From NCBI GenBank assembly GCA_944332995.1, contig CALVKR010000001.1, forward strand, positions 186,001 through 250,000: a stretch of DNA of 64,000 nt. The letters are read 5' to 3'. Under the pieces are notes generated by a model that was given only the letters and a program-made list of their open reading frames with translations, was not told the origin of the DNA and ran no database searches. Numbering within the stretch: the first letter of the stretch is position 1; each line of letters opens with the position of its first letter. The position numbers and the translations under genes are program-made. Source of the stretch: an uncultured Clostridia bacterium (GTDB taxonomy: Bacteria > Bacillota > Clostridia > Christensenellales > CAG-917). This document shows positions 1-64,000 of this stretch, piece by piece.

Positions 1-3000
1 AACGCATAATCTCCTATGCTTGTTACGCTTCCGTCATCAGGTATTTCACTGTTTTTGCAACCGACAATAAGTTTCTTTTCCGCTGTTTCGATAATACAAT
101 TCCCTGCGCTGTGATAAACGCTATTGCCAATATCTACCGTTATTGCCTCAAGCGAGTCGCAATCCTCAAACGCATGACTTCCTATGCTCGTAACACTGTC
201 AGGTATGATGATAGATGTTAACGAACTGCAACCGCTAAATGCGTAACTGCCTATGCTTGTTACGCCATCGGGTATGGTGATGCTGGTAAGCGAGTCGCAA
301 TCTTCGAACACACTATTGCCTATGCTTGTTACACTACCGTCATCAGGTATGATACTGTTATTACAGCCTTGAATCAGTGTTTTTGACGCCGTTTCAATAA
401 GACAATTTCCTGCGCTGTGATAAACTCTATTGCCACTATCTACCGTTATTGCCTCAACCGATGTGCAGTGATAGAAAACAAAATATCCTATGCTCTCCAC
501 GCCGGCAGGTATAGTGATTGACGTCAGCGAGGTACAATTATAGAACGCTTGATTTCCTATGCTTTTCACAGTAACAGGTATCGTCACTGAAATAAGCGAA
601 GTGCAATCACGAAAAACATAACCTTGTATGCTCGTTAGACTGTCAGGTATAATGACGGATGTTATCGAGCGACAACCTTCAAATGCGGAATCTCCTATGC
701 TCTCTACACTGCCTAAGTCGACTGACTCAAGCGAGGTGCAATTATAGAACGCATAATTTCCTATCTCGGTCACGCTATCGGGTATTGTAATTGAAATAAT
801 CGAGCTGCAACCGTCAAATGCATAGTCCCCTATACTCGTTACGCCGTCCGGTATGGTGACAGAGGTAAGCGAGTAGCAACTTCTGAACGCATAATCTCCT
901 ATGCTCGTTACGCCATCAGGTATGGTGACCGAGGTAAGCGAGTTGCAATATGCGAACGCATTATCTTCTATGCTTGTTACGCTGTCAGGTATGGTGACCG
1001 AGGTAAGCGAGTTGCAACCACTGAACGCACAATATCCTATGCTCGTTACGCTGTCGGGTATCGTGACAGATGTGAGCGAAGTGCAATCATAGAACGCATA
1101 ACTTCCTATCCTTGTTACGCCGTCCCCTATTGTGACAGAGGTAAGCGATGTGCAATTATAGAACGCATAATCTTGTATGCTCGTTACACCGTTCCCTATT
1201 GTGGCAGAGGTAAGCGAGGTGCAACCACTGAACGCATACTCTCCCATACTCGTTACACTGTCTCCTATTGTGACAGACTCAAGAGAGGCGCAATTATAGA
1301 ACGCATAATCTCCTATGCTCGTTACGCCGTCGGGTAAGATTATTGAGGTTAGTGAGGAGCAACCTTCAAATGCACGTAGCCCTATGCTTTCTACGCTGTC
1401 GCCGATAATTACTGTCTCAAGCGATGTGCAATCGCTAAACAAGCCTGAACCTATTCTTTTTAAATTATCAGGCAGGATAATCGACGTCAACGATGAACAA
1501 CCGTCAAATACTCCGTCATTTACGGTCGTCAAACTATCGGGCAAAATAATTGATGTCAGCGAAGAGCAACCTCTAAATGCACTGGTCCCAATGCTCGTTA
1601 ATGTATCAGGCAGGGTGATTGTCGTCAGCGAGGTGCAATCTTCAAAGACATTCCATCCTATGTATGTCAAGCCGTTTCCTATTGTGACTGAATCAAGCAA
1701 GGAGCAACCGTTAAACGCATTGTCTTCAATGCTTGTCACGTTGCCGGGTATGTTGATTGAAGTTAGCGAACTGCACTTGGCAAACGTATAATATTCGATA
1801 CTTGTCAAGCCGTTGCCTATATTGACCGACTTTAGCGAACGCCCCCTGTAAAAAGCATTTTTCCCAATGCTCGTTACGCTGTCCGGTATTGTGATAGACG
1901 GAATCAAGATGCAACCGTTAAACGCAAACTCCCCTATGCTAATTAAGCCGTTACCCAAGGTGACAGATTCAAGATATTCACAACTATCAAACGCATGATT
2001 TCCTATGCTCGTTACGCTGTCGGGTATAGTTATAGATTTAATGCGACATTGATAAAACGCATAGTCTGAAATCGACAATGTGCCCTCTTTTACTTCCACA
2101 GTTAAATTTACGGGCACAAAGCCTTTATACACATACAAAACTTTGCCTAAATATACAACGCCGTCCGGTAAACCGTTATAATATGCCGTTCCGTCGAACG
2201 AATAGCTTTCTATGCTCGATACACTGTCGGGTATGGTTATTTTACTTAGCGAGGTGCAATTCTTGAACGTTCCGTCTTTTATGCTTGTCACGCCGTCAGG
2301 TATGGCTATCTCCTTTAAAGAGGTGCAATTGGCGAATGCGCTACTGCCTATGCTTGTTACTCCGCTACCTATCGTGACAGAGGTGAGCGAGGTGCAACCA
2401 CTAAACGCCTGATTTCCTATGCTTGTCACGCTGTCCCCTATTGTGACAGAGGTAAGCGAGGTGCAACCACTAAACGCATAGTCTTGTATGCTCGTTACGC
2501 CGTCAGGTATAACAATGTTTGTTGCAAGTTTGCCTTTTAAATAAAGTTTGGCACCGTTGTGTAGAGGATTTGAAGTAATATCTTCAAAATCAATATTAAG
2601 CCAGGAGGCAATACCCGATGTGCAATATACATTTTTAATCGAGTCGCACAAAGCGAACGCACCATAACCTATGCTCGTCACGCTATCGGGTATAGTGACT
2701 GAAACAAGTGAACGGCACCAAGCGAACGCACTTTCTCCTATGCTTTCTACACCATTTGATATGGTGACGGAAGTTATAGACGAGTCATTTATAAACGCTT
2801 CGGACGATATCCCTATCACCCTTTTTCCGTCATGCATATTGGGAATAACGATATCCGTTGCGTCGCCGTAATATCCAATCACCCAATAACCGCTTTTATC
2901 TACTCCGTCTCCCTCTTCCGATGAAATTTCTTTATATAAAAAATTTTCGTCTCTGCTTTCATTGGAATCAGAATCGCCGCAGGCGACAAACACCGCAACT

Positions 3001-3053
3001 AAGGCGACGGCAAGTAAAGCCACTATCAATATTAAAAACAGCTTCCTTTTCAT
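1..3053 (-). CDS. BspA-like leucine-rich-repeat surface lipoprotein, partial (C-terminus beyond window)
   Basis: A minus-strand frame is open from an ATG at 3053 to the left window edge (about 1017 residues seen). The start has a strong AAGGAGG site. Residues 1-25 (MKRKLFLILIVALL...) form a signal peptide ending in FVAC-GDSD, which fits a lipoprotein cleavage site, so surface anchoring is likely. The rest is mostly tandem LRR_5 units of about 23 residues with the pattern SVTIPDSVTSIG-x-x-AF-x-x-C-x-SLT; roughly 35 can be read. Two interruptions near residues 145-175 and 280-325 and two VYHSAGNC-type inserts break the array. BspA/TpLRR proteins are known for adhesion and matrix or host binding; the ligand here is unknown. 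The repeats create many open frames on the other strand, which are not genes. Only the C-terminal end is missing. Confidence 0.9.
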   Translation of the reverse strand, partial: MKRKLFLILIVALLAVALVAVFVACGDSDSNESRDENFLYKEISSEEGDGVDKSGYWVIGYYGDATDIVIPNMHDGKRVIGISSEAFINDSSITSVTISNGVESIGESAFAWCRSLVSVTIPDSVTSIGYGAFALCDSIKNVYCTSGIASWLNIDFEDITSNPLHNGAKLYLKGKLATNIVIPDGVTSIQDYAFSGCTSLTSVTIGDSVTSIGNQAFSGCTSLTSVTIGSGVTSIGSSAFANCTSLKEIAIPDGVTSIKDGTFKNCTSLSKITIPDSVSSIESYSFDGTAYYNGLPDGVVYLGKVLYVYKGFVPVNLTVEVKEGTLSISDYAFYQCRIKSITIPDSVTSIGNHAFDSCEYLESVTLGNGLISIGEFAFNGCILIPSITIPDSVTSIGKNAFYRGRSLKSVNIGNGLTSIEYYTFAKCSSLTSINIPGNVTSIEDNAFNGCSLLDSVTIGNGLTYIGWNVFEDCTSLTTITLPDTLTSIGTSAFRGCSSLTSIILPDSLTTVNDGVFDGCSSLTSIILPDNLKRIGSGLFSDCTSLETVIIGDSVESIGLRAFEGCSSLTSIILPDGVTSIGDYAFYNCASLESVTIGDSVTSMGEYAFSGCTSLTSATIGNGVTSIQDYAFYNCTSLTSVTIGDGVTRIGSYAFYDCTSLTSVTIPDSVTSIGYCAFSGCNSLTSVTIPDSVTSIEDNAFAYCNSLTSVTIPDGVTSIGDYAFRSCYSLTSVTIPDGVTSIGDYAFDGCSSIISITIPDSVTEIGNYAFYNCTSLESVDLGSVESIGDSAFEGCRSITSVIIPDSLTSIQGYVFRDCTSLISVTIPVTVKSIGNQAFYNCTSLTSITIPAGVESIGYFVFYHCTSVEAITVDSGNRVYHSAGNCLIETASKTLIQGCNNSIIPDDGSVTSIGNSVFEDCDSLTSITIPDGVTSIGSYAFSGCSSLTSIIIPDSVTSIGSHAFEDCDSLEAITVDIGNSVYHSAGNCIIETAEKKLIVGCKNSEIPDDGSVTSIGDYA

Positions 3054-3364
3054 TCTTCCCTCCTTTGAATATAAAAATTGCCAAGCATTTTTTTATTGTA
3101 TATATTAGCTTTTAATTTTAAGCGTTAATTTTAATTATCTAAAGCCTTATATCCTAAGGCACGGCTTGCGCCGTGCCTTTAACTCTCCGATTTTATCCCG
3201 CATGGGAAATTTGGTTGTTTTGATTATTAACTTAGGCAATTTTTTAATTTACTACTACCAATATTCTCATAGTATTGCCTTTTGATTGAGATAGCTAAAA
3301 AATATTTTATATTAAAATCGACTTTAGATATATTCCTTTTATATCGCAAAAGTTTTTAATATTT
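3054..3364. other. intergenic gap between the two LRR genes, with one hairpin
   Basis: This AT-rich spacer lies between two same-direction LRR genes. It holds the ribosome-binding site of the downstream gene and a perfect hairpin at 3156-3179. No convincing sigma-A promoter or reading frame was seen. Confidence 0.6.
3156..3179 (-). terminator. 10-bp perfect hairpin, possible terminator of the upstream LRR gene
   Basis: AAGGCACGGC (3156-3165) pairs with GCCGTGCCTT (3170-3179) around a TTGC loop. The minus-strand flank is not U-rich, so this is a weak intrinsic terminator at best. A related hairpin followed by the same CTCCG-T-rich flank occurs near 5888-5915. Confidence 0.4.
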
Positions 3365-5368
3365 TTAACCTATGCTCACCGTGCCGTCCGAGCAAATCAC
3401 CTCGGTGAAAGGCGTATCATAACTCCAACCGATACCCTTGCTGATTGCATTCCACTGCGCCATAGTTCCTTCAAATGCGACAGAGGTAAGCGAGCTGCAA
3501 TAACCAAACGCATCATCTCTTATGCTCGTTACGCTGTCCGGTATGGTGACAGAAGTAAGCGAGCTGCAATCGAAGAACGCAGAACCTCTTATGCTCGTTA
3601 CGCTGTCAGGTATTGCGACAGAAGTTAGCGAGGTGCAACCGGAGAACGCACCATATCCTATGCTCGTTACGCTGTCCGGTATGATGACAGAGGTAAGCGA
3701 GTCGCAGCCACTGAACGCCAGATCCCCTATGCTTGTTACGCTGTCCGGTATGGTGACGGAGGTAAGCGATTCGCAGCCACTAAACGCATATTCCCCTATG
3801 CTCGTTACGCTTTCGTCATCGGGGATAACACTGTTTTTACAACCGGCAATAAGTGTTTTCGTCACCGTCTCAATAAGACAATTGTCTGCGCTATGATAAA
3901 CACTGTTGCCGCTATCTACCGTTATTGTTTCAAGTGACTCACAACCGGAGAACGCTTCTTCTCCTATGCTTGTTACGCTGTCCCCTATTGTGACAGAGAT
4001 TAGAGAGTCACACCCTTTAAAAGCATTGTTAGGGATTGCAGATACGTTATTTCCTATCACGACTTCTTTTACCCTTACCGTCACGTTTGAAGGAGGAGCG
4101 GCGCCCGTAACAACTTTTCCGTATTTGTCTCTAAATTCCAACACCACTTTGCCGTTGCCTATTTTTTCGCTTATACCGCCTGCGTTTTGATAAATCCGCA
4201 TAAGGTTATCGCCCTCGAAAAATGTGACACCCTGTTCGGGAAGCATACTACCCGTAAGAGTATATTCCGCCGTGGACTTCCAATTTGCGTAAATGTCGGT
4301 ATCTTCCCAAATGCGGTCGCCGAAATCAAAAGGAGTGGCCTTTTCGTTTTTCCAACCTTCTTTTGAAGTATACCAACCCATGAAAATATATCCGTCTTTT
4401 GTCGGTGTGGTTTTAGGCTCTTGTATTCTTTCCCCGATTTCAATATTGTAGTTGCCGTCCGCACTTGTCGAACTGTTGGTGATATATACCTTTACTCTTT
4501 GAGGAACTATGTATGAAGTCAAAGAAACTCTTTTATATTCCGATTTATCGCCAAAAGAATCTTTTAAAACAAATGAATCGTTCAATGAAGATGCGCTTAA
4601 CGAAAAACTGCTTGAAATATCTCCGAAATCTTCATCGGTATATTTCAAAGTCAAGGTTGAACCGTTTTTTGAATATTTTCCTTCAACGGAATAATCTTCA
4701 CCGAACGCCACGTCGTGATACTCAAAAGATGTTGGTGTAAATACGTAATATTCGTTGGGATTATCTACGTTAACGTATATTCCTCTCAAACCGCAAAACA
4801 AAACCAATAAAGTTATGCCTAAAATCAAAAACAAAATTGCGGGGATTATTACTTTCGTTCCCCACTTTTTCCAGAACTCTTTCGGCGACATATTTCCGCC
4901 CTGCGCCGTCGCTGTCGATCCGCCGTTATTATAAACGCCCGCCGAGTTGGCAGCTGCCTTTTTTGCCTTTGATTTCGCTATAAGATATTTAATGTTTCCT
5001 ATCAAAGTCTCTTTTTCATACATATAGGACATTGTGTCCTTTACGCCGGAACTCGGATTGGCAGAAACATTGACGTCGGTATCCGTTTTATTGTTTGTTG
5101 AGTCGCAATTCGCGTCGAAAGATTGCTGATTTGCCTCTTTAGGATTATCGACCGAAGACGTATCAGAAGTTGTATTAGACTGCGCCAAGTCATTATTGAC
5201 TGCGGAATTATCGCCTGTCACGGAGCCGTTGGACTCATTAGCGTCGCTATTTTTATCCGACGTACAATCGGAATCGTTTTTTACTCGGAATTTACTGTTG
5301 CACGCATGGCAGACGAGAATGCCGTCTTCTTCAACTAGTTCCCCGCCGCATTTTGGACATTTGAACAT
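3365..5368 (-). CDS. zinc-ribbon, single-TM, InlB-repeat, LRR_5 membrane protein
   Basis: This 667-residue protein has no signal peptide. Residues 4-23 form a zinc ribbon (CPKCGGE...CHAC). A polar Asp/Asn/Ser-rich linker follows to about residue 110, then a single membrane helix at about 172-193 (VIIPAILFLILGITLLVLF). Beyond it lie an InlB/Flg_new-type beta repeat (about 308-364, ending DTDIYANW) and about seven LRR_5 repeats (about 435-650). This order predicts a type II topology with the zinc ribbon inside and the repeats outside. The repeats closely match those of the neighbouring lipoprotein. The gene has a consensus promoter with an operator in its spacer and diverges from an XRE regulator, its likely controller. 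Function is unknown; adhesion or surface sensing are possible roles. Confidence 0.88.
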   Translation of the reverse strand: MFKCPKCGGELVEEDGILVCHACNSKFRVKNDSDCTSDKNSDANESNGSVTGDNSAVNNDLAQSNTTSDTSSVDNPKEANQQSFDANCDSTNNKTDTDVNVSANPSSGVKDTMSYMYEKETLIGNIKYLIAKSKAKKAAANSAGVYNNGGSTATAQGGNMSPKEFWKKWGTKVIIPAILFLILGITLLVLFCGLRGIYVNVDNPNEYYVFTPTSFEYHDVAFGEDYSVEGKYSKNGSTLTLKYTDEDFGDISSSFSLSASSLNDSFVLKDSFGDKSEYKRVSLTSYIVPQRVKVYITNSSTSADGNYNIEIGERIQEPKTTPTKDGYIFMGWYTSKEGWKNEKATPFDFGDRIWEDTDIYANWKSTAEYTLTGSMLPEQGVTFFEGDNLMRIYQNAGGISEKIGNGKVVLEFRDKYGKVVTGAAPPSNVTVRVKEVVIGNNVSAIPNNAFKGCDSLISVTIGDSVTSIGEEAFSGCESLETITVDSGNSVYHSADNCLIETVTKTLIAGCKNSVIPDDESVTSIGEYAFSGCESLTSVTIPDSVTSIGDLAFSGCDSLTSVIIPDSVTSIGYGAFSGCTSLTSVAIPDSVTSIRGSAFFDCSSLTSVTIPDSVTSIRDDAFGYCSSLTSVAFEGTMAQWNAISKGIGWSYDTPFTEVICSDGTVSIG

Positions 5369-5415
5369 AAATCTCTCTCCTTTGTATAGTATTTTGTATA
5401 TTTTATATGTCTATT

Positions 5416-5444
5416 ATTATACGCTAACTATTGGTTAGTGTCAA
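5416..5444 (-). promoter_or_regulatory. consensus sigma-A promoter of the zinc-ribbon LRR gene, overlapped by operator 1
   Basis: On the minus strand TTGACA (5444-5439), a 17-bp spacer and TATAAT (5421-5416) give a fully consensus promoter. The palindrome CTAACTATTGGTTAG (5424-5438) fills the spacer, so a bound protein would exclude RNA polymerase. Confidence 0.85.
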
Positions 5445-5466
5445 CATAAAACTAACTATTAGTTAT
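5424..5466. promoter_or_regulatory. two palindromic operator copies between the XRE gene and the LRR gene
   Basis: CTAACTATTGGTTAG (5424-5438) and CTAACTATTAGTTAT (5452-5466) are near-identical palindromes 28 bp apart. Copy 1 lies inside the LRR-gene promoter spacer. Copy 2 lies just upstream of the XRE start and overlaps its probable -10 (TATACT, 5466-5471). The XRE protein encoded next door is the obvious ligand, implying repression of both genes; this is inferred from position. Confidence 0.72.
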
Positions 5467-5477
5467 ATACTTATAAT

Positions 5478-5687
5478 ATGATTGAGATAATAAAATCAAG
5501 ACTCAAAGAGGAGATAAAAAACAGCGGTTTGACTACGGTGGAAATTGCAAAGCGTGTGGGAATATCTCCCGAAATGGTGACGCAATACGTCACCACGAAA
5601 AAACTGCCAAAGCTCGATACGTTTGCAAGACTGTGCAAAGAGCTTGACGTTTCGGCGGATTACATTTTGGGGCTTTCCGACGAGTAA
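5478..5687 (+). CDS. small XRE-family helix-turn-helix regulator
   Basis: This 69-residue protein is essentially one Cro/C1-type HTH domain: LTTVEIAKRVGISPEMVTQYVTTKK for helices 2 and 3, then LPKLDTFARLCKELDVSADYILGL, the usual end of XRE domains. There is no extra sensor domain, so it may act as a simple repressor or bind a small ligand. No Shine-Dalgarno sequence precedes the ATG. A TATACT -10 six bases upstream would start the transcript at the ATG, but no good -35 is visible. It is divergent from the zinc-ribbon LRR gene and shares the operator pair, which suggests autoregulation and control of the LRR gene. Confidence 0.88.
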   Translation: MIEIIKSRLKEEIKNSGLTTVEIAKRVGISPEMVTQYVTTKKLPKLDTFARLCKELDVSADYILGLSDE

Positions 5688-6225
5688 CCTTTTTTTTTGC
5701 AATTTAAAAACAAAATGTTTTTGCCCTTAAATTGTTTTTGTATTTATTGTTTTTATCTTTTTACCGTGATTAGTTTTATTGATTTTACATCTAATTACTG
5801 TGATTCGTTTTATTGATTTTATATCTAAACTTGCGTCAGCCGTTCTTGCGATATAAACGTATATAAATTTTTGTTTTAAAGTGTTTAAGGCACAGCAAAG
5901 CAATGCCTTAAACCTCTCCGTTTTTTTTGGCGCACTGCGACGCCACAACGCCTGACGGCGTATCCGATTTTGCATTCCATAGAGGGGCAAAACCGAAATT
6001 AAATTTAATAAATGTCAGTTTATAATATCTACACTCTCTATCCTTATTGCACAGTCTTTGATACAGAAATTTTTATCTTTTTTCCGCTTTTCGGACGTCC
6101 TGACATAGGTTTTAACGTGATTAGATTTAACAATAAATGTTCGTGAAGATATTAAATAACTTGTTCTACATTATATTATGCCACAAAAGGAAATTTGTCA
6201 ACACAAATTTGTAAATTTATATAAA
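5688..6225. other. intergenic region with a tandem duplication, no gene supported
   Basis: This AT-rich stretch holds a two-copy 34-bp repeat (5766-5833) and a small hairpin (about 5887-5906) followed by a T-run. A short minus-strand open frame at 5727-5990 has no ribosome-binding site or recognisable protein content. Confidence 0.6.
5766..5833. repeat. 34-bp direct tandem repeat, two copies
   Basis: Unit 1 (5766-5799) and unit 2 (5800-5833) both begin GTGATT and contain GTTTTATTGATTTTA, differing at only a few positions. The period is exactly 34 bp. Confidence 0.8.
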
Positions 6226-6252
6226 AAAAGACCGACAAAAAGTCGGTCTTTT
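6226..6252 (-). terminator. intrinsic terminator of the GGGtGRT gene
   Basis: The minus strand shows an 11-bp stem (AAAAGACCGAC with GTCGGTCTTTT), a TTTTT loop and a following T-run. It lies about 60 bases after the stop of the GGGtGRT gene. Confidence 0.85.
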
Positions 6253-6312
6253 AATATTTAGATTGATAAAGCTTTAAAATCGCCTTATTTATCTCTGCCG
6301 ATGAGCAATCGA

Positions 6313-7317
6313 CTATTTGGTGAGAGCTTCTTGAACTGCAACTGCGCAAGCGACCGAAGCGCCGACCATAGGATTGTTGCCCATACCGATAAGTCCCATC
6401 ATCTCGACGTGAGCGGGAACGGAAGAACTTCCTGCAAACTGTGCGTCGGAGTGCATTCTGCCCATGGTATCGGTAAGTCCGTATGAAGCGGGACCTGCCG
6501 CCATGTTATCGGGGTGAAGCGTTCTGCCCGTGCCACCGCCGGATGCGACGGAGAAGTATTTCTTGCCCTTGTCTACACACTGTTTTTTGTAGGTGCCTGC
6601 GACGGGGTGTTGGAAACGAGTCGGGTTTGTCGAGTTTCCGGTGATGGAGACGTCGACGTCTTCAAGTGCCATGATTGCAACGCCTTCGGTGACGTCGTCT
6701 GCGCCGTAAACCTTGACCTTTGCTCTTTCACCGTCGGAATAAGCGGTTTCCTTTACAACTTTGACTTCGCCGGTGTAGTAGTCCATTTTGGTCTGAACGT
6801 AGGTGAAGCCGTTTATACGGCTGATGATGAAAGCGGCGTCCTTTCCGAGACCGTTGAGGATAACCTTAAGCGGAGTTTTACGGACTTTGTTTGCCGTCTT
6901 TGCGATACCGATTGCACCTTCTGCGGCAGCGAAAGATTCGTGACCTGCAAGGAATGCAAAGCACTTGGTTTCTTCTCTCAGCAGCATAGCGGCAAGATTT
7001 CCGTGTCCAAGGCCAACCTTTCTTTGTTCCGCAACCGAGCCGGGAACGCAGAAACTTTGAAGTCCCTCACCGATTGCCTCTGCGGCGTCGGCGGCAACTT
7101 TACAGCCTTTTTTGATGGCGATAGCACAGCCAACGGTGTAAGCCCAAACGGCATTTTCAAAAGCGATAGGCTGAATACCTTTTACGATAGCTTCGCAGTC
7201 GATGCCCTTGTCGAGGCAGATTTTTCTTGCTTCTTCGAGGTCCTTGATGCCGTATTGCTTCAAGACTTTACTGATTTTATCTATTCTTCTTTCATAACTT
7301 TCAAATGTAACGCTCAT
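6313..7317 (-). CDS. GGGtGRT-family protein of unknown function
   Basis: This 334-residue protein carries the family signature GGGTGRTLHPDN at about residues 264-275, and the Gly/Ala-rich ends MGLIGMGNNPMVGASVA and GLGHGNLAAMLLREE. The family is found in anaerobes, usually beside a NifU-like scaffold gene, as here (11-bp gap, AAGGAG site in the gap). No catalytic mechanism is established to my knowledge. Conserved Cys residues (including CLDKGIDC, CVPG and KKQCVDKG) and the partner suggest a role in Fe-S or sulfur handling, but that is inference from context. There is no signal peptide or membrane segment, so it is presumably cytoplasmic. It is the second gene of a two-gene operon with a clear promoter and terminator. 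Confidence 0.87.
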   Translation of the reverse strand: MSVTFESYERRIDKISKVLKQYGIKDLEEARKICLDKGIDCEAIVKGIQPIAFENAVWAYTVGCAIAIKKGCKVAADAAEAIGEGLQSFCVPGSVAEQRKVGLGHGNLAAMLLREETKCFAFLAGHESFAAAEGAIGIAKTANKVRKTPLKVILNGLGKDAAFIISRINGFTYVQTKMDYYTGEVKVVKETAYSDGERAKVKVYGADDVTEGVAIMALEDVDVSITGNSTNPTRFQHPVAGTYKKQCVDKGKKYFSVASGGGTGRTLHPDNMAAGPASYGLTDTMGRMHSDAQFAGSSSVPAHVEMMGLIGMGNNPMVGASVACAVAVQEALTK

Positions 7318-7328
7318 AGCACATCTCC

Positions 7329-8021
7329 TTATTCGTTTCTCGGGTCGATATACTTAGCGGCGCCGTCGTATCTGCCGTAAGTTCCCGTACATTTTTTAAC
7401 AGCCTCGTTTGCGTCGACGCCCTTTTTAATCATATCCATCATGACGCCGAGTTTGACGAATTTATAACCGATTATCTGGTCGTCGCTGTCGAGTGCGATT
7501 TCGGTGACGTAACCTTCCGCCATTTCAAGGTAACGGGGACCTTTTTTGACGGTGGAATACATCGTTCCGATTTGAGAACGGAGTCCTTTGCCGAGGTCTT
7601 CGAGTCCTGCGCCGATGGGAAGTCCGTCTTCGCTGAACGCAGATTGCGTTCTGCCGTATACTATCTGGAGGAACAATTCACGCATAGCAGTGTTGATAGC
7701 GTCACAAACGAGGTCTGTGTTCAATGCCTCCAAAATCGTTTTTCCTGCCAAAATTTCTGCCGCCATAGCCGCCGAGTGAGTCATACCGCTACAGCCGAGC
7801 GTTTCGACGAGAGCTTCCTGAATGACGCCCTCTTTGACGTTGAGCGTAAGTTTGCAAGCGCCCTGTTGAGGTGCGCACCAGCCGACGCCGTGAGTCAAAC
7901 CGCTAATGTCTTTGATTTCTTTGGCTTGCACCCATTTACCTTCTTCGGGGATAGGCGCAGGTCCGTGATTTGGTCCTTTTGCAACACAAACCATTTTTTC
8001 TACTTCGTGTGAATATTGCAT
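7329..8021 (-). CDS. NifU/IscU-like iron-sulfur scaffold-type protein
   Basis: This 230-residue protein has the NifU N-terminal-like fold signatures HGVGWCAPQQGACKLTLNVKE and ETLGCSGMTHSAAMAAEIL, with Cys residues in scaffold-like positions, and a third Cys (DLVCDAINTAMRELF) matching the conserved C-terminal ligand helix. The C-terminal extension (about 150-230) is not part of a standard IscU. It starts with a strong AGAAGGAGG site. The tight coupling to the GGGtGRT gene is the expected arrangement for this subfamily, often annotated as Fe-S assembly scaffold protein. A cytoplasmic Fe-S role is likely but unproven; a specialised maturation or storage system with its partner is possible. Confidence 0.85.
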   Translation of the reverse strand: MQYSHEVEKMVCVAKGPNHGPAPIPEEGKWVQAKEIKDISGLTHGVGWCAPQQGACKLTLNVKEGVIQEALVETLGCSGMTHSAAMAAEILAGKTILEALNTDLVCDAINTAMRELFLQIVYGRTQSAFSEDGLPIGAGLEDLGKGLRSQIGTMYSTVKKGPRYLEMAEGYVTEIALDSDDQIIGYKFVKLGVMMDMIKKGVDANEAVKKCTGTYGRYDGAAKYIDPRNE

Positions 8022-8058
8022 AGAATCCTCCTTCTATTTGTAAAATCTGTGTAAATTT

Positions 8059-8086
8059 ATTATATCATACCGAAAAAAAATGTAAA
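8059..8086 (-). promoter_or_regulatory. sigma-A promoter of the NifU-like/GGGtGRT operon
   Basis: The minus strand reads TTTACA (8086-8081), a 16-bp spacer and TATAAT (8064-8059), about 38 bases before the ATG at 8021. Confidence 0.75.
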
Positions 8087-8445
8087 ACAGTTTTTTAACG
8101 GTTGAGATATTTTTTTAACTTTAACTGAAAAAGAAAACTTAAGTATCTCCGCCCTGCCCTCAATCTGCGGAATACCGAGCAACCGCTTAATCTGTTGTCG
8201 CTTCCCTGTCCTGCTTAAACGCTTTACCCATATAACATTTTACTTTGACCGCCTTTGACCTGCCCGGTTTAAACGTACCGCACGGCTTATTAAATTCGGC
8301 TATTTTAACATTCGCCGCATTTAACGTCTGTTGTCCTTTTCGCAAACCGTAACGTTGTCGCCAAAGCGTAGCCGTTTAGCATAAGGCATTATAGGCCGAT
8401 ATAAGCTAAGATATAAAGCCTTAAATTGCCAAAAAAAGACAAAAC
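8087..8445. other. intergenic region with no feature recognised
   Basis: This roughly 360-bp spacer shows no supported reading frame, RNA motif or repeat array by eye. Confidence 0.5.
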
Positions 8446-8467
8446 AAAAGGACGATGCCGTCCTTTT
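8446..8467 (-). terminator. intrinsic terminator of the DUF1508-like gene
   Basis: The stem AAAAGGACG/CGTCCTTTT with a four-base loop lies just past the stop. On the minus strand it is followed by a T-rich run. Confidence 0.8.
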
Positions 8468-8472
8468 GCAAG

Positions 8473-9933
8473 CTAATCCATACGGATAATTTCGGTAAGA
8501 CCGTAATATTTGATGGCTTCTATAGTCTGCTTTACCCTGTCTTTCGACTTGTGGATAATGCCTCTGAAAAGTGCCTCTCCTCTTGTGAGCACGAAACGGT
8601 AACCGAGTTCCTTATCTCCCTGAATTTCAAACTTGCCGTTTTGAATGGAAAGTTTGAAGCTGTTGATATGCGAAAGCACCGTTTTGATATCCTTAAAACC
8701 GCCGTGTCCGTAAATTGCCTCGCCCTTGTTGGTAAAAAGGTGGTATCTGAGCGAGCCGTCGGAATTTTGATAAATTTCGTATTTTCCGAAAACGACGGCT
8801 TCGTCAAACTGACCGACGGGCGGATTGGGTGTGACAAGTTTCTTTAAGACGTCCTTTTTGACGTTGATTTTTTCGGAATCGGCAATTTTTACTTCCGTTT
8901 CCGCTTCCATCGACATTTTTTCTTTATAATTTTCCGCTTCCTCGCTTGCTCTTTGCTGAGATGCGACAACTATTCTCTCTTGAGCTATTTGCTTTATCTT
9001 CTCCTCGTCGGCAACAACCAAATGATTTTTGTTTTCTCTCGTCTCGAGCAACGCAGGCTGTTCGCTCTCGCTTTGAGCGACGACAGGCTCGGCTGAAGAT
9101 TCGCTAGTCTCTTTTTCCGTATCCGACTTAGGCTGTTGCTCCGCCTTTTCGACGGCGACTTCGTTTTGTTCCGACAAATCTTCAGAAGGCGCCTCCTCTT
9201 TCTTGCCCGCTCTCGTTATGACGGGAAGAACGATAGGCTCTTTTGTGGAAATTGCACTGACCTCTTCAACGGGACCGTCCGAGTGCGCAAGACCGCCCAC
9301 GGCGGCTTCCTGATTTTGGCGTGCGGCATTGGCTGCCAAAATCTCTTTGCGGACGGCTTCCACTTCGTCCGATAGCGAATTTTCAAATTCACGTTGCTGT
9401 TCTTCCAAAATTTTCATTTGCTCGGGGTCGCTTTGTTTATCCTTAAAAATTTTGGGCATATCGATGGGTTTGAACTCGTTCTTTTTTTCGGGAACGATTT
9501 CGTCGTAGGATACAAAAGAAGCGTCCTCCTCTTCCATCGTGTTTTCGGTATCGTCGATTTTTTTTGTCGGCTTAGACTCTATAATATACGAATCGTTAGC
9601 CTCGTTGGTATCGTCGTAGGTATAGTCGAGCTTAGCCTCGTCCATTTTCCTGACCCTGTCCGGGTCTACCTTTATTCCGTCACCCGGCATGGTGGAAACC
9701 TCGACGACGAGATCGCCGTCACGGACGATAAATTTTCCGGAATCGGATACCTCGTATTTTTTACCGTTACGCTTTACAAACTTCTTTTTCTCCCAACCTG
9801 CAAGCGCAAGGTTTCCTCTTATAAGAGAGGCAATCGTAAAGAAAACGATTAAAAAAGCAAGTATGGCGACAAGCGGCCACTTTACGTAGTCGCGCTGGAT
9901 GATGTCTAAAAATATTAAATAGCCTTGACTCAT
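8473..9933 (-). CDS. membrane-anchored protein with two C-terminal DUF1508 (YegP-like) repeats
   Basis: This 486-residue protein starts at the ATG at 9933, with TATAAGGAG eight bases upstream; a longer TTG start lacks a site. One membrane helix (about 20-42, WPLVAILAFLIVFFTIASLI) is followed by a short basic/beta segment (about 45-75), a long acidic Glu/Ser-rich, probably disordered region, and two C-terminal DUF1508-like units: KYEIYQNSDGSLRYHLF...GFKDIKTVLSHI and KFEIQGDKELGYRFVLTRGEALF. DUF1508 proteins such as YegP are small and of unknown role, so the membrane tether is unusual. It has its own promoter and terminator and is probably monocistronic. Confidence 0.72.
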   Translation of the reverse strand: MSQGYLIFLDIIQRDYVKWPLVAILAFLIVFFTIASLIRGNLALAGWEKKKFVKRNGKKYEVSDSGKFIVRDGDLVVEVSTMPGDGIKVDPDRVRKMDEAKLDYTYDDTNEANDSYIIESKPTKKIDDTENTMEEEDASFVSYDEIVPEKKNEFKPIDMPKIFKDKQSDPEQMKILEEQQREFENSLSDEVEAVRKEILAANAARQNQEAAVGGLAHSDGPVEEVSAISTKEPIVLPVITRAGKKEEAPSEDLSEQNEVAVEKAEQQPKSDTEKETSESSAEPVVAQSESEQPALLETRENKNHLVVADEEKIKQIAQERIVVASQQRASEEAENYKEKMSMEAETEVKIADSEKINVKKDVLKKLVTPNPPVGQFDEAVVFGKYEIYQNSDGSLRYHLFTNKGEAIYGHGGFKDIKTVLSHINSFKLSIQNGKFEIQGDKELGYRFVLTRGEALFRGIIHKSKDRVKQTIEAIKYYGLTEIIRMD

Positions 9934-9986
9934 AAATCTCCTTATAGATAGGCGCAATATATTATTGCCGACAGCTCGACAGTAAG

Positions 9987-10014
9987 ATTATACCATTTTA
10001 TATGGTTTAGTCAA
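9987..10014 (-). promoter_or_regulatory. sigma-A promoter of the DUF1508-like gene
   Basis: The minus strand reads TTGACT (10014-10009), a 16-bp spacer and TATAAT (9992-9987), about 54 bases before the ATG. Confidence 0.78.
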
Positions 10015-10034
10015 CCTGTTGCGCCCTTCAGGTA

Positions 10035-10646
10035 TCAGGTAAATTTCTCGGACGAGAGCAAAGTTACTATCATTTCTACAATAGGATTTATCCCGAGCGT
10101 TGACGAAACGGACAAATGATAGTCGTTTACGCCCCACTTTTTGCCGGTGTAGAAATTGAAATACTGCTCTCTTTTTTTATCAACCTTGTTTATCATCGAA
10201 AGCGCCTTTTTCTCGTCAAGGTTCTGACGGGCCATGATACGCTTTACCCTGTCTTCTATGGGCGCATAGATAAACACGTTGAGCACGTGAGGCATACCCT
10301 TAAGCACCTCGTTTCCGCACCTTCCGACGATGACGGCAGATTCGTTGATGGCGATATTTTTGATTATCTCCGATTCAATCAAAAAGAGTTTGTCGCTCAT
10401 GGAAAACTCAAAATTTCCGCCTACTATGTTGCCGTAATAATTCGGGGCGATGGGCACAAACAAGGGATTTGCCGATTTTTCGTCTATCTTCTCGATTGTG
10501 TCGGGGCTAAAGCCCGATTTTTGTGCGGCAAGTTCAATCAAGGTTTTGTCATAGCACTTTATACCGAGCCTATCGGCAAGAGCCTTGCCTATTTCCTTTC
10601 CGCCGCTTCCGTATTGTCTGCCGATTGTAACAACAAAATTTTGCAT
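10035..10646 (-). CDS. cytidylate kinase-like family protein
   Basis: This 203-residue protein has the signature opening VVTIGRQYGSGGKEIGKALADRLG, a P-loop variant typical of the cytidylate-kinase-like family of Clostridia. Other family marks are CYDKTLIELAA, a central SAVIVGRCGNEVL and FIYAPIEDRVKRI. These proteins are thought to phosphorylate a nucleotide or small metabolite; the true substrate is not established. A GGGGG-type ribosome-binding site lies six bases before the ATG. It has its own promoter, though read-through from comEC upstream is possible. Confidence 0.87.
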   Translation of the reverse strand: MQNFVVTIGRQYGSGGKEIGKALADRLGIKCYDKTLIELAAQKSGFSPDTIEKIDEKSANPLFVPIAPNYYGNIVGGNFEFSMSDKLFLIESEIIKNIAINESAVIVGRCGNEVLKGMPHVLNVFIYAPIEDRVKRIMARQNLDEKKALSMINKVDKKREQYFNFYTGKKWGVNDYHLSVSSTLGINPIVEMIVTLLSSEKFT

Positions 10647-10674
10647 AATAAACCCCCTATCCCTTATTTATTTT

Positions 10675-10702
10675 ATTTTAACATACCAAAAAAATAAGTC
10701 AA
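10675..10702 (-). promoter_or_regulatory. sigma-A promoter of the cytidylate-kinase-like gene
   Basis: The minus strand reads TTGACT (10702-10697), a 16-bp spacer and TAAAAT (10680-10675), about 29 bases before the ATG. Confidence 0.72.
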
Positions 10703-10718
10703 GATACAAAATACACAC

Positions 10719-12230
10719 TTACACGGCAAAATTGACTACCGCCGAAAGAGCAAGGAACAATGCAAGAAGCAAAAGGGATATTTTTATCTTTAAATCTCGT
10801 CTTGCGAATACAAATCTGCTCGACGTTATTATTGCAAGATAATAGCCTATCGAAAATACGCCCATTCCGACGGCTGATATGCTCGCCACCGCCACCGACG
10901 ACAGAGCCATGACCGTTGCTTTGAACGGTATCAATAAATAATCGAGCACGACAAGTATTTGCGGCAGAGGAATTATGAGCGTAAACAGCGTCAATACGAT
11001 AACGCCTATATACATAAAACTCATTAGCGGCAACACAATAAGATTTGAAATTAAAAAGAAAACGGGAAACTGTCCAAACACGTTCGTCACCACGGGATAC
11101 GTCATCACGTTGGTGGAAAGCGACGTCGCCACAAGCTGTGTGAATTTGTTGTCACGCTTGAAGAATTTGATAATCGGTTTGTTGAGCAAAAGAATACCGA
11201 GCACCGCAAGCACGGAAAGCTGAAACCCGACGGCAAAGAGGTTTACGGGATTTATCAGCATTATGATTATCGCGGCAAGCGACAGTGCCGACAGATAATC
11301 CGGCTTTTTACCGAACGCCCTCGCGCCCATAAGACACATTGTCATTATAAAAGCTCTCATAGCACTTGAGGCGAAACCGCAAAAGACAAGGTAAATCAAA
11401 AGCAACACGCCGACAACGGCAAGCCTTATCACGCTTTTGACTTTACACTTTTTGAGTATCCAACTGACGAACATTGCGAGTATGGAAATATGAAGACCGG
11501 ATATTGCAAGCACGTGCGCCAGACCGCTCACTTTTACGTCGTCGTATAAGTTTTCGTTCATCGTGCTTTTATCCCCGAAAATGAGAGCGGTTGCGATATC
11601 TGCCGTATCAGGACGGGTGTAGGTATAAAAGTTTTCTTTTACCTTAAGCTCCGTATCGGTGAAGAAATCGAGCTTTCCGTCCGCTATTTTATAACAGCTA
11701 TAAGTAAATACGCCGTAGTACGAGCCCTTGACAAATACGGACGAGAAAAGAGAATCGAAAGGATTAAACTCGTTTGTGTATACGGTTGCCTTCATCTCTA
11801 CGTAGTCACCGGGACGGAAATCTATGTCGTCGGAATAAAAATAGACGTTTGCCTGTCCGCTGTAACTTTTGCCGTTTACGGAAACGGAATCGATAGTGAA
11901 GTAAAACTCGTCGGATAAAGTTATCTCGCTCGTCACCTGACCTCTCAGCGTTATGTTATCACCCGATTTAAGTACGTTTGAATTGTAAATATCCCCTGCG
12001 CCGATTATCGCAAGAAACCCAATAAGTGCGCACAAAGCAAGATAGGCGAATTTGCGGACGTATTTTACCGAAAACAGGACTGTGACGGCTATGACGAAAA
12101 GGCAAAACAACGCAATCTTTGCGCCTAAAGAGGATACGCACGCAGCGCCTATTAAAATGCCGAGCGAAAACGTCACCGCCATAAACAGAAGCGGACGGTG
12201 ACCAAACAGTCTTTTCGTCATACACGACAA
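10719..12230 (-). CDS. comEC: ComEC/Rec2-type competence membrane channel without the nuclease-like domain
   Basis: This 503-residue polytopic membrane protein has two or three N-terminal helices, an OB-like extracellular segment (about 85-185, NITLRGQVTSEITLSDEFYF) and the Competence domain with the signature LAHVLAISGLHISILAMF. It ends after the helices at about residue 500. Full-length ComEC has a further C-terminal metallo-beta-lactamase-like domain, absent here, as in many Clostridia. The start is taken as TTG at 12230 because AAAGGAAAGG lies about eight bases upstream; the ATG three codons later is too far from it. With dprA and comM in the window it suggests DNA-uptake capacity, but no type IV pilus genes are seen here. 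Confidence 0.88.
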   Translation of the reverse strand: MSCMTKRLFGHRPLLFMAVTFSLGILIGAACVSSLGAKIALFCLFVIAVTVLFSVKYVRKFAYLALCALIGFLAIIGAGDIYNSNVLKSGDNITLRGQVTSEITLSDEFYFTIDSVSVNGKSYSGQANVYFYSDDIDFRPGDYVEMKATVYTNEFNPFDSLFSSVFVKGSYYGVFTYSCYKIADGKLDFFTDTELKVKENFYTYTRPDTADIATALIFGDKSTMNENLYDDVKVSGLAHVLAISGLHISILAMFVSWILKKCKVKSVIRLAVVGVLLLIYLVFCGFASSAMRAFIMTMCLMGARAFGKKPDYLSALSLAAIIIMLINPVNLFAVGFQLSVLAVLGILLLNKPIIKFFKRDNKFTQLVATSLSTNVMTYPVVTNVFGQFPVFFLISNLIVLPLMSFMYIGVIVLTLFTLIIPLPQILVVLDYLLIPFKATVMALSSVAVASISAVGMGVFSIGYYLAIITSSRFVFARRDLKIKISLLLLALFLALSAVVNFAV

Positions 12231-12308
12231 GGCAAAAGCCTTTCCTTTTTCTTTTGTAATAAGTTAAATTAAAACAAAATTGCCGCCATATTATGTGCGG
12301 CAATATCG

Positions 12309-12845
12309 TTATTTTTTACCAAACTTTTTTTGATAGACTTTGATGTTGTCCTCGATAATCATTTCGGCAAACTTTCTGTCTTTCACCTGATATACGGTAG
12401 TAACTTTTCCCTCGAGCTGTTTGTAAACTCTGAAGAAGTGTGAAATTTCGTCCATGACGTGCGGAGGCAAATCTTCGATTTCCTTATATCCGTTCCAGGT
12501 CGGGTCTTTAAACGGAATGGCGATGATTTTATAGTCCATCGCTCCGCTGTCTTCCATCATGACAACGCCGATAGGATAACAACGCACCATAGCCATGGGA
12601 ACGATAGGCTCGCTACACAAGACCAACACGTCAAGCGGGTCGTCGTCATCGCTGTAAGTTTTAGGGATAAATCCGTAGTTAGCGGGATAGTGCGTTGAGG
12701 TATATAAAACTCTGTCAAGAATCAATACGCCCGTGGATTTGTCGAGTTCGTATTTGTTTTTGCTACCTTTTGAAATTTCGATAACGGTGATAAAGTCGGT
12801 CGGGGTAATCCTTGACGGCTCTATGTCGTGCCATATGCAACTCAT
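12309..12845 (-). CDS. ppa: inorganic pyrophosphatase, family I
   Basis: This 178-residue cytoplasmic enzyme hydrolyses pyrophosphate to phosphate with Mg2+. The metal-binding motif DDDDPLDVLVL (about 65-75) and the lead-in THYPANYGFIPKTYSDDDDP are canonical for the soluble family I hexameric enzymes. Length is typical. The start has GGGAGAA upstream. It has its own TTGACT/TAAAAT promoter and lies downstream of icd in the same direction. Confidence 0.93.
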   Translation of the reverse strand: MSCIWHDIEPSRITPTDFITVIEISKGSKNKYELDKSTGVLILDRVLYTSTHYPANYGFIPKTYSDDDDPLDVLVLCSEPIVPMAMVRCYPIGVVMMEDSGAMDYKIIAIPFKDPTWNGYKEIEDLPPHVMDEISHFFRVYKQLEGKVTTVYQVKDRKFAEMIIEDNIKVYQKKFGKK

Positions 12846-12897
12846 ATAAATTCTCCCTTTTTGTTTGTAAGTTTTTTGTCGTAAATTAACTTTTTAT

Positions 12898-12926
12898 ATT
12901 TTAACACAGCAAACGGCTAAAGTCAA
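12898..12926 (-). promoter_or_regulatory. sigma-A promoter of ppa
   Basis: The minus strand reads TTGACT (12926-12921), a 17-bp spacer and TAAAAT (12903-12898), about 53 bases before the ATG. Confidence 0.75.
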
Positions 12927-12956
12927 TATGGATATATCAACACGCCGTGTATACGC

Positions 12957-14153
12957 TCACAGTCTTGAGGCTATGGCGTCGAAAAACTCCTCGGTGTTGA
13001 GCGCATGCGTTTTTTTGGACTTATCGAACAATGCGGCAAGGTCTTTTGTCATATATCCGCTCTCTATTGTGTCGATGACCGCCTTTTCGAGTTTTTCGGC
13101 AAAAGCGACAAGCTCGGGCGTTAAGTCAAGTTCTCCCCTCTTTTTAAACGCGCCCGTCCAGGCAAAGATTGTCGCCACGGGATTGGTGGACGTCTTTTCG
13201 CCCCTCAGATAGCGATAATAATGTCTTGTGACAGTGCCGTGCGCCGCCTCGTATTCGTAATTGCCGTCGGGCGAAACGAGCACGGAAGTCATCATTGCAA
13301 GCGAGCCGAACGCAGTAGCCACCATATCGCTCATGACGTCGCCGTCGTAATTTTTTATCGCCCATATCATACCGCCGTTGCTTCTCATGACTCTCGCCAC
13401 GGCGTCGTCAATAAGCGTATAGAAATATTCTATGCCTGCTTTCTCGAATTTTTCTTTATATTCGGCGTCGTATACCTCTTGAAAGATATCCTTAAAACGG
13501 TGGTCGTATTTTTTTGAAATCGTGTCCTTGGTGGAAAACCAAAGGTCCTTTTTTTCGGACAGGGCAAAATTGAAACAGCTTCTTGCAAAACTGTATATGC
13601 TCTTGTCGAGATTATGCTGTCCCTGCACAACTCCTGCGGTATCGGCAAAATCGAAAATGAGGTCTTTTGACGGATTTTTGCCTTCGACGACGAGATATGC
13701 TTTATCTCCCTGTTCCACTCGCCTTTCCACGTTTTTGTATACGTCGCCGTATGCGTGACGGGCAATGATTATCGGGCTCGTCCACGTCGGAACAAGCGGC
13801 GTTACGCCCTTAACCAAAACGGGCGCTCTGAAAACGGTTCCGTCCAAAATCGCCCTTATCGTGCCGTTGGGGCTCTTCCACATCTCGGAAAGATTGTATT
13901 CTTCCACTCTCTGCGCATTGGGCGTTATCGTAGCGCACTTGACCGCCACGTGATGCTTTAAAGTTGCGTTTGCCGCATCGGAAGTGACTTTATCTTTTGT
14001 CGCCTCACGGTTTATGAGCGATAAATCGTAATACTCCGTTTTTAAATTTACAAACGGGCAGATAAGTTTGTCTTTTACAAGTTGCCAGATGACTCTCGTC
14101 ATTTCATCGCCGTCCATTTCGACGATGGGGTTTTTCATTTCGATTTTAGTCAT
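12957..14153 (-). CDS. icd: NADP-dependent isocitrate dehydrogenase, eukaryote-like homodimeric type
   Basis: This 398-residue enzyme oxidises isocitrate to 2-oxoglutarate and CO2, supplying carbon for glutamate. It starts [19 protein letters not shown] and carries the substrate loop [19 protein letters not shown], the metal-binding DGDVMSD and the cofactor segment [18 protein letters not shown], all typical of subfamily II (eukaryotic-type) NADP-IDH rather than the E. coli type. Length is normal. A GAGGTGAT site precedes the ATG. It has its own promoter and is followed by ppa. No other TCA-cycle gene is nearby. Confidence 0.95.
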
Positions 14154-14170
14154 ACTATCACCTCAGACAA

Positions 14171-14199
14171 ATTTTAGCAAACAATGCGGAAATTAACAA
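14171..14199 (-). promoter_or_regulatory. probable promoter of icd
   Basis: The minus strand reads TTGTTA (14199-14194), a 17-bp spacer and TAAAAT (14176-14171), close to the ATG at 14153. The -35 is imperfect. Confidence 0.5.
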
Positions 14200-14259
14200 G
14201 AAAATTAAAAGGGAAATTTTAACATTTTAAAAATTTGTCTTTAATCTGTCTTATAAAAA

Positions 14260-14285
14260 AAATCGGTATGAGTGCATACCGATTT
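14260..14285 (-). terminator. intrinsic terminator of the murF-ddl unit
   Basis: The 11-bp stem AAATCGGTATG/CATACCGATTT with a four-base loop is followed on the minus strand by eight Ts. It lies just after the ddl stop. Confidence 0.88.
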
Positions 14286-14292
14286 ATCTTTT

Positions 14293-15399
14293 TCAGTTTT
14301 TAAGGCTCACCTTTTCCCCGCTGAAATATTCGAGAACTCTACTTTCAAATTTTATCGGCGGTTTTTTTTGCCGTATAGCTTCCTCTATGATTATGTCGAG
14401 GAGAGTGCCGTAGTCAATCCCCAAAGGCTCGAACAGATAATTTGCAAGGCTTCCCGGGATAGTATTCATTTCGTTGATATAAACTTTTTTCATATCCTCC
14501 GTCAAAAGATAATCGAACCGCACGACGCCCTTTAGGTCAAGCTCGCAGTAAATTCTTTTCGACTGCGCCCTGATAAGGCTTGCCGTTCCCTTTTCTATAT
14601 CGGCAGGAAGTTGCCGAGCCGTCTTTTCGCCGCCCACGTATTTATCTTCAAAAGACAGAATATCGCCGCTGCTTATCGGACGCTCCACTTCGGAAACGAT
14701 TATCTCGCCGTTACGTCTTACGCAGGCGCAGTTTATCTCAATAAAGTTTATTATCTTGCGTTCGGCAATAACTTTATCGCCAAAGCAAAACGCCACGTCA
14801 AAGGCACGGAACAGTTCTTCACGGCAGTTTACGCTGTTTATGCCTATGCTGCTTCCCTGGCTTGACGGCTTGACTACAAGCGGATAGTCGAGGAAAGTTT
14901 CTATATAATGCGCCGTCTTTTCGGGTGACTTTTCGTAGTCGATTTTGCATATCGTCAAGTATTTTGGCACGTTTAAAATGAGATTTTCAAACGCTTGTTT
15001 GCTTATTATCTTATCCATACCGACAGCCGACGCCAAAACTCCGCTTGAAGTATAAGGCAAGCCGTGGCACTCCAACAGCCCTTGAAGCGAGCCGTTTTCT
15101 CCGTCACCGCCGTGAGTCAGAAGCAAGGCGCAATCAGGTTTTACCAATTTTTTGAGTTTTCCGCCTTTGACCTCGCACAAGACGGAATCGACGAGAGCGA
15201 CGTGCGTATATCTTTCCGCCCTGAAAGGACAAAACTGCCCCACTTCCTCATAGTCGCCCAGATACCACTTATCCGATATAAAGACGGGATAAACTTTGTA
15301 TTTATCTCTGTCGAGCCTGCCTATCGCCTCGATTGCCGTAATGACGGAAATATCCTTTTCCACCGAGTTGCCACCGAACAGTGCCAAAATATTTTTCAT
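14293..15399 (-). CDS. ddl: D-alanine--D-alanine ligase
   Basis: This 368-residue ATP-grasp enzyme joins two D-Ala for peptidoglycan. It shows LLLTHGGDGENGSLQG, the ATP-binding KPSSQGSSIGI and the metal/active-site NEMNTIPGS. The length matches Ddl. It directly follows murF (9-bp gap), which uses its product, giving a two-step cell-wall unit. Resistance-type D-Ala-D-Lac specificity cannot be excluded by eye, but no van genes accompany it. A GGGGGG-rich site precedes the ATG. Confidence 0.94.
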   Translation of the reverse strand: MKNILALFGGNSVEKDISVITAIEAIGRLDRDKYKVYPVFISDKWYLGDYEEVGQFCPFRAERYTHVALVDSVLCEVKGGKLKKLVKPDCALLLTHGGDGENGSLQGLLECHGLPYTSSGVLASAVGMDKIISKQAFENLILNVPKYLTICKIDYEKSPEKTAHYIETFLDYPLVVKPSSQGSSIGINSVNCREELFRAFDVAFCFGDKVIAERKIINFIEINCACVRRNGEIIVSEVERPISSGDILSFEDKYVGGEKTARQLPADIEKGTASLIRAQSKRIYCELDLKGVVRFDYLLTEDMKKVYINEMNTIPGSLANYLFEPLGIDYGTLLDIIIEEAIRQKKPPIKFESRVLEYFSGEKVSLKN

Positions 15400-15408
15400 A
15401 GTCCCCCC

Positions 15409-16968
15409 TTAATAATTGTCGGGCAAGTCGTTGAGCATCAAAAGCGTGTCGCCCGATTTTAAAATTGAAGCAAAGCTATCTTTTGCGGTGCCAAGTTTAT
15501 CGAACACGAACACGCACTCGGGTTTCATACCTGCCTCGGTGAGTCCGTCTTTTATTATCGCCGCACGTTTTGCCCCTATCAGTATGGCGATATCCGCCGC
15601 CATACCTATCCGCTCGCCAAGCAGAAAATTTTGTCTGCACTCCTCGTCGCCGAGCTCAACAAGTCCCGGAGTGAGCACGACTTTTCTGCCCTCCGACGAC
15701 TTGAGCACTTCAAGCGCCGCTTTCATTCCCTCGGGATTTCCGTTGAACGTGTCGTCTATTATATTTATTCTTCCGCTCTTTATCAGTTGCAAGCGGTGCG
15801 GAACGCTTTCCATGTTCTCTATCGCATCTTCTATATCGCCTATATCCACGCCCAGCTTATACGCCATAACCGCCGCCAGGGCAAGATTCTGAAGATTGTG
15901 TCGTCCAAGCAGTCTCGTCTTTAAAACGAGAGTATGATTGTCAAGGCGCATTATAAAATCGCTTCCGTCCGCTCTTGTATCCACGCTGTCTAACGAGCAA
16001 AAGTCGTCGGGCATAAATCCTGCGTAAAGGACCCCCTTTTCCCTCTTTATATATCTGCACCCCGACGGCGCCACTTTCACTCCGCCGACGCCGAACACCT
16101 TATACTTCTCGTCTATAATATTCTCTATACACTTAAAGGTTTCAAGGTGTTGCTTTGTAATTCCCGTCAGTATGGCGTGATCGGGTTTTATCAGTTTCAT
16201 CAAAAACTCCACGTCGCCTACGTGTCTTGCTCCCATCTCGACGATAAACACCTGCTCCCCTTTGTATTCCTTTGTCATATACGCCATACCCAAAGGCGTG
16301 TTGTAGCTTTCTTTGGTCATAAGCACGGAATACTTTTTCGACAGCATGGCGGCAAGATAATTTTTAACCGACGTCTTGCCGTAACTTCCCGTTATTGCTA
16401 TCTTTATGAGCGATTTGTTGTCGCCAAACACCTTTGACACCTTTTTATAATATCTCTTTTTGTTGGCTTCCTCGAAAGGACGGACGGCGAGCGCAATAAA
16501 GGCAAATATGAAAGGTGCCAAAAACTGAACGGCAAACGGCAATGCCACAAGATAATATCCTTCCACTTCGTTTATATCGCACAGCGCCGCCGACAGCACA
16601 TATAAGCAACAGACCGCAACAGTGTTGACTGCCAAAAGCCTCTTTACCCTCTTGGTATACACAAGCGGCTTTTTTGCCTTAAAGCGGTTGAGCGAAAAAA
16701 TTTCCGCCCCCACGCAGACAAAAAACAACACGCATATCGCTATACCCCACGCCCTTTTGTCCGCTACGGGGATAAAGACGAGGTATACTACGAAAAACAC
16801 AAGAGATATTGCCGCACTCACCGTAAAGGCAGGCAAAAACCGTTTTGAGGTAAATATGCTCTTTTCGCTGTAACCTCCCAGCTGAAGATTGTGCAGATAA
16901 GGCTTGAGCATAAACGGAAAACATATCGTTCCCAAAACTGTAACCAAAGCATATACGGCGTAATTCAT
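15409..16968 (-). CDS. murF: MurF-type ligase with an N-terminal membrane domain
   Basis: This 519-residue protein adds D-Ala-D-Ala to UDP-MurNAc-tripeptide. The first 165 residues hold about five membrane helices (including FTVSAAISLVFFVVYLVF and LAPFIFAFIALAVRPF). The Mur ligase core follows: P-loop ITGSYGKTSVKNYLAAML (about 192-209), NTPLGMAYMTKE, VEMGARHVGD, GRHNLQNLALAAVMAYKLG and the domain-3 entry IIDDTFNGNPEGM. Classical MurF is soluble and about 450 residues, with a different N-terminal domain; membrane-headed forms occur in Clostridia. The anchor may place the step near MraY. It lies between a hydrolase gene and ddl. Confidence 0.88.
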   Translation of the reverse strand: MNYAVYALVTVLGTICFPFMLKPYLHNLQLGGYSEKSIFTSKRFLPAFTVSAAISLVFFVVYLVFIPVADKRAWGIAICVLFFVCVGAEIFSLNRFKAKKPLVYTKRVKRLLAVNTVAVCCLYVLSAALCDINEVEGYYLVALPFAVQFLAPFIFAFIALAVRPFEEANKKRYYKKVSKVFGDNKSLIKIAITGSYGKTSVKNYLAAMLSKKYSVLMTKESYNTPLGMAYMTKEYKGEQVFIVEMGARHVGDVEFLMKLIKPDHAILTGITKQHLETFKCIENIIDEKYKVFGVGGVKVAPSGCRYIKREKGVLYAGFMPDDFCSLDSVDTRADGSDFIMRLDNHTLVLKTRLLGRHNLQNLALAAVMAYKLGVDIGDIEDAIENMESVPHRLQLIKSGRINIIDDTFNGNPEGMKAALEVLKSSEGRKVVLTPGLVELGDEECRQNFLLGERIGMAADIAILIGAKRAAIIKDGLTEAGMKPECVFVFDKLGTAKDSFASILKSGDTLLMLNDLPDNY

Positions 16969-17104
16969 AATTCCCTCGCTTTTCGATATGCCTTTGCCTT
17001 ATCCTTAAACCTTACGGCGCAACGGAGATAGGCACAGCAACGCCTATAAACATAAGGCAGAGTATCGATAATTTAATAAATGATTTTACCGAGGCAATTA
17101 TCAC

Positions 17105-17809
17105 CTATTGAACGAATGCTTTAAAAATTTTTATGAAAGTATTATAGTCGTCGATATAGGAGTGATGCCCTCCGTCAAGATAAAAAAGCGCACTGCCCGA
17201 TATATGCTTGCACATTTTTCGAGCCATATATCTCGGAGTTTCCTTATCACGCTTTCCCCAAAATATCGCCGTGGGACAGGTTATCTTTTTCAAAAGTCCC
17301 GTCTGATCGTAGTTGACGACTTTTTTGAAAGTCTCTTTCATAACGGGGGACAATACGGCATAATCTATAGAACCGCTAAGTCCTCTGCCCCTCACCTTTT
17401 TTAAAAACTTATGAAGACACACCAAAAAATAATACTTTATCCCCCGCCTCGGCTTTATGCCTGCGCTGTCGATAAGCACGAGTTTGTTTACAAGGTGCGG
17501 CTTAGTCGCCGCTATCTCTATAGCCACTCTGCCGCCGAACGAGTGCCCCACTATCACGGCGTCCTCGATTTTCAGTCTGTTCATCGTTTCGACAACGGCG
17601 GCGGCGTATTCTTTGACGCCTATCGGTGCGGCAGGCTCGGGAGAGTGCCCGAAGCCGTAAAAATCAACCAGCGTCGAGCGATATCCCGCCATCGTTTTCG
17701 CCACAAACTCAAAACTTAAAATACTGCCGCCCCAACCGTGCAGAAAGATTATATCTCTGCCCTGTCCGACGGTCGCAAAATTTAAAATAGGCGCCTCCTT
17801 TTTATCCAT
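17105..17809 (-). CDS. alpha/beta-hydrolase fold protein
   Basis: This 234-residue protein shows the oxyanion segment IIFLHGWGGSILSFE, the nucleophile elbow VIVGHSFGGRVAIEIAA (Ser at about 92), an acid region FWGKRDKETP and a C-terminal His in LDGGHHSY. It has no signal peptide, so a cytoplasmic esterase or C-C hydrolase role is likely; the substrate cannot be told. It lies upstream of murF with a 136-bp gap. No good ribosome-binding site precedes its ATG. Confidence 0.85.
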   Translation of the reverse strand: MDKKEAPILNFATVGQGRDIIFLHGWGGSILSFEFVAKTMAGYRSTLVDFYGFGHSPEPAAPIGVKEYAAAVVETMNRLKIEDAVIVGHSFGGRVAIEIAATKPHLVNKLVLIDSAGIKPRRGIKYYFLVCLHKFLKKVRGRGLSGSIDYAVLSPVMKETFKKVVNYDQTGLLKKITCPTAIFWGKRDKETPRYMARKMCKHISGSALFYLDGGHHSYIDDYNTFIKIFKAFVQ

Positions 17810-17941
17810 ACAATTTATGAGAAAGGATTAAAAAAGGTGAACGCCTTAATAAATTTGCACTGTAAAAAATGACGGCAAACAAATTTATATTTATCAAACT
17901 TTATAAAAGTATAAAAAATTATTCTTTATCTAAATAAAAAA

Positions 17942-17958
17942 GCAGCCTTAAAGGCTGC
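17942..17958 (-). terminator. intrinsic terminator overlapping the rimI stop codon
   Basis: GCAGCC/GGCTGC with a TTTAA loop that contains the rimI stop codon, followed on the minus strand by TTTTTTATTT. It ends the ribU-tsaE/tsaB/rimI operon. Confidence 0.85.
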
Positions 17959-18379
17959 GTTTCCACATTATTATAGCACTGTCGCCGTCGGGATAATAGT
18001 TTTTTCTTTCTCCCTCCCCTTTAAAATCGAACGAGCGGTAAAGATTTAAGGCAACGGCGTTTTTGCTTTCCACCTCGAGCGTCACGGCGACGGCTCCCTG
18101 CGCCTTGGCTAAAGCCAAAAGCCGCTCCATTATTATTTTTGAATATCCCTTGCCCCTTTCCTCTTTTTTTACGGCGATATTGTTTAAATTTGCCTCGTCT
18201 GCCGTCATATAAAACGAGCCGTATCCCAAAACGATATCTCCGTCCGTCAAAACGATAAAGTTTTTATCGCCGACGCATTTTTTTATCTGAGCGTAAGACC
18301 AGGGACAGATTATCGAATAAGCCTCGATATCGGCAACGGCGTTTAAATGCTTTTTTGAAAGCGTCTCAGTTTTTAACAT
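17948..18379 (-). CDS. rimI: GNAT N-acetyltransferase, RimI-like
   Basis: This 143-residue protein has the acetyl-CoA signature VKKEERGKGYSKIIMERLL and the RimI marks EVESKNAVALNLYRSFDFKGEGERKNYYPDG. RimI acetylates the N-terminal alanine of ribosomal protein S18; in many Firmicutes the gene sits with tsaB and tsaE as here, so context supports the assignment. It overlaps the end of tsaB by 14 bases and is likely translationally coupled. Other protein substrates are possible. Confidence 0.87.
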   Translation of the reverse strand: MLKTETLSKKHLNAVADIEAYSIICPWSYAQIKKCVGDKNFIVLTDGDIVLGYGSFYMTADEANLNNIAVKKEERGKGYSKIIMERLLALAKAQGAVAVTLEVESKNAVALNLYRSFDFKGEGERKNYYPDGDSAIIMWKRSL

Positions 18380-18926
18380 CCGCCATTCTCTCCGCTTGCG
18401 ATTTTCTGAGATATACCGGCTTTAAGTTTGAAGAAAACTCTTTGTTTTTAAACTTTTTTTCCGTCACGGCAACAAATGCGGCTGTCCTGTCGGCGTTGCC
18501 GTCCTCGAATTTTAACGAGTCGTCGCACCCTTCCAAAAACGAGAGTTTCAAGCTATCCCCCTCTTTTTGGCAAAGATAGCTGTTGTTTGAGCCTGCGTCT
18601 ATTCTGTAAAGACCGTCGGCGCAACCGTAGGTCAGTATCTCGAACGAGTTTACCTCGATTCTTTTTTTGCCCGTGGCGTATGCGAGCGCATTAAAACAGG
18701 CAAGACCTATCCTGATTCCCGTAAAAGAGCCGGGACCTACGCAGGCGGCAAAAACGTCGACGTCGTCCGTCTTGATGCCGGCACTTTTGAGCACGCTGTC
18801 GACAAGCCGCATAATAAGAGGAGAGTGTCCCGTTTTACCCGTGAAACACTCTTTATAAACCTCGTCGTTATGTTTTAAAACTATCAACAGTTCGCTTCCC
18901 GTTGAATCGCACATCAATGCGGTCAT
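18366..18926 (-). CDS. tsaB: tRNA t6A biosynthesis protein TsaB
   Basis: This 186-residue protein shows the TsaB/ASKHA signature AACVGPGSFTGIRIGLACFNALAYA and the opening MCDSTGSELLIVL. TsaB is the non-catalytic partner of TsaD, with TsaE, in adding the threonylcarbamoyl group to A37 of ANN-decoding tRNAs. It follows a gene that carries TsaE, so two of the complex's parts are co-expressed; tsaD and tsaC are not in this window. GGGAGAG lies upstream of the ATG. It is slightly short (usual about 220) with a compact C-terminal half. Confidence 0.9.
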   Translation of the reverse strand: MTALMCDSTGSELLIVLKHNDEVYKECFTGKTGHSPLIMRLVDSVLKSAGIKTDDVDVFAACVGPGSFTGIRIGLACFNALAYATGKKRIEVNSFEILTYGCADGLYRIDAGSNNSYLCQKEGDSLKLSFLEGCDDSLKFEDGNADRTAAFVAVTEKKFKNKEFSSNLKPVYLRKSQAERMADVKN

Positions 18927-18960
18927 CGAATAACTCTCCCGTTAAATTTATCCTTTTTTA

Positions 18961-19050
18961 CCTGTTGCATACTATACTGTCTGCTTTACACCGCTTGCAT
19001 ACTATACTGCCTGTTTTACACCGGTTGCATACTATACTGCCTGTTTTACT
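18961..19050. repeat. 30-bp tandem repeat, three copies, between ribU-tsaE and tsaB
   Basis: Three units of exactly 30 bp (18961-18990, 18991-19020, 19021-19050) share TTGCATACTATACTG and CTG-TTTTAC. The last unit contains the ribU-tsaE stop codon, so the array could have grown out from the gene end. Confidence 0.9.
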
Positions 19051-20336
19051 TTTTTTGCCGAGCCGCCTTTCTCATCGACCGATGCATTGTCCGAGCCGTT
19101 TTTAGTCATACCCGATTTATGCCCGTCCGTATTGTTTTCGGAAGTTTTATCGGCGATGATTTCTGCCGTCAGGGCGCCGTCGGCAGCTTTGTCTCTATCC
19201 GAATTTTCGGGCGACACCAAAAAGGCTTTATCCTCGCTCTTTTTGACCTTGACGTATCTGTTTAAAAAGCTCTCGGGCAGTTTAATTTCAAACTTCCTTT
19301 TATTGCCTGCGCCCGTTATCGTAACGAAGATTGCCTCACGCTCGATATCGTCGAGTTTGTTCCATTCTACGATAGTTATGCCTCCCTCGGAAATAGTTTC
19401 GGCAACACCCGTTTCGTAGAGTTCGTCAAAAGATTCTATCCTATACATATCCAGGTGATTGACGACGTATTTTTTGCCCTGATATTGGTTGAGCACGGTA
19501 AACGTGGGGCTTGTGACGCTCTCTTTGACGCCGAGATTTTTGACGAGATACGAAGTAAACGTCGTTTTGCCTGCGCCGAGGTCGCCTCTTAAAATTATGA
19601 CGTCCTTATCTTTAAGACATCTTGCCATCTGACGTGCGATTCTTGCCGTGCCCTTGAGATTTTTGACGTATAACACCTGTTCGGCTTTCGTTCTGTCAAA
19701 CGAATTGATTGTAGAATCGAATTCCTTTTTAAGTATAACGGATAATTGCTTATATAGCAAGAAAGTGAGCACCGATACTATCAAAAGTCTGAGCGCATTG
19801 AAAGGAAGCACGCCGAGGAAAAGATAGAAAACGTAAAAATTGTCGACGGTAACACCGGGATACAGCGACTGACACATACCGAGGATCGGTCCCCAGCTTC
19901 CGCCGAACATGACCTCGACGTAAAAAGGAACGGCAACGGCATAGTTCATTATCATTGCGGCGACTATCGAAACGAGACTTCCTGCGACAAGCCCTATCAC
20001 GGCGTGTTTTTTGTCCTTTTTGCGCTTGTATATCAAACTTGCCGTCAAAACAAACGATACTCCGACGACTATGTCGACAAGCTCGCCTACACAGCCCGTA
20101 GAGGTCATCGCCATCTTTAAACAGCACTTTATAACGATTATAAGAGTGCCGCTTATCGGACCTAAGGCGAAACCGCCGATAATAGCCGGCAGGTCGGATA
20201 TCTGCATTTCCAGAAACGACGGAAACATGAAAGGCAAGTTAAACTTGCAAAATGCGTAAAGCACGAAGGATATTGCAACAAGTATTGCAATTTTTGTTAA
20301 ATAAGCGGTTGAAATTTTTTTTGAAAAACTGTTCAT
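19032..20336 (-). CDS. fusion of a riboflavin ECF S-component (RibU-like) with TsaE
   Basis: This 434-residue protein starts at the ATG at 20336 (AAGGAAGAG upstream); a longer frame would run into the riboswitch. Residues 1-205 are a RibU-like S component with about six helices and the segments FPSFLEMQISDLPAIIGGFALGP and CLKMAMTSTGCVGELVDIVVG. Residues about 220-360 are TsaE: Walker A RGDLGAGKTTFTSYLVKNLG, then TSPTFTVLNQY, VNHLDMYRI and TIVEWNKL. The tail (360-434) is polar and disordered. No internal start or site separates the halves. TsaE is normally a soluble ATPase of about 150 residues; here it is tethered to the membrane. The gene is controlled by an FMN riboswitch and heads tsaB and rimI. 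Confidence 0.9.
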   Translation of the reverse strand: MNSFSKKISTAYLTKIAILVAISFVLYAFCKFNLPFMFPSFLEMQISDLPAIIGGFALGPISGTLIIVIKCCLKMAMTSTGCVGELVDIVVGVSFVLTASLIYKRKKDKKHAVIGLVAGSLVSIVAAMIMNYAVAVPFYVEVMFGGSWGPILGMCQSLYPGVTVDNFYVFYLFLGVLPFNALRLLIVSVLTFLLYKQLSVILKKEFDSTINSFDRTKAEQVLYVKNLKGTARIARQMARCLKDKDVIILRGDLGAGKTTFTSYLVKNLGVKESVTSPTFTVLNQYQGKKYVVNHLDMYRIESFDELYETGVAETISEGGITIVEWNKLDDIEREAIFVTITGAGNKRKFEIKLPESFLNRYVKVKKSEDKAFLVSPENSDRDKAADGALTAEIIADKTSENNTDGHKSGMTKNGSDNASVDEKGGSAKKVKQAV

Positions 20337-20354
20337 CTCTCTTCCTTTCGGACG

Positions 20355-20376
20355 AAAAAAAAATCCCGCAAGGGGA
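20355..20376 (-). terminator. short GC stem plus T9 run downstream of the FMN aptamer
   Basis: TCCC/GGGA (20376-20364, minus strand) precedes nine Ts (20363-20355), between the aptamer and the ribU-tsaE ribosome-binding site. The stem is short, so transcriptional termination on FMN binding is likely but not certain. Confidence 0.6.
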
Positions 20377-20380
20377 CTAT

Positions 20381-20488
20381 ACTTCTTCCATCCAGACTTT
20401 ACTGTCGGTTTGGGAATTTCACCCAATCGGCCGCATGAGCGGTTCACGGACTATACCGTCGGTGAGGAATTACACCTCGCCCCGAAGT
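20381..20488 (-). ncRNA. FMN riboswitch (RFN element)
   Basis: The minus strand carries the conserved RFN blocks in order: CGGGGCGAGGTGTAATTCC, CACCGACGGTA, AGTCCGTGA, GATTGGGTGAAATTCCC, AACCGACAGT and AGTCTGGATGGAAGAAG. The aptamer begins directly at the predicted transcription start. Such elements switch off riboflavin uptake or synthesis genes when FMN is high, matching the RibU half of the next gene. Here tsaE, tsaB and rimI would share this control. Confidence 0.95.
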
Positions 20489-20494
20489 AACTTA

Positions 20495-20523
20495 AATATA
20501 ACACCGCAAAAAATATATGTCAA
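20495..20523 (-). promoter_or_regulatory. sigma-A promoter of the FMN-riboswitch operon
   Basis: The minus strand reads TTGACA (20523-20518), a 17-bp spacer and TATATT (20500-20495). The start would fall at about 20488, the first base of the aptamer. Confidence 0.85.
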
Positions 20524-20564
20524 CGGTTTAAAAAAAATAAATTTAAAATTTGCAAAAAATACAA

Positions 20565-20604
20565 AAAATCGGCGTCACGCAAAGTTATGCTTTGAGCCGA
20601 TTTT
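20565..20604 (-). terminator. intrinsic terminator after deoC
   Basis: AAAATCGGC (20565-20573) pairs with GCCGATTTT (20596-20604), with an inner CAAAG/CTTTG helix. On the minus strand it is followed by TTTTTTGTATTTT. It closes the nadD-to-deoC gene run. Confidence 0.75.
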
Positions 20605-20658
20605 ATTCTGATAAATATACATTAAAAATCCATAGGCGCAAAAGGTCCTAAAAAACTT

Positions 20659-21279
20659 TTACGAAAGATTTGAAGCCCCTATTCTTTCGGCGCCGAGTTC
20701 GATATATCTCTTTGCCGCCTCAACCGTTCTAATTCCGCCGCTCGCTTTAACCTTTATCCTGCCGTCTGCAAGTTTTACCATGAGCGACACGGCGTGTTCC
20801 GTCGCTCCCTCGCCCATAAAACCCGTGCTCGTCTTTATAAACGCCGCCCCTGCTTTGACGGCAAGTTCGGTTGCTAAAGCTATCTCGCTGTCGGTAAGTT
20901 TTGCCGTTTCCAAAATCACTTTTACGGGCACGCCTGCATTGACGACGCCTTTTATATCCTCCAAAACGAAGTTTGTCAATCCGTCTTTGAGCGCTCCGAC
21001 GTTTATCACCATATCCAGCTCGTCCGCTCCGTCGCTTACGCAGACGGCAGCCTCCGCCGCTTTTATGGCAGGCACGTTCTGCCCCAGCGGAAATCCTATG
21101 ACGGCGGCGACTTTCACGTCACTTCCCTCAAGCTGTCTTTTGGCAAGCGATACGTAGCTCGGATTTACGCACACGCTGTAGTATTTTTCTTCCTTTGCCC
21201 TTTGACAGAGTTTTACTATATCCTCTTTTGTGGCTTCCTGCTTTAAATTGGTATAATCGATATATCTTGCTATGTCCAT
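20659..21279 (-). CDS. deoC: deoxyribose-phosphate aldolase
   Basis: This 206-residue class I aldolase splits deoxyribose 5-phosphate into glyceraldehyde 3-phosphate and acetaldehyde. The Schiff-base Lys region is FIKTSTGF; the second active-site Lys is in IKVKASGGIRT. Other family marks are AAVIGFPLG and ADELDMVINVGALK. It is slightly short against the usual 215-220. It starts two bases after the pdp stop with GAGG before the ATG, so the two act together in pyrimidine deoxynucleoside breakdown. Confidence 0.94.
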   Translation of the reverse strand: MDIARYIDYTNLKQEATKEDIVKLCQRAKEEKYYSVCVNPSYVSLAKRQLEGSDVKVAAVIGFPLGQNVPAIKAAEAAVCVSDGADELDMVINVGALKDGLTNFVLEDIKGVVNAGVPVKVILETAKLTDSEIALATELAVKAGAAFIKTSTGFMGEGATEHAVSLMVKLADGRIKVKASGGIRTVEAAKRYIELGAERIGASNLS

Positions 21280-21281
21280 AA

Positions 21282-22559
21282 CTACCTCACAACGTCTACT
21301 ATAAGTTTTGTTTTTTTGGCTTTTTTAGCCCCAATCGTAAACGCCGATAAAATCTCGTCGTCAAATCTCGGCTTTTCGTTGCAATATAAAAGCGCCACGC
21401 TCTCGCCCTTTTCCACTTTGTCGCCCACTCTTTTGAGCACTTTAAGTCCGACGGTATGGTCAATCTTATCGTCAACCGCCATTCTGCCTCCGCCCAACGA
21501 CATGACGAATCTGCCGAGCGCTCTCGTATCCACCTTTTCGAGGTATCCCGCCTTTTGCGACTTGACCTCGACGCCGTAGTATTTCGCCTTTTTGAGCTCG
21601 AGCGATTTTGCCCCCTGACGGGTGAGCATCTGCCTGAATTTACTTAGTGCCTCACCGCTTGCTATCTGACGCTCGAAAGCGTCCTGCGCCGATTTTAAAT
21701 CGTATTTGCCGCTCTGCAACATTATTTCCACGGCGAGCGCCTTTGACACTTCCTTTAACTCGTTCTGCTCGCCCGACAGAACCTCCGTTGCCCCTTGAAT
21801 TTCAAGCGAATTTCCTATGTAGCGGTCGAGCGGTTCATCCATGCTCGTTATGACTGCGCTGACCTTCCTGCCCGACATTTTACCTATATTGACCATAGTT
21901 TCGGCGAGAATCTTCGTCTGCTTCAGATTCTGCATAAGTGCGCCGTCCCCCGTCTTTACGTCCAGCACCAAAACGTCTGCCGAAACGGCGAGCTTTTTGG
22001 ACATTATCGACGACGCTATAAGCGGCACGGAATCAACCGTTGCCGTAACGTCTCTTAAGGCGTATAAAATTTTGTCGGCAGGACAGATATTTTTCGTCTG
22101 ACCGCAAACGGCAATGGATATGTCGTTGACCTGCTTTATAAACTCGTCTTTTTCGAGATATACGTTAAGCCCGTCAAACGACTCGAGCTTATCCAAAGTT
22201 CCGCCCGTAAAGCCGAGACCTCTGCCGCTCATCTTGGCGACTTTGAAACCGAGCGACGCCAAAACGGGCATTGTTACAAACGTGGTAGAATCCCCCACGC
22301 CGCCCGTTGAGTGCTTATCCACCGTCATTCCGTCCACGCCTTTAAAGTCGAACGTGTCGCCGCTGTCCTTCATTGCCATGGTGAGGTTGAACGTTTCCAA
22401 AGGCGTCATTTCCTTCAAAACGACCGCCATTAAAAACGCCGACGTCTGATAGTCCTTTATCTCGCCCGACACTACGCCGTTTACGAAATAATCTATCTCG
22501 TCTTTTGTGAGGGCTAAACCCTTTTTCTTTTTTTCAATTATATCGAGTATGTTCATCAT
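21282..22559 (-). CDS. pdp: pyrimidine-nucleoside (thymidine) phosphorylase
   Basis: This enzyme of about 425 residues cleaves thymidine, deoxyuridine or uridine to base and sugar 1-phosphate. It shows the family signature KMSGRGLGFTGGTLDKLES, the phosphate-binding DKHSTGGVGDSTTF, the Lys/Ser region SSIMSKKLAVSADVLVLDVKTG and the C-terminal PYNP domain (GYLEKVDTRALGRFVMSLGGGRM). The start is taken as ATG 22559, overlapping the previous stop (TGATG); the second ATG three bases on is equally possible. It is coupled to deoC. Confidence 0.94.
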   Translation of the reverse strand: MMNILDIIEKKKKGLALTKDEIDYFVNGVVSGEIKDYQTSAFLMAVVLKEMTPLETFNLTMAMKDSGDTFDFKGVDGMTVDKHSTGGVGDSTTFVTMPVLASLGFKVAKMSGRGLGFTGGTLDKLESFDGLNVYLEKDEFIKQVNDISIAVCGQTKNICPADKILYALRDVTATVDSVPLIASSIMSKKLAVSADVLVLDVKTGDGALMQNLKQTKILAETMVNIGKMSGRKVSAVITSMDEPLDRYIGNSLEIQGATEVLSGEQNELKEVSKALAVEIMLQSGKYDLKSAQDAFERQIASGEALSKFRQMLTRQGAKSLELKKAKYYGVEVKSQKAGYLEKVDTRALGRFVMSLGGGRMAVDDKIDHTVGLKVLKRVGDKVEKGESVALLYCNEKPRFDDEILSAFTIGAKKAKKTKLIVDVVR

Positions 22560-22828
22560 CAAATCATTTTTTCCGCTTCGTCGTAGCTTATGCCTTTAGC
22601 GATTTTCGCATAAGCCACCGCCGAAAAGGTTACCTTTATATCCTTTGCGTTCAGCCCCGTCTTTGCCTGCCGTATTATCTCGCTCTTTATTTTTTCTCTT
22701 TCGCTTCTCAAAAAAATCGGCTCTGTGAGCACGGCGACGATTGCCTTTTCGTCTTTTGCCACGACGGCGTATTCAAGCACTTTTTCGACGTCGAGTTTAA
22801 AATCTTTTTCAATGCTGACGTATTCCAT
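22559..22828 (-). CDS. small uncharacterised protein upstream of pdp
   Basis: This 89-residue protein has a clear GGAGG site and overlaps the pdp start, so it is a real co-transcribed gene. No signal peptide or membrane helix is seen. The pattern KAIVAVLTEPIFLRSEREKIKSEIIRQAKTGLNAKDIKVTFSAVAYAKI is an alternation of beta strand, long helix and beta strand. It resembles, weakly, the YhcN/YlaJ sporulation fold in which a strand-helix-strand unit handles a pole-localised lipoprotein, but the lipobox is absent. I do not recognise the family. Its place between rsfS and pdp gives no clear clue. Confidence 0.75.
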   Translation of the reverse strand: MEYVSIEKDFKLDVEKVLEYAVVAKDEKAIVAVLTEPIFLRSEREKIKSEIIRQAKTGLNAKDIKVTFSAVAYAKIAKGISYDEAEKMI

Positions 22829-23007
22829 AATTTGTCCTCCGTCTTAATGGTGGACAAATTTTTAAAATTTAGTCGTCTGCCTTATATGCGCCCACTTTAT
22901 GGCGCTATATGCCAACGCACTAAGCCGAAAGCGTTCGGGCTCTACTCAGCCTTTTGACGAAATTAAATTCCTCTCAAATTTAAAAGCGTCCGCTTTTAAG
23001 GCTATAT

Positions 23008-23364
23008 TCAGTCCTTATAAAACTCCACGTTTTTGCCGTCGCCCTCCGACCAGAGTTTTTCGAGATTGTAAAACATTCTCGTCTGGTCGTTAAATACGTG
23101 CACCATGACCGAGCCGTAATCGATGACCGCCCATTTGCCGTCTCTTAATCCGTCGCTCCTGACCGGGGATATTTCATAATCCTTTTCCAGCTTTTCTATG
23201 AGAAGCTCCGCAAGCGACTTGACCTGCGTTGAGCTTCTGCCGGTGCATATGACAAAATAATCGAGTTCGGCGGTCTGTTCACTGACCCTTATAGCGGTGA
23301 TGTCCTGCCCTTTCTTTTCCGAAAGATATTCGCAAATAGTCGTCTTTAATTGTTCTACCGTCAT
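23008..23364 (-). CDS. rsfS: ribosomal silencing factor RsfS
   Basis: This 118-residue protein belongs to the RsfS/Iojap family: VSEQTAELDYFVICTGRSSTQVKSLAELLI and DGLRDGKWAVIDYGSVMVHVF are diagnostic. RsfS binds uL14 on the large ribosomal subunit and blocks subunit joining in starvation. It lies downstream of nadD-yqeK, the order known from Bacillus (nadD-yqeK-yqeL). A TTGGAG site precedes the ATG. The 332-bp gap from nadD-yqeK is longer than usual. Confidence 0.95.
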   Translation of the reverse strand: MTVEQLKTTICEYLSEKKGQDITAIRVSEQTAELDYFVICTGRSSTQVKSLAELLIEKLEKDYEISPVRSDGLRDGKWAVIDYGSVMVHVFNDQTRMFYNLEKLWSEGDGKNVEFYKD

Positions 23365-23696
23365 TTTTTCTCCAAGTGTTTAATTAGTTTTTTTTTGCTT
23401 TGGCAGTTAAGATTAAATCTTAAAATTTAAATCTTAACCGAGTTTGCGCATTTATACAGCGTGCTTTAAAGCGATGCTTTAAAGCGTTTTACTCAACAGC
23501 TATTTTAAAGGCATAAGTTTTTAAACCGCAACAACATTTTATCTTAAAACCGTTCGCATTTAAACCCGCTGGCATATTTTGATATCTATAATCTGTTTTG
23601 CTATCAATAAGCTATACGCATTTTTTGATACGATAAGCCGTCGACATGGCGCAAGACTTATAAGCAGTAAACTCACTAAAGTTTAAGGCAGCCTGT
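23365..23696. other. intergenic region between rsfS and nadD-yqeK
   Basis: This AT-rich spacer holds short repeated words (GCTTTAAAGC at about 23464 and 23477) but no supported gene, promoter or terminator by eye. Confidence 0.5.
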
Positions 23697-24812
23697 TTAC
23701 AGAGGGAATTTTGCGTCCTTTATATAGTAGTCGAACGCCTGCTGCGTCAGAGGATACATTCCGCGCTTTTTGGACAAAACGTAAAAATAGCTTGAAGCGA
23801 GGCAGGAGCGAAAGCCTATTTCAAAATCCGTCATGATGACCTTCAAAAGATTTTCTATGCACGGTCTGTCCTCGCTGAGCATATCGGCGCAGTAAACGAG
23901 TTTTTCAAGCGTCGTCATGTTCGCCCTGCCCGTCGTGTGATAATTTATGGCGGAAAGGATTTCGCTATCCTCTATTTTAAAATCGCGTTTAGCTTTCACA
24001 CTTCCCAAAAACTGATGAAGCACGGGCGAGCCGACGGCGTCGGACGGAACGATAAATCCGTCAAGCGACAGCCTCTGCTTTGCGTTGTCGTGCAAAAGCC
24101 CTGCCAAAAACGCTTTGTTTAAATCTATATTTAAACGGTGATGTCTAGCTATTTCTACCGCGCGGTAGGCAACGGCTCTGCTATGAAAATACAAGTCGTC
24201 CGACTGATAGCTTTTTAACTGCTTTAATATGCCGTCGTATTTGTTGAATTTATCCTTTATAAGCTCTAAGCCCTCGACGTCTACGCTAAGACCTAAATTG
24301 AGCCTTAAACGAACAAGGGTGCTGGATATCCCCGAGCCGACGTAGTTGATTTTAATTATCTTTGCGCCGTATTTGTTTTTTAAATATTCAATTTTTTCGT
24401 CAAGTCCAAAATAGCCGTCCCTGCCGCATACTACGAGCGTGACAAGCGGAAAGAGAAGCTCCGGCTTGTGCCACGTTTCTATATTCACAAGGCTGTCGCC
24501 CCCGATGAGATAATACAGCTCGCCGCCGTATTTTTCTTTCAAAGCGGAAACCACCTCGACGGCGTAGTTACCGTCGCCCCTCTGTTTTTCTATGTCGTCG
24601 ACGGCATAATTTATACCGCTCTTTTTAAAGAGTTTATCTATAAGAGCAACTCTCGTGTCGAAATCGATGACGCTGTCCTCTTTGTGCGGAGGATTGAACG
24701 TGGGAACGATGACGACTCGGTCAAAATTTACCGCTTTTGAAGCCTCAAGCAAAATATTTAAATGTTCACGGTGCGGAGGATCGAACGCTCCGCCGAAAAT
24801 CAAAGTTTTCAT
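23697..24812 (-). CDS. nadD: fusion of nicotinate-nucleotide adenylyltransferase (NadD) and YqeK HD phosphohydrolase
   Basis: This 371-residue protein starts at the ATG at 24812; the ATG at 24830 lies inside the promoter. Residues 1-190 are NadD, making nicotinate adenine dinucleotide: GGAFDPPHREH and VPTFNPPHK, then GGDSLVNIETWH and GISSTLVR. Residues about 200-371 are a YqeK-type HD domain with HSRAVAYRAVEIARHH, GLLHDNAKQ and INYHTTGRANM, expected to hydrolyse Ap4A or similar dinucleoside polyphosphates. In Bacillus the two are neighbouring genes; here they are one. Fusion links NAD synthesis with removal of an alarmone-like nucleotide. No Shine-Dalgarno sequence precedes the ATG, and the promoter position implies a leaderless mRNA. 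Confidence 0.93.
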   Translation of the reverse strand: MKTLIFGGAFDPPHREHLNILLEASKAVNFDRVVIVPTFNPPHKEDSVIDFDTRVALIDKLFKKSGINYAVDDIEKQRGDGNYAVEVVSALKEKYGGELYYLIGGDSLVNIETWHKPELLFPLVTLVVCGRDGYFGLDEKIEYLKNKYGAKIIKINYVGSGISSTLVRLRLNLGLSVDVEGLELIKDKFNKYDGILKQLKSYQSDDLYFHSRAVAYRAVEIARHHRLNIDLNKAFLAGLLHDNAKQRLSLDGFIVPSDAVGSPVLHQFLGSVKAKRDFKIEDSEILSAINYHTTGRANMTTLEKLVYCADMLSEDRPCIENLLKVIMTDFEIGFRSCLASSYFYVLSKKRGMYPLTQQAFDYYIKDAKFPL

Positions 24813-24818
24813 AGATAA

Positions 24819-24847
24819 ATTATAATACATATAGTTATTTTGAGCAA
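24819..24847 (-). promoter_or_regulatory. promoter of nadD-yqeK placed for a leaderless transcript
   Basis: The minus strand reads TTGCTC (24847-24842), a 17-bp spacer and TATAAT (24824-24819), then six bases and the ATG at 24812. The expected transcription start is the A of the start codon. Confidence 0.75.
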
Positions 24848-24888
24848 TCTATAAGTTTATTTTTTTAAAAAAAGTCAACAATCAAGTT

Positions 24889-25692
24889 ATGGCAAAGAAA
24901 ATTGATTTTGTAGCAATATTTTTTATCTCGTATACGCTCCTTTTCGTGCTTTTCAGAAATTATCTGCGCTCGCCCGTTTCCGCTTTTTTCGTGGCAGGCG
25001 TGTGCTCGGTAACGCTGATTGTCGCAATCTATGCTTTCGGGGCAAAAAAACGTCCGTATTCGTATGACAGGCTGTTGAAAGAATTTATAAAAAGACCGGG
25101 ATTAGCCATATCCCTCGTGAGCAAATGCCTGAAAAATCCATCGCTCGTAAAAGGCGAAAACTATATAGCCAACGACAACGCCGTCATATTTTTTATGTAT
25201 AAAATTTCACCTCTGTCGCCTGCCGACCTGCTTTTAGTCATAAACGTGACAAAGTCACTCGGACTGAACAGAGTGTTTATAGCTACAAAGGCGATCGACC
25301 GAAAGGCTTATTCTTTGCTCGACGACGAAAAAATCAAACTTGCGATAATCCCGATATCCGCCGTCTTTAAATTCCTCAAAAAGGAAAACGCCCTGCCCGA
25401 CCTTGCCAAAACAAAGACAAAGCTTAATTTGATTGCGCTTTTCTCCACGTTTTTGGACAGGCAGAATATGCGTTTTTATCTCTTTTCCGGCACCATTTTA
25501 ATTGCGCTTTCCTTTATCACGCCGCTTACCGCTTACTATATCGTGTGCGGTTCGCTTTCCTATCTGATGGCGCTTTTGTGTCTTTCTCCGCTCGGAAAGG
25601 GAAATTTTAAAAAGGAAAAAGTTTTCGACGCCTTTAAAGACAACAAACAAATATCCATAGACGAGCTGCTCGAAAAAGAAAACAAAATTTGA
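24889..25692 (+). CDS. uncharacterised four-helix membrane protein with a central soluble domain
   Basis: This 267-residue protein has two N-terminal helices (about 7-24 and 31-50), a soluble middle (about 55-190) and two C-terminal helices (about 195-213 and 215-235), then a charged tail. The middle runs DNAVIFFMYKISPLSPADLLLVINVTKSLGLNRVFIATKAIDRKAYSLLDDEKIKLAIIP. Its strand-then-FIATKA-x-DRKA-then-KLAII pattern is reminiscent of Mrr-type restriction-endonuclease-like folds, but the catalytic D-x-n-ExK residues are not evident. Family not recognised. No Shine-Dalgarno sequence is visible. It is divergent from nadD-yqeK and precedes rubrerythrin. Confidence 0.75.
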   Translation: MAKKIDFVAIFFISYTLLFVLFRNYLRSPVSAFFVAGVCSVTLIVAIYAFGAKKRPYSYDRLLKEFIKRPGLAISLVSKCLKNPSLVKGENYIANDNAVIFFMYKISPLSPADLLLVINVTKSLGLNRVFIATKAIDRKAYSLLDDEKIKLAIIPISAVFKFLKKENALPDLAKTKTKLNLIALFSTFLDRQNMRFYLFSGTILIALSFITPLTAYYIVCGSLSYLMALLCLSPLGKGNFKKEKVFDAFKDNKQISIDELLEKENKI

Positions 25693-25694
25693 TA

Positions 25695-25723
25695 TTGACT
25701 TTCTCGTCTTTTCGTCATAAAAT
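25695..25723 (+). promoter_or_regulatory. sigma-A promoter of rubrerythrin
   Basis: TTGACT (25695-25700), a 17-bp spacer and TAAAAT (25718-25723), about 30 bases before the ATG; AAGGAG follows at about 25741. Confidence 0.78.
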
Positions 25724-25753
25724 CAAATTACCAAAATTATAAGGAGTTGTTTT

Positions 25754-26287
25754 ATGGATCTCAAAGGAACCAAAACAGAAAAAAATTTGCTTGCGGCTTT
25801 CGCAGGCGAATCGCAGGCAAGGAACAAATACACCTATTTCGCCTCTGTAGCGAAAAAGGAAGGATACGAGCAAATCGCCTCTATCTTTGAACAGACAGCC
25901 GCAAACGAAAAAGAACACGCAAAGCTGTGGTTTAAAATGCTCGGCGAGCTCGGAAATACTCAGCAAAATCTTTTGAAAGCGGCGGAAGGCGAAAACTACG
26001 AGTGGACGGATATGTATGAAAACTTCGCAAAAGACGCTGAGGCGGAAGGATTTGACGCACTCGCCAAACAATTCCGTGCCGTAGCGGCAATCGAAAAAGA
26101 GCACGAGGAAAGATACCGTGCCCTGCTCAAGAACGTCGAAACCAAAAAAGTGTTTGCCAAAGACGAGGAAAAAGTTTGGGTTTGCCGCAACTGCGGACAT
26201 GTCCTCAAAGGCAAAGAAGCTCCCGAGGTATGCCCAGTCTGTTATCATCCGCAAGCCTACTTCGAGCTCAAGAGCGAAAACTATTGA
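25754..26287 (+). CDS. rbr: rubrerythrin
   Basis: This 177-residue non-haem diiron protein reduces hydrogen peroxide in anaerobes. The ferritin-like domain carries the diiron ligands in [27 protein letters not shown] and [10 protein letters not shown]. The C-terminal rubredoxin-like domain binds one iron through CRNCGHV (about 143-149) and CPVCYHP (about 160-166). Length is typical. It has its own promoter and terminator, as expected for a stress gene. It indicates an oxygen-sensitive lifestyle. Confidence 0.96.
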
Positions 26288-26347
26288 TTTTAAATTTAAA
26301 CCTTTTCGGCAATTTTTGCCGTCAATTGAAAAAACCATTCAATACAT

Positions 26348-26378
26348 AAAAAATTCGTTGCTACTGCAACGAATTTTT
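26348..26378 (+). terminator. intrinsic terminator of rubrerythrin
   Basis: AAAAATTCGTTGC pairs with GCAACGAATTTTT around a TACT loop and is followed by a T-run. The stem is symmetrical, so it may also stop minus-strand transcription. Confidence 0.85.
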
Positions 26379-26610
26379 TTTAATGATATCCTTTAGCTTG
26401 ATTTTTTTAGCTTAATAATTTCATATCCGACCGCATGCGCATACGCAAGTCGGGAAACCTTTAAATTTTTTACAATTTATTTTTTACCGTTTAGAGTTAC
26501 CGTTTAATTTATAACGTTTAATTATTATCGTTTGATTTTAACCTTTTAACTTTTTCCGTTTCATTTTATCGTGTTATGATTGTGTTCGCTAAATCTAAAC
26601 GGACTGTAAA
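26379..26610. other. intergenic region between convergent rbr and obg
   Basis: AT-rich, with repeated TTTACCGTTT and TTTAACCGTT-like words (26475-26565). No gene was seen. Confidence 0.5.
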
Positions 26611-27891
<1,281 letters not shown>

Positions 27892-27914
27892 CTATGTTTT
27901 ATCTTTCGCTTTGA

Positions 27915-30113
27915 CTATTTTGCAATGCCAAGCCTTTCCATAATGGCTTTGGCGGCTCTCTTGCCTGCGCCCATAGCACTGATGACAGTCGCCGCACCCG
28001 TCTGGGCGTCGCCGCCTGCGTATACTCTGTCTATACTTGTCTGTCCCGTCGTTTCCTCGGTTACGATAATACCCTTGTTGGTCGTCTCGAGTTCTCTGCA
28101 ACTGTTTTTGATGATTGGGTTCGGTTTGGTACCGAGCGCCACGATGACCTGGTCGCACTCTATGACGAAATCGCTTCCTTCGACGGGAACAGGTTTCGCT
28201 CTGCCCGAAGCGTCTTTTTCGCCGAGCGCCATTTTCTGACACAAAAGTCCCGTGACGTAGCCGTCTTTACCCAAAATCTTTTTGGGAGCGGTCAAAAGTT
28301 CAAACCTGACGCCCTCTTCTTCAGCGTGCAATATTTCTTCGTAACGGGCAGGCATTTCCTCTTTTGTCCTGCGGTATACAAGCGTAGCCTTTCCGCTTAT
28401 TCTGAGCGCCGTTCTTGCGGCGTCCATACCGACGTTGCCTGCTCCTATAATGACGGGATTTTTGGCTATCTGCAAAGGCGTGCTGCTATCCGACTTGTAC
28501 GCTTTCATCAGGTTAATTCTCGTCAGATATTCGTTTGCGGAATATACTCCGCAGAGGTTTTCGCCCTCGACGTTTAAAAATACGGGAAGTCCTGCGCCCG
28601 AGCCGATAAATACTGCGTCGAAATGCTCCAAAAGTTCGTCGATAAACACCGTCTTTCCGACTATCTCGTTGAGCCTTATTTCCACGCCCAGTTCTTTGAC
28701 TCTTTCGATTTCCTTTCCTACGACCTCTTTGGGAAGTCTGAATTCCGGAATTCCGTAAATGAGCACGCCACCGGCTTTGTGGAGCGCCTCGAAAAGGACA
28801 ACCTCGACGCCGTTTGAAGCAAGGTCTGCCGCACAGGTAAGTCCCGAGGGTCCGCTTCCGATAACGGCAACTCTTTTGCCGTTCTTTTTAATCTCTTTAG
28901 GCGCTCTAGAATTCTTTTTAAGCGCGATATCTGCACAATATCTCTCAAGTGCGCCAATGGCAACGGAGCCCCCGAGTTTAGCCTTTCTTATGCACATTGC
29001 CTCGCACTGTTTTTCCTGCGGACATACTCTGCCGCAAATGGCAGGAAGATTGTTGGTCTGCTTTATGATATCAGCCGCGGCAAGAGGGTCTCCGCATCTT
29101 AAAGCGGATATGAATTGCGGAATATTTACCGATACGGGGCAACCTTTCACGCATTGAGGATTTTTACAGTTTAGGCATCTCTGCGCCTCGAGCATGGCGG
29201 TATTGTCGTCGAAACCGAGAGCAACCTCGTCAAAGTTTTTTATCCTCTGTTCAACGGGTTGAAGCGGCATATCGTGACGCTTGTCGACGTTGCCGTCTCT
29301 TAAATTGCAATAGTGCTCTTTTTCCTGTTCGTGATAGAACTTAGAACGAGCCATTGCCTCGTCAAAATTGATGAGTGCGCCGTCAAATTCCGGGCCGTCG
29401 ATACAGGCGTATTTGACCTGACCGTCCACCATAACTCTGCAACAGCCGCACATTCCCGTGCCGTCCACCATCATCGAGTTCATACTGACAATACACTTTA
29501 CTCCGTAGCTTACGGCAAGCGCAGTAACCGCTTTCATCATCGGCATTGGTCCCACGGCGAATATGACGTCGTATTTTTTGCCTGCGCTGAAAAGCTCGTT
29601 TATTTTATCCGTAACGAAGCCCTTTTGTCCCTCGGTGCCGTCGTCCGTCATAACGTACAAATCGTTGCACACGCTGCCCATTTCGTCCTCGAAGAAAATG
29701 AGGTCTTTGTTTCTTGCTCCGAGAATGGCGTCCGCTTTCTTTCCGCTTATGGTGAGCTGTTTGGCCTGCGGATAAACGACGGCAACGCCTATGCCTCCTC
29801 CTACGAGCAAAATGTTTTTATATTCCGAAAGGTCGGTAGGATTTCCGAGCGGTCCGGCAAAGGACTCAAGGCAGTCTCCCTCTTTCATTGTCGCCAATTT
29901 AGCGGTGGTATATCCCACCGTCTGCACCAAAATTGAAACCGTGCCTTTTTCACGGTCGTAGTCGCAAATGGTAAACGGAACTCTTTCGCCCTTTTCGTCG
30001 CTTCGCAAAATGATAAACTGACCTGCAAGACAGTGTTTTGCAACGTGCGGAGCGTTAATGACGTATTCGTGAACGTTTTGAGCAAGCTCTCTCTTTTTGA
30101 TTATTTCGTACAT
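27915..30113 (-). CDS. fused NfnAB-type NADH-dependent ferredoxin:NADP+ oxidoreductase
   Basis: This 732-residue protein joins two subunits that are often separate genes. Residues 1-275 are the NfnA-like FNR/dihydroorotate-dehydrogenase electron-transfer part: RVPFTICDYD flavin motif, LLVGGGIGVAVVYPQ and the 2Fe-2S cluster segment GMCGCCRVMVDGQVKYAC. Residues about 280-732 are the NfnB/GltD part: CLNCKNPQCVKGCPVSVNIP and CGRVCPQEKQCEAMC for 4Fe-4S clusters, then two dinucleotide motifs GSGPSGLTCA and GAGNVGMDAA. The enzyme bifurcates electrons between NADH, ferredoxin and NADP in anaerobes. The start at 30113 has AGGAGG; the longer upstream frame does not. It overlaps nth by 13 bases. Confidence 0.92.
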   Translation of the reverse strand: MYEIIKKRELAQNVHEYVINAPHVAKHCLAGQFIILRSDEKGERVPFTICDYDREKGTVSILVQTVGYTTAKLATMKEGDCLESFAGPLGNPTDLSEYKNILLVGGGIGVAVVYPQAKQLTISGKKADAILGARNKDLIFFEDEMGSVCNDLYVMTDDGTEGQKGFVTDKINELFSAGKKYDVIFAVGPMPMMKAVTALAVSYGVKCIVSMNSMMVDGTGMCGCCRVMVDGQVKYACIDGPEFDGALINFDEAMARSKFYHEQEKEHYCNLRDGNVDKRHDMPLQPVEQRIKNFDEVALGFDDNTAMLEAQRCLNCKNPQCVKGCPVSVNIPQFISALRCGDPLAAADIIKQTNNLPAICGRVCPQEKQCEAMCIRKAKLGGSVAIGALERYCADIALKKNSRAPKEIKKNGKRVAVIGSGPSGLTCAADLASNGVEVVLFEALHKAGGVLIYGIPEFRLPKEVVGKEIERVKELGVEIRLNEIVGKTVFIDELLEHFDAVFIGSGAGLPVFLNVEGENLCGVYSANEYLTRINLMKAYKSDSSTPLQIAKNPVIIGAGNVGMDAARTALRISGKATLVYRRTKEEMPARYEEILHAEEEGVRFELLTAPKKILGKDGYVTGLLCQKMALGEKDASGRAKPVPVEGSDFVIECDQVIVALGTKPNPIIKNSCRELETTNKGIIVTEETTGQTSIDRVYAGGDAQTGAATVISAMGAGKRAAKAIMERLGIAK

Positions 30114-30739
30114 TTTGCCTCCTGATAATGGTCGCACATAGATTTAAGCGGACAGGATACGCAATCGGGTTTTTGCGATTTACATATGTATCTTCCGTGG
30201 AACAAGAGCAAATGGTGCGCTCTTGACCAATTATTTTGAGAAAAATATTTTTGAAGCTGTTTTTCGGTATCGAGAGGATTTGACGCCTTGGCTATTCCCA
30301 ATCTGTTTGCCACCCTAAAGACATGAGTGTCGACAGCTATCGCCTGCCCGTGAAAGGCAACGGCGTATACGACGTTTGCCGTTTTCCTGCCCACACCCGA
30401 AAGTTTGACAAGCTCGTCTATCTCGGACGGAACGACGCCGCCGTATTTATCGACAAGGCATTTTGACATATCCTTTATCGCCTTTGCCTTGTTGTGATAA
30501 AATCCGCAGCTGAAAATCATTTTTTCCAGCGTCTCCGTGTCCATCTCTACAAAATCGGACGGAGCGGAAGCGACTTTAAAAAGCGATTCGGTAACGGAGT
30601 TGACTCTTTTATCCGTGCACTGTGCGGATAAAATAACCGCCACCAATAGCTCGAACGGTGTTTTAAAATTTAGTTCGCAATCCGCTGTCGGGTGTAACTG
30701 TTCCAATACCGATAGCAATTCTTCTTCTTTTGGTATCAT
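30101..30739 (-). CDS. nth: endonuclease III
   Basis: This 212-residue DNA glycosylase/AP-lyase removes oxidised pyrimidines. The helix-hairpin-helix LSGVGRKTANVV includes the catalytic Lys, the catalytic Asp lies in AVDTHVFRV, and the 4Fe-4S ligands are in CKSQKPDCVSCPLKSMC. Length is typical. There is no Shine-Dalgarno sequence, and a promoter ends six bases before the ATG, so the mRNA is probably leaderless. It heads a run with nfnAB and obg. Confidence 0.95.
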   Translation of the reverse strand: MIPKEEELLSVLEQLHPTADCELNFKTPFELLVAVILSAQCTDKRVNSVTESLFKVASAPSDFVEMDTETLEKMIFSCGFYHNKAKAIKDMSKCLVDKYGGVVPSEIDELVKLSGVGRKTANVVYAVAFHGQAIAVDTHVFRVANRLGIAKASNPLDTEKQLQKYFSQNNWSRAHHLLLFHGRYICKSQKPDCVSCPLKSMCDHYQEAKCTK

Positions 30740-30745
30740 CTATGT

Positions 30746-30774
30746 ATTATTGCATAAAATGCCGTCGTTTGCAA
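30746..30774 (-). promoter_or_regulatory. promoter of nth placed for a leaderless transcript
   Basis: The minus strand reads TTGCAA (30774-30769), a 17-bp spacer and AATAAT (30751-30746), then six bases and the ATG at 30739. The geometry is the same as at nadD-yqeK. Confidence 0.62.
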
Positions 30775-30959
30775 TTAAATTATAAAAAAATTGCAAAAAC
30801 GCCCATATTTTCCCGTTTTATAACGACTATTTGCTACTTTTTTATCGATATGATTTTATTGTTTTTAAAAGGCATAACAATTAAGCTAAACCAAACCGCA
30901 AAAACTGTTCATTAAAACAAAAATGTAAAAAAGTTCGTCCGACGCTCCCTGCGAATAAA

Positions 30960-30982
30960 AAACGGACGGCAAGCGTCCGTTT
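30960..30982 (-). terminator. intrinsic-type terminator downstream of the DUF3343 gene
   Basis: The stem AAACGGACG/CGTCCGTTT with a five-base loop is followed on the minus strand by TTTTTTATT. It lies about 250 bases past the DUF3343 stop. Confidence 0.7.
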
Positions 30983-31234
30983 GGCGGTAGAGTCTTAAGG
31001 TTTAATTCGGCTCACGGTTTTATCCGTATATCCGGCAAAATTGCCGTATTCTTGGCTATTGCCCATACTCAAGGCAATTTCATATAATTCGGCAATATAC
31101 CCGTTCGTATGGCAATGTGCCTGTTGTATGGCAGCCTGTTGTATGGCAATATTGAGCATATTTATGACGATTTAACCGCATTTTGGAGTTTTGTAATGGC
31201 AAACGCCTGTGCAAAACCGCAAATATTTAAATAA
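30983..31234. repeat. intergenic region with imperfect repeats
   Basis: Words such as GTTGTATGGCA and GGCAAT recur at 31070-31155 in partly tandem order. No reading frame was supported. If the DUF3343 mRNA runs to the terminator at 30982, this is its 3' UTR. Confidence 0.5.
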
Positions 31235-31480
31235 TCAGCCGATTTTTTTTAATCCGCCCCGCTCGACGGAAAATATACCCTCCACACCGACAATACCTCT
31301 CGATAAAATTATCTGAGCCCTTTTTAAATCTTTGGCAAGCAGTTTTACAGACAGTCCGCAACCTGTTTTTGCCTCTTTGGGCGTGTTTATAAGTCGGCAC
31401 GATATGTTGTAGCTTCTCAGTTCGTCGTAAAATCTCAATGCTCCTGCCCTCGATTTTATGACGACAATAATTTCTCCCAT
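31235..31480 (-). CDS. DUF3343 (putative Se/S carrier-like) small protein
   Basis: This 81-residue protein starts at the ATG at 31480 behind AGGAGG. The pattern GEIIVVIKSRAGALRFYDELRSYNISCRLINTPKEAKTGCGLSVKLLAKDL fits DUF3343, with the conserved Cys in TGCGLSVK and the earlier Cys in YNISCRLI. Such proteins are proposed selenium or sulfur carriers, or regulators of it, and occur beside class V aminotransferases; here it is divergent from one (64-bp gap). The carrier role is inferred, not shown. Confidence 0.85.
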   Translation of the reverse strand: MGEIIVVIKSRAGALRFYDELRSYNISCRLINTPKEAKTGCGLSVKLLAKDLKRAQIILSRGIVGVEGIFSVERGGLKKIG

Positions 31481-31543
31481 TATTAAACCTCCTCGAATAC
31501 AATGTATTAAGACTCTAATATAATATATGTGTAAGGTGATTAA

Positions 31544-32695
31544 ATGATATATTTCGACAATGCGGCAACCTCAAGATTCAAACCCAAAAAAGCTATAAAG
31601 GCTCTCGTTTACGATACCGTTCACAGCGCAAACGGCGGCAGAAGCGGACACGACGACGCCATATACGCTATGGTAAACAACGAAAGAACACGTCGCCTGT
31701 TATTAAAAATATACGGAGCGGAAAGCGGATATAACGTGGTGTTTACAAAAAACTGCACCGAGGCGATAAACCTCGCCGTTTTCGGCTGTCTTAATCCCTC
31801 AAAGAAAATCGTTACCACGGTAAACGACCACAACGCCATGCTCCGTCCCCTTTTCAATTTAAAATCCAAGGGGGCGAGCCTTTCCGTCGTCAATCCGTCC
31901 GACAATTTAAGCATAAATCCCAAACACGTATTGAGGCTGTCTTACGACGCCGATTTTATCGGCATGAACCTCGCCTCCAACGTTACGGGCGCAGTGTGCG
32001 ACGTGGAGGAAGTGGGTAAAAAGAAAAGCGACAAGACAATCTTGCTTGTGGACGGTGCACAAGGCTCGCCCTTTTATCAGATAGACATGACAAAATACAA
32101 TATCGATATGCTTGCCATGCCTGCGCACAAAAGCCTGCACGGTATCCAAGGCGTAGGATTTTTGATTTTCAAAGACACGCTAAAACTTTCTCCGCTCGTA
32201 TACGGAGGCACGGGTACGTCGTCGGACAGCGTATATCAACCGCTTTACGCACCCGAAGGCTTTGAAGCAGGCACCCAGTTTTCGGCAGGTATACACGCCC
32301 TTTACGAGGGCGCCAAGTGGAGCATGGAAAACTTAGAGCGCTCACGCAAAAACGTATTAAAGCTGTCGCAAAAACTCATGTATGCGCTCGGCTCTTTGGG
32401 GCTTATAAATTATTCGGTAAATCCTCAGTTGGGTATCTTCTCGTTTAAAGACGCCGACATTCCGCCCACGGTCATGGCGGACGAACTTAATACTTTAGGC
32501 TTTGCCACAAGAAGCGGACTGCACTGTGCGCCGCTCATACACAATTATCTCGGCACTTTGGAAAGCGGACTCGTTAGAGTGAGCATTGGTGCAGACAATA
32601 CCGAAAAAGAAATAAACGCACTAATTAGTGCGCTTGAAAAAATAATGATAAAGAAAAAGGAAATTTTAAACGGTTGGTCGTTTAAGAAACTCTAA
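31544..32695 (+). CDS. cysteine desulfurase-family class V aminotransferase
   Basis: This 383-residue PLP enzyme starts MIYFDNAATSRFKPKKA, typical of the family. The PLP Lys lies in MPAHKSLHGIQG, the PLP Asp in LLVDGAQG, and the sulfur-accepting Cys in RSGLHCAPLIHNYLGT. It should release sulfur, or selenium from selenocysteine, from cysteine as a persulfide. Length is normal for the group that sits beside DUF3343, and this neighbour supports delivery to a carrier. AAGGTGAT precedes the ATG. Its 3' end overlaps the convergent subtilase gene by 30 bases. Confidence 0.9.
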   Translation: MIYFDNAATSRFKPKKAIKALVYDTVHSANGGRSGHDDAIYAMVNNERTRRLLLKIYGAESGYNVVFTKNCTEAINLAVFGCLNPSKKIVTTVNDHNAMLRPLFNLKSKGASLSVVNPSDNLSINPKHVLRLSYDADFIGMNLASNVTGAVCDVEEVGKKKSDKTILLVDGAQGSPFYQIDMTKYNIDMLAMPAHKSLHGIQGVGFLIFKDTLKLSPLVYGGTGTSSDSVYQPLYAPEGFEAGTQFSAGIHALYEGAKWSMENLERSRKNVLKLSQKLMYALGSLGLINYSVNPQLGIFSFKDADIPPTVMADELNTLGFATRSGLHCAPLIHNYLGTLESGLVRVSIGADNTEKEINALISALEKIMIKKKEILNGWSFKKL

Positions 32696-33817
32696 TACTT
32701 TGACCGATTTATATACTTGGGCTTCCCTCAGTATAATTTTCTTTATCTCGAGCGGACTAAGGTCGGGATATTTTTGCTTTAACAGACAGCAAGCGGCGGC
32801 AATATAAGGAGCGGCTACGCTTGTCCCGCTCATTTTGACGTATCCGCCACTTCCGAGCCCTGCTATCTTGACTCCTTTGGCGTATACGTCCGGCCACGCC
32901 TGACCGTTTACCGTTCCCGTCGAGGTAAACTCCGCCACCTTATAGTCGTCGTCTACCGCTCCGACGGAAATGACGTAAGGACTGACGGCAGGCGATTTTA
33001 CGCTGCCGCTTCCGCTGTTTCCCGACGCAGCCACCACGCATATACCGTTTTTTACAAGCGTTTCGGCTCCTATACAAAGCGGGTCGCGCGCTTCCGGCTC
33101 TGCGCCGAAGGACATACATACTACGTCTATTTTCTGTTTTTTTCTGTTGTCGAGTATCCACTGCATTCCGTCTAAAATTTTGAATGCGCCTGCCACTCCG
33201 TTTTCGTTTATCGCCTTTACGGATATAAGATTTGCTCCGCTTGCGAATCCCGACACTTTTTTTGCCGACATTATCCCCGAGCCGAGCGCCACCCCTGCCA
33301 CGAAAGTGCCGTGACCGTTGTCGTCGTACGGCGTTTCTTTTTCGTTTAACACGTCTTTAAAACAGGCAAGTTTTACAGAGGGAAACCATAAATCGAGATG
33401 CGGCATAACGCCCGTATCGAGCACGCAAAGTCCCACGCCCTTCCCGTCCATATCAGGCGGTATGCTTAGGCTTTCCGTCGATACCTTTTTAGACTGAGTA
33501 AACACGGGGCGAATTTCCGACTGCCTCTTTATCGCCTCGGCAAGAGATATCTTTTCGACGTCGTTGATATCGTCCAAGGTAGAAACTTTGCTTTCTGCCG
33601 CTATGTAGTCGACGCCTTCGACGCTCGACAGCTTCATTGCCGAATTAAAATCGAGATTGACTCCGACGGCGTTTACTATAGGATAGCGTTTGATAATTTT
33701 GAAATTGCGCTCGGCAAAATATAGGTCAAAGCCGTTTTTGACGTAAACCAGGGCAGGAAGCCGTCCTCCCTCTTTCAGCCTGGATACGAGTTCGTAGTGA
33801 AGTTTTCTCTCTATCAT
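32666..33817 (-). CDS. S8-family subtilisin-like serine protease
   Basis: This 383-residue protease has the catalytic triad in order: Asp in CVLDTGVMPHLDLW, His in NGHGTFVAGVALG and Ser in KMSGTSVAAPYIAAA, plus the oxyanion Asn region VVAASGNSGSG. There is no signal peptide. An N-terminal domain of about 120 residues (IVNAVGVNLDFNSAMKLSS) resembles a subtilisin propeptide/inhibitor I9 fold. It may therefore be intracellular, like Bacillus IspA, or exported by another route. Its ATG overlaps the stop of a small upstream gene (ATGA), so the two are coupled. Confidence 0.92.
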   Translation of the reverse strand: MIERKLHYELVSRLKEGGRLPALVYVKNGFDLYFAERNFKIIKRYPIVNAVGVNLDFNSAMKLSSVEGVDYIAAESKVSTLDDINDVEKISLAEAIKRQSEIRPVFTQSKKVSTESLSIPPDMDGKGVGLCVLDTGVMPHLDLWFPSVKLACFKDVLNEKETPYDDNGHGTFVAGVALGSGIMSAKKVSGFASGANLISVKAINENGVAGAFKILDGMQWILDNRKKQKIDVVCMSFGAEPEARDPLCIGAETLVKNGICVVAASGNSGSGSVKSPAVSPYVISVGAVDDDYKVAEFTSTGTVNGQAWPDVYAKGVKIAGLGSGGYVKMSGTSVAAPYIAAACCLLKQKYPDLSPLEIKKIILREAQVYKSVKVLEFLKRPTV

Positions 33818-34086
33818 TTGAGCATATCTATAAGACTTCTGAGTCGTTTTAGCTGAGCGTCGCTCATCATTCCTTTGGCTGTTTCATATACCGCCTCAAG
33901 CTCGGCAGGATCAAACTTTCCTTCCCTTTTGAGCCTTGCCGCCTCGCCCATTAAATCGCCGAGCAATTCGCTCTCCGATTTGCCCTTTAGTTTGTCTACC
34001 GCATCGTAAACGTCCCTTTCGCTTTTATATGTATTTGCACCGTTTTTTTTACAATCGGAATTGTTTGAAAAAGTTTTAAAATCCAT
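33814..34086 (-). CDS. small uncharacterised protein coupled to the subtilase
   Basis: This 90-residue protein starts at the ATG at 34086 with GGGAGGA upstream; the longer frame lacks a site. The first 25 residues are polar (NNSDCKKNGANTYKSE). The rest is predicted helical: RDVYDAVDKLKGKSESELLGDLMGEAARLKREGKFDPAELEAVYETAKGMMSDAQLKRLRSLIDML. No signal or membrane helix. Family not recognised. The four-base overlap with the protease suggests a substrate, inhibitor or partner of it, though position alone does not show which. Confidence 0.8.
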   Translation of the reverse strand: MDFKTFSNNSDCKKNGANTYKSERDVYDAVDKLKGKSESELLGDLMGEAARLKREGKFDPAELEAVYETAKGMMSDAQLKRLRSLIDMLK

Positions 34087-34108
34087 ATATCCTCCCGACA
34101 CTATCAAA

Positions 34109-34124
34109 TATATGCTTGCATATA
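34109..34124. promoter_or_regulatory. perfect 16-bp palindrome between divergent small genes
   Basis: TATATGC-TT-GCATATA lies in the 64-bp space between the subtilase operon and the plus-strand small gene at 34151. It overlaps candidate -10 sequences of both directions, so it may be a shared operator. No regulator is encoded beside it. Confidence 0.55.
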
Positions 34125-34150
34125 CTGTATTGTGAAAAAGGAGCGGTAAT

Positions 34151-34621
34151 ATGAATCCGATGATTTTATCTTTGCTTTCCGCCCTGACGGGCGCCAAAGA
34201 CGGAAAAAGCAACGACGTTTTATCTCTGTTGACTTCCTTTCTCGCAGGGGGAAATTTAAATGCGGAAAACGGCGGACAAAGCGGCAACGGCAATTTAGGG
34301 CAAAGTCTTTTAGGTTTGTTTTCTCAAAATACGCAAAACACGGGACAAAATAACTTAGGACAAGGCAACGACAAAACGAATATGCTGCTCTCTCTCCTTC
34401 CTGCCCTTTTGAATGCAAACAAACCCGTCCGCAAAGAGGACGAATACTTAAAGGAAGCGGAAAAAATGTTCGGCTCGTCCTGCGAGGCAGGTCAATGCTC
34501 CGCTATGAACGCCTCAAAACAACAGCAAAAATCTGCCGACACCTTTGAAGAAATCAAGGGATTTTCCACAAACGAGGTAAACGAGGCTCTTTGCTATCTT
34601 CACGACTGCCAAAAAGGATAA
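34151..34621 (+). CDS. uncharacterised Asn/Gly-rich small protein
   Basis: This 156-residue protein has AAAGGAGCGG before the ATG. Its N-terminus holds amphipathic helices (NPMILSLLSALTGAK and NDVLSLLTSFLAG), followed by a Gly/Asn/Gln-rich linker (QNTQNTGQNNLGQGN), a third LLSLLPALL helix, and a polar C-terminus with four Cys (GSSCEAGQCSA; LCYLHDC). No signal peptide or true membrane helix. Family not recognised. It is divergent from the small-protein/subtilase operon across a palindrome, suggesting joint control. The repeated LLSLL motif suggests self-assembly or membrane-surface binding, as inference only. Confidence 0.72.
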   Translation: MNPMILSLLSALTGAKDGKSNDVLSLLTSFLAGGNLNAENGGQSGNGNLGQSLLGLFSQNTQNTGQNNLGQGNDKTNMLLSLLPALLNANKPVRKEDEYLKEAEKMFGSSCEAGQCSAMNASKQQQKSADTFEEIKGFSTNEVNEALCYLHDCQKG

Positions 34622-34796
34622 ACCGCCGTTTTTCACTCTTTAAACTATAATAGGCGCATCTGAATTGCCGTAACATTTTAAAATTCCGCTTTACGGTTTT
34701 AATGTTTTGCATATCTTATTAAGCGGAGCGTTTTTATCTTTCGGCAATTAAAAACGGCGCCGACAAAGCTGAAACAAACTTTGTTATAACAAGCCT
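34622..34796. other. intergenic stretch, no feature
   Basis: AT-rich spacer after the small plus-strand gene, before a tandem repeat array. No terminator or gene was recognised. Confidence 0.4.
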
Positions 34797-34908
34797 ATAT
34801 CGATATGCATTTATATGGGTATGCATTTATAAGAATTTACCTTTATACGGATATTCCTTTATACGGATATTCCTTTAAACGTATATGCCTTTATACGGAT
34901 ATGCATTT
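34797..34908. repeat. 16-bp tandem repeat, seven units
   Basis: Seven consecutive 16-bp units (34797-34908) follow the pattern ATACGGATATKCMTTT. Units 4 and 5 (34845-34876) are identical and the others differ at one to several bases. The array lies between convergent genes, next to the glyA terminator, and does not match repeats elsewhere in the window. Confidence 0.92.
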
Positions 34909-34929
34909 ATTCTGTTTTCAGTAAAAATA

Positions 34930-34965
34930 AAAGCCGACGATTTGCTAATTCAAGTCGTCGGCTTT
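34930..34965 (-). terminator. strong intrinsic terminator of the glyA operon
   Basis: A 15-bp stem (34930-34944 with 34951-34965, one G-T pair) with a six-base loop is followed on the minus strand by TTTTATTTTT. It lies 200 bases past glyA. Confidence 0.85.
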
Positions 34966-35164
34966 AACTAAAAGCGTTTTTAAGTTTTAAGGGAAAAATT
35001 CATTTCCGTTTATAGCACACGGTTTATATGCTTTTACAATCAAAAACACCGTTTGCACTATGTGTCGGTTTTATCAACAGTTTTCATGCCGAATTTATAG
35101 AATAAGCTGTTGAATTACGAATGAGCTTTGTGCGTTTTATAAAAGCTCACAAAAGTCGTTAGGC

Positions 35165-36415
35165 TCAAAGAATGTCGTTTGCGTAAATAGGATATTTTTT
35201 GCAGAGCGCAAGGACGTTTTGCTTTACCTTCTCGACAGCCGCTTCCTTTTGCTCTATAATGTCGGCAATCATATTTCCTATCTGTTTCATTTCCTCTTCT
35301 TTCATGCCTCTTGTCGTAACGGCAGGAGTACCTATTCTGACGCCCGAGGTTACGAACGGTTTTTCGGGATCATTGGGGATAGCGTTTTTATTTACCGTTA
35401 TTCTTGCCTCGTCCAAAAGGTGCTCGAGTTCTTTTCCCGTGACGCCGGTTCCGACAAGGTTTACGAGCATGAGGTGATTGTCCGTGCCTCCCGATACGAG
35501 TTTAACGCCTCTTGACAAAAGCGTATCCGCAAGCGTTTTGGCGTTTAAAACTATTTGCTTTTGATAATTTTTGAAATCGTCGGACAAAGCCTCTTTAAAC
35601 GCTATGGCTTTAGCCGCTATGATATGCATAAGCGGACCGCCCTGTGAAGCGGGGAAAATTGCCTTGTCAATCTGCTGGGCGTATTGCTCTTTGCACATTA
35701 TCATACCGCCTCTGGGACCTCTGAGCGTCTTATGCGTTGTCGTGGTGACAAAATCGGCGTAAGGCACGGGACTTTCGTGAAGTCCTGCCGCAACAAGACC
35801 TGCGATATGCGCTATATCCACCATGAGATATGCGCCGACGGCGTCCGCTATCTCTTTAAACTTTTTAAAATCGAGCGCTCTCGGATAGGCGCTTGCGCCC
35901 GCCACTATCATTTTGGGCTTGCACTCTTTTGCGATTTCCAAAACTTTGTCATAGTCTATCCTGCCCGTTTCGGCGTCCACGCCGTATGTGACGGAATTAA
36001 AAATTTTACCGCTCAGATTGACTTTCGCTCCGTGAGTCAGATGTCCGCCGTCCGCAAGCGACATACCCAAAACGGTGTCGCCGGGGCTGAGCATTGCGTA
36101 ATAAACCGCAAAGTTTGCGTTTGAGCCGCTGTGCGCCTGGACGTTTACGTGCTCCGCTCCGAAAAGCTCTTTCGCTCTTTGAATGGCGAGTTTTTCGACT
36201 ATGTCGACGTATTGGCAGCCGCCGTAATATCTTTTATCGGGATATCCCTCGGCGTATTTGTTGGTAAGATACGAGCCTGCCGCAGCCATGACCGCCGGAG
36301 AGACGATATTTTCGCTTGCGATAAGTTCGATATTGTTTTGCTGACGTTCAAGCTCGAGCGCCATTGCGTCGTAGACTTCTTCGTCCGTTTGTCTGATAGT
36401 TTTAAGGTCGACCAT
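35165..36415 (-). CDS. glyA: serine hydroxymethyltransferase
   Basis: This 416-residue PLP enzyme converts serine and tetrahydrofolate to glycine and methylene-THF. It shows the PLP Lys in [15 protein letters not shown], the N-terminal [19 protein letters not shown] and [12 protein letters not shown]. Length is typical. GAGGTAAAT precedes the ATG. It is the last gene of a ten-gene run. Confidence 0.97.
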
Positions 36416-36425
36416 ATTTACCTCG

Positions 36426-36743
36426 CTATTGTAATGCTTTTTCGATTGATGCGACGATTTGCGCTTTTGTTCTGAAGCCTGTCATTTCCTCAACCTTTTC
36501 GCCGTCTTTAAAGACGATCATAGTGGGGATAGACCTGATGTTAAACTTGTCGGCGAGATCGGGATTTTCGTCCACGTTGACTTTGCCCACGTTTATCTTG
36601 TCGCCAAGCTCGCTGGAGATTTCGTCGATGACGGGACCGAGCATTTTGCAAGGACCGCACCACGGCGCCCAAAAGTCGACAAGCGTCACTTGTTTGCCTG
36701 TGATTGTTTCGTTGAAATTCTCGTTAGTTATAACTAAACTCAT
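36426..36743 (-). CDS. trxA: thioredoxin
   Basis: This 105-residue protein has the [18 protein letters not shown] active site (CGPC) and the cis-Pro region [14 protein letters not shown], the full TrxA fold and usual length. It reduces disulfides in the cytoplasm. AAGGAG precedes the ATG. It lies between glyA and rseC in the run. Confidence 0.97.
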
Positions 36744-36769
36744 TTTGTTACTCCTTAAAAAATTTTCAC

Positions 36770-37315
36770 TCAGTCTTTGGGTTTATCCCCGTCCGACTCG
36801 GCGCCGATATCCTCCGTACAAGAGACGTTTTCGGCTTCGTCCGATATCTCATCAGATTCTGCCTGTTCGGTGTCGGAATCCGACGGAACTAAACTTTCAA
36901 GCCTGAATTGTTCGTTTTCAATGGGAATATCCACCATAACGGGGACAAATCCCTTCTTTTTGCGCAATACTCTGTCCAATACGACGGAAATGACAAATCC
37001 GCCAACAAGCCCTATAAGAGCGAGTATCGCCTGCCACATTTCGCTTATGACAGAGCCTATACCGATGCCGATTCCCACCAACACCAAAGGTATTATATAA
37101 ACTATAAACGCCGCTGTCAACACAAATCGCTTGCCCATTTCAACGGCTGCGTAATCGCCCACGTTAAGATTGAGAGTGTTTTTGACGACAACCTGCACTT
37201 TCATCGAGTCTTTTGTGACAGCGCACATATGGCATTTGTCGCAAGCGGACTTGCGGTCAAACTGCACGGTGGCTTTGTCGCCTTTGATTTTTACGATCAC
37301 GCCCTTTTCAATCAT
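36770..37315 (-). CDS. RseC/MucC-family membrane protein
   Basis: This 181-residue protein has the family pattern: an N-terminal Cys cluster (SACDKCHMCAV, about 18-28), two membrane helices (about 65-84 and 90-111: RFVLTAAFIVYIIPLVLVG and AILALIGLVGGFVISVVL) and a polar, acidic C-tail longer than usual. RseC-like proteins take part in reduction of Fe-S proteins or in RNF-type electron transfer in some bacteria; the role here is unknown. It overlaps hisS by four bases. Neighbouring trxA may be a redox partner by context. Confidence 0.85.
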   Translation of the reverse strand: MIEKGVIVKIKGDKATVQFDRKSACDKCHMCAVTKDSMKVQVVVKNTLNLNVGDYAAVEMGKRFVLTAAFIVYIIPLVLVGIGIGIGSVISEMWQAILALIGLVGGFVISVVLDRVLRKKKGFVPVMVDIPIENEQFRLESLVPSDSDTEQAESDEISDEAENVSCTEDIGAESDGDKPKD

Positions 37316-38547
37316 AACTTATCCGCCGAAACGCTCTGTTGTTCTCCCGTGGTCATATCCTTGACTTTGAGCGTGTTTGTTTTGATTTCCTCATCGCCTA
37401 TTATGACGACGTATTTTGCTCCTATTTTATCGGCATATTTCATTTGCGCTTTGACGCTTCTGCCCAAAAGGTCTGTTTCGACCGACCTGCCCTTTGCCCT
37501 CAACGAAGCGGCAAGTTTTAAGGCGTATTCCGCCTCCGTCTCGCCCATCGAGCCGATATAGTATTCGACTGTCTCGGCAGGCGCTTTGTCTAAAAGATTT
37601 TCGCTTTCTAAAACTATCAGAAGTCTTTCAAGCCCCATGCCGAATCCTACGGCAGGAGTGGGTTTACCCCCCACTTCCTCCACTAAAGAATCGTACCTGC
37701 CTCCTCCGCATACGGTGCCTTGTGCGCCTATCGCATCGGATACGAATTCAAATACCGTTTTGGTGTAATAGTCAAGACCTCTTACTATTTTCGGATTGAC
37801 AACGTATTTTATGCCGACTTCGTCCAATCCTCTTTTGAGTTTTTCAAAATGCTCTTTGCACTCGTCGCAAAGATAATCGAGCACAACGGGAGCCTCTGCC
37901 GTGACCGCCTTGCATTTTTCCTCTTTGCAATCCAAAATCCTGAGCGGATTTTTTTCAAAACGGCTGTTGCACGTCGGGCACATATCCTTGAGGTGCTCGA
38001 AAAGATATTGCTTTAAAGCCTCGTTATATACCTTTCTGCACTTAGGGCAGCCTATGCTGTTTATATTTAAGGTGAGTTTTTCAAGCCCTAAAGTATCGAA
38101 AAATCTTTTGGCGAGAGATATGACCTCTACGTCCGCCATAGCCGATGCGGCTCCGTATAATTCCACGCCGAATTGGTGATGTTCTCTGAGCCTGCCCGCC
38201 TGCGGTCTTTCGTAACGGAAGACGGGAGTGAGATAATACATTTTATAAGGAAGAATACCGCTACCCTGAACGGAGCCGACGTATGCCCTTGCCACGCCTG
38301 CCGTGCCTTCCGGCTTGAGCGTGACGGAGCGGCCGCCCTTGTCCTCAAAGGTATACATTTCTTTTGTGACAATGTCGGTAGTCTCTCCCACGCCTCTGAG
38401 GAATAGCTCGGTATGCTCGAAAACAGGCGTTCTTATCTCTTTAAAGCCGAACAAAGATGCAACGCTTCTTGCCGTGTTTTCGACGTAGTGCCACTTGAAA
38501 GCCTCCTCGGGAAGCATATCCTTTGTGCCTTTTGGTATAGTAAACAT
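37312..38547 (-). CDS. hisS: histidyl-tRNA synthetase
   Basis: This 411-residue class II synthetase charges tRNA-His. It shows motif 2 (FRYERPQAGRLREHHQFG), the HisRS motifs GLDYYTKTVFE and GGRYDSLVEEVGG, and motif 3 (VGFGMGLERLLIV), with a C-terminal anticodon-binding domain. There is a Cys cluster (IGCPKCR; MCPTCNSR; CDECKEH) in the insertion region. Length is typical. GGAGAG precedes the ATG. No T-box leader is seen upstream. Confidence 0.97.
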   Translation of the reverse strand: MFTIPKGTKDMLPEEAFKWHYVENTARSVASLFGFKEIRTPVFEHTELFLRGVGETTDIVTKEMYTFEDKGGRSVTLKPEGTAGVARAYVGSVQGSGILPYKMYYLTPVFRYERPQAGRLREHHQFGVELYGAASAMADVEVISLAKRFFDTLGLEKLTLNINSIGCPKCRKVYNEALKQYLFEHLKDMCPTCNSRFEKNPLRILDCKEEKCKAVTAEAPVVLDYLCDECKEHFEKLKRGLDEVGIKYVVNPKIVRGLDYYTKTVFEFVSDAIGAQGTVCGGGRYDSLVEEVGGKPTPAVGFGMGLERLLIVLESENLLDKAPAETVEYYIGSMGETEAEYALKLAASLRAKGRSVETDLLGRSVKAQMKYADKIGAKYVVIIGDEEIKTNTLKVKDMTTGEQQSVSADKL

Positions 38548-38554
38548 ATCTCTC

Positions 38555-39865
38555 CTATAAAATAAACTTTTTGAGGTTTGCGCTCTTTAAAGCCTTTGAC
38601 AGGTGCTCCTCGACAAATTTTTTATCCACTTCGATTTTGGTTGTCACGCTGTCGTCCGCTTCGTATAAGATATCCGAAAGCAAATCCTCGAGCACGGCGT
38701 GAAGTCTTCTCGCTCCGAGGTTTTCGCTCGTTTCGTTTTGCAAATAAGCGGCTTTGGCTATCTCTCTTATAGCGTCGTTGCTGAAGTTGAGCTCCACGCC
38801 GTCCACCTTTAAAAGTTCTTTATATTGCTTCAAAACGGCGTTGTCCGGTTCCGTCAGAATTTTGACGAAATCGTCCTCGGTGAGGTTGTCGAGTTCCACC
38901 TTGATGGGGAAACGTCCCTGAAGCTCGGGAATGAGGTCGGACACCTTTGAAACGTGGAAAGCGCCTGCCGCTATGAACAGAATAAAATCCGTTTTGAGCG
39001 AGCCGTATTTAGTCTGAACGGTACAGCCTTCGACAATGGGAAGAATATCCCTTTGCACGCCCTCTCTTGAAACGTCGGGACCTTGACCGCCGCTTCTGCC
39101 TGCCACTTTGTCTATCTCGTCGATAAACACGACGCCGTCCTGTTCCGCTCTTTGGAGCGCCTCGACGTTTATACTGTCGCTGTCGAGCATCTTTTCCGCT
39201 TCGTTGTTTTTGATTATCTCCATAGCCCTTTTGACGGTAAGATGCCTTTTCTTTTTCTGTTGAGGAAGTATACCGCCGAAAATATCGCCTATATTGATAC
39301 CCTCCTGACCGGGTGCAACCTGAATGGGCTTGGGCTGAATAGTCATTTCCACTTCCACGGGCATATTGTCAAGATTTCCCTTTCTGAGCTCGGAGAGAAT
39401 TTCCTCTTTGAGTTCGGCGTCGCTTTTAGCTTCTGCGGTATCTTTCTTTATTTTCGGGAAAAGCACCTGAAGAAGATGACCTTCGGCTATCTCTATTGCA
39501 CGCGGCATGACCTCTTTGATTTTCTCGTCCTTTACAAGCCTTATGGAAACTTCGACGAGGTCTCTTATTATCGACTCGACGTCACGACCGACGTAACCTA
39601 CTTCGGTAAACTTTGTCGCCTCGACTTTGACAAAAGGCGCTTTGACGATTTTGGCAAGACGCCTGGCTATTTCCGTTTTACCTACGCCGGTAGGTCCTTT
39701 CATTACTATGTTTTTGGGAGTTATCTCCTCTCTCATTTCCTCGCTCAGTTTGCTGCGGCGGTATCTGTTTCTGAGCGCAATCGCCACCGCCACTTTTGCT
39801 TTATGCTGACCTATTATATATCTGTCTAATTCTTCGACGATTTTTTTAGGAGTCAATTCGTTCAT
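38555..39865 (-). CDS. hslU: HslU ATPase subunit of the HslUV protease
   Basis: This 436-residue AAA+ unfoldase has Walker A (GPTGVGKTEIARRLAK), Walker B (VVFIDEIDKVAGRSG), the I-domain and the pore region (VGYVGRDVESIIRDLVE). It feeds proteins to HslV. GAGGTGAT precedes the ATG. It is encoded eight bases after hslV, and the run with trmFO, topA and dprA is the known Firmicute arrangement. Confidence 0.97.
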   Translation of the reverse strand: MNELTPKKIVEELDRYIIGQHKAKVAVAIALRNRYRRSKLSEEMREEITPKNIVMKGPTGVGKTEIARRLAKIVKAPFVKVEATKFTEVGYVGRDVESIIRDLVEVSIRLVKDEKIKEVMPRAIEIAEGHLLQVLFPKIKKDTAEAKSDAELKEEILSELRKGNLDNMPVEVEMTIQPKPIQVAPGQEGINIGDIFGGILPQQKKKRHLTVKRAMEIIKNNEAEKMLDSDSINVEALQRAEQDGVVFIDEIDKVAGRSGGQGPDVSREGVQRDILPIVEGCTVQTKYGSLKTDFILFIAAGAFHVSKVSDLIPELQGRFPIKVELDNLTEDDFVKILTEPDNAVLKQYKELLKVDGVELNFSNDAIREIAKAAYLQNETSENLGARRLHAVLEDLLSDILYEADDSVTTKIEVDKKFVEEHLSKALKSANLKKFIL

Positions 39866-39873
39866 AAATCACC

Positions 39874-40407
39874 TCATACCTTTTCGACCGTGATATGGTC
39901 GTTCGTGTAAACACAAATCTCGCTCGCTATCAAAAGTGCCTTGCGGGCTATCTCGACTGAGTCGAGGTCGGTGTTTTGCACGAGTGCTCTTGCCGCCGCC
40001 AAGGCGTAGTTTCCGCCGCTGCCTATGGCGCAGATTCCGCTTTCCGGCTCGATGACCTCGCCGTTGCCGCTGACGAGCAAAAGCGTATCTTTATCCGCCA
40101 CAATCATCATCGCCTCTAAGCGGCGCATGGCGTTTTGCGTTCTCCAAAGGTCGGCAAGCTCAACGGCGCTTCTCATGAGGTTTCCGCTGTATTTTTGCAG
40201 CATTTCCTCAAATTTTTCCGAAAGCGCAAAGGCGTCCGCAACGGAGCCGGCAAACCCTATAACGACTTTGTCGTCGTATATCCTTTTAACTTTGACCGCA
40301 TTGCCCTTGAAGATGACGCTTTCGCTCATGGTGACCTGTCCGTCGCCGGCGATTGCCGTTTCTCCGTTACGCTTTACGGCGCAAATGGTAGTTCCTTTAA
40401 ATTCCAT
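39874..40407 (-). CDS. hslV: HslV protease subunit
   Basis: This 177-residue proteasome-like peptidase starts MEFKGTTICAVKRNGETAIAGDGQVT. The catalytic Thr is the first of the TTI pair after a five-residue propeptide. Other conserved parts are GFAGSVADAF and ESGICAIGSGGNYALAAARAL. Length is typical. GGAGAAT lies upstream. It works with HslU, encoded next. Confidence 0.97.
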   Translation of the reverse strand: MEFKGTTICAVKRNGETAIAGDGQVTMSESVIFKGNAVKVKRIYDDKVVIGFAGSVADAFALSEKFEEMLQKYSGNLMRSAVELADLWRTQNAMRRLEAMMIVADKDTLLLVSGNGEVIEPESGICAIGSGGNYALAAARALVQNTDLDSVEIARKALLIASEICVYTNDHITVEKV

Positions 40408-40416
40408 AAAATTCTC

Positions 40417-41712
40417 CTATTCATTCAAGCATTCCGCAAAAGGCATTATATCACACATTGCCCTTTGGTAATACTCTTTTTTTCTGTTTTTTTTGTCTTT
40501 GCACTCTATATGAGGCAAAATCCCGAAATTGGCGTTCATCGGCTGGTAGTTTGAAGTTGCCGTCGTCGTATGGGCGCACAGCGCACCGCTTATCGTCGTA
40601 TAAGGCGGAACGATTGCCTCTTTGCCCTCGAGTTCACGGTGAAGATTGACTGCGGCTATAAGACCGCTCATTATCGATTCGACGTATCCTTCCACTCCCG
40701 AAAGCTGACCGCCTATGTATACGGGCGTATCCCCTTTTAACCTAAAGCCTTTATCCAATATCTTCGGGGCGTTAATATAAGTGTTTTTATGCATGACGCC
40801 GTATCTTAAAAACTCGGCGTCGTGCAAAGCCGGTATCAGCGAAAACACCCTCTTTTGCTCTTTAAACGTGAGATTTGTCTGAAACCCCACCATATTGAAG
40901 CAATCGCCTTTTAAGTTTTCCTTTCTAAGCTGAACGATTGCGTAATATTTCTTTCCCGTTTCGGGGTGCGAGAGTCCCACGGGCTTCAGAGGACCGAATC
41001 TTATGGCGTCCTCGCCCCTCTTTGCCATGACTTCGATGGGCATACACCCCTCGAATACCTCTTTCCCCTCAAAATCTTTCAGTTTTACCGTTTCGGCGGT
41101 TACGAGATTTCTGTAAAAATTTAAATATTCCTCTTTATCCATAAAGAGATTTAAATAATCTCCACCCTTTCCGTAACGACCGCCCCAAAAGGCGTGGTGC
41201 ATATCTATGCCCGAAACAATGGGCGCTATTGCGTCAAAGAAATAAAAGCCTGAGCCGAATTTTTCACGAAACGCCTTTGAAAGACTCTCGGACGTCAACG
41301 GCCCTGTGCAAATCACGGTAGGTTCGTCGGGCAAAGCCTTGACTTCCTGCCTTATAAGTTTGAAGTTATTATAAGAAAAAAGTTTGTCCTCAATAAGGCG
41401 AGAAAACAGCTGTCTGTCCACTGCAAGCGCGCCGCCCGCTTCCACTTTAGCCTTATATGCTAAATCGAGCAAGAGACAATCCATTTGCTTTAGCTCGTCT
41501 TTAAGCAATCCGGAAGCCGTTTCGGGGTCGACGGATTTGAGCGAGTTGGAGCAGACAAGCTCCGCCAGCGATGAGGTTTTGTGCGCTCCCGTTTCGGTTG
41601 TAGGGCGCATTTCAAACATTTCAACGGCATATCCTCTCTTTAAAAGCTGATACGCCGCCTCGCAGCCGGCAAGCCCGCCGCCTATTATTTTAACCGTTCG
41701 GGTTGTTTGCAT
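40417..41712 (-). CDS. trmFO: tRNA (uracil-54-C5)-methyltransferase, folate-dependent
   Basis: This 431-residue flavoprotein uses methylene-THF to make m5U54 in tRNA. It starts at the ATG at 41712 (GGAGAT upstream), overlapping the topA end, because the frame above it runs into topA without a site. It shows the FAD motif IIGGGLAGCEAAYQLL, the EMRPTTETGAHKT segment and SNSLKSVDPETASGLLK, plus the redox Cys in ICTGPLTS. Its glyA-supplied folate substrate is made at the end of the same run. Confidence 0.96.
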   Translation of the reverse strand: MQTTRTVKIIGGGLAGCEAAYQLLKRGYAVEMFEMRPTTETGAHKTSSLAELVCSNSLKSVDPETASGLLKDELKQMDCLLLDLAYKAKVEAGGALAVDRQLFSRLIEDKLFSYNNFKLIRQEVKALPDEPTVICTGPLTSESLSKAFREKFGSGFYFFDAIAPIVSGIDMHHAFWGGRYGKGGDYLNLFMDKEEYLNFYRNLVTAETVKLKDFEGKEVFEGCMPIEVMAKRGEDAIRFGPLKPVGLSHPETGKKYYAIVQLRKENLKGDCFNMVGFQTNLTFKEQKRVFSLIPALHDAEFLRYGVMHKNTYINAPKILDKGFRLKGDTPVYIGGQLSGVEGYVESIMSGLIAAVNLHRELEGKEAIVPPYTTISGALCAHTTTATSNYQPMNANFGILPHIECKDKKNRKKEYYQRAMCDIMPFAECLNE

Positions 41713-43798
41713 CGTTTGATACGATCTCCGTTTTAGAGCACTCTTTAGAGGTGCATACGTATTTTGTCGTGTTGTCCTTTTTAACAATCTTCATTGTCGA
41801 GCCGCAGTCGGGACAGAAATGCGGAGCGGGTATATCCCACGACATAAAATCGCAGTTGGGATAATTTGAGCATCCGTAAAAGAGTTTTCCCTTTTTGGAA
41901 TATTTTTTAACAATATCGCCGCCGCACTTGGGACACTTTGCCACGCTCTGCACGAATTTTTTGACGTTTTTGCAATTCGGATAATTGGGACACGCCAAAA
42001 ACTTGCCGTAACGGCCGTCCTTTATGACCATGTGAGCGCCGCACTTTTCGCATATGACGTCCGTAACCTCGTCCGGCACTTTTGCCCTTTCGCCGTTTTT
42101 GATGGCATATTCGACGTGCTTGATGAGAGTGGGATAATAAGCCTCGATAAGGTCCTGCCACTTACCCTCGCCCTCGGCTATCTTGTCGAGAGCGCCTTCC
42201 ATTCTCGCAGTGAAAGTGAGGTTCATGATATCGGAAAAATATTTTTCCATATATTCGCAAACCGTTTCACCGAGCTTTGTAGGCATTATCGATTTACCCT
42301 CTTTTTGAGTGTAATTCCTCTTGGCGATGACGGAAATGATGGACGCATAAGTGCTCGGTCTGCCAATGCCGTTTTCTTCCATAGCCTTGACGAGCGTTGC
42401 GTCGCTGTATCTCGCCGGCGGCTTGGTGAATTTCTGCTCGGACAAGGTATCTTTGAGCACGAGCTTTTCCCCCTCCGTCATATCCGGAAGAATGGAAAGC
42501 TGATTTTCGTCCTCTTCTTTTTCCTGAGTCGCTTCGTAAACCGCCGTGTATCCTTTAAACAGCACGCTTTTGCCCTTTAAGACGAAGCCGTAGTTTTTGT
42601 CGGCGGCGCCTACGATATGCACGTTCATGGTGTTGTAGGTAGCGTCCGTCATCTGAGATGCTAAATATCTTTCGTAGATGAGTTTATAAAGCCTGTATTG
42701 GTCGCGCTCTATCTTTCCCTCGAGCGAGGCGGGAGTTCTCTCTAAAGATATTGGCCTTATCGCCTCGTGAGCGTCCTGAGCTTTATCGCTCGTCTTATAA
42801 AAGTTCTGTTTTTCGGGAGCGTATTCGCTGCCGTAAACTCCCCTGATATACTCGAGCGTCAAAGCCGCAAAATCGGGAGAGACTCTCACCGAGTCGGTTC
42901 TGATATAAGTTACGAGAGCGGTTTGTCCCTCGCCTGCAATCTCTATGCCCTCGTATAACTGCTGAGCCACTCTGAGCGATTTATCCGCCGTCATGTTGAG
43001 CTTGTGGCTTGCTTCCTGCTGAAGAGTGGAAGTGGTAAAAGGCGGTGCGGGATGACTTTTGGACACGCCCTTTTTGACGCTGTCTATAGTATACGCGGCA
43101 TTTTTTATCTGTGACAGTATGGCGTTGGCGTCGTCGCCGTTTGTAACCTTTGTCTTTTTGCCGTCTATATCGTTGAACGCCGCTTTAAATACCGTCTTGT
43201 GTCCCTCTTTGGAAAGGAGAGCGAATATATTCCAATACTCCTCGGGAACGAAAGCCCTTATCTCCCTTTCACGGTCGACTATCATTTTGAGAGCGGCGGA
43301 TTGCACTCTGCCGGCAGACAGACCGCCCTTTAGCTTTCTTGAAAGGACGGGGGAAATTTTATAGCCGACAAGACGGTCGAGCACACGCCTCGCCTGCTGA
43401 GAGTCGACGAGATTCATGTTTATCTCTCTCGGCTCCTCGAGCGCCTTGTTTACCGCTTTTTTGGATATCTCGTGAAATTCAATCCTCGGCTTTTCGCTCT
43501 TAATCCCGAGCGTGTTTTTAAGATGCCAGCTTATCGCCTCTCCCTCACGGTCGGGGTCGGTTGCGAGATATACTTCGTCGTATTTTTTTACTGCGGCGGA
43601 TAATTTTTTAATTAGTTCCTCTTTGTCGGGGGAAATGACGTATTGAGGCTCAAAATGATTTTTGACGTCGATGGCGAGCGTTTTGGCAGGCAGGTCGCAA
43701 ACGTGACCTTTTGAAGCCATGACCGCTATGTCGCCTCCGAGATACTTTTGAATGGTTTTCGCCTTAGACGGCGACTCTACAATGATAAGTTTTTTCAT
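41690..43798 (-). CDS. topA: DNA topoisomerase I
   Basis: This 702-residue type IA enzyme relaxes negative supercoils. It has the TOPRIM start MKKLIIVESPSKAKTIQKYLG, the ATDPDREGEAISWHL metal region and the catalytic Tyr in TYIRTDSVRVS. Three C-terminal zinc ribbons follow (CEKCGAHM...CPNYPNC, CPKCGGD...CSNYPNC, CPDCGST...C). Length is typical. It is followed by trmFO with a 23-base overlap and preceded by dprA. Confidence 0.97.
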   Translation of the reverse strand: MKKLIIVESPSKAKTIQKYLGGDIAVMASKGHVCDLPAKTLAIDVKNHFEPQYVISPDKEELIKKLSAAVKKYDEVYLATDPDREGEAISWHLKNTLGIKSEKPRIEFHEISKKAVNKALEEPREINMNLVDSQQARRVLDRLVGYKISPVLSRKLKGGLSAGRVQSAALKMIVDREREIRAFVPEEYWNIFALLSKEGHKTVFKAAFNDIDGKKTKVTNGDDANAILSQIKNAAYTIDSVKKGVSKSHPAPPFTTSTLQQEASHKLNMTADKSLRVAQQLYEGIEIAGEGQTALVTYIRTDSVRVSPDFAALTLEYIRGVYGSEYAPEKQNFYKTSDKAQDAHEAIRPISLERTPASLEGKIERDQYRLYKLIYERYLASQMTDATYNTMNVHIVGAADKNYGFVLKGKSVLFKGYTAVYEATQEKEEDENQLSILPDMTEGEKLVLKDTLSEQKFTKPPARYSDATLVKAMEENGIGRPSTYASIISVIAKRNYTQKEGKSIMPTKLGETVCEYMEKYFSDIMNLTFTARMEGALDKIAEGEGKWQDLIEAYYPTLIKHVEYAIKNGERAKVPDEVTDVICEKCGAHMVIKDGRYGKFLACPNYPNCKNVKKFVQSVAKCPKCGGDIVKKYSKKGKLFYGCSNYPNCDFMSWDIPAPHFCPDCGSTMKIVKKDNTTKYVCTSKECSKTEIVSNDANNPNG

Positions 43799-43806
43799 AT
43801 AACTCC

Positions 43807-44871
43807 CTATGCCAAAGCATAATAATTTCCGTTTAATTTCTGCACGACGCCCATGATTTCGAGTTCCGTCAGAACGGCGGACAGTTCGGATGCCGAAACC
43901 TTTACCGCTTCCAGAATTTCCTCGAAATGCAATTCGCCCTCGTATAGAGCGTTTACGACAAACTGTGCCGTTACGCTCAGTTGAACGGTATCCGTTTCCT
44001 CTTTAAAAGGGGATATACCCATTCTTTCCAAAACGTCCTCGGGGCTTGTTACGACGGCGCCCTGCATTTCCTTTATCAAGGCGTTTGTTCCCTCGCTTGC
44101 CTCGCTGTTGATATTTCCCGGCACGACAAACAGCTCTTTGCCCTGCTCGACGGCAAGCCTTGCCGATATAAGACTTCCGCTCTTTAGCGACGCTTCCGCC
44201 AAAAACACACCGTCCGATAGTCCGGTTATTATGCGGTTCCTTTCGGGGAAGTGAAATTGAAGCGGCTTTACTCCGAGTCTGTATTCGCTGACAAGCAATC
44301 CGCCCGAGTTTAATATCTCTGAATAGAGCGACTTGTTTTCCGCAGGATAGCAAACGTCCAATCCGCAGGCAAACACGGCGACGGTGGGTTTGGAAAGCGA
44401 AACGCATACCCTGTGCGATACGGAATCCAGCCCTCTTGCGAATCCCGACACGACGGTGAGCGAATTTTGCGCAAACGCTTTCGTAAAATCTTCCGTCACT
44501 TTTACGCCGTAACGTGTGGGACGGCGTGTGCCGACAACCGCTATCATTTTCGTTGCGAGCAAATCGGCGTTGCCTCTAAGATATAAAAGATTCGGCGGAT
44601 TGTCAATGTTTTTTAATGAGTTTGGGTATTCTTCGTCGTAAACAGACAATAATCGAACGTTTGCCGAGTCAAGTTCCGACAAAATATAACTTATTCCCTT
44701 TATGATATTTTTAATCGATTCCGTTAAATCATTATTAAAAACACCCTTAAATTTTAAATCGAAAATGTCCTCGGGTGAAATTTTAGTTAAAATATCCTTT
44801 TTCTGCTCCGCCGTGCCCTCCGAATAGGATAACGCTAAGAGCGCAAGCGTGCTTTTTGAATAATCAAACAT
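43807..44871 (-). CDS. dprA: DNA-processing protein DprA
   Basis: This 354-residue protein loads RecA on incoming single-stranded DNA. It starts at the ATG at 44871, overlapping the comM stop; an upstream TTG frame is less likely. The Rossmann core shows MIAVVGTRRPTRYGVKV, VVSGFARGLDSVSHR and NRIITGLSDGVFLAEA, and a C-terminal winged helix (LHFEEILEAVKVSASELSAVLTELEIMGVV) follows. Length is typical. It is co-encoded with comM, which also acts in transformation. Confidence 0.95.
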   Translation of the reverse strand: MFDYSKSTLALLALSYSEGTAEQKKDILTKISPEDIFDLKFKGVFNNDLTESIKNIIKGISYILSELDSANVRLLSVYDEEYPNSLKNIDNPPNLLYLRGNADLLATKMIAVVGTRRPTRYGVKVTEDFTKAFAQNSLTVVSGFARGLDSVSHRVCVSLSKPTVAVFACGLDVCYPAENKSLYSEILNSGGLLVSEYRLGVKPLQFHFPERNRIITGLSDGVFLAEASLKSGSLISARLAVEQGKELFVVPGNINSEASEGTNALIKEMQGAVVTSPEDVLERMGISPFKEETDTVQLSVTAQFVVNALYEGELHFEEILEAVKVSASELSAVLTELEIMGVVQKLNGNYYALA

Positions 44872-46393
44872 TATATCTTCTGTCCAGCTGTCTGTATTGT
44901 ATTGCCTCGGCAAGGTGCGCCGTTGTTATGTTTTCGCTTCCGTCGAGGTCGGCGATAGTCCTTGCCACCTTTAATATCCTCGACGTTCCTCTTGCGCTGA
45001 GATTTAATCTTTCAAACGCCATTTTCAGAAGCTGTTCCCCTTTTTGATCTATGGCGCAGTATTTTTTAAGATGTCTTTCGCTCATCTCGGCGTTGGTCAG
45101 AATACCGTCGCCGACAAAGCGGTTGCGTTGAATTTGTCTTGCCTTGTCTATTCTCTCTTTTATGACGGCGGAGCTTTCCGCTTCCTGTTTATCCCTGAAC
45201 TCGTCGTAAGATACTCCGTCAACCTCTATCTGAAGGTCTATTCTGTCCAAAAGCGGAGCGGACAGCCTTGAGAGATAATTGTGTATCTGCATGGGCGTGC
45301 AACGGCATTGCGCCGTTTTGGAGCCGTAGTTTCCGCACGGACAAGGATTCATGGAAGCAACGAGCATAAAGTTTGCAGGATACGTCACCGCCTTCTGCAC
45401 TCTGGATACGGCAATCTTTCTGTCCTCGAGCGGTTGGCGCAGGCTCTCAAGAGCCGTTTTTGAATACTCGGGCATCTCGTCCAAAAACAGAACGCCGAGG
45501 TTTGCAAGGCTCACCTCGCCCGGTCTTGACTTCGTCCCTCCCCCAATGAGTGCGGGAACGGTTACCGTGTGATGCGGACTTCTGAAAGGACGTGTGGTAA
45601 CTATTCCGACGGAGTTATCCAAAACGGAAGCTATCGAATGCACCTTCGTAACTTCTACCGCTTCCTCGAAAGTCATATCCGGCATGACGGAGGGTATGCA
45701 CTTGGCAAGCATGGTTTTGCCGCCTCCGGGCGGTCCTATCATGAGCACGTTATGTCCGCCGCTTACGGCAATCTCGAGCGCTCTTTTAGCCACCGTCTGC
45801 CCTTTTACGTCTTTAAAATCATATTCAAAAGTTTTATTGTCGCACGCCGAATTGAAGGAAACAAGCTCGACTTTTTTTGCCTGTCCGTCTTTTAAAAACG
45901 ATACTACCTCTTTTAAACTGTCAAAAGCGTAAACGTTTAATCCGTCTATATACGAAGCCTCCTTGGCGTTGCATGACGGTATGATAAAATCGGTAAAACC
46001 TGCCTGCATGGCGGCAATCAAAATCGGCATAACTCCGCTCACGTGCCTCAACTGCCCGTCAAGCGAAAGCTCTCCCAAAAAGACATATTTTTTGTAGCTG
46101 TCGCAATTTAACTGTTCGGAAGCAATCAAAAGAGCAACGGCAATGCCCAGGTCGAACGACGGACCTTCCTTTTTGGTGTCGGCAGGAGCGAGATTGACGG
46201 TAATACGCTTTTGCGGATACAAATATCCGCTGTTCTTTATCGCCGAGCGTATTCTCTCTTTCGACTCTTTCGTCGCCGTGGACGCAAGCCCGACAAGCTC
46301 GTATGACGGCAAACCGTTTGAAATATCCGTTTCGATAGCCACCGAATAGCCGTCAAGACCGTCAAGTGCGAATCCGTTTAATTTGCAAAGCAT
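44864..46393 (-). CDS. comM: ComM/YifB Mg-chelatase-like AAA+ helicase
   Basis: This 509-residue protein has an N-terminal Lon-like fold (TVNLAPADTKKEGPSFDLGIAVALL), Walker A in MIGPPGGGKTMLAKCIPSVMP, Walker B FLDEMPEYSK and the C-terminal Mg-chelatase region. ComM is a branch-migration helicase aiding recombination of transformed DNA. GGGAGAG lies before the ATG. A terminator of the upstream gene lies immediately before, so the run's promoter must be very close or inside it; none was clear. Confidence 0.94.
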   Translation of the reverse strand: MLCKLNGFALDGLDGYSVAIETDISNGLPSYELVGLASTATKESKERIRSAIKNSGYLYPQKRITVNLAPADTKKEGPSFDLGIAVALLIASEQLNCDSYKKYVFLGELSLDGQLRHVSGVMPILIAAMQAGFTDFIIPSCNAKEASYIDGLNVYAFDSLKEVVSFLKDGQAKKVELVSFNSACDNKTFEYDFKDVKGQTVAKRALEIAVSGGHNVLMIGPPGGGKTMLAKCIPSVMPDMTFEEAVEVTKVHSIASVLDNSVGIVTTRPFRSPHHTVTVPALIGGGTKSRPGEVSLANLGVLFLDEMPEYSKTALESLRQPLEDRKIAVSRVQKAVTYPANFMLVASMNPCPCGNYGSKTAQCRCTPMQIHNYLSRLSAPLLDRIDLQIEVDGVSYDEFRDKQEAESSAVIKERIDKARQIQRNRFVGDGILTNAEMSERHLKKYCAIDQKGEQLLKMAFERLNLSARGTSRILKVARTIADLDGSENITTAHLAEAIQYRQLDRRYNV

Positions 46394-46410
46394 ATCTCTC
46401 CCTTTTTAAA

Positions 46411-46435
46411 AAATAGCAAACGAGGTTTGCTATTT
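46411..46435 (-). terminator. intrinsic terminator of the Big_2 gene
   Basis: AAATAGCAAAC pairs with GTTTGCTATTT around a GAG loop, followed on the minus strand by a T-run. It lies between the Big_2 gene stop and the comM ribosome-binding site. Confidence 0.85.
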
Positions 46436-46453
46436 TTCGATACGGCTTCAAAA

Positions 46454-49414
46454 TCAGCCGACTGTTGTGTTTTTTGTTTCACCGTTTACCAGCTCATAAT
46501 AGAGAGCGGCGTTAGGCGTGCATACGTCGGTAGGTCCTACCGTGGGGCTTGTCTTGCTGTATGCGTAGAAATACAGAGGATATTTTACCTTATTGGCAAA
46601 TTGACTCAGACCTAACCTGTCGACGTAATATTTCAAATCCAAAGCGGTTCGTCCCGTAAGTCCGACCGACTTGAGATTTTCATCGGAAATAATACCCGAC
46701 ACGGGATAGTGAACGCCGAGATTTCCTACGGCAAGCTGATAATAAGTTGTGCCGTTCACCGTCATATAGAGGGCTCCGAAACCGAGGTTGTCGAGCGCAG
46801 TGCCGATATTAGTGTTCATAAAGCCTCTTATCAAATCGACTACGGCGTTGTATGTGCTGTCGCTGTCGAAATATGCCCTCAAATATCCGAAATCGAGTTC
46901 GGAAGCGGTTTTCCAGTTATAGATACGGCAGAAACCTTCAAAACTTACGTTACTCGGCGTGACCGACCTGTAATAGAGTTCAAACTCATAAATTCTGTTT
47001 TTCTGGTCGTTAGGGTCGGCGTCGGGATTTGCCGCCATGATATCCGGGTCGGGAATACGGTTGTCGTAACTGCCGTCAAGGTCCGCCGTGATAATACCTA
47101 TCGACATATTTATTGCATTGGTGAACACGGTATTTTTGAGCACGACGTTTGAATTCATTTTCTGTTCTTCGGTGGCGACTTCGTTTCTGACTGCGCCCAA
47201 ATTCTGAACGGAAGTATCGACGTAAAGCGTCTGCTGACCGCTGTTTCTCATGAGCGTGCCTTCGACGAGCACGTCGGCGGCGGCAATATACATACAGTAA
47301 TAGGCGTTTTCGACGGTAGTGTATTTTACCTGAATATTATTAAATTTACCCTCTTTGACTTCGCCGTTCGGGAAATAATGATATCTTCCGTCAATCATTA
47401 TACCGTTGCCCGCCCTGCTGTAATCGTAGAGCGACTCGCCGTCTTTGAGCGACCTCGAGGCTCTTATGGTAACGTTTTGAATGACGATATCGTCCACCAT
47501 GACTCTGAGCAAGTCGAAAGGCTTTCCGTTTGTATCGAGACCCGTGCCCGTCATTGCGTAGTCTTCTTCAACCTGTCTGAGATACTGACCGTTTCCGTAA
47601 ATCGAGGTATAAAGCTCGTTTGTCTTTCCGCCGAAAATTATGCCGTCCTGAACGACTACGACGTATTTTTGAACGAAATCTTCCTCGTTGCCGTTGAGGT
47701 CGTAATACTCTTTGGCAAGAGCGTTTACCTTTTTAAATCCGTCTATCGAGAACTGATTTTCGTCGAAATCTTCGTTTTCGAGATCCGCCTTTGTCGGCAT
47801 ACCGATATTGACGCCGTTGTCGACAAATTTGACGGTGTAGGTTGCGTCAACCTTTATCGTTTCGTAAATCGGATACTTGGGCTCGACCGAAACGGTAACC
47901 TCGCTTCCCGCCGAAACGGTGGATAAAATTCCGTTGTCGGTAATCGTATAACCGTTTGAAGCAGACGTTTCGTCAATAGAGAATTGAACGTATTTAAGAA
48001 TTTTGTTTATCTCCTCGGTCGACGAAAGCAAAACGGTTTTATCCGCCACCGTGGTGATATAATATCTGAGCTCGAAATTGAGAGTATCGTTTACCGAGCC
48101 GTCGGAATAGTAAGTCGATTTTCCGAAAACTCTCGTCATTTCAATGCCGAGCTCGTCGCCGTTGTTGGAATAATAAAGTCCGAGGCTGTATATGGACGGA
48201 ATGACCATAACTTCAATCGAATCGGAATAAGCGCCGACGCTGACGGAAATGTTGGCTGTGCCTGTCGATTTTGCTATAAGGCAACCGAGCGTTTCGTCGT
48301 AATACGCAACTTCGGGATTATCCGAAGAATAGGTCGGAGTGCCTGCGATAGACGTTTCGATGGGGAGATAAATTCCCGCACTGCCCGTCTTGAGCAGGAT
48401 ATACGTTTTGTCGTTTTCCTCTATCGTGTCCCAAAGGTCGGTATTTGCAATATTGACGCCCTTGAAATTGACGGTAATCGAATCGAGCGTCGTGCCGTCT
48501 GCACCTACGGCGTAAACTCCCACCGTGACGCAGTTTTCGCTCATCGCTTCGTTTAATACGATATTGCCGTCCACAACGGAGGCGTTGTCAGTCGTTTCGT
48601 AATGGTCTACCGAAAGCGCCGTGCCGGAATTGATAATATTGGCAAGCGGCATACTCGTGCCTGCCGTGTAAGTATAAACCTTGTTGATAAATGCGCTCGA
48701 TACGTCGTGCGGCTTTATCTGCACGGTATAGGTAGCGTAGGTTTTTTCTTCCTCGAGGCTTTCGGGCGGATTCACAAGAGAAACTCTGATAGTGATATTG
48801 CCCTCTTTGACGGCGGTGATTATTCCGTTTTTATCGATAGTGGCATAATCTTTGCCCGACGTGATTTCCCATTTTAAGTATTTTTGTTCCACCTTGGCGT
48901 CGGCAGGATTAATTCTTGCCGTGACAGCCACCCTGTCGCCCACCGAGATGTTTTTAAGCTCGTCCGTTTCTTCAATGGCGATGCCCATGACGTCGCTGGA
49001 CGTGACGTAAAACTCTATTGTCGACTTTACGTTGTTTTCGTCGGTTGCAACCTGAACGACTGCCGAGCCAAGCGTTTTAAAACTGACGTATCCGTTTTTG
49101 TCGACGGTAACGACGTCCACCTCAACTCCGTCGTCGGAAACGGCAGTCGGATTGTTTTCTATAACGGACCATTTTACGCCCTTGTTTGTGGCTTTAGTGG
49201 GAATGACCTTTGCAATAAGCTGTATGCCGCCTTCGGAAAGATACGCAACCATCGTTTCTTCGGCTTTAGATTCCTTGCCGTCCGATTGCTTTATCCAAAT
49301 CTCGACGTCTTCGACAGCGATATACGAGCCTACCAGAAGCGAAGCGGTAAGATTTACGACGAGTATAACTAAAATTGGAATTATTATAAGCATTCCAATG
49401 ATTAACTTTTTCAT
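46454..49414 (-). CDS. large surface protein with Big_2 (Ig-like) domains and a parallel-beta-helix-like region
   Basis: This 986-residue protein starts at the ATG at 49414 behind CTGGAGG; the frame above it has no site. Residues 3-25 (KLIIGMLIIIPILVILVVNLTASLL) are a signal anchor. At least three bacterial Ig-like (Big_2) units follow (about 40-135, 145-230, 340-410), with patterns such as INPADAKVEQKYLKWEITSG and LIAKSTGTANISVSVG. About residues 590-760 (VDDIVIQNVTIRASRS, NNIQVKYTTVENAYY) resemble a right-handed beta-helix. No LPXTG or sorting tail is seen. Probably exposed on the cell surface; an adhesin or polysaccharide-binding role is possible. It has a strong terminator after it. Confidence 0.85.
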   Translation of the reverse strand: MKKLIIGMLIIIPILVILVVNLTASLLVGSYIAVEDVEIWIKQSDGKESKAEETMVAYLSEGGIQLIAKVIPTKATNKGVKWSVIENNPTAVSDDGVEVDVVTVDKNGYVSFKTLGSAVVQVATDENNVKSTIEFYVTSSDVMGIAIEETDELKNISVGDRVAVTARINPADAKVEQKYLKWEITSGKDYATIDKNGIITAVKEGNITIRVSLVNPPESLEEEKTYATYTVQIKPHDVSSAFINKVYTYTAGTSMPLANIINSGTALSVDHYETTDNASVVDGNIVLNEAMSENCVTVGVYAVGADGTTLDSITVNFKGVNIANTDLWDTIEENDKTYILLKTGSAGIYLPIETSIAGTPTYSSDNPEVAYYDETLGCLIAKSTGTANISVSVGAYSDSIEVMVIPSIYSLGLYYSNNGDELGIEMTRVFGKSTYYSDGSVNDTLNFELRYYITTVADKTVLLSSTEEINKILKYVQFSIDETSASNGYTITDNGILSTVSAGSEVTVSVEPKYPIYETIKVDATYTVKFVDNGVNIGMPTKADLENEDFDENQFSIDGFKKVNALAKEYYDLNGNEEDFVQKYVVVVQDGIIFGGKTNELYTSIYGNGQYLRQVEEDYAMTGTGLDTNGKPFDLLRVMVDDIVIQNVTIRASRSLKDGESLYDYSRAGNGIMIDGRYHYFPNGEVKEGKFNNIQVKYTTVENAYYCMYIAAADVLVEGTLMRNSGQQTLYVDTSVQNLGAVRNEVATEEQKMNSNVVLKNTVFTNAINMSIGIITADLDGSYDNRIPDPDIMAANPDADPNDQKNRIYEFELYYRSVTPSNVSFEGFCRIYNWKTASELDFGYLRAYFDSDSTYNAVVDLIRGFMNTNIGTALDNLGFGALYMTVNGTTYYQLAVGNLGVHYPVSGIISDENLKSVGLTGRTALDLKYYVDRLGLSQFANKVKYPLYFYAYSKTSPTVGPTDVCTPNAALYYELVNGETKNTTVG

Positions 49415-49834
49415 TTTTCCTCCAGCGTAAAACACATTAAGACAGCGTAATTTTACCACGTTATTCAACAAAAATCAACAATATACCGCAAAAAGCCGTC
49501 AGGGAAAAAATGCCACGTAGCTTAGCCGAGGGTCAGAAAACTCGGCAAGTTATTATAGCTTTTGTTAAAAATCGACTTATTTTAACCAAGTTTTGCTTTT
49601 TAATCAGCTTATTATAATCAGCTTATTTTAATCAGCCTGTTTTAATCGGCTGTTTTACAGGTTTTATGGATTAAGCCGATTTAGCTATATTATATAATTT
49701 AATTTTAGATAGACTGTTTTATATTAGATAAACTTTTTTATATTATTATAATCTAAAGTTTAGATAAGCTGTTTTATATATAGATATATAGGATATAAAT
49801 AGCATTTATTATCTATATAAATATATTTTTGCTA
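49415..49834. other. intergenic region with tandem repeats upstream of the LRR lipoprotein
   Basis: About 420 bp between divergent genes, very AT-rich from 49680 on. It holds a four-unit 14-bp repeat (49598-49652) and the lipoprotein promoter at its end. No gene was seen. Confidence 0.6.
49598..49652. repeat. 14-bp tandem repeat, four units
   Basis: Units 49598-49611, 49612-49625, 49626-49639 and 49640-49652 share TTWTAATCAGCYTR. The period is 14 bp and the last unit is shortened. Confidence 0.88.
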
Positions 49835-49863
49835 TTGCAAAAGAGCTCGGGTTTTGTTATAAT
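49835..49863 (+). promoter_or_regulatory. sigma-A promoter of the LRR lipoprotein-symporter pair
   Basis: TTGCAA (49835-49840), a 17-bp spacer and TATAAT (49858-49863), about 50 bases before the ATG; GGGGGA is the ribosome-binding site. Confidence 0.82.
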
Positions 49864-49913
49864 TTTAAAAGACTAAAAGTCGACATACATTTTACACTTT
49901 TTTTGGGGGATTT

Positions 49914-50684
49914 ATGAAGAAACTAAGACTTATTTTAGTCGCCGTTCTGTTGTGTCTGCTTTTCGGAGTTCTCTCCGCTTGCAACGAAGCCCCTGCCTAC
50001 GATTTTATCGACGGGGCATTCGGCTACACATTCAACGACGACGGAAAAACCGTCACTCTTTCCTATTGGAAGGACAGGGCAAACGGTGATATCGTCATTC
50101 CCGTCACGGCAACAAACGGCGATAAAACCTATACGGTAACGGTTATCGGCAACGGAGCATTCGCAGCTCAGACAGGCAAACTCACCGCTTCCGATTGTTT
50201 CGGAAACTATACCGACGTGGCAAACAACGACTTGCTTTCCGTAACTTTTGCAGAAGGTAGCAAAGTAACCAAAATAGAAGGAAGAGCCTTTGAAAAATGC
50301 AAAAAAATAACCTCCGTCGTCCTGCCGGAAACGGTTACGGAAATCGAAGGATTTGCCTTTTACAAATGCACTTCACTGACTACCGTTACAATCGGTTCAA
50401 AAGTAAAAAAACTCGGTGACGACTGTTTCAACGGTTGCACCGCTCTTAAAGAAGTTTATCTCAATTCAACCTCCGTCCCCGAAGTGGGCGACAGAGCCTT
50501 TAAATGGTATGACAGTTCCGTCACCTCGTTTATGGGTTCGGCTGACCCTTATAAAGTTATCACGGGGCTCAAACTCTTCGTTACAAGCGACGAAATGTTA
50601 AAGGCTTTCACGTCGACAGGAACTTCAACGAATTTGAATCTTCGTTACTGGCACGACTATAAAAGCTGCTTTAAAACGGTATAA
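49914..50684 (+). CDS. LRR_5-repeat lipoprotein
   Basis: This 256-residue protein has a lipoprotein signal peptide (MKKLRLILVAVLLCLLFGVLSAC, lipobox LSAC, Cys at 23). An N-terminal beta-rich segment (FGYTFNDDGKTVTLSYWKD) is followed by about three LRR_5 units (ITSVVLPETVTEIEGFAFYKC; LTTVTIGSKVKKLGDDCFNGC). It is a small relative of the large LRR proteins at the other end of the window, anchored on the outside of the membrane. It is followed 11 bases later by a GPH symporter, so it may assist sugar capture, though this is inference. Confidence 0.85.
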   Translation: MKKLRLILVAVLLCLLFGVLSACNEAPAYDFIDGAFGYTFNDDGKTVTLSYWKDRANGDIVIPVTATNGDKTYTVTVIGNGAFAAQTGKLTASDCFGNYTDVANNDLLSVTFAEGSKVTKIEGRAFEKCKKITSVVLPETVTEIEGFAFYKCTSLTTVTIGSKVKKLGDDCFNGCTALKEVYLNSTSVPEVGDRAFKWYDSSVTSFMGSADPYKVITGLKLFVTSDEMLKAFTSTGTSTNLNLRYWHDYKSCFKTV

Positions 50685-50695
50685 GGAGGTCGAAT

Positions 50696-52525
50696 ATGGA
50701 AAACACTAAACCTACCGAAATTTCAGTTCAATCCGCAGTAGCCGATTCTGCGTCCACATCCGTCTTGGGAACTTCCCCTAAATTAAAGACCTATACCCCG
50801 TCCGAGCGAAATTGGTATCTTATCGGACTTGCGGGACAAAACGTAACCTATAATGTCATAGGTGCGGCTCTTTCGTATTATTTACAGTTTACCCTGCTTA
50901 TACCGGCTATGGCGGTTTCGATTATCATGGCGCTCGCCAGAGTATGGGACGCTTTCAACGACCCGATGATGGGCACTATCGTCGACCGCACCCGTTCTAA
51001 ATGGGGTAAATGCAGACCGTATCTTATGGTCATTCCTATCCCTATTTTCATTATCACCGTCCTATGCTTCGTCAACTTCGGCTTTTACGGACAAGGCATC
51101 GTCAGCAACGGACTTATCGTCTTTTGGGCGGCACTCACCTATATTCTTTGGGGTATGACATACACAGTCGGAGATATTCCGCTTTGGGGCGTCACCTCGC
51201 TTATGACGGAATCGGAAAAGGATAAAACAAAACTTTTATCTCTTGCCCGTATAGCGGCAGGTATCGGCGGCGGTATAACTCTTCTTGCCATTCAGCCCCT
51301 CGCCCTTGCGCTCGGAGATATCTTCACAAACTCCGTCACAAACGGAAACGCCGCTCTTGGCGAACAATACGGTTTTATAGTGTCGGCGGTCATTTTCGGA
51401 TTTATCGGCTGTATAACATTTATCCCCCTCGGCTTTAAAGTCAAAGAGAGGATAAACACAAACAAGGAAAAATATTCCCTTGCCGACAACTTCAAAATTG
51501 CGCTCAAAAACAAGCCTTTCAGACAAATCATTTTCTCGGGCATACTGTCAAGTATGAAAATGCTGATATCCTTAGCCGCAATGCCGCTCGTCACCTATTA
51601 TTTCAGCTCCAAAAACCCGATACTTGCGCTCGTATACCTTGCCATGCTCGGTGGCGGTATGTTCTTGGGTCAGTTTATCTGTCAGGCATTCACGCCCGCC
51701 CTCATTGCAAGATTTTCAACAAAAAATCTGTATAACTGGGCAAACATTATAGGAGCCGTTCCATTTGCGCTGATATTCGTGTGCTATCTTGCCGCTCCGA
51801 GTTCGCTCACCGATCCTTTCTGGCTCATTATCTGCTTTATCCTCTTTACCGTCGCAGGAGGAACAAACGGTATAACTTCCGTTTTGCAGTCCACCATGAT
51901 AGCAAACGCCGTCGACTACGAGGAATACAAAAACTACCGCAGACCGGACGCCGTTTTCTTCTCGGGTCAGTCTTTCGTAACAAAACTTCAATCGGGTATC
52001 GCAACCATTATGTCGGGTATCGCCTACACCATAGTCGGCTTTTCCGATTCGAGAGTGGCGGAGCTCAACAGCTATATCAACGCAGGAGGAACGCCAAGTC
52101 AGGTGGGCGAATACGCATCGTTTATGATGATACTCTTCCTCATCGTATCGATTCTGCCCGCCATATCGAGCCTGCTCGCCATTATCCCGACGTGGAAATA
52201 CTCTCTTGACGACGACGAGCACCACCGCATAATCGGCATACTTAAAAAACGCCGTGAATTAAACCTCGAGCAAAGACCCGAAAACTACGACGAAACGGCT
52301 TGCCACGACGAAATCACGGGCGAAGTTATCACAAAAGAGGAGCTCGAAAAGCAAATTCAAATAAGCCGAGAAAACAACAAACTCGTCTTAGCGGAAGAAA
52401 AGAAGTTAAAACTCGAGCAAAAGGCAGCCGCAAAAGCCGCCAAGGGCAAGGGTAAAGAGGAAAAATTCTTCTTCCTCGAAAACGACGACAAAGACAAAAA
52501 AAAGAAGAATAAAAAGGAAAAATAA
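50696..52525 (+). CDS. GPH-family (MFS) sugar:cation symporter
   Basis: This 609-residue membrane protein has about 11-12 helices and the GPH signature ARVWDAFNDPMMGTIVDRTRSKWGKCRPYLM. GPH transporters import glycosides, pentosides or hexuronides with a cation; the sugar is not deducible here. The C-terminal tail (about 515-609) is unusually long and charged, ending in a Lys-rich stretch (KGKGKEEKFFFLEND...KKKKNKKEK) and predicted coiled, which is not typical. AAGGAGG precedes the ATG. Together with the lipoprotein upstream it forms a two-gene unit with its own terminator. Confidence 0.87.
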   Translation: MENTKPTEISVQSAVADSASTSVLGTSPKLKTYTPSERNWYLIGLAGQNVTYNVIGAALSYYLQFTLLIPAMAVSIIMALARVWDAFNDPMMGTIVDRTRSKWGKCRPYLMVIPIPIFIITVLCFVNFGFYGQGIVSNGLIVFWAALTYILWGMTYTVGDIPLWGVTSLMTESEKDKTKLLSLARIAAGIGGGITLLAIQPLALALGDIFTNSVTNGNAALGEQYGFIVSAVIFGFIGCITFIPLGFKVKERINTNKEKYSLADNFKIALKNKPFRQIIFSGILSSMKMLISLAAMPLVTYYFSSKNPILALVYLAMLGGGMFLGQFICQAFTPALIARFSTKNLYNWANIIGAVPFALIFVCYLAAPSSLTDPFWLIICFILFTVAGGTNGITSVLQSTMIANAVDYEEYKNYRRPDAVFFSGQSFVTKLQSGIATIMSGIAYTIVGFSDSRVAELNSYINAGGTPSQVGEYASFMMILFLIVSILPAISSLLAIIPTWKYSLDDDEHHRIIGILKKRRELNLEQRPENYDETACHDEITGEVITKEELEKQIQISRENNKLVLAEEKKLKLEQKAAAKAAKGKGKEEKFFFLENDDKDKKKKNKKEK

Positions 52526-52553
52526 AACTTAACGTTATTTACAGTTCACTCTT

Positions 52554-52575
52554 TGTTATCATTTTAATGATAACA
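52554..52575. other. 22-bp perfect palindrome after the symporter
   Basis: A 10-bp stem starting TGTTATCATT with a two-base centre lies 28 bases past the symporter stop. The T-run is absent, so it may be an RNA hairpin rather than a terminator. Confidence 0.55.
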
Positions 52576-52627
52576 GCTAAAAACTAAAACCCCGGTAATG
52601 CCTGCAAAACAGGCAAGCAAAAAAATA

Positions 52628-52652
52628 AAAGGAAGCGACTGCCGCTTCCTTT
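52628..52652 (+). terminator. intrinsic terminator of the symporter unit
   Basis: AAAGGAAGCG pairs with CGCTTCCTTT around ACTGC and is followed by a T-rich run. Confidence 0.88.
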
Positions 52653-52833
52653 TTTATTTTTATACTTAAAAAATTTGACGGCGATTTTTGAAATCTTGCC
52701 CTTGACAAAATAGGCGCTCCTCAAAAAAAAGTCGCTTGGTATGGCTAGACAATTGCCGAATTCAAGTGCGAAAAACGAAAAAATTTTTCCGTTTAAGTCA
52801 TATTATGCAAGCGAAAATAAATACTCTATAATA

Positions 52834-53364
52834 ATGACTAAAAAACAGCGACTTATATTTTGCATAACGGGAGCGATTTTCACGATAGGGTTTGGAGCAC
52901 TCTCACACTTTTTTTACGAGTGGAGTGGCTTTAATAAAGCGGTGGGCGTTTTCTTTGCCGCCAACGAAAGCGTTTGGGAACATCTGAAGCTGGCTATCTT
53001 CCCCACTTTGATTTTTTTTGCCGTAGGAATGTTTTTTGTCGACAGTAAAAACCTGCCCTTTTGCCTTTTTGTTACCCTTGCCGTTCCTATGCTCGTTATA
53101 CCGTCCGTATTTTATACCTATACGGCTTTCACTCAAAAAAGCATAATAGCCGTAGATATATTGACATATATATTGTCCGTTTCGGCGGCTTACGCTTTGG
53201 CATATTTAATCCTTAAAATACCGCCCGTAAAACCGTGGGTAAACTTTTTGTCGCTCATCGGGATAGGTGCGATTGTCGTTATGTATATGACTTTTACGCT
53301 AAATCCGCCAAAGTGCCCCCTGTTTTTGGACGAAACAAAAAACGTTTACGGACTTATAAAATAA
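52834..53364 (+). CDS. DUF6512-like membrane protein
   Basis: This 176-residue protein starts at the ATG at 52834; an in-frame ATG at 52741 would add 31 residues that look non-coding, and neither has a ribosome-binding site. About six helices are seen, with the first pair around FGALSHFFYEWSGFNKAVGVFFAANESVWEHLKL. The last loop is NPPKCPLFLDETKNVYGLIK, a short extracytoplasmic end. The ANESVWEHLK motif and the NPPKCPLF tail are shared by a widespread family of unknown function (recalled as DUF6512). The TATAAT directly before the ATG is not correctly spaced for a standard start. Confidence 0.72.
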   Translation: MTKKQRLIFCITGAIFTIGFGALSHFFYEWSGFNKAVGVFFAANESVWEHLKLAIFPTLIFFAVGMFFVDSKNLPFCLFVTLAVPMLVIPSVFYTYTAFTQKSIIAVDILTYILSVSAAYALAYLILKIPPVKPWVNFLSLIGIGAIVVMYMTFTLNPPKCPLFLDETKNVYGLIK

Positions 53365-53648
53365 AAAGTCTTTAGATAAATTGCTTATATCGCGCCTTTT
53401 GTATCACGCCTTATGAATAATAATTTATAGATAACGGTTTATGAACGACAATTTATGGATAACTATTTAAAATGCGCACTTTATAAATGGCGTTTTATAA
53501 ATAAAACTATAGAAACGCTCATAACTAAAGGCTTATTTTAACACGCTTAAAATATGCCGCCTTATTTGGCACTTTTTGACAAACCTGTTTATAATAAAGC
53601 CGTCGCAGCTTGCGACGGCTTATTAACGGTGAATTTTTGCGATTTTAT
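53365..53648. other. intergenic gap between convergent genes
   Basis: AT-rich with imperfect repeats of TTATAGATAA/TTATGGATAA (53424-53465). A hairpin sits near its end. No gene was seen. Confidence 0.5.
53597..53621 (-). terminator. hairpin at the end of the IWG-motif gene
   Basis: AAGCCGTCGCA pairs with TGCGACGGCTT around a three-base loop. On the minus strand TTATTATA follows, a weak U-tract, so termination is probable but not certain. Confidence 0.6.
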
Positions 53649-55340
53649 CTATTTTTTATCATCGCCTGCGTCAAAACCGTTTTTGTCCGAGGCTTTATCC
53701 TTATTCACGTCTTTAAAGACGTTATCGTCCTCAAAGGTGTCTAAATCTAAAATGCGATTGGGCATATCCTTTTTAAAGTCGGTTGCACCCCAGATTGACG
53801 CTTCGTCCACATTGAAATCGTAGCTTCCGCCCTTGGGCATCGTGTATCTTCTCCTCGCCTGTTCTTTGGTAAGGTGAATGACTTCCACCCTCTTTTTGCC
53901 CTTTTTGGCTTTCTTTTGAGCCTTTTTAGGCGAAGGCTTTTCGTCTTTTGGTTTTTCGCCTTTATTGTCATCCTGCAACGGGGCGGACGGCAAATTGTTG
54001 ACGGATTCCTTTTTAGAGTTATTTGCCGCTTCCTCTTTTTCCGTTTGCGACTTCGGCGGTGGCGTTTGCTTTTTCTTTTTCGGTTTTGCTTTTTCGGCTT
54101 TTTCTTCCGACTCTTCCTTTCTGACGGCTGTATCGTCAAAAATATTCAAAGAGGCAGAGTCGTCCTTCCTTTTAATCTTCGGCTTGGTAGGAGCCACTTT
54201 TACGGGCTGCTGGGCAATCTCGGCTTTATCCTCTTTTTGAGGCAATATTATCGACACCCTTTGCTCGGCAAAAGTATCAAGTTTTTCTTGCTGCCTCGCA
54301 AACTTTCCGCCCCAAATGGAAGCCTCGTCGATTTCGTAAGGCACGAAAGTTTTTCCGCTCGGCCTTGTATACTTAAACTTTTGCTTGCGGTGCACTCTTT
54401 TCGGCTCAAGCGCCTCTGCCTTTACTTTTACCAAAGCCGCTCCCTTATCCTCGGCAGGTTCGGCGGCAAGGTTATCCGTATAAGCATTATCAGCCTTAGG
54501 CTCGGCTGTCCTTTCGTCATCGTGAGGCTCGGCAGGCTTGACGTATTCGATTTTTACTATATCGTCCTCAAAAGTTTCGGGAGCAAAAAATTTATCATTG
54601 CCCTTTAAAGCATTCCCCCAAATAGCACTCTCGTCAATACTGTCAGGCACAAACACTTTTCCGCTTGGCCTCGTATATTTGACCTTTGGCAAAGACGGCG
54701 CTTTTTTCACCTTTTTGACTTTGGCAACAGGCTGTCTTTGTCCGAAAGTCGGCGACAGTATTTTGTCGATTAAAGCGTTGAGCTTTTCCTCGTCGTTTTG
54801 ATAAAGCTCGACAGCCCTGCTCGACAGAGCGTCAATCGACTCGCCGCCCTTATTGAGCGAAAGTTTAGGATAAAAGTTCTTTGTAAACTCGTCGGGATTT
54901 TCTTTATATGCGTTTGTGTCTATATATCCCGAGAAAATCAAGTCCTTATACCACGGTTTAAAGCGTCGCTTTATAAACTCCTTTTTAAACTGTTCTTCGG
55001 AAACGGACGGCTGTGCAATAACAGGCGACTCTTTCGGTTTTTCGCAAATGACGGCATTTCGTCCGAAACCTTTTGCAATCTGCCTTATGCTGTCGCCGTA
55101 AATTTGAGTGCGGCTTTCCTTTTGCAAACGGCGTTTCGATACGGAAAGCATTTCGTCGTCTTCGAGCCTTTTTTTCTCTTTTAACTCCTTTTCGTATTCC
55201 GAATTTTGCAAAACTATTTCCGACAACGCCTTTTTCAAAGAGTATTTATCGGCGCAGGAGAGCTTTTTGCGGTCGAAACAGCACGACATTGCGTCGTCGC
55301 CCTTAGGTGCGATGATTTGCTTTAAATCGAAACCTTCCAT
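53649..55340 (-). CDS. uncharacterised protein with three copies of a DE-x-x-IWG motif
   Basis: This 563-residue protein starts at the ATG at 55340 with AGGAGGG upstream. No signal or membrane helix. Residues 1-200 are mixed helical (KPWYKDLIFSGYIDTNAYKENPDEF). Three units repeat at about 221-260, 323-360 and 498-540: KYTRPSGKVFVP...IDESAIWG, KYTRPSGKTFVP...IDEASIWG and RYTMPKGGSYDF...VDEASIWG, each followed about 12-20 residues on by a TFEDD-type acidic box (TFEDD, DTFAEQ, DTFEDD). The linkers are Lys/Glu/Pro-rich and disordered. I do not recognise the family. It is downstream of a 7-bp repeat array and follows the degenerate-EAL gene on the same strand. Confidence 0.78.
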   Translation of the reverse strand: MEGFDLKQIIAPKGDDAMSCCFDRKKLSCADKYSLKKALSEIVLQNSEYEKELKEKKRLEDDEMLSVSKRRLQKESRTQIYGDSIRQIAKGFGRNAVICEKPKESPVIAQPSVSEEQFKKEFIKRRFKPWYKDLIFSGYIDTNAYKENPDEFTKNFYPKLSLNKGGESIDALSSRAVELYQNDEEKLNALIDKILSPTFGQRQPVAKVKKVKKAPSLPKVKYTRPSGKVFVPDSIDESAIWGNALKGNDKFFAPETFEDDIVKIEYVKPAEPHDDERTAEPKADNAYTDNLAAEPAEDKGAALVKVKAEALEPKRVHRKQKFKYTRPSGKTFVPYEIDEASIWGGKFARQQEKLDTFAEQRVSIILPQKEDKAEIAQQPVKVAPTKPKIKRKDDSASLNIFDDTAVRKEESEEKAEKAKPKKKKQTPPPKSQTEKEEAANNSKKESVNNLPSAPLQDDNKGEKPKDEKPSPKKAQKKAKKGKKRVEVIHLTKEQARRRYTMPKGGSYDFNVDEASIWGATDFKKDMPNRILDLDTFEDDNVFKDVNKDKASDKNGFDAGDDKK

Positions 55341-55355
55341 AAGCCCTCCTTTTCA

Positions 55356-55501
55356 GTTATTTGTTATTTGTTATTTGTTATTTATTATTTGTTATTTATT
55401 ATTTGTTATTTATTATTTGTTGTTTGTTATTTATTATTTGTTGTTTATCGTTTGTTAGTTGTTATTTCTTATTTGTCGTTTGTATTTGTCGTTTGTTATT
55501 T
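55356..55501. repeat. 7-bp tandem repeat array, about 20 units
   Basis: Heptamers of GTTATTT and its variants ATTATTT, GTTGTTT and GTCGTTT run in unbroken 7-bp register from 55356 to 55481, then continue to 55501 with one 6-bp unit. The array ends three bases before the ribosome-binding site of the IWG-motif gene (minus strand), so it lies in its 5' leader or promoter. Its length could vary by slippage. Confidence 0.93.
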
Positions 55502-55682
55502 GTTATCGGCTATTTGTGTTTTTGTTATTTTGTTATCGGCTATCAGCTATCGTTTATCTTTTATTGAATGTTCGTGGTTATGTTTGGTTTTTGGTTGTAT
55601 CCCGTAGCTTTTCTTCCGATAAATAGTATTTAAATCGGTTATTGGCTGTTTATTATCGGTTATTGCTTAGCCGCATCATTTT
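55502..55682. other. AT-rich remainder of the gap between the EAL-like and IWG genes
   Basis: Contains decayed repeat words (GTTATCGGCTAT at about 55502 and 55531; TCGGTTATTG at about 55635 and 55656) and no gene. Confidence 0.5.
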
Positions 55683-58601
55683 TTATATTTTTACAAAATC
55701 GCCGTCGTCGTTAAAATATCCGTCGGGTATCCACACTCCGTCTTCGTCACGGTAGCCGTTATCGTGCCATTCGTCAGCCGAATCGAAATAGCCGTAGTCT
55801 ATCCAATTACCGTTTTTGGCAAAATATCCGTTGTATTCCTCGCCCTCGGAATCTATCCACTTGAAGTCGTCGTCATAGTGTCCGTCGCCGTCGTCGTAGT
55901 CTTTGTCTATATCGTAGCCGCCGTCAAACACTCTCTTTTTTTGCTCGGCTTTTTCGTCTTGTTCTCTTTCGCCATTTTCCTCACCAGACGGTTGCTCTGT
56001 CTGCTCGGATAACGCTTCGCCGTCCGAGGAGTTTCCTGCCCCCTCGTCCGTCCGCTCGCCGTCAAATCGGACGCCTGCGCTTTCGACTTCCGTTTGATTT
56101 TCTATGTCTTCACTCTCGCCCGTATCGCCATCTGCCGACTCTGCACTGTCAGGTCTTTCGTCCTCTATGCTTGGCTCGCCTTCCGCTTCCGTGGCGATTT
56201 TTTCGCCTACTGCGATTTCCGTGCCGTTTAATCCGTCTGCGCCTATCCGCTCGCCGTCCGATGCAATGCCGTCCTCAGCAAGTCCGTTTTGATGTGCTAC
56301 GATTATATCACCGTGCGCTCTTGCTTGCCAATCATGTCCTCCGCCTTGCAAAGCTCCCTCGCCGTTTTCAATGGCGCTTGCGCCTGTTTCATTGTTATCG
56401 TTATCGGCATATTGAACGTCGAGCCCATTGCCCTCTGCGACTTCGGCATATTCGCTCGCACGCACGATATCATCTTTGTCGTTATCTGTTTTTGTTCTAT
56501 CTTCCGTTTCCTCTATAGCCTCGATTGCCGCTGTGACTTCATTTTGCTCTGTAGCTTGCGGTTCTCCCATAGCTTCGGTTTCCTCAATAGCTTCCGTTTC
56601 TTCAATAGCTTCCGTATCGGCGTCAGGCTCCTGCTCATAATATCCGACCGTCGCTTGACATTGTCCCTCGTCCTCCGAGCTCAAAACCGCTTCAAAGACA
56701 GGCTCTTGCGCTGTAGCAACTGTTTTGGGCGGCAAAGTCTGCTCCGCTCCGTTGTCGGCTGTAGCATTGTGCAAAGTACTGATATCGGCGGTTGTGCCGT
56801 CTGCCTCCGCACCGCCCGATACGCCTGTTCTGCCCAAAGCGTCATTGTATTCTTCGGATTTAGCCGAATACGCTCTTTGCACGGGTTCGTCGTAAACGAG
56901 CGTTTTTTCGATTTCATGCCTTTTTTCTTCTGCCTTTCTCTCTTTTTTAGACAGTTTCTTTTTAGGCGTGTATATTTCCGACTGCAAAAATTCGCTGTCG
57001 TCAATCGTTGCTATATAAAAATCGTCCTCTAAAAAGGCAGGCACTTCTTCCTCTATTGTGGCAGGAACGTATTCCCCGAGGTCGAGAGGTTTTCTTATCT
57101 TCTTGGGCGCCGCATTTTCTTCTCTTACCGCCGTCCTTTCTTCTTTCAGCTTTTTGGCTTCTTCAAGTTCGGCTTTAAGCCTTGCAATTTCCTCTTCCTG
57201 CTTTTTGTTTAACTCGACTTGCTGAATTTGAGCGTATGCCTTGGCTGCAAGTTTCTCTTTTTCGGCTTCACGTTTTTGTTTTTCAAGTTTTTCGCTTTCT
57301 ATTCTCTCTTGCTCTAACAGTTCTATTATTTCCTTTTCGACAAGGGCGTCAAGTTCCACCCTTATTCTGTCGAGGTCGATAAGGTAATCTATACGGCTTT
57401 CCAAAGCGTATATAAGGTGCGGCAAAATCCGTTTCTTTTCGGCAAGCTGTGCCTGTATGCGAGCCTTTTTAGTCTCCGCAATGCGTGCCTTTCTTTCCTC
57501 CTCCTCACGCAGGGCTTTCTGCCTTAATTTTTCCGCTTTTATGGCTCTTTCTTTGTCAAGTACGCTCTTGTCGGCAACGAGTGCGTAAAGGGATTCTATG
57601 ATAGAGTCGTTATATTCCTCCCTCATCTCGTTTCCGCTTTCGTCGAGTTTGATATCTTTCGGTTTGGGCAGTTTGCCCTGTTTTAACAACCTTGCCGTTT
57701 CCGATTCGTCCACGCTTGGCGCTTTTTCCACCACGGGAGCGTTTTGTCTTGAAGACGCAATAATAAACTCTCCCGTTTCATAGTTGAAATCGTGACGGGC
57801 TCTCTTTAAAAGTTTCTTGCCGTCCCTTAAAAGAAGGTTTTGTTCCTGAGCTATTTTTTCACGGCTCAGTCTGTATGCAAATCTGTCCGCTTCGGCAGAA
57901 GTGAGCGGTTTTAAACCGAGCGTTTTTCTGTCCACTTCTTCAACGCTCCTGCAAACGGCGTCACCGGCGACAAGACTGACTTTGCCTGCCCTTACCGCTC
58001 TGAAGTCGGAAATTTTATCAACGCCCTCGACGATAAGTTTTACGCCGTTTTTTGAACACGCCTCATAAAGCAATGAAAGATTTGTGATGTTTGAAACATA
58101 TTTTGCCGATACTCTGAAATAATCGAAAAACGGCTCGGCAAATACGTCGATAAGATTTATATCGTTGCCGAATCCGCCAAGACACACTTGCAAACCGTAA
58201 CTTTTTAAATGCTTTAAATTTTTTACGTAAACGTCGCCCTTGCCAAACACGTCCGACACGTCGAAAAACAATACCGTATCCTTAGTGCGCAAATTGACCG
58301 AATCGAGATATTTTATAAGTCTTTTAAAATTGTCCGAATTTTTGAGATACTCGGACGTGGGAGAAAAACACAGCTTGAACGTGTCGATAAATTCCCTTTC
58401 GTAAAGGCTTGTCCTGTATTGCGACGCCTTTAAAAAAGCCGCTTCGCAAAGAGACATAAAAGATTTATCGTCGATTAAACCGTAAAGCGACGAAACGTTG
58501 GTTCCGTCGGATAAAATCTGATACACGTCGCAAAACTCTACGAGGTTTAAATCAAGATTTTTTACAGGTCTATAAAAATAATTTATAACCTTGGTTGCCA
58601 T
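55683..58601 (-). CDS. large protein with a degenerate EAL-like domain, coiled coil, acidic tail and GYxDxxGxW repeats
   Basis: This 972-residue protein starts at the ATG at 58601 (AAGGAG eight bases upstream). No signal or membrane helix. Residues about 1-245 resemble an EAL phosphodiesterase: SLYGLIDDKSF at the EAL position, LCFSPTSEYLKNSDNFKRLIKYL, HLKSYGLQVCLGGFGND where active enzymes have DDFGTG, and VKLIVEGVDK matching the EGVE box. Loss of the EAL and DD residues predicts no catalysis. A basic/acidic coiled coil (about 330-490), a long Glu/Thr/Ala-rich disordered part (about 560-890) and a C-terminal set of W-x2-x-GY-x-D/N motifs follow, ending EDGVWIPDGYFNDDGDFVKI. It may bind c-di-GMP or only protein partners; function unknown. 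Confidence 0.78.
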   Translation of the reverse strand: MATKVINYFYRPVKNLDLNLVEFCDVYQILSDGTNVSSLYGLIDDKSFMSLCEAAFLKASQYRTSLYEREFIDTFKLCFSPTSEYLKNSDNFKRLIKYLDSVNLRTKDTVLFFDVSDVFGKGDVYVKNLKHLKSYGLQVCLGGFGNDINLIDVFAEPFFDYFRVSAKYVSNITNLSLLYEACSKNGVKLIVEGVDKISDFRAVRAGKVSLVAGDAVCRSVEEVDRKTLGLKPLTSAEADRFAYRLSREKIAQEQNLLLRDGKKLLKRARHDFNYETGEFIIASSRQNAPVVEKAPSVDESETARLLKQGKLPKPKDIKLDESGNEMREEYNDSIIESLYALVADKSVLDKERAIKAEKLRQKALREEEERKARIAETKKARIQAQLAEKKRILPHLIYALESRIDYLIDLDRIRVELDALVEKEIIELLEQERIESEKLEKQKREAEKEKLAAKAYAQIQQVELNKKQEEEIARLKAELEEAKKLKEERTAVREENAAPKKIRKPLDLGEYVPATIEEEVPAFLEDDFYIATIDDSEFLQSEIYTPKKKLSKKERKAEEKRHEIEKTLVYDEPVQRAYSAKSEEYNDALGRTGVSGGAEADGTTADISTLHNATADNGAEQTLPPKTVATAQEPVFEAVLSSEDEGQCQATVGYYEQEPDADTEAIEETEAIEETEAMGEPQATEQNEVTAAIEAIEETEDRTKTDNDKDDIVRASEYAEVAEGNGLDVQYADNDNNETGASAIENGEGALQGGGHDWQARAHGDIIVAHQNGLAEDGIASDGERIGADGLNGTEIAVGEKIATEAEGEPSIEDERPDSAESADGDTGESEDIENQTEVESAGVRFDGERTDEGAGNSSDGEALSEQTEQPSGEENGEREQDEKAEQKKRVFDGGYDIDKDYDDGDGHYDDDFKWIDSEGEEYNGYFAKNGNWIDYGYFDSADEWHDNGYRDEDGVWIPDGYFNDDGDFVKI

Positions 58602-58620
58602 TCATAATTCTCCTTATATC

Positions 58621-58648
58621 ATTATATCAAAATCGGCTGAAATTTCAA
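58621..58648 (-). promoter_or_regulatory. sigma-A promoter of the degenerate-EAL gene
   Basis: The minus strand reads TTGAAA (58648-58643), a 16-bp spacer and TATAAT (58626-58621), about 20 bases before the ATG at 58601. Confidence 0.78.
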
Positions 58649-58901
58649 TACTATTTATAAAACACCCTCTAAAATTATTCCGCATTCAGATATATGCCAC
58701 TTTGCGACAGCGCAAAAACATATCTTTTGGTAAAAATATTCAACAGACTACCGTTTTTGGCACAGCAGGCTTTTTTGTCTTGCATTTTAGATAAAAATAA
58801 TATATTATATATGTATAAATATATAGTTTACAATTTAACTTAATTGCGACGGTCGGCTTATCGCGACACGGCGCTACTTAAAAAATTGCAGAGGAATTAT
58901 T
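58649..58901. other. divergent intergenic region upstream of the ABC transporter
   Basis: Very AT-rich around 58790-58845 (TATATTATATATG); a promoter for the ABC genes is likely there but cannot be fixed. GAGGAA is the ribosome-binding site of the ABC gene. Confidence 0.45.
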
Positions 58902-59852
58902 ATGGCCGATGAAATTTTGAAAAGCGAAAACACCAACTCCGGGCAGGCAGTTTCGGACAACGCCGAGATATCATGCCAAGATAAGGACTTGCCGTCTTCA
59001 CAGCAGACCTTGCCGGGGCAAGACGCCGACGCCGAAGGTGGCGTCGCAAAAAAAGAGGACGCCAAAAAGCCTAAAAAAACTCTTCGTATAAAGCCTGTTT
59101 CCCTTTCTTCAAAGGCGGAATCGATGACTTCTCACGAGCCTGTGCACGGCGACGCATACCTCGAGCTAAAGAGAGTGGGAAAGGAATACGTTTCGGACGC
59201 CGGCGGTTTTTGGGCGCTCAAAGAAGTTTCGTTTACCCTTAAAAACGGCGAATTCGTAGTCATTTTGGGACCGAGCGGAGCAGGCAAAACTACCCTTTTA
59301 AATCTGCTCGGCGGTATGGATTCCGTCACAACAGGAGAAATTTCTTTAAACGGTCTTATCGTTTCAAACCTCAACAAAAAACAGCTGACTCAATACCGCA
59401 GGACGGAAATAGGTTTCGTTTTCCAATTTTACAATCTCATGCCCAACCTGACGGCGCTTGAAAACATCGAACTTGCCACGGAAATATGCCGTGACGCTTT
59501 GCCCCCTGCCGAGATTTTAAAGAGCGTGGGTCTTGAAGAAAAAGCGAAAAACTTTCCCGCTCAGCTCAGCGGTGGCGAACAACAGAGGGTAAGTATCGCA
59601 AGAGCTATTGCAAAAAATCCCAAACTTTTGCTTTGCGACGAGCCGACGGGCGCACTTGACTATAAGACGGGCAAGAGTATTTTGGAATTGTTGCACAGCG
59701 TTTCAAAAGAACACAATAAATTGGTTATCATAGTTACGCACAATTCCGCCCTCAAAGATATGGCGGATAAGGTCATTTATATCAAAAACGGAGAAATCGG
59801 CGACATCGTCGAAAACAAAAACCCTAAACCGATATCGGAGATTGAGTGGTAA
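58902..59852 (+). CDS. ABC transporter ATP-binding protein, MacB/LolD type
   Basis: This 316-residue ATPase has a polar, probably disordered N-terminal extension of about 80 residues, then the nucleotide-binding domain: Walker A LGPSGAGKTTLLNLLGG, Q-loop FVFQFYNLMPNLTALENIEL, signature LSGGEQQRVSIARA and Walker B LLLCDEPTGALD. This subgroup pairs with FtsX-type permeases to export peptides, lipoproteins or antibiotics, or to drive a signal. The next gene begins at its stop (TAAATG) and is the permease. The long N-terminal extension is unusual. Confidence 0.92.
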   Translation: MADEILKSENTNSGQAVSDNAEISCQDKDLPSSQQTLPGQDADAEGGVAKKEDAKKPKKTLRIKPVSLSSKAESMTSHEPVHGDAYLELKRVGKEYVSDAGGFWALKEVSFTLKNGEFVVILGPSGAGKTTLLNLLGGMDSVTTGEISLNGLIVSNLNKKQLTQYRRTEIGFVFQFYNLMPNLTALENIELATEICRDALPPAEILKSVGLEEKAKNFPAQLSGGEQQRVSIARAIAKNPKLLLCDEPTGALDYKTGKSILELLHSVSKEHNKLVIIVTHNSALKDMADKVIYIKNGEIGDIVENKNPKPISEIEW

Positions 59853-61661
59853 ATGAGAACGTATCTTAAAACTCTTTTCAGAATGTTTTCTAAACATATC
59901 ACCCGTTTTTTGACGATAATAGCAATCGTCTTGATTTCCATGGGAATTTCCGCCGGTCTCGGAGAGGTTGAGGATAAAATAAACACCGCCCTGACAAACT
60001 ACTATCAAGAGCAAAATATACCCGATTTCGTTGTCAAGAGCACAAGTCTGCTGGGTTTTTCTTCTGCCGACATCGATGCGATTGAAGCTGAATACGGCTC
60101 GGCGGGATTTGCCAAAAATATGTGTATGGATACGGACGTTGAAGGTCAGCTGACTAGAGTTTACGTTTCCGACTACATAAATCCGCAGGAAATAAACAAA
60201 CTCGAGCTTGTCAGCGGACGTATGCCCACCGCCCTGAACGAAATAGTCGTCGAAAGGGCAACCAATTCGATAAAAAGCTATAAAATCGGCGACACGGTTC
60301 ATTTTTCCATCTCTATGGGAATATCGTTAGAAAAAGATTTTACCGTCGTAGGCATTGTGGTCAATCCGCTCATAATGCACAAAGACAAAGAGCCGTCGCT
60401 TGAGGACCAAAATAAAAACATACTTCAAGCCATATATATCGACGAAACGAATTTTGCAGGCACTCTTTTGAGCGGCAGATATAACGAATTGTATTTTTCT
60501 TTGGAAGACGACAAACTTTTCGACGGATTTTCCGATAGCTACGAAAAAAAGGTAAAAGAGGTAAAAGAGGAGTTTAGTGACAAATACCCCGATTTTGCCG
60601 TCCTCACCCTGTATGAAAACTTCGGAGTTTACTCCACTCACTACTATGCGCATACGGTAGGACAGATAAGCCTTATCTTTATAGTGTTCTTCGCATTGAT
60701 AACCATGCTTGTCGTATTCTCCACCATGACGAGGCTTTTCGACGAGGAAAGAGGACAAATTGCCTGCCTTAAAACGCTCGGCTATTCCAATTCGATGATA
60801 ATTTCAAAATACGTCCTGTTCGTGCTGATAAGCACGCTCATTGGCGGTGCGCTGAGTTTCGGAATAGGCGTATTGGTAACAAAAGTTTTGTATAACGCCT
60901 TCAATATTCAGTATCAGATGCCGCAGTTCCCGGACGGTTCGTCTTACCCGTATTACTTTATCACTTTTGCCGTCATTTTGGTGGTAACATTGGCACTTAC
61001 GATTGTTGCCGCACTAAAGATGGTAAGAGTAAAACCGGTAACATTGCTTACGCCGAAAGCGCCGAAGGCAGGCAAAAAGACGTTTATCGAAAAAATTCCG
61101 TTTATCTGGAAGCATCTCAGCTTTAAATACAAATCCACTTTAAGGAACGTATTGCTGTTTAAAAGCAGATTTTTTATGACAGTCATATCCATAATGGGTT
61201 CGGCGATACTCGTTCTTGCCGGGCTCGGACTGTGGGACTGCGCCCTAAAAAGAGAGAACGCTCAATCGATAGTAACCATTTCGATAGTTTTGGTCATATT
61301 CAGCGCCCTGCTTTCCGCCTTAGTCATATATAATATAACAAATATAAACATAAGCGAAAGAAACAGAGAAATTGCCACGCTCATGGTGCTCGGATACCAA
61401 AACAAGGAAGTGGGCGGATATATATTCCGTGAAATTTATATAATGAGTTTTATAGGTGCGCTTTTGGGTCTCCCCCTCGGATACGGATTTTTGGAGTTTG
61501 TGTTCAACCTCGTAGATTTCGGCTCGATTGCAGACGTCAATTGGTGGACATGGATTATAACTCCGCTTATCACGATGGTATTCTCCTCACTTGCCAGCTT
61601 GTTGCTGTATCCTAAATTGACCAAAACGGATATGAATGCGTCGCTCAAAACTCTCGAATAA
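59853..61661 (+). CDS. FtsX-family ABC transporter permease
   Basis: This 602-residue membrane protein has an N-terminal helix (about 18-38), a large extracytoplasmic domain (about 40-270), a first FtsX domain (about 270-390: FALITMLVVFSTMTRLFDEERGQIACLKTLGYSNSM) and a second, C-terminal FtsX region (about 465-600: ERNREIATLMVLGYQNKEV). The tandem double FtsX form is like Gram-positive exporters involved in peptide resistance. It is directly coupled to the ATPase upstream, without its own ribosome-binding site. Substrate unknown; no two-component system flanks it. Confidence 0.92.
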   Translation: MRTYLKTLFRMFSKHITRFLTIIAIVLISMGISAGLGEVEDKINTALTNYYQEQNIPDFVVKSTSLLGFSSADIDAIEAEYGSAGFAKNMCMDTDVEGQLTRVYVSDYINPQEINKLELVSGRMPTALNEIVVERATNSIKSYKIGDTVHFSISMGISLEKDFTVVGIVVNPLIMHKDKEPSLEDQNKNILQAIYIDETNFAGTLLSGRYNELYFSLEDDKLFDGFSDSYEKKVKEVKEEFSDKYPDFAVLTLYENFGVYSTHYYAHTVGQISLIFIVFFALITMLVVFSTMTRLFDEERGQIACLKTLGYSNSMIISKYVLFVLISTLIGGALSFGIGVLVTKVLYNAFNIQYQMPQFPDGSSYPYYFITFAVILVVTLALTIVAALKMVRVKPVTLLTPKAPKAGKKTFIEKIPFIWKHLSFKYKSTLRNVLLFKSRFFMTVISIMGSAILVLAGLGLWDCALKRENAQSIVTISIVLVIFSALLSALVIYNITNINISERNREIATLMVLGYQNKEVGGYIFREIYIMSFIGALLGLPLGYGFLEFVFNLVDFGSIADVNWWTWIITPLITMVFSSLASLLLYPKLTKTDMNASLKTLE

Positions 61662-61696
61662 AAACACTGCCACACCTAACTCGGCAAAGTTTAAAT

Positions 61697-61726
61697 AAAA
61701 AACCTCGGGCAAAATGCCTCGGGGTT
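61697..61726 (+). terminator. intrinsic terminator of the ABC unit
   Basis: An AAAACCTCGGGCA / TGCCTCGGGGTTTT stem with one bulged base and an AAA loop, then a T-run. It may also serve the amylase gene on the other strand. Confidence 0.75.
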
Positions 61727-61875
61727 TTTAATATGATATTTAAGCTAAATTAGATAATTAAATAACCATAAAACGTGTTTCCAACTTGCCGTTCGCCATG
61801 CGTCATAAAAAGCGTGACGATAGTTTGTATAGCAATTTTTGACTTTCTTAAAAGAGTGCGCTATATAAAGGCAGG

Positions 61876-63180
61876 TCAAAAGTTTTGGATTAGCACGGTA
61901 GCGCTCTTTGCAGGCAGTTCGACGTCGCCTGAAAGCGAAACCTTTTTGCCGCTGAATGCGTCGGTAAACTCTCCGTAAAGCTCGCCGTGGCAAAGTCTTA
62001 CCGCTCCGCCTATGTTTATTCCCACTATCGCCCTTTGATTTTCGTTCCTTCTTTCAAAAATCAGAGCCTCGTTTTTTTCAACAAGATTTCTGTATCCTCC
62101 GAAACTGAACACGGCGTTAGATTTCCTGATGCCGACAAGCGTTTTAACGTATGCGGTAAGGTCATTAAACTCCGGTCTGTCCAAAGCGGGTCTCAACGCC
62201 TCGTCGCCGTGCGACTTTTCACCCTCTATCCCCCATTCGCTACCGTAGTAAATACACGGTATGCCCGGTGAAGTAAACTCGAGCGCAAATCCCACAGAAA
62301 CCAGTTCTTTATCCGTCAGTATCGATTTAAACCTCGTCACGTCGTGATTGTCCAAAAAAGTCATCAGGTGCTTTCCTTTGTATATGCACCACTCGAACGG
62401 ACCGAATTGGCGGTTTAGCGAATAGGAAATTTCAAACAGATTTTTTGAATTGAGGGCCGAATACAAACTCTTGTAGTTTTCATAGTTGGTGCAGCTGTCG
62501 AGCATATTATCGTTTACTATCAAATTGTAGTCGCCAAACAGCACCTCGCCTATCAGAACAAAATCGCCTTTGATACCTTTTGCAAAGTGCCTCAGCTCGC
62601 CCATAAAGCCTCTATCAAGGCAATACGCAACGTCAAGTCGCAAGCCGTCTATGTCAAACGTTTCTATCCAAAACCTGACGGCGTCAAAAATATGTCTTTT
62701 TACGTCCTGATTTTTAAGATTTAATTTTACAAGTTCGGGGTGCTCTTCCCAGCAATCGTACCAAAAGCCGACTCCGTACGGGTCGGAATCGAAGTTGAGG
62801 ATAAACCAATCTTTATAAGGAGAATCCCACCTTTTTTCGACGACGTCCTTAAACGCCCAAAATCCTCTGCCTACGTGATTGAATACACCGTCTAAAATCA
62901 CCTTTATCCCCTTTTGGTGCAGAGCGTCGAAAACCTCTTTGAAATCGGATATTTCCCCGAGCCTGACGTCCGTTTTGAAATAGTCCCTCGTATCGTATCC
63001 GTGCTTGTCCGACTCAAATATCGGTCCGAAATAAACTCCGCCCACCCCGAGATTTTCAAGGTGCGGTATAAAATTTAAAACTGTTTTTATTCTGTGTTCC
63101 TGCTGACCGTCGTTATAGAGCGGCGCTCCGCACAATCCCAAAGGATATATATGATAAATTGTCTTATCGTCCGTCCACAT
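61876..63180 (-). CDS. GH13 alpha-amylase-family glycoside hydrolase
   Basis: This 434-residue enzyme shows the GH13 boxes: KVILDGVFNHVGRGFWAF (region I), GLRLDVAYCLD (region II, nucleophile Asp), IGEVLFGDY (region III, acid Glu) and FLDNHDVTRFKS (region IV, Asp). There is no signal peptide, so it acts inside the cell on maltodextrins. The small beta domain follows the barrel. Length fits the cytoplasmic neopullulanase/maltogenic-amylase-like or CGTase-like subgroups without extra domains. An AGAGGG site precedes the ATG. Confidence 0.93.
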   Translation of the reverse strand: MWTDDKTIYHIYPLGLCGAPLYNDGQQEHRIKTVLNFIPHLENLGVGGVYFGPIFESDKHGYDTRDYFKTDVRLGEISDFKEVFDALHQKGIKVILDGVFNHVGRGFWAFKDVVEKRWDSPYKDWFILNFDSDPYGVGFWYDCWEEHPELVKLNLKNQDVKRHIFDAVRFWIETFDIDGLRLDVAYCLDRGFMGELRHFAKGIKGDFVLIGEVLFGDYNLIVNDNMLDSCTNYENYKSLYSALNSKNLFEISYSLNRQFGPFEWCIYKGKHLMTFLDNHDVTRFKSILTDKELVSVGFALEFTSPGIPCIYYGSEWGIEGEKSHGDEALRPALDRPEFNDLTAYVKTLVGIRKSNAVFSFGGYRNLVEKNEALIFERRNENQRAIVGINIGGAVRLCHGELYGEFTDAFSGKKVSLSGDVELPAKSATVLIQNF

Positions 63181-63428
63181 AGTATGCCCTCTTGTTTGTC
63201 TGTATTTTGTATCGGTGCCATATTTTGCACTTATTCATTTTTTTCGGTATCATTTTTCTATCCGTTTATTTATATACGTTTCTTTAGTTGAATAAAGCGG
63301 ATATTATCCGCTTTATCAAGTGCTCTCATTTTATAAACTGCCTATAAACGCTCAGCTTTTTCGCTTGCGCCAAAAAATTGTTTAAAAATTTTATAAAGTC
63401 AGTATAGTCGTCAAAAGCCGTGTTAAAC

Positions 63429-64000
63429 TCAATCGTAGTTTTTCAAAAACTCTATCGTAGCTTTAAACACTGCGTCAAGCGCGTCCTTATTTACGGCGTC
63501 TATCGTATCCCGCCTTGTATGATAATAATACGGGATATCGTAATTTATTGCGGTAACCGAAGTTGCCGTCAGCTTTGCCTGCGAGAATGCGGCGCCGTCG
63601 GTAGAGCCGATGGGTATTCCCGAAAATTTGGCTTTGGCTCCGCTGTCGACTATGGCTTTCATATATTTTTCTCCGAGCGCCCTATCCGTCTTTACCGTCA
63701 TATTTAAATCCTTCAAATTTACGCAGAGAAAATCAAGCTCGGCTATCGTGTCAAACGATATTATCTCGGTGGGAATTTTTTGACATTCCGCCTTATGCGC
63801 CTTGCTCCACGCTTTTGCGCCTCTCAATCCCGTTTCTTCCGAGCCCGTCAATATAACGCCCACTTTTGTGTGTTCAAAAGTTATATCGTTGTCTTTGAGT
63901 GCCTTTAACACCGCCATCGAAAGTGTGCAACCCGTCAGGTCGTCGTTTGCGCCGTCCACCACCCTTTTCCAATTATTCAAGAAAAATAGCGGGATAAGCA
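63429..64000 (-). CDS. M28-family zinc aminopeptidase, partial (N-terminal part beyond window)
   Basis: The frame stays open to the right edge, so the start is missing; about 190 residues are seen. It shows the metal-binding ANDDLTGC (bridging Asp), the catalytic and zinc Glu pair in LTGSEETGLRGAKAW, a further Asp in EIISFDTIAEL and the late His in YYYHTRRDTIDAVN, as in M28 peptidases. This places the zinc-site domain in the visible part. Substrates are unknown. No signal peptide can be judged. Confidence 0.9.
   Translation of the reverse strand, partial: LIPLFFLNNWKRVVDGANDDLTGCTLSMAVLKALKDNDITFEHTKVGVILTGSEETGLRGAKAWSKAHKAECQKIPTEIISFDTIAELDFLCVNLKDLNMTVKTDRALGEKYMKAIVDSGAKAKFSGIPIGSTDGAAFSQAKLTATSVTAINYDIPYYYHTRRDTIDAVNKDALDAVFKATIEFLKNYD

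Follow-up and report, generated by a model that had tools for sequence, protein, structure and literature searches.

How does a cell come to encode a riboflavin transporter component and a tRNA-modification ATPase in a single reading frame, and from which signals is the ATPase then expressed? The question is raised by a locus in the window, by which we mean the whole stretch of 64,000 nucleotides analyzed here (positions 186,001 to 250,000 of contig C1 of assembly G000, the window's own genome). A preliminary description of this DNA had read one frame carrying a RibU-like S component (residues 1–205) and a full TsaE (220–360), behind a canonical RFN element with a consensus promoter and followed by tsaB and rimI. 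In what follows, G-numbers denote whole genomes, C-numbers (C1, C4, C6, C11, etc.) their contigs, f and g family and genus codes, and L-numbers loci; the genomes compared are mostly drafts.

Organization of the Fused Gene

The minus strand of the window contains an uninterrupted frame from 19032 to 20447, as listed from an upstream GTG. Since this GTG sits within the FMN aptamer, we place the likely start at the ATG of position 20336, which follows AAGGAAGAGAG and gives a product of 434 amino acids. The features are as follows:

20495–20523, minus strand: promoter TTGACA-17-TATATT, 11 of 12 consensus positions, with TG ahead of the −10
20376–20493, minus strand: FMN riboswitch aptamer (RFN, RF00050), 110 bits, full length (model positions 1–138)
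20362–20378, minus strand: terminator-like hairpin followed by a T-run, between the aptamer and the ATG, putative expression platform
19032–20336, minus strand: fused ribU-tsaE coding sequence, likely 434 codons from the ATG at 20336 to a TAG stop (translation, Pfam)
19725–20336, minus strand: S-component domain of RibU type, residues 1–204 (PF12822, 94.8 bits; RibU chains in the PDB)
19689–19724, minus strand: linker of about 12 residues, with neither an in-frame ATG nor a start preceded by a Shine-Dalgarno sequence
19275–19688, minus strand: TsaE domain, residues about 217–354 (PF02367, 115.3 bits; TsaE chains in the PDB)
19035–19274, minus strand: polar C-terminal tail of about 80 residues (translation)
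18366–18926, minus strand: tsaB, downstream of the fusion (TIGR03725, 90.9 bits)
17948–18379, minus strand: rimI, downstream of the fusion (TIGR01575, 97.2 bits)

The preliminary description is upheld, with domain limits that were right to within a few residues; the tail of about 80 residues after TsaE, which differs in length between relatives, had gone unmentioned. Both Pfam matches fall in one protein (ECF_trnsprt, cut-off 30.7 bits; TsaE, cut-off 26.6 bits), on which the NCBIfam model TIGR00150 also passes its curated cut-off with 101.3 bits. The aptamer score compares with a gathering score of 66.2, and the −10 of the promoter stops one base short of the start of the aptamer model; the hairpin and T-run that follow would form the expression platform. 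The fused gene lies well inside a 290-kb contig, so the fusion is no artifact of a contig edge. A 30-bp tandem repeat (2.8 copies, 94% match) occupies positions 18965–19049 of the window, and the TAG stop of the fused gene lies within it.

Judged by sequence and by model, each half appears to be complete. In the PDB, RibU chains are the only matches to the S half (best 3p5n, E = 5e-23), and solved TsaE proteins rank first for the TsaE half. An AlphaFold2 model of the whole fused protein reached a pLDDT of 82.6 with a pTM of 0.57, which does not establish the domain arrangement; in a Foldseek search with this model, the top 14 matches were TsaE and RibU chains only, and the S-component fold was recovered with TM-scores (by target length) of 0.88 and 0.85 against the RibU chains 5kbw_B and 3p5n_A, respectively. 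The AXXXA motif in helix 1, which serves the docking of S components onto the ECF module (PMC11109136), reads AILVA in the window; among 20 family members its first alanine is invariant and its second is kept in at least 90%, and the Walker A, SPTF switch, HxDxYR, and EW motifs of TsaE form invariant columns in 20 family members.

A Single TsaE in a Genome Probably Dependent on Imported Riboflavin

The G000 assembly is 98.7% complete in 12 contigs, and it is on this basis that we consider tsaE to be present once: the fused copy is the only TsaE above the Pfam cut-off. The sole other match, on contig C6 (E = 8e-4), is weak and partial within a frame of 560 amino acids and was rejected as a second tsaE. 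The earlier suggestion that the bacterium tolerates a chance fusion owing to a second tsaE elsewhere is thus contradicted, both by this single copy and by the family-wide occurrence of the fusion described below. The genome also encodes TsaB, TsaC, and TsaD, the FAD synthetase RibF, and, on contig C4, an ECF module consisting of EcfT and two adjacent EcfA ATPases. Lumazine synthase was found neither in G000 nor in any of the 46 good genomes of the set, and in only 1 of the 60 genomes searched overall; the same search recovered it in all 14 control genomes. The lineage very probably imports riboflavin and cannot make its own.

Distribution of the Fusion

Searching related genomes, as had been proposed, returned a stop-free fusion in 33 of the 38 genomes searched of the window's family, the fused proteins mostly sharing 46–52% protein identity with that of the window. 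Because the frame has stayed open in so many genomes at this degree of divergence, the fusion is not a product of chance, and the alternative envisaged earlier, relatives with separate genes and none fused, does not describe this family. Contig ends cut the locus in G024 in a pattern compatible with a fusion, G002 and G009 carry tsaE unfused, and the search returned no TsaE from G033 (97% complete) or G371. Five further families of the order (f9, f14, f20, f24, and f32) likewise contain stop-free S–TsaE frames. None was found among about 270 sampled genomes of the class outside the order; in six of these, ribU and tsaE lie in line but are interrupted by stop codons. The two genes often adjoin elsewhere yet remain separate, as exemplified by Soehngenia and Terrisporobacter, and tsaB and rimI lie downstream at most loci, whether fused or unfused.

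An FMN riboswitch lies upstream of all 31 family fusions with readable upstream sequence, and at the locus of 12 of the 14 S–TsaE fusions found elsewhere in the order. A second FMN-riboswitch-like element, weaker at about 48–91 bits, is present at another locus in many genomes of the family (for example G003:C79, G007:C9, and G021:C18).

Several long TsaE frames were set aside: those of G110, G323, and G068 have no S component in frame, and that of G079 is masked sequence. A second membrane partner of TsaE was observed in-frame at L122:2077-3447, a PAP2-type phosphatase according to Pfam and unrelated to S components; L181 and L187 (G210 and G269, family f28) encode membrane protein–TsaE fusions that are similar to L122 by eye.

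Apparent Loss of the tsaE Promoter

Where tsaE stands alone in the family (G002 and G009), its start has a compact arrangement of TTGCAA or TTGCAT, 17 bases, TATAAT, and an ATG a few bases on, such that the transcript would be leaderless; it should be noted that all promoter and start assignments are pattern-based. The pattern TTGNNN-17-TAHAAT-(5–9)-ATG has 39 matches on both strands of the 1.56 Mb of loci analyzed; 20 of them coincide with a tsaE start, in many families. The leaderless promoter (TTGCNN-17-TATAAT-ATG) is frequent directly before unfused tsaE across the order (G002, G009, G039, G041, G046, G052, G058, G071, G133, G147, G160, G163, and others), and it was found in none of the 33 fusions of the window's family. 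This indicates that ancestral tsaE in the order was very probably transcribed from a promoter of its own, which the family fusion removed. Because the leaderless promoter is absent from every family fusion, joining the genes apparently put tsaE under the control of the FMN riboswitch.

In one lineage of f32 (G156, G168, G271, G322, and G394) the ancestral TTGCAA-17-TATAAT-ATG is kept inside the fused frame; since promoter and ATG persist there, free TsaE can probably still be made. In the sister genus g4 (G004, G016, G019, G021, G028, G030, G032, G035, and G395) a TTGCCN-17-TATAAT lies in the S codons and a GGAGG-8-TTG at the TsaE start, and these putative promoter and start sites are the top two in the gene for synonymous conservation (z of 3.4 and 2.7, descriptive values only); a different internal TsaE signal seems to have arisen in this genus. 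The window's genus (G000 and G001) has neither the ancestral promoter nor the g4-type signal. An internal start in the linker of the window was considered and rejected: besides the lack of ATG and Shine-Dalgarno sequence, a perfect TTGACA is followed by a poor −10 and no usable start lies beyond it, and a start at the next ATG would cost TsaE its first strand and a portion of its first helix.

Evolutionary History of the Two Halves

In the TsaE tree, the fused sequences of the family group in a single clade with SH-aLRT support of 95; it comprises 34 rows, one of them the contig-cut G024, and excludes G002 and G009. Parsimony on this tree, a quick one of 141 columns, requires nine changes overall between the fused and unfused states, which is a rough count. 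The S-component tree splits into three clades, all of which mix fused and unfused members.

The two halves have not always travelled together. G018 and G023 (L053 and L058) fall within genus g8 by their TsaE, but their S component belongs to a different family. Compared with G025, their riboswitch leader DNA is 92–94% and their DNA from TsaE onward 77–83% identical, against 26% identical residues in the S domain. The transporter half has been replaced in these genomes, as this mosaic of identities indicates, and the frame into TsaE was kept. Between G018 and G023 themselves, the S domains are 99.5% and the TsaE domains 86% identical; the S cassette was probably passed between species, and recently. 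When modeled, this second S type likewise yields a helical domain with a mixed alpha/beta domain behind it.

A Proposed Bifunctional Transporter–ATPase and Its Alternatives

We propose that the gene encodes a bifunctional protein in which RibU works through the shared ECF module, TsaE is tethered on the cytosolic side, and both are controlled by the FMN riboswitch, a reading to which we assign a probability of roughly 70%. In the N-terminal half, a riboflavin S component would import the vitamin by docking on the cell's shared ECF module; the FMN riboswitch and the missing lumazine synthase point to this role indirectly. The C-terminal half would be the cell's only TsaE, held by the short linker at the cytosolic face, from where it would still cycle on and off TsaB–TsaD and drive t6A37 synthesis. 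TsaE binds and then leaves TsaD–TsaB in every cycle (review PMC9654439), movements that a membrane tether would confine and not forbid. Transcription would start at the ribU promoter and be attenuated by the FMN riboswitch, so that RibU and TsaE would rise together at low FMN. The riboswitch would lower expression but should not abolish it, because the organism needs imported riboflavin. The fusion would have arisen from an old neighborhood of FMN riboswitch, ribU, tsaE, tsaB, and rimI, the joining in the family having removed a stop codon, the leaderless promoter of tsaE, and its start codon; with promoter and start codon lost, tsaE would therefore depend on the riboflavin gene. The link between riboflavin status and translation fidelity that had been suggested previously gains a concrete regulatory basis, because the ancestral promoter of tsaE was lost in the fusion, and t6A may follow flavin. 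The main mechanistic puzzle lies in transport: S components are described as toppling during transport, and C-terminal extensions are argued to restrict such motion in related receptors (PMC11109136), such that by analogy a soluble C-terminal domain might hinder the toppling of this one.

The protein could instead be mainly a transporter with a passenger, with functional TsaE supplied separately through an internal promoter or translation start. The f32 lineage, with its promoter and ATG retained within the fused frame, and genus g4, in which synonymous conservation within the gene peaks at the putative internal promoter and start, both point this way, and the g4 signals imply that the fused form need not be the sole TsaE product across the family. 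For the window's species, however, we consider this unlikely: the linkers of the window and of its sister G001 both lack an in-frame ATG and a start preceded by a Shine-Dalgarno sequence, the ancestral promoter is absent from all 33 family fusions, and the truncation from the next ATG would cut into the TsaE fold. That this species makes no free TsaE thus appears the better reading of the internal signals.

It is still less probable that the two domains communicate, with riboflavin binding, toppling, or ECF docking altering the activity or access of TsaE in a transceptor-like tuning of t6A. Riboflavin-type S domains from three clades have repeatedly been joined to TsaE, the S cassette was swapped with the frame into TsaE preserved, and S-fold receptors with C-terminal domains are known (PMC11109136), all of which would suit such a coupling. 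Linkers of 5 to about 90 residues with variable sequence are nevertheless unlike a coupled interface, TsaE is also fused to the unrelated PAP2 membrane protein, and the old gene neighborhood by itself could account for repeated fusion. Its regulatory extension, a flavin-responsive translation switch in which occupancy or docking of the S domain together with the riboswitch sets the reach of TsaE to TsaB–TsaD, seems equally doubtful; if true, the supply of vitamin B2 would directly tune t6A and the decoding of ANN codons. A chance fusion, an assembly error, or a decaying gene with no function would have nothing in its favor other than the odd architecture, and such an origin is refuted by the conservation across 33 of 38 family genomes, with intact motifs and a single gene copy well inside a 290-kb contig.

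Relation to Known Systems

Both halves belong to known families; we found no report in the open-access literature of a joined RibU or riboflavin transporter and TsaE/YjeE. The bifunctional protein proposed here shares with RibU (group II ECF; PDB 3p5n, 5kbw) the S fold, the AXXXA motif of helix 1, the FMN riboswitch, and a shared EcfA–EcfA′–EcfT module elsewhere in the genome. Unlike RibU, it does not stop at helix 6, where S components are described as finishing (PMC11109136): a short linker leads on from there to an entire soluble enzyme. A natural S component with a soluble ATPase of ~140 residues on helix 6 makes the idea of toppling restriction directly testable.

The TsaE half resembles TsaE proteins (YjeE/YdiB, the ATPase of the t6A complex TsaBDE; PDB 1htw, 5mvr, 6n9a, 6s84) in being a complete P-loop ATPase with the family motifs and with tsaB and rimI next downstream. 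The solved proteins are small and soluble, whereas here TsaE forms the C-terminal domain of a predicted membrane transporter and is no longer preceded by a promoter of its own. TsaE–phosphotransferase (APH) fusions in alphaproteobacteria (L114, Microvirga) likewise place TsaE in frame with another protein; in these the partner is C-terminal and soluble, and no transporter is involved. A parallel in architecture is found in the 5TMR-sensor histidine kinases, in which the S-component fold is likewise followed, past helix 6, by a soluble cytosolic domain, but which are receptors with a signaling domain and an extra helix H0 (PMC11109136). In contrast, the C-terminal domain of the fusion is a tRNA-modification ATPase, its helix 1 bears AXXXA, its genome encodes an ECF module, and its model shows no helix before H1 that could correspond to the N-terminal H0.

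The leader matches the FMN riboswitch known before ribU in Firmicutes (PMC4418817) in its canonical aptamer, promoter, and terminator-like hairpin, with the difference that a t6A gene present just once in the genome lies on the same transcript. For its sole TsaE, the cell seems to have exchanged a dedicated promoter for control by a flavin riboswitch, an arrangement that predicts RibU and TsaE rising and falling together with flavin.

Another S component was observed in the same genome: a ThiT-type thiamine S component at L221:1424-2881 (contig C11 of G000), in a frame of 485 amino acids with extra hydrophobic segments before the S component and an acidic tail of ~90 residues after it.
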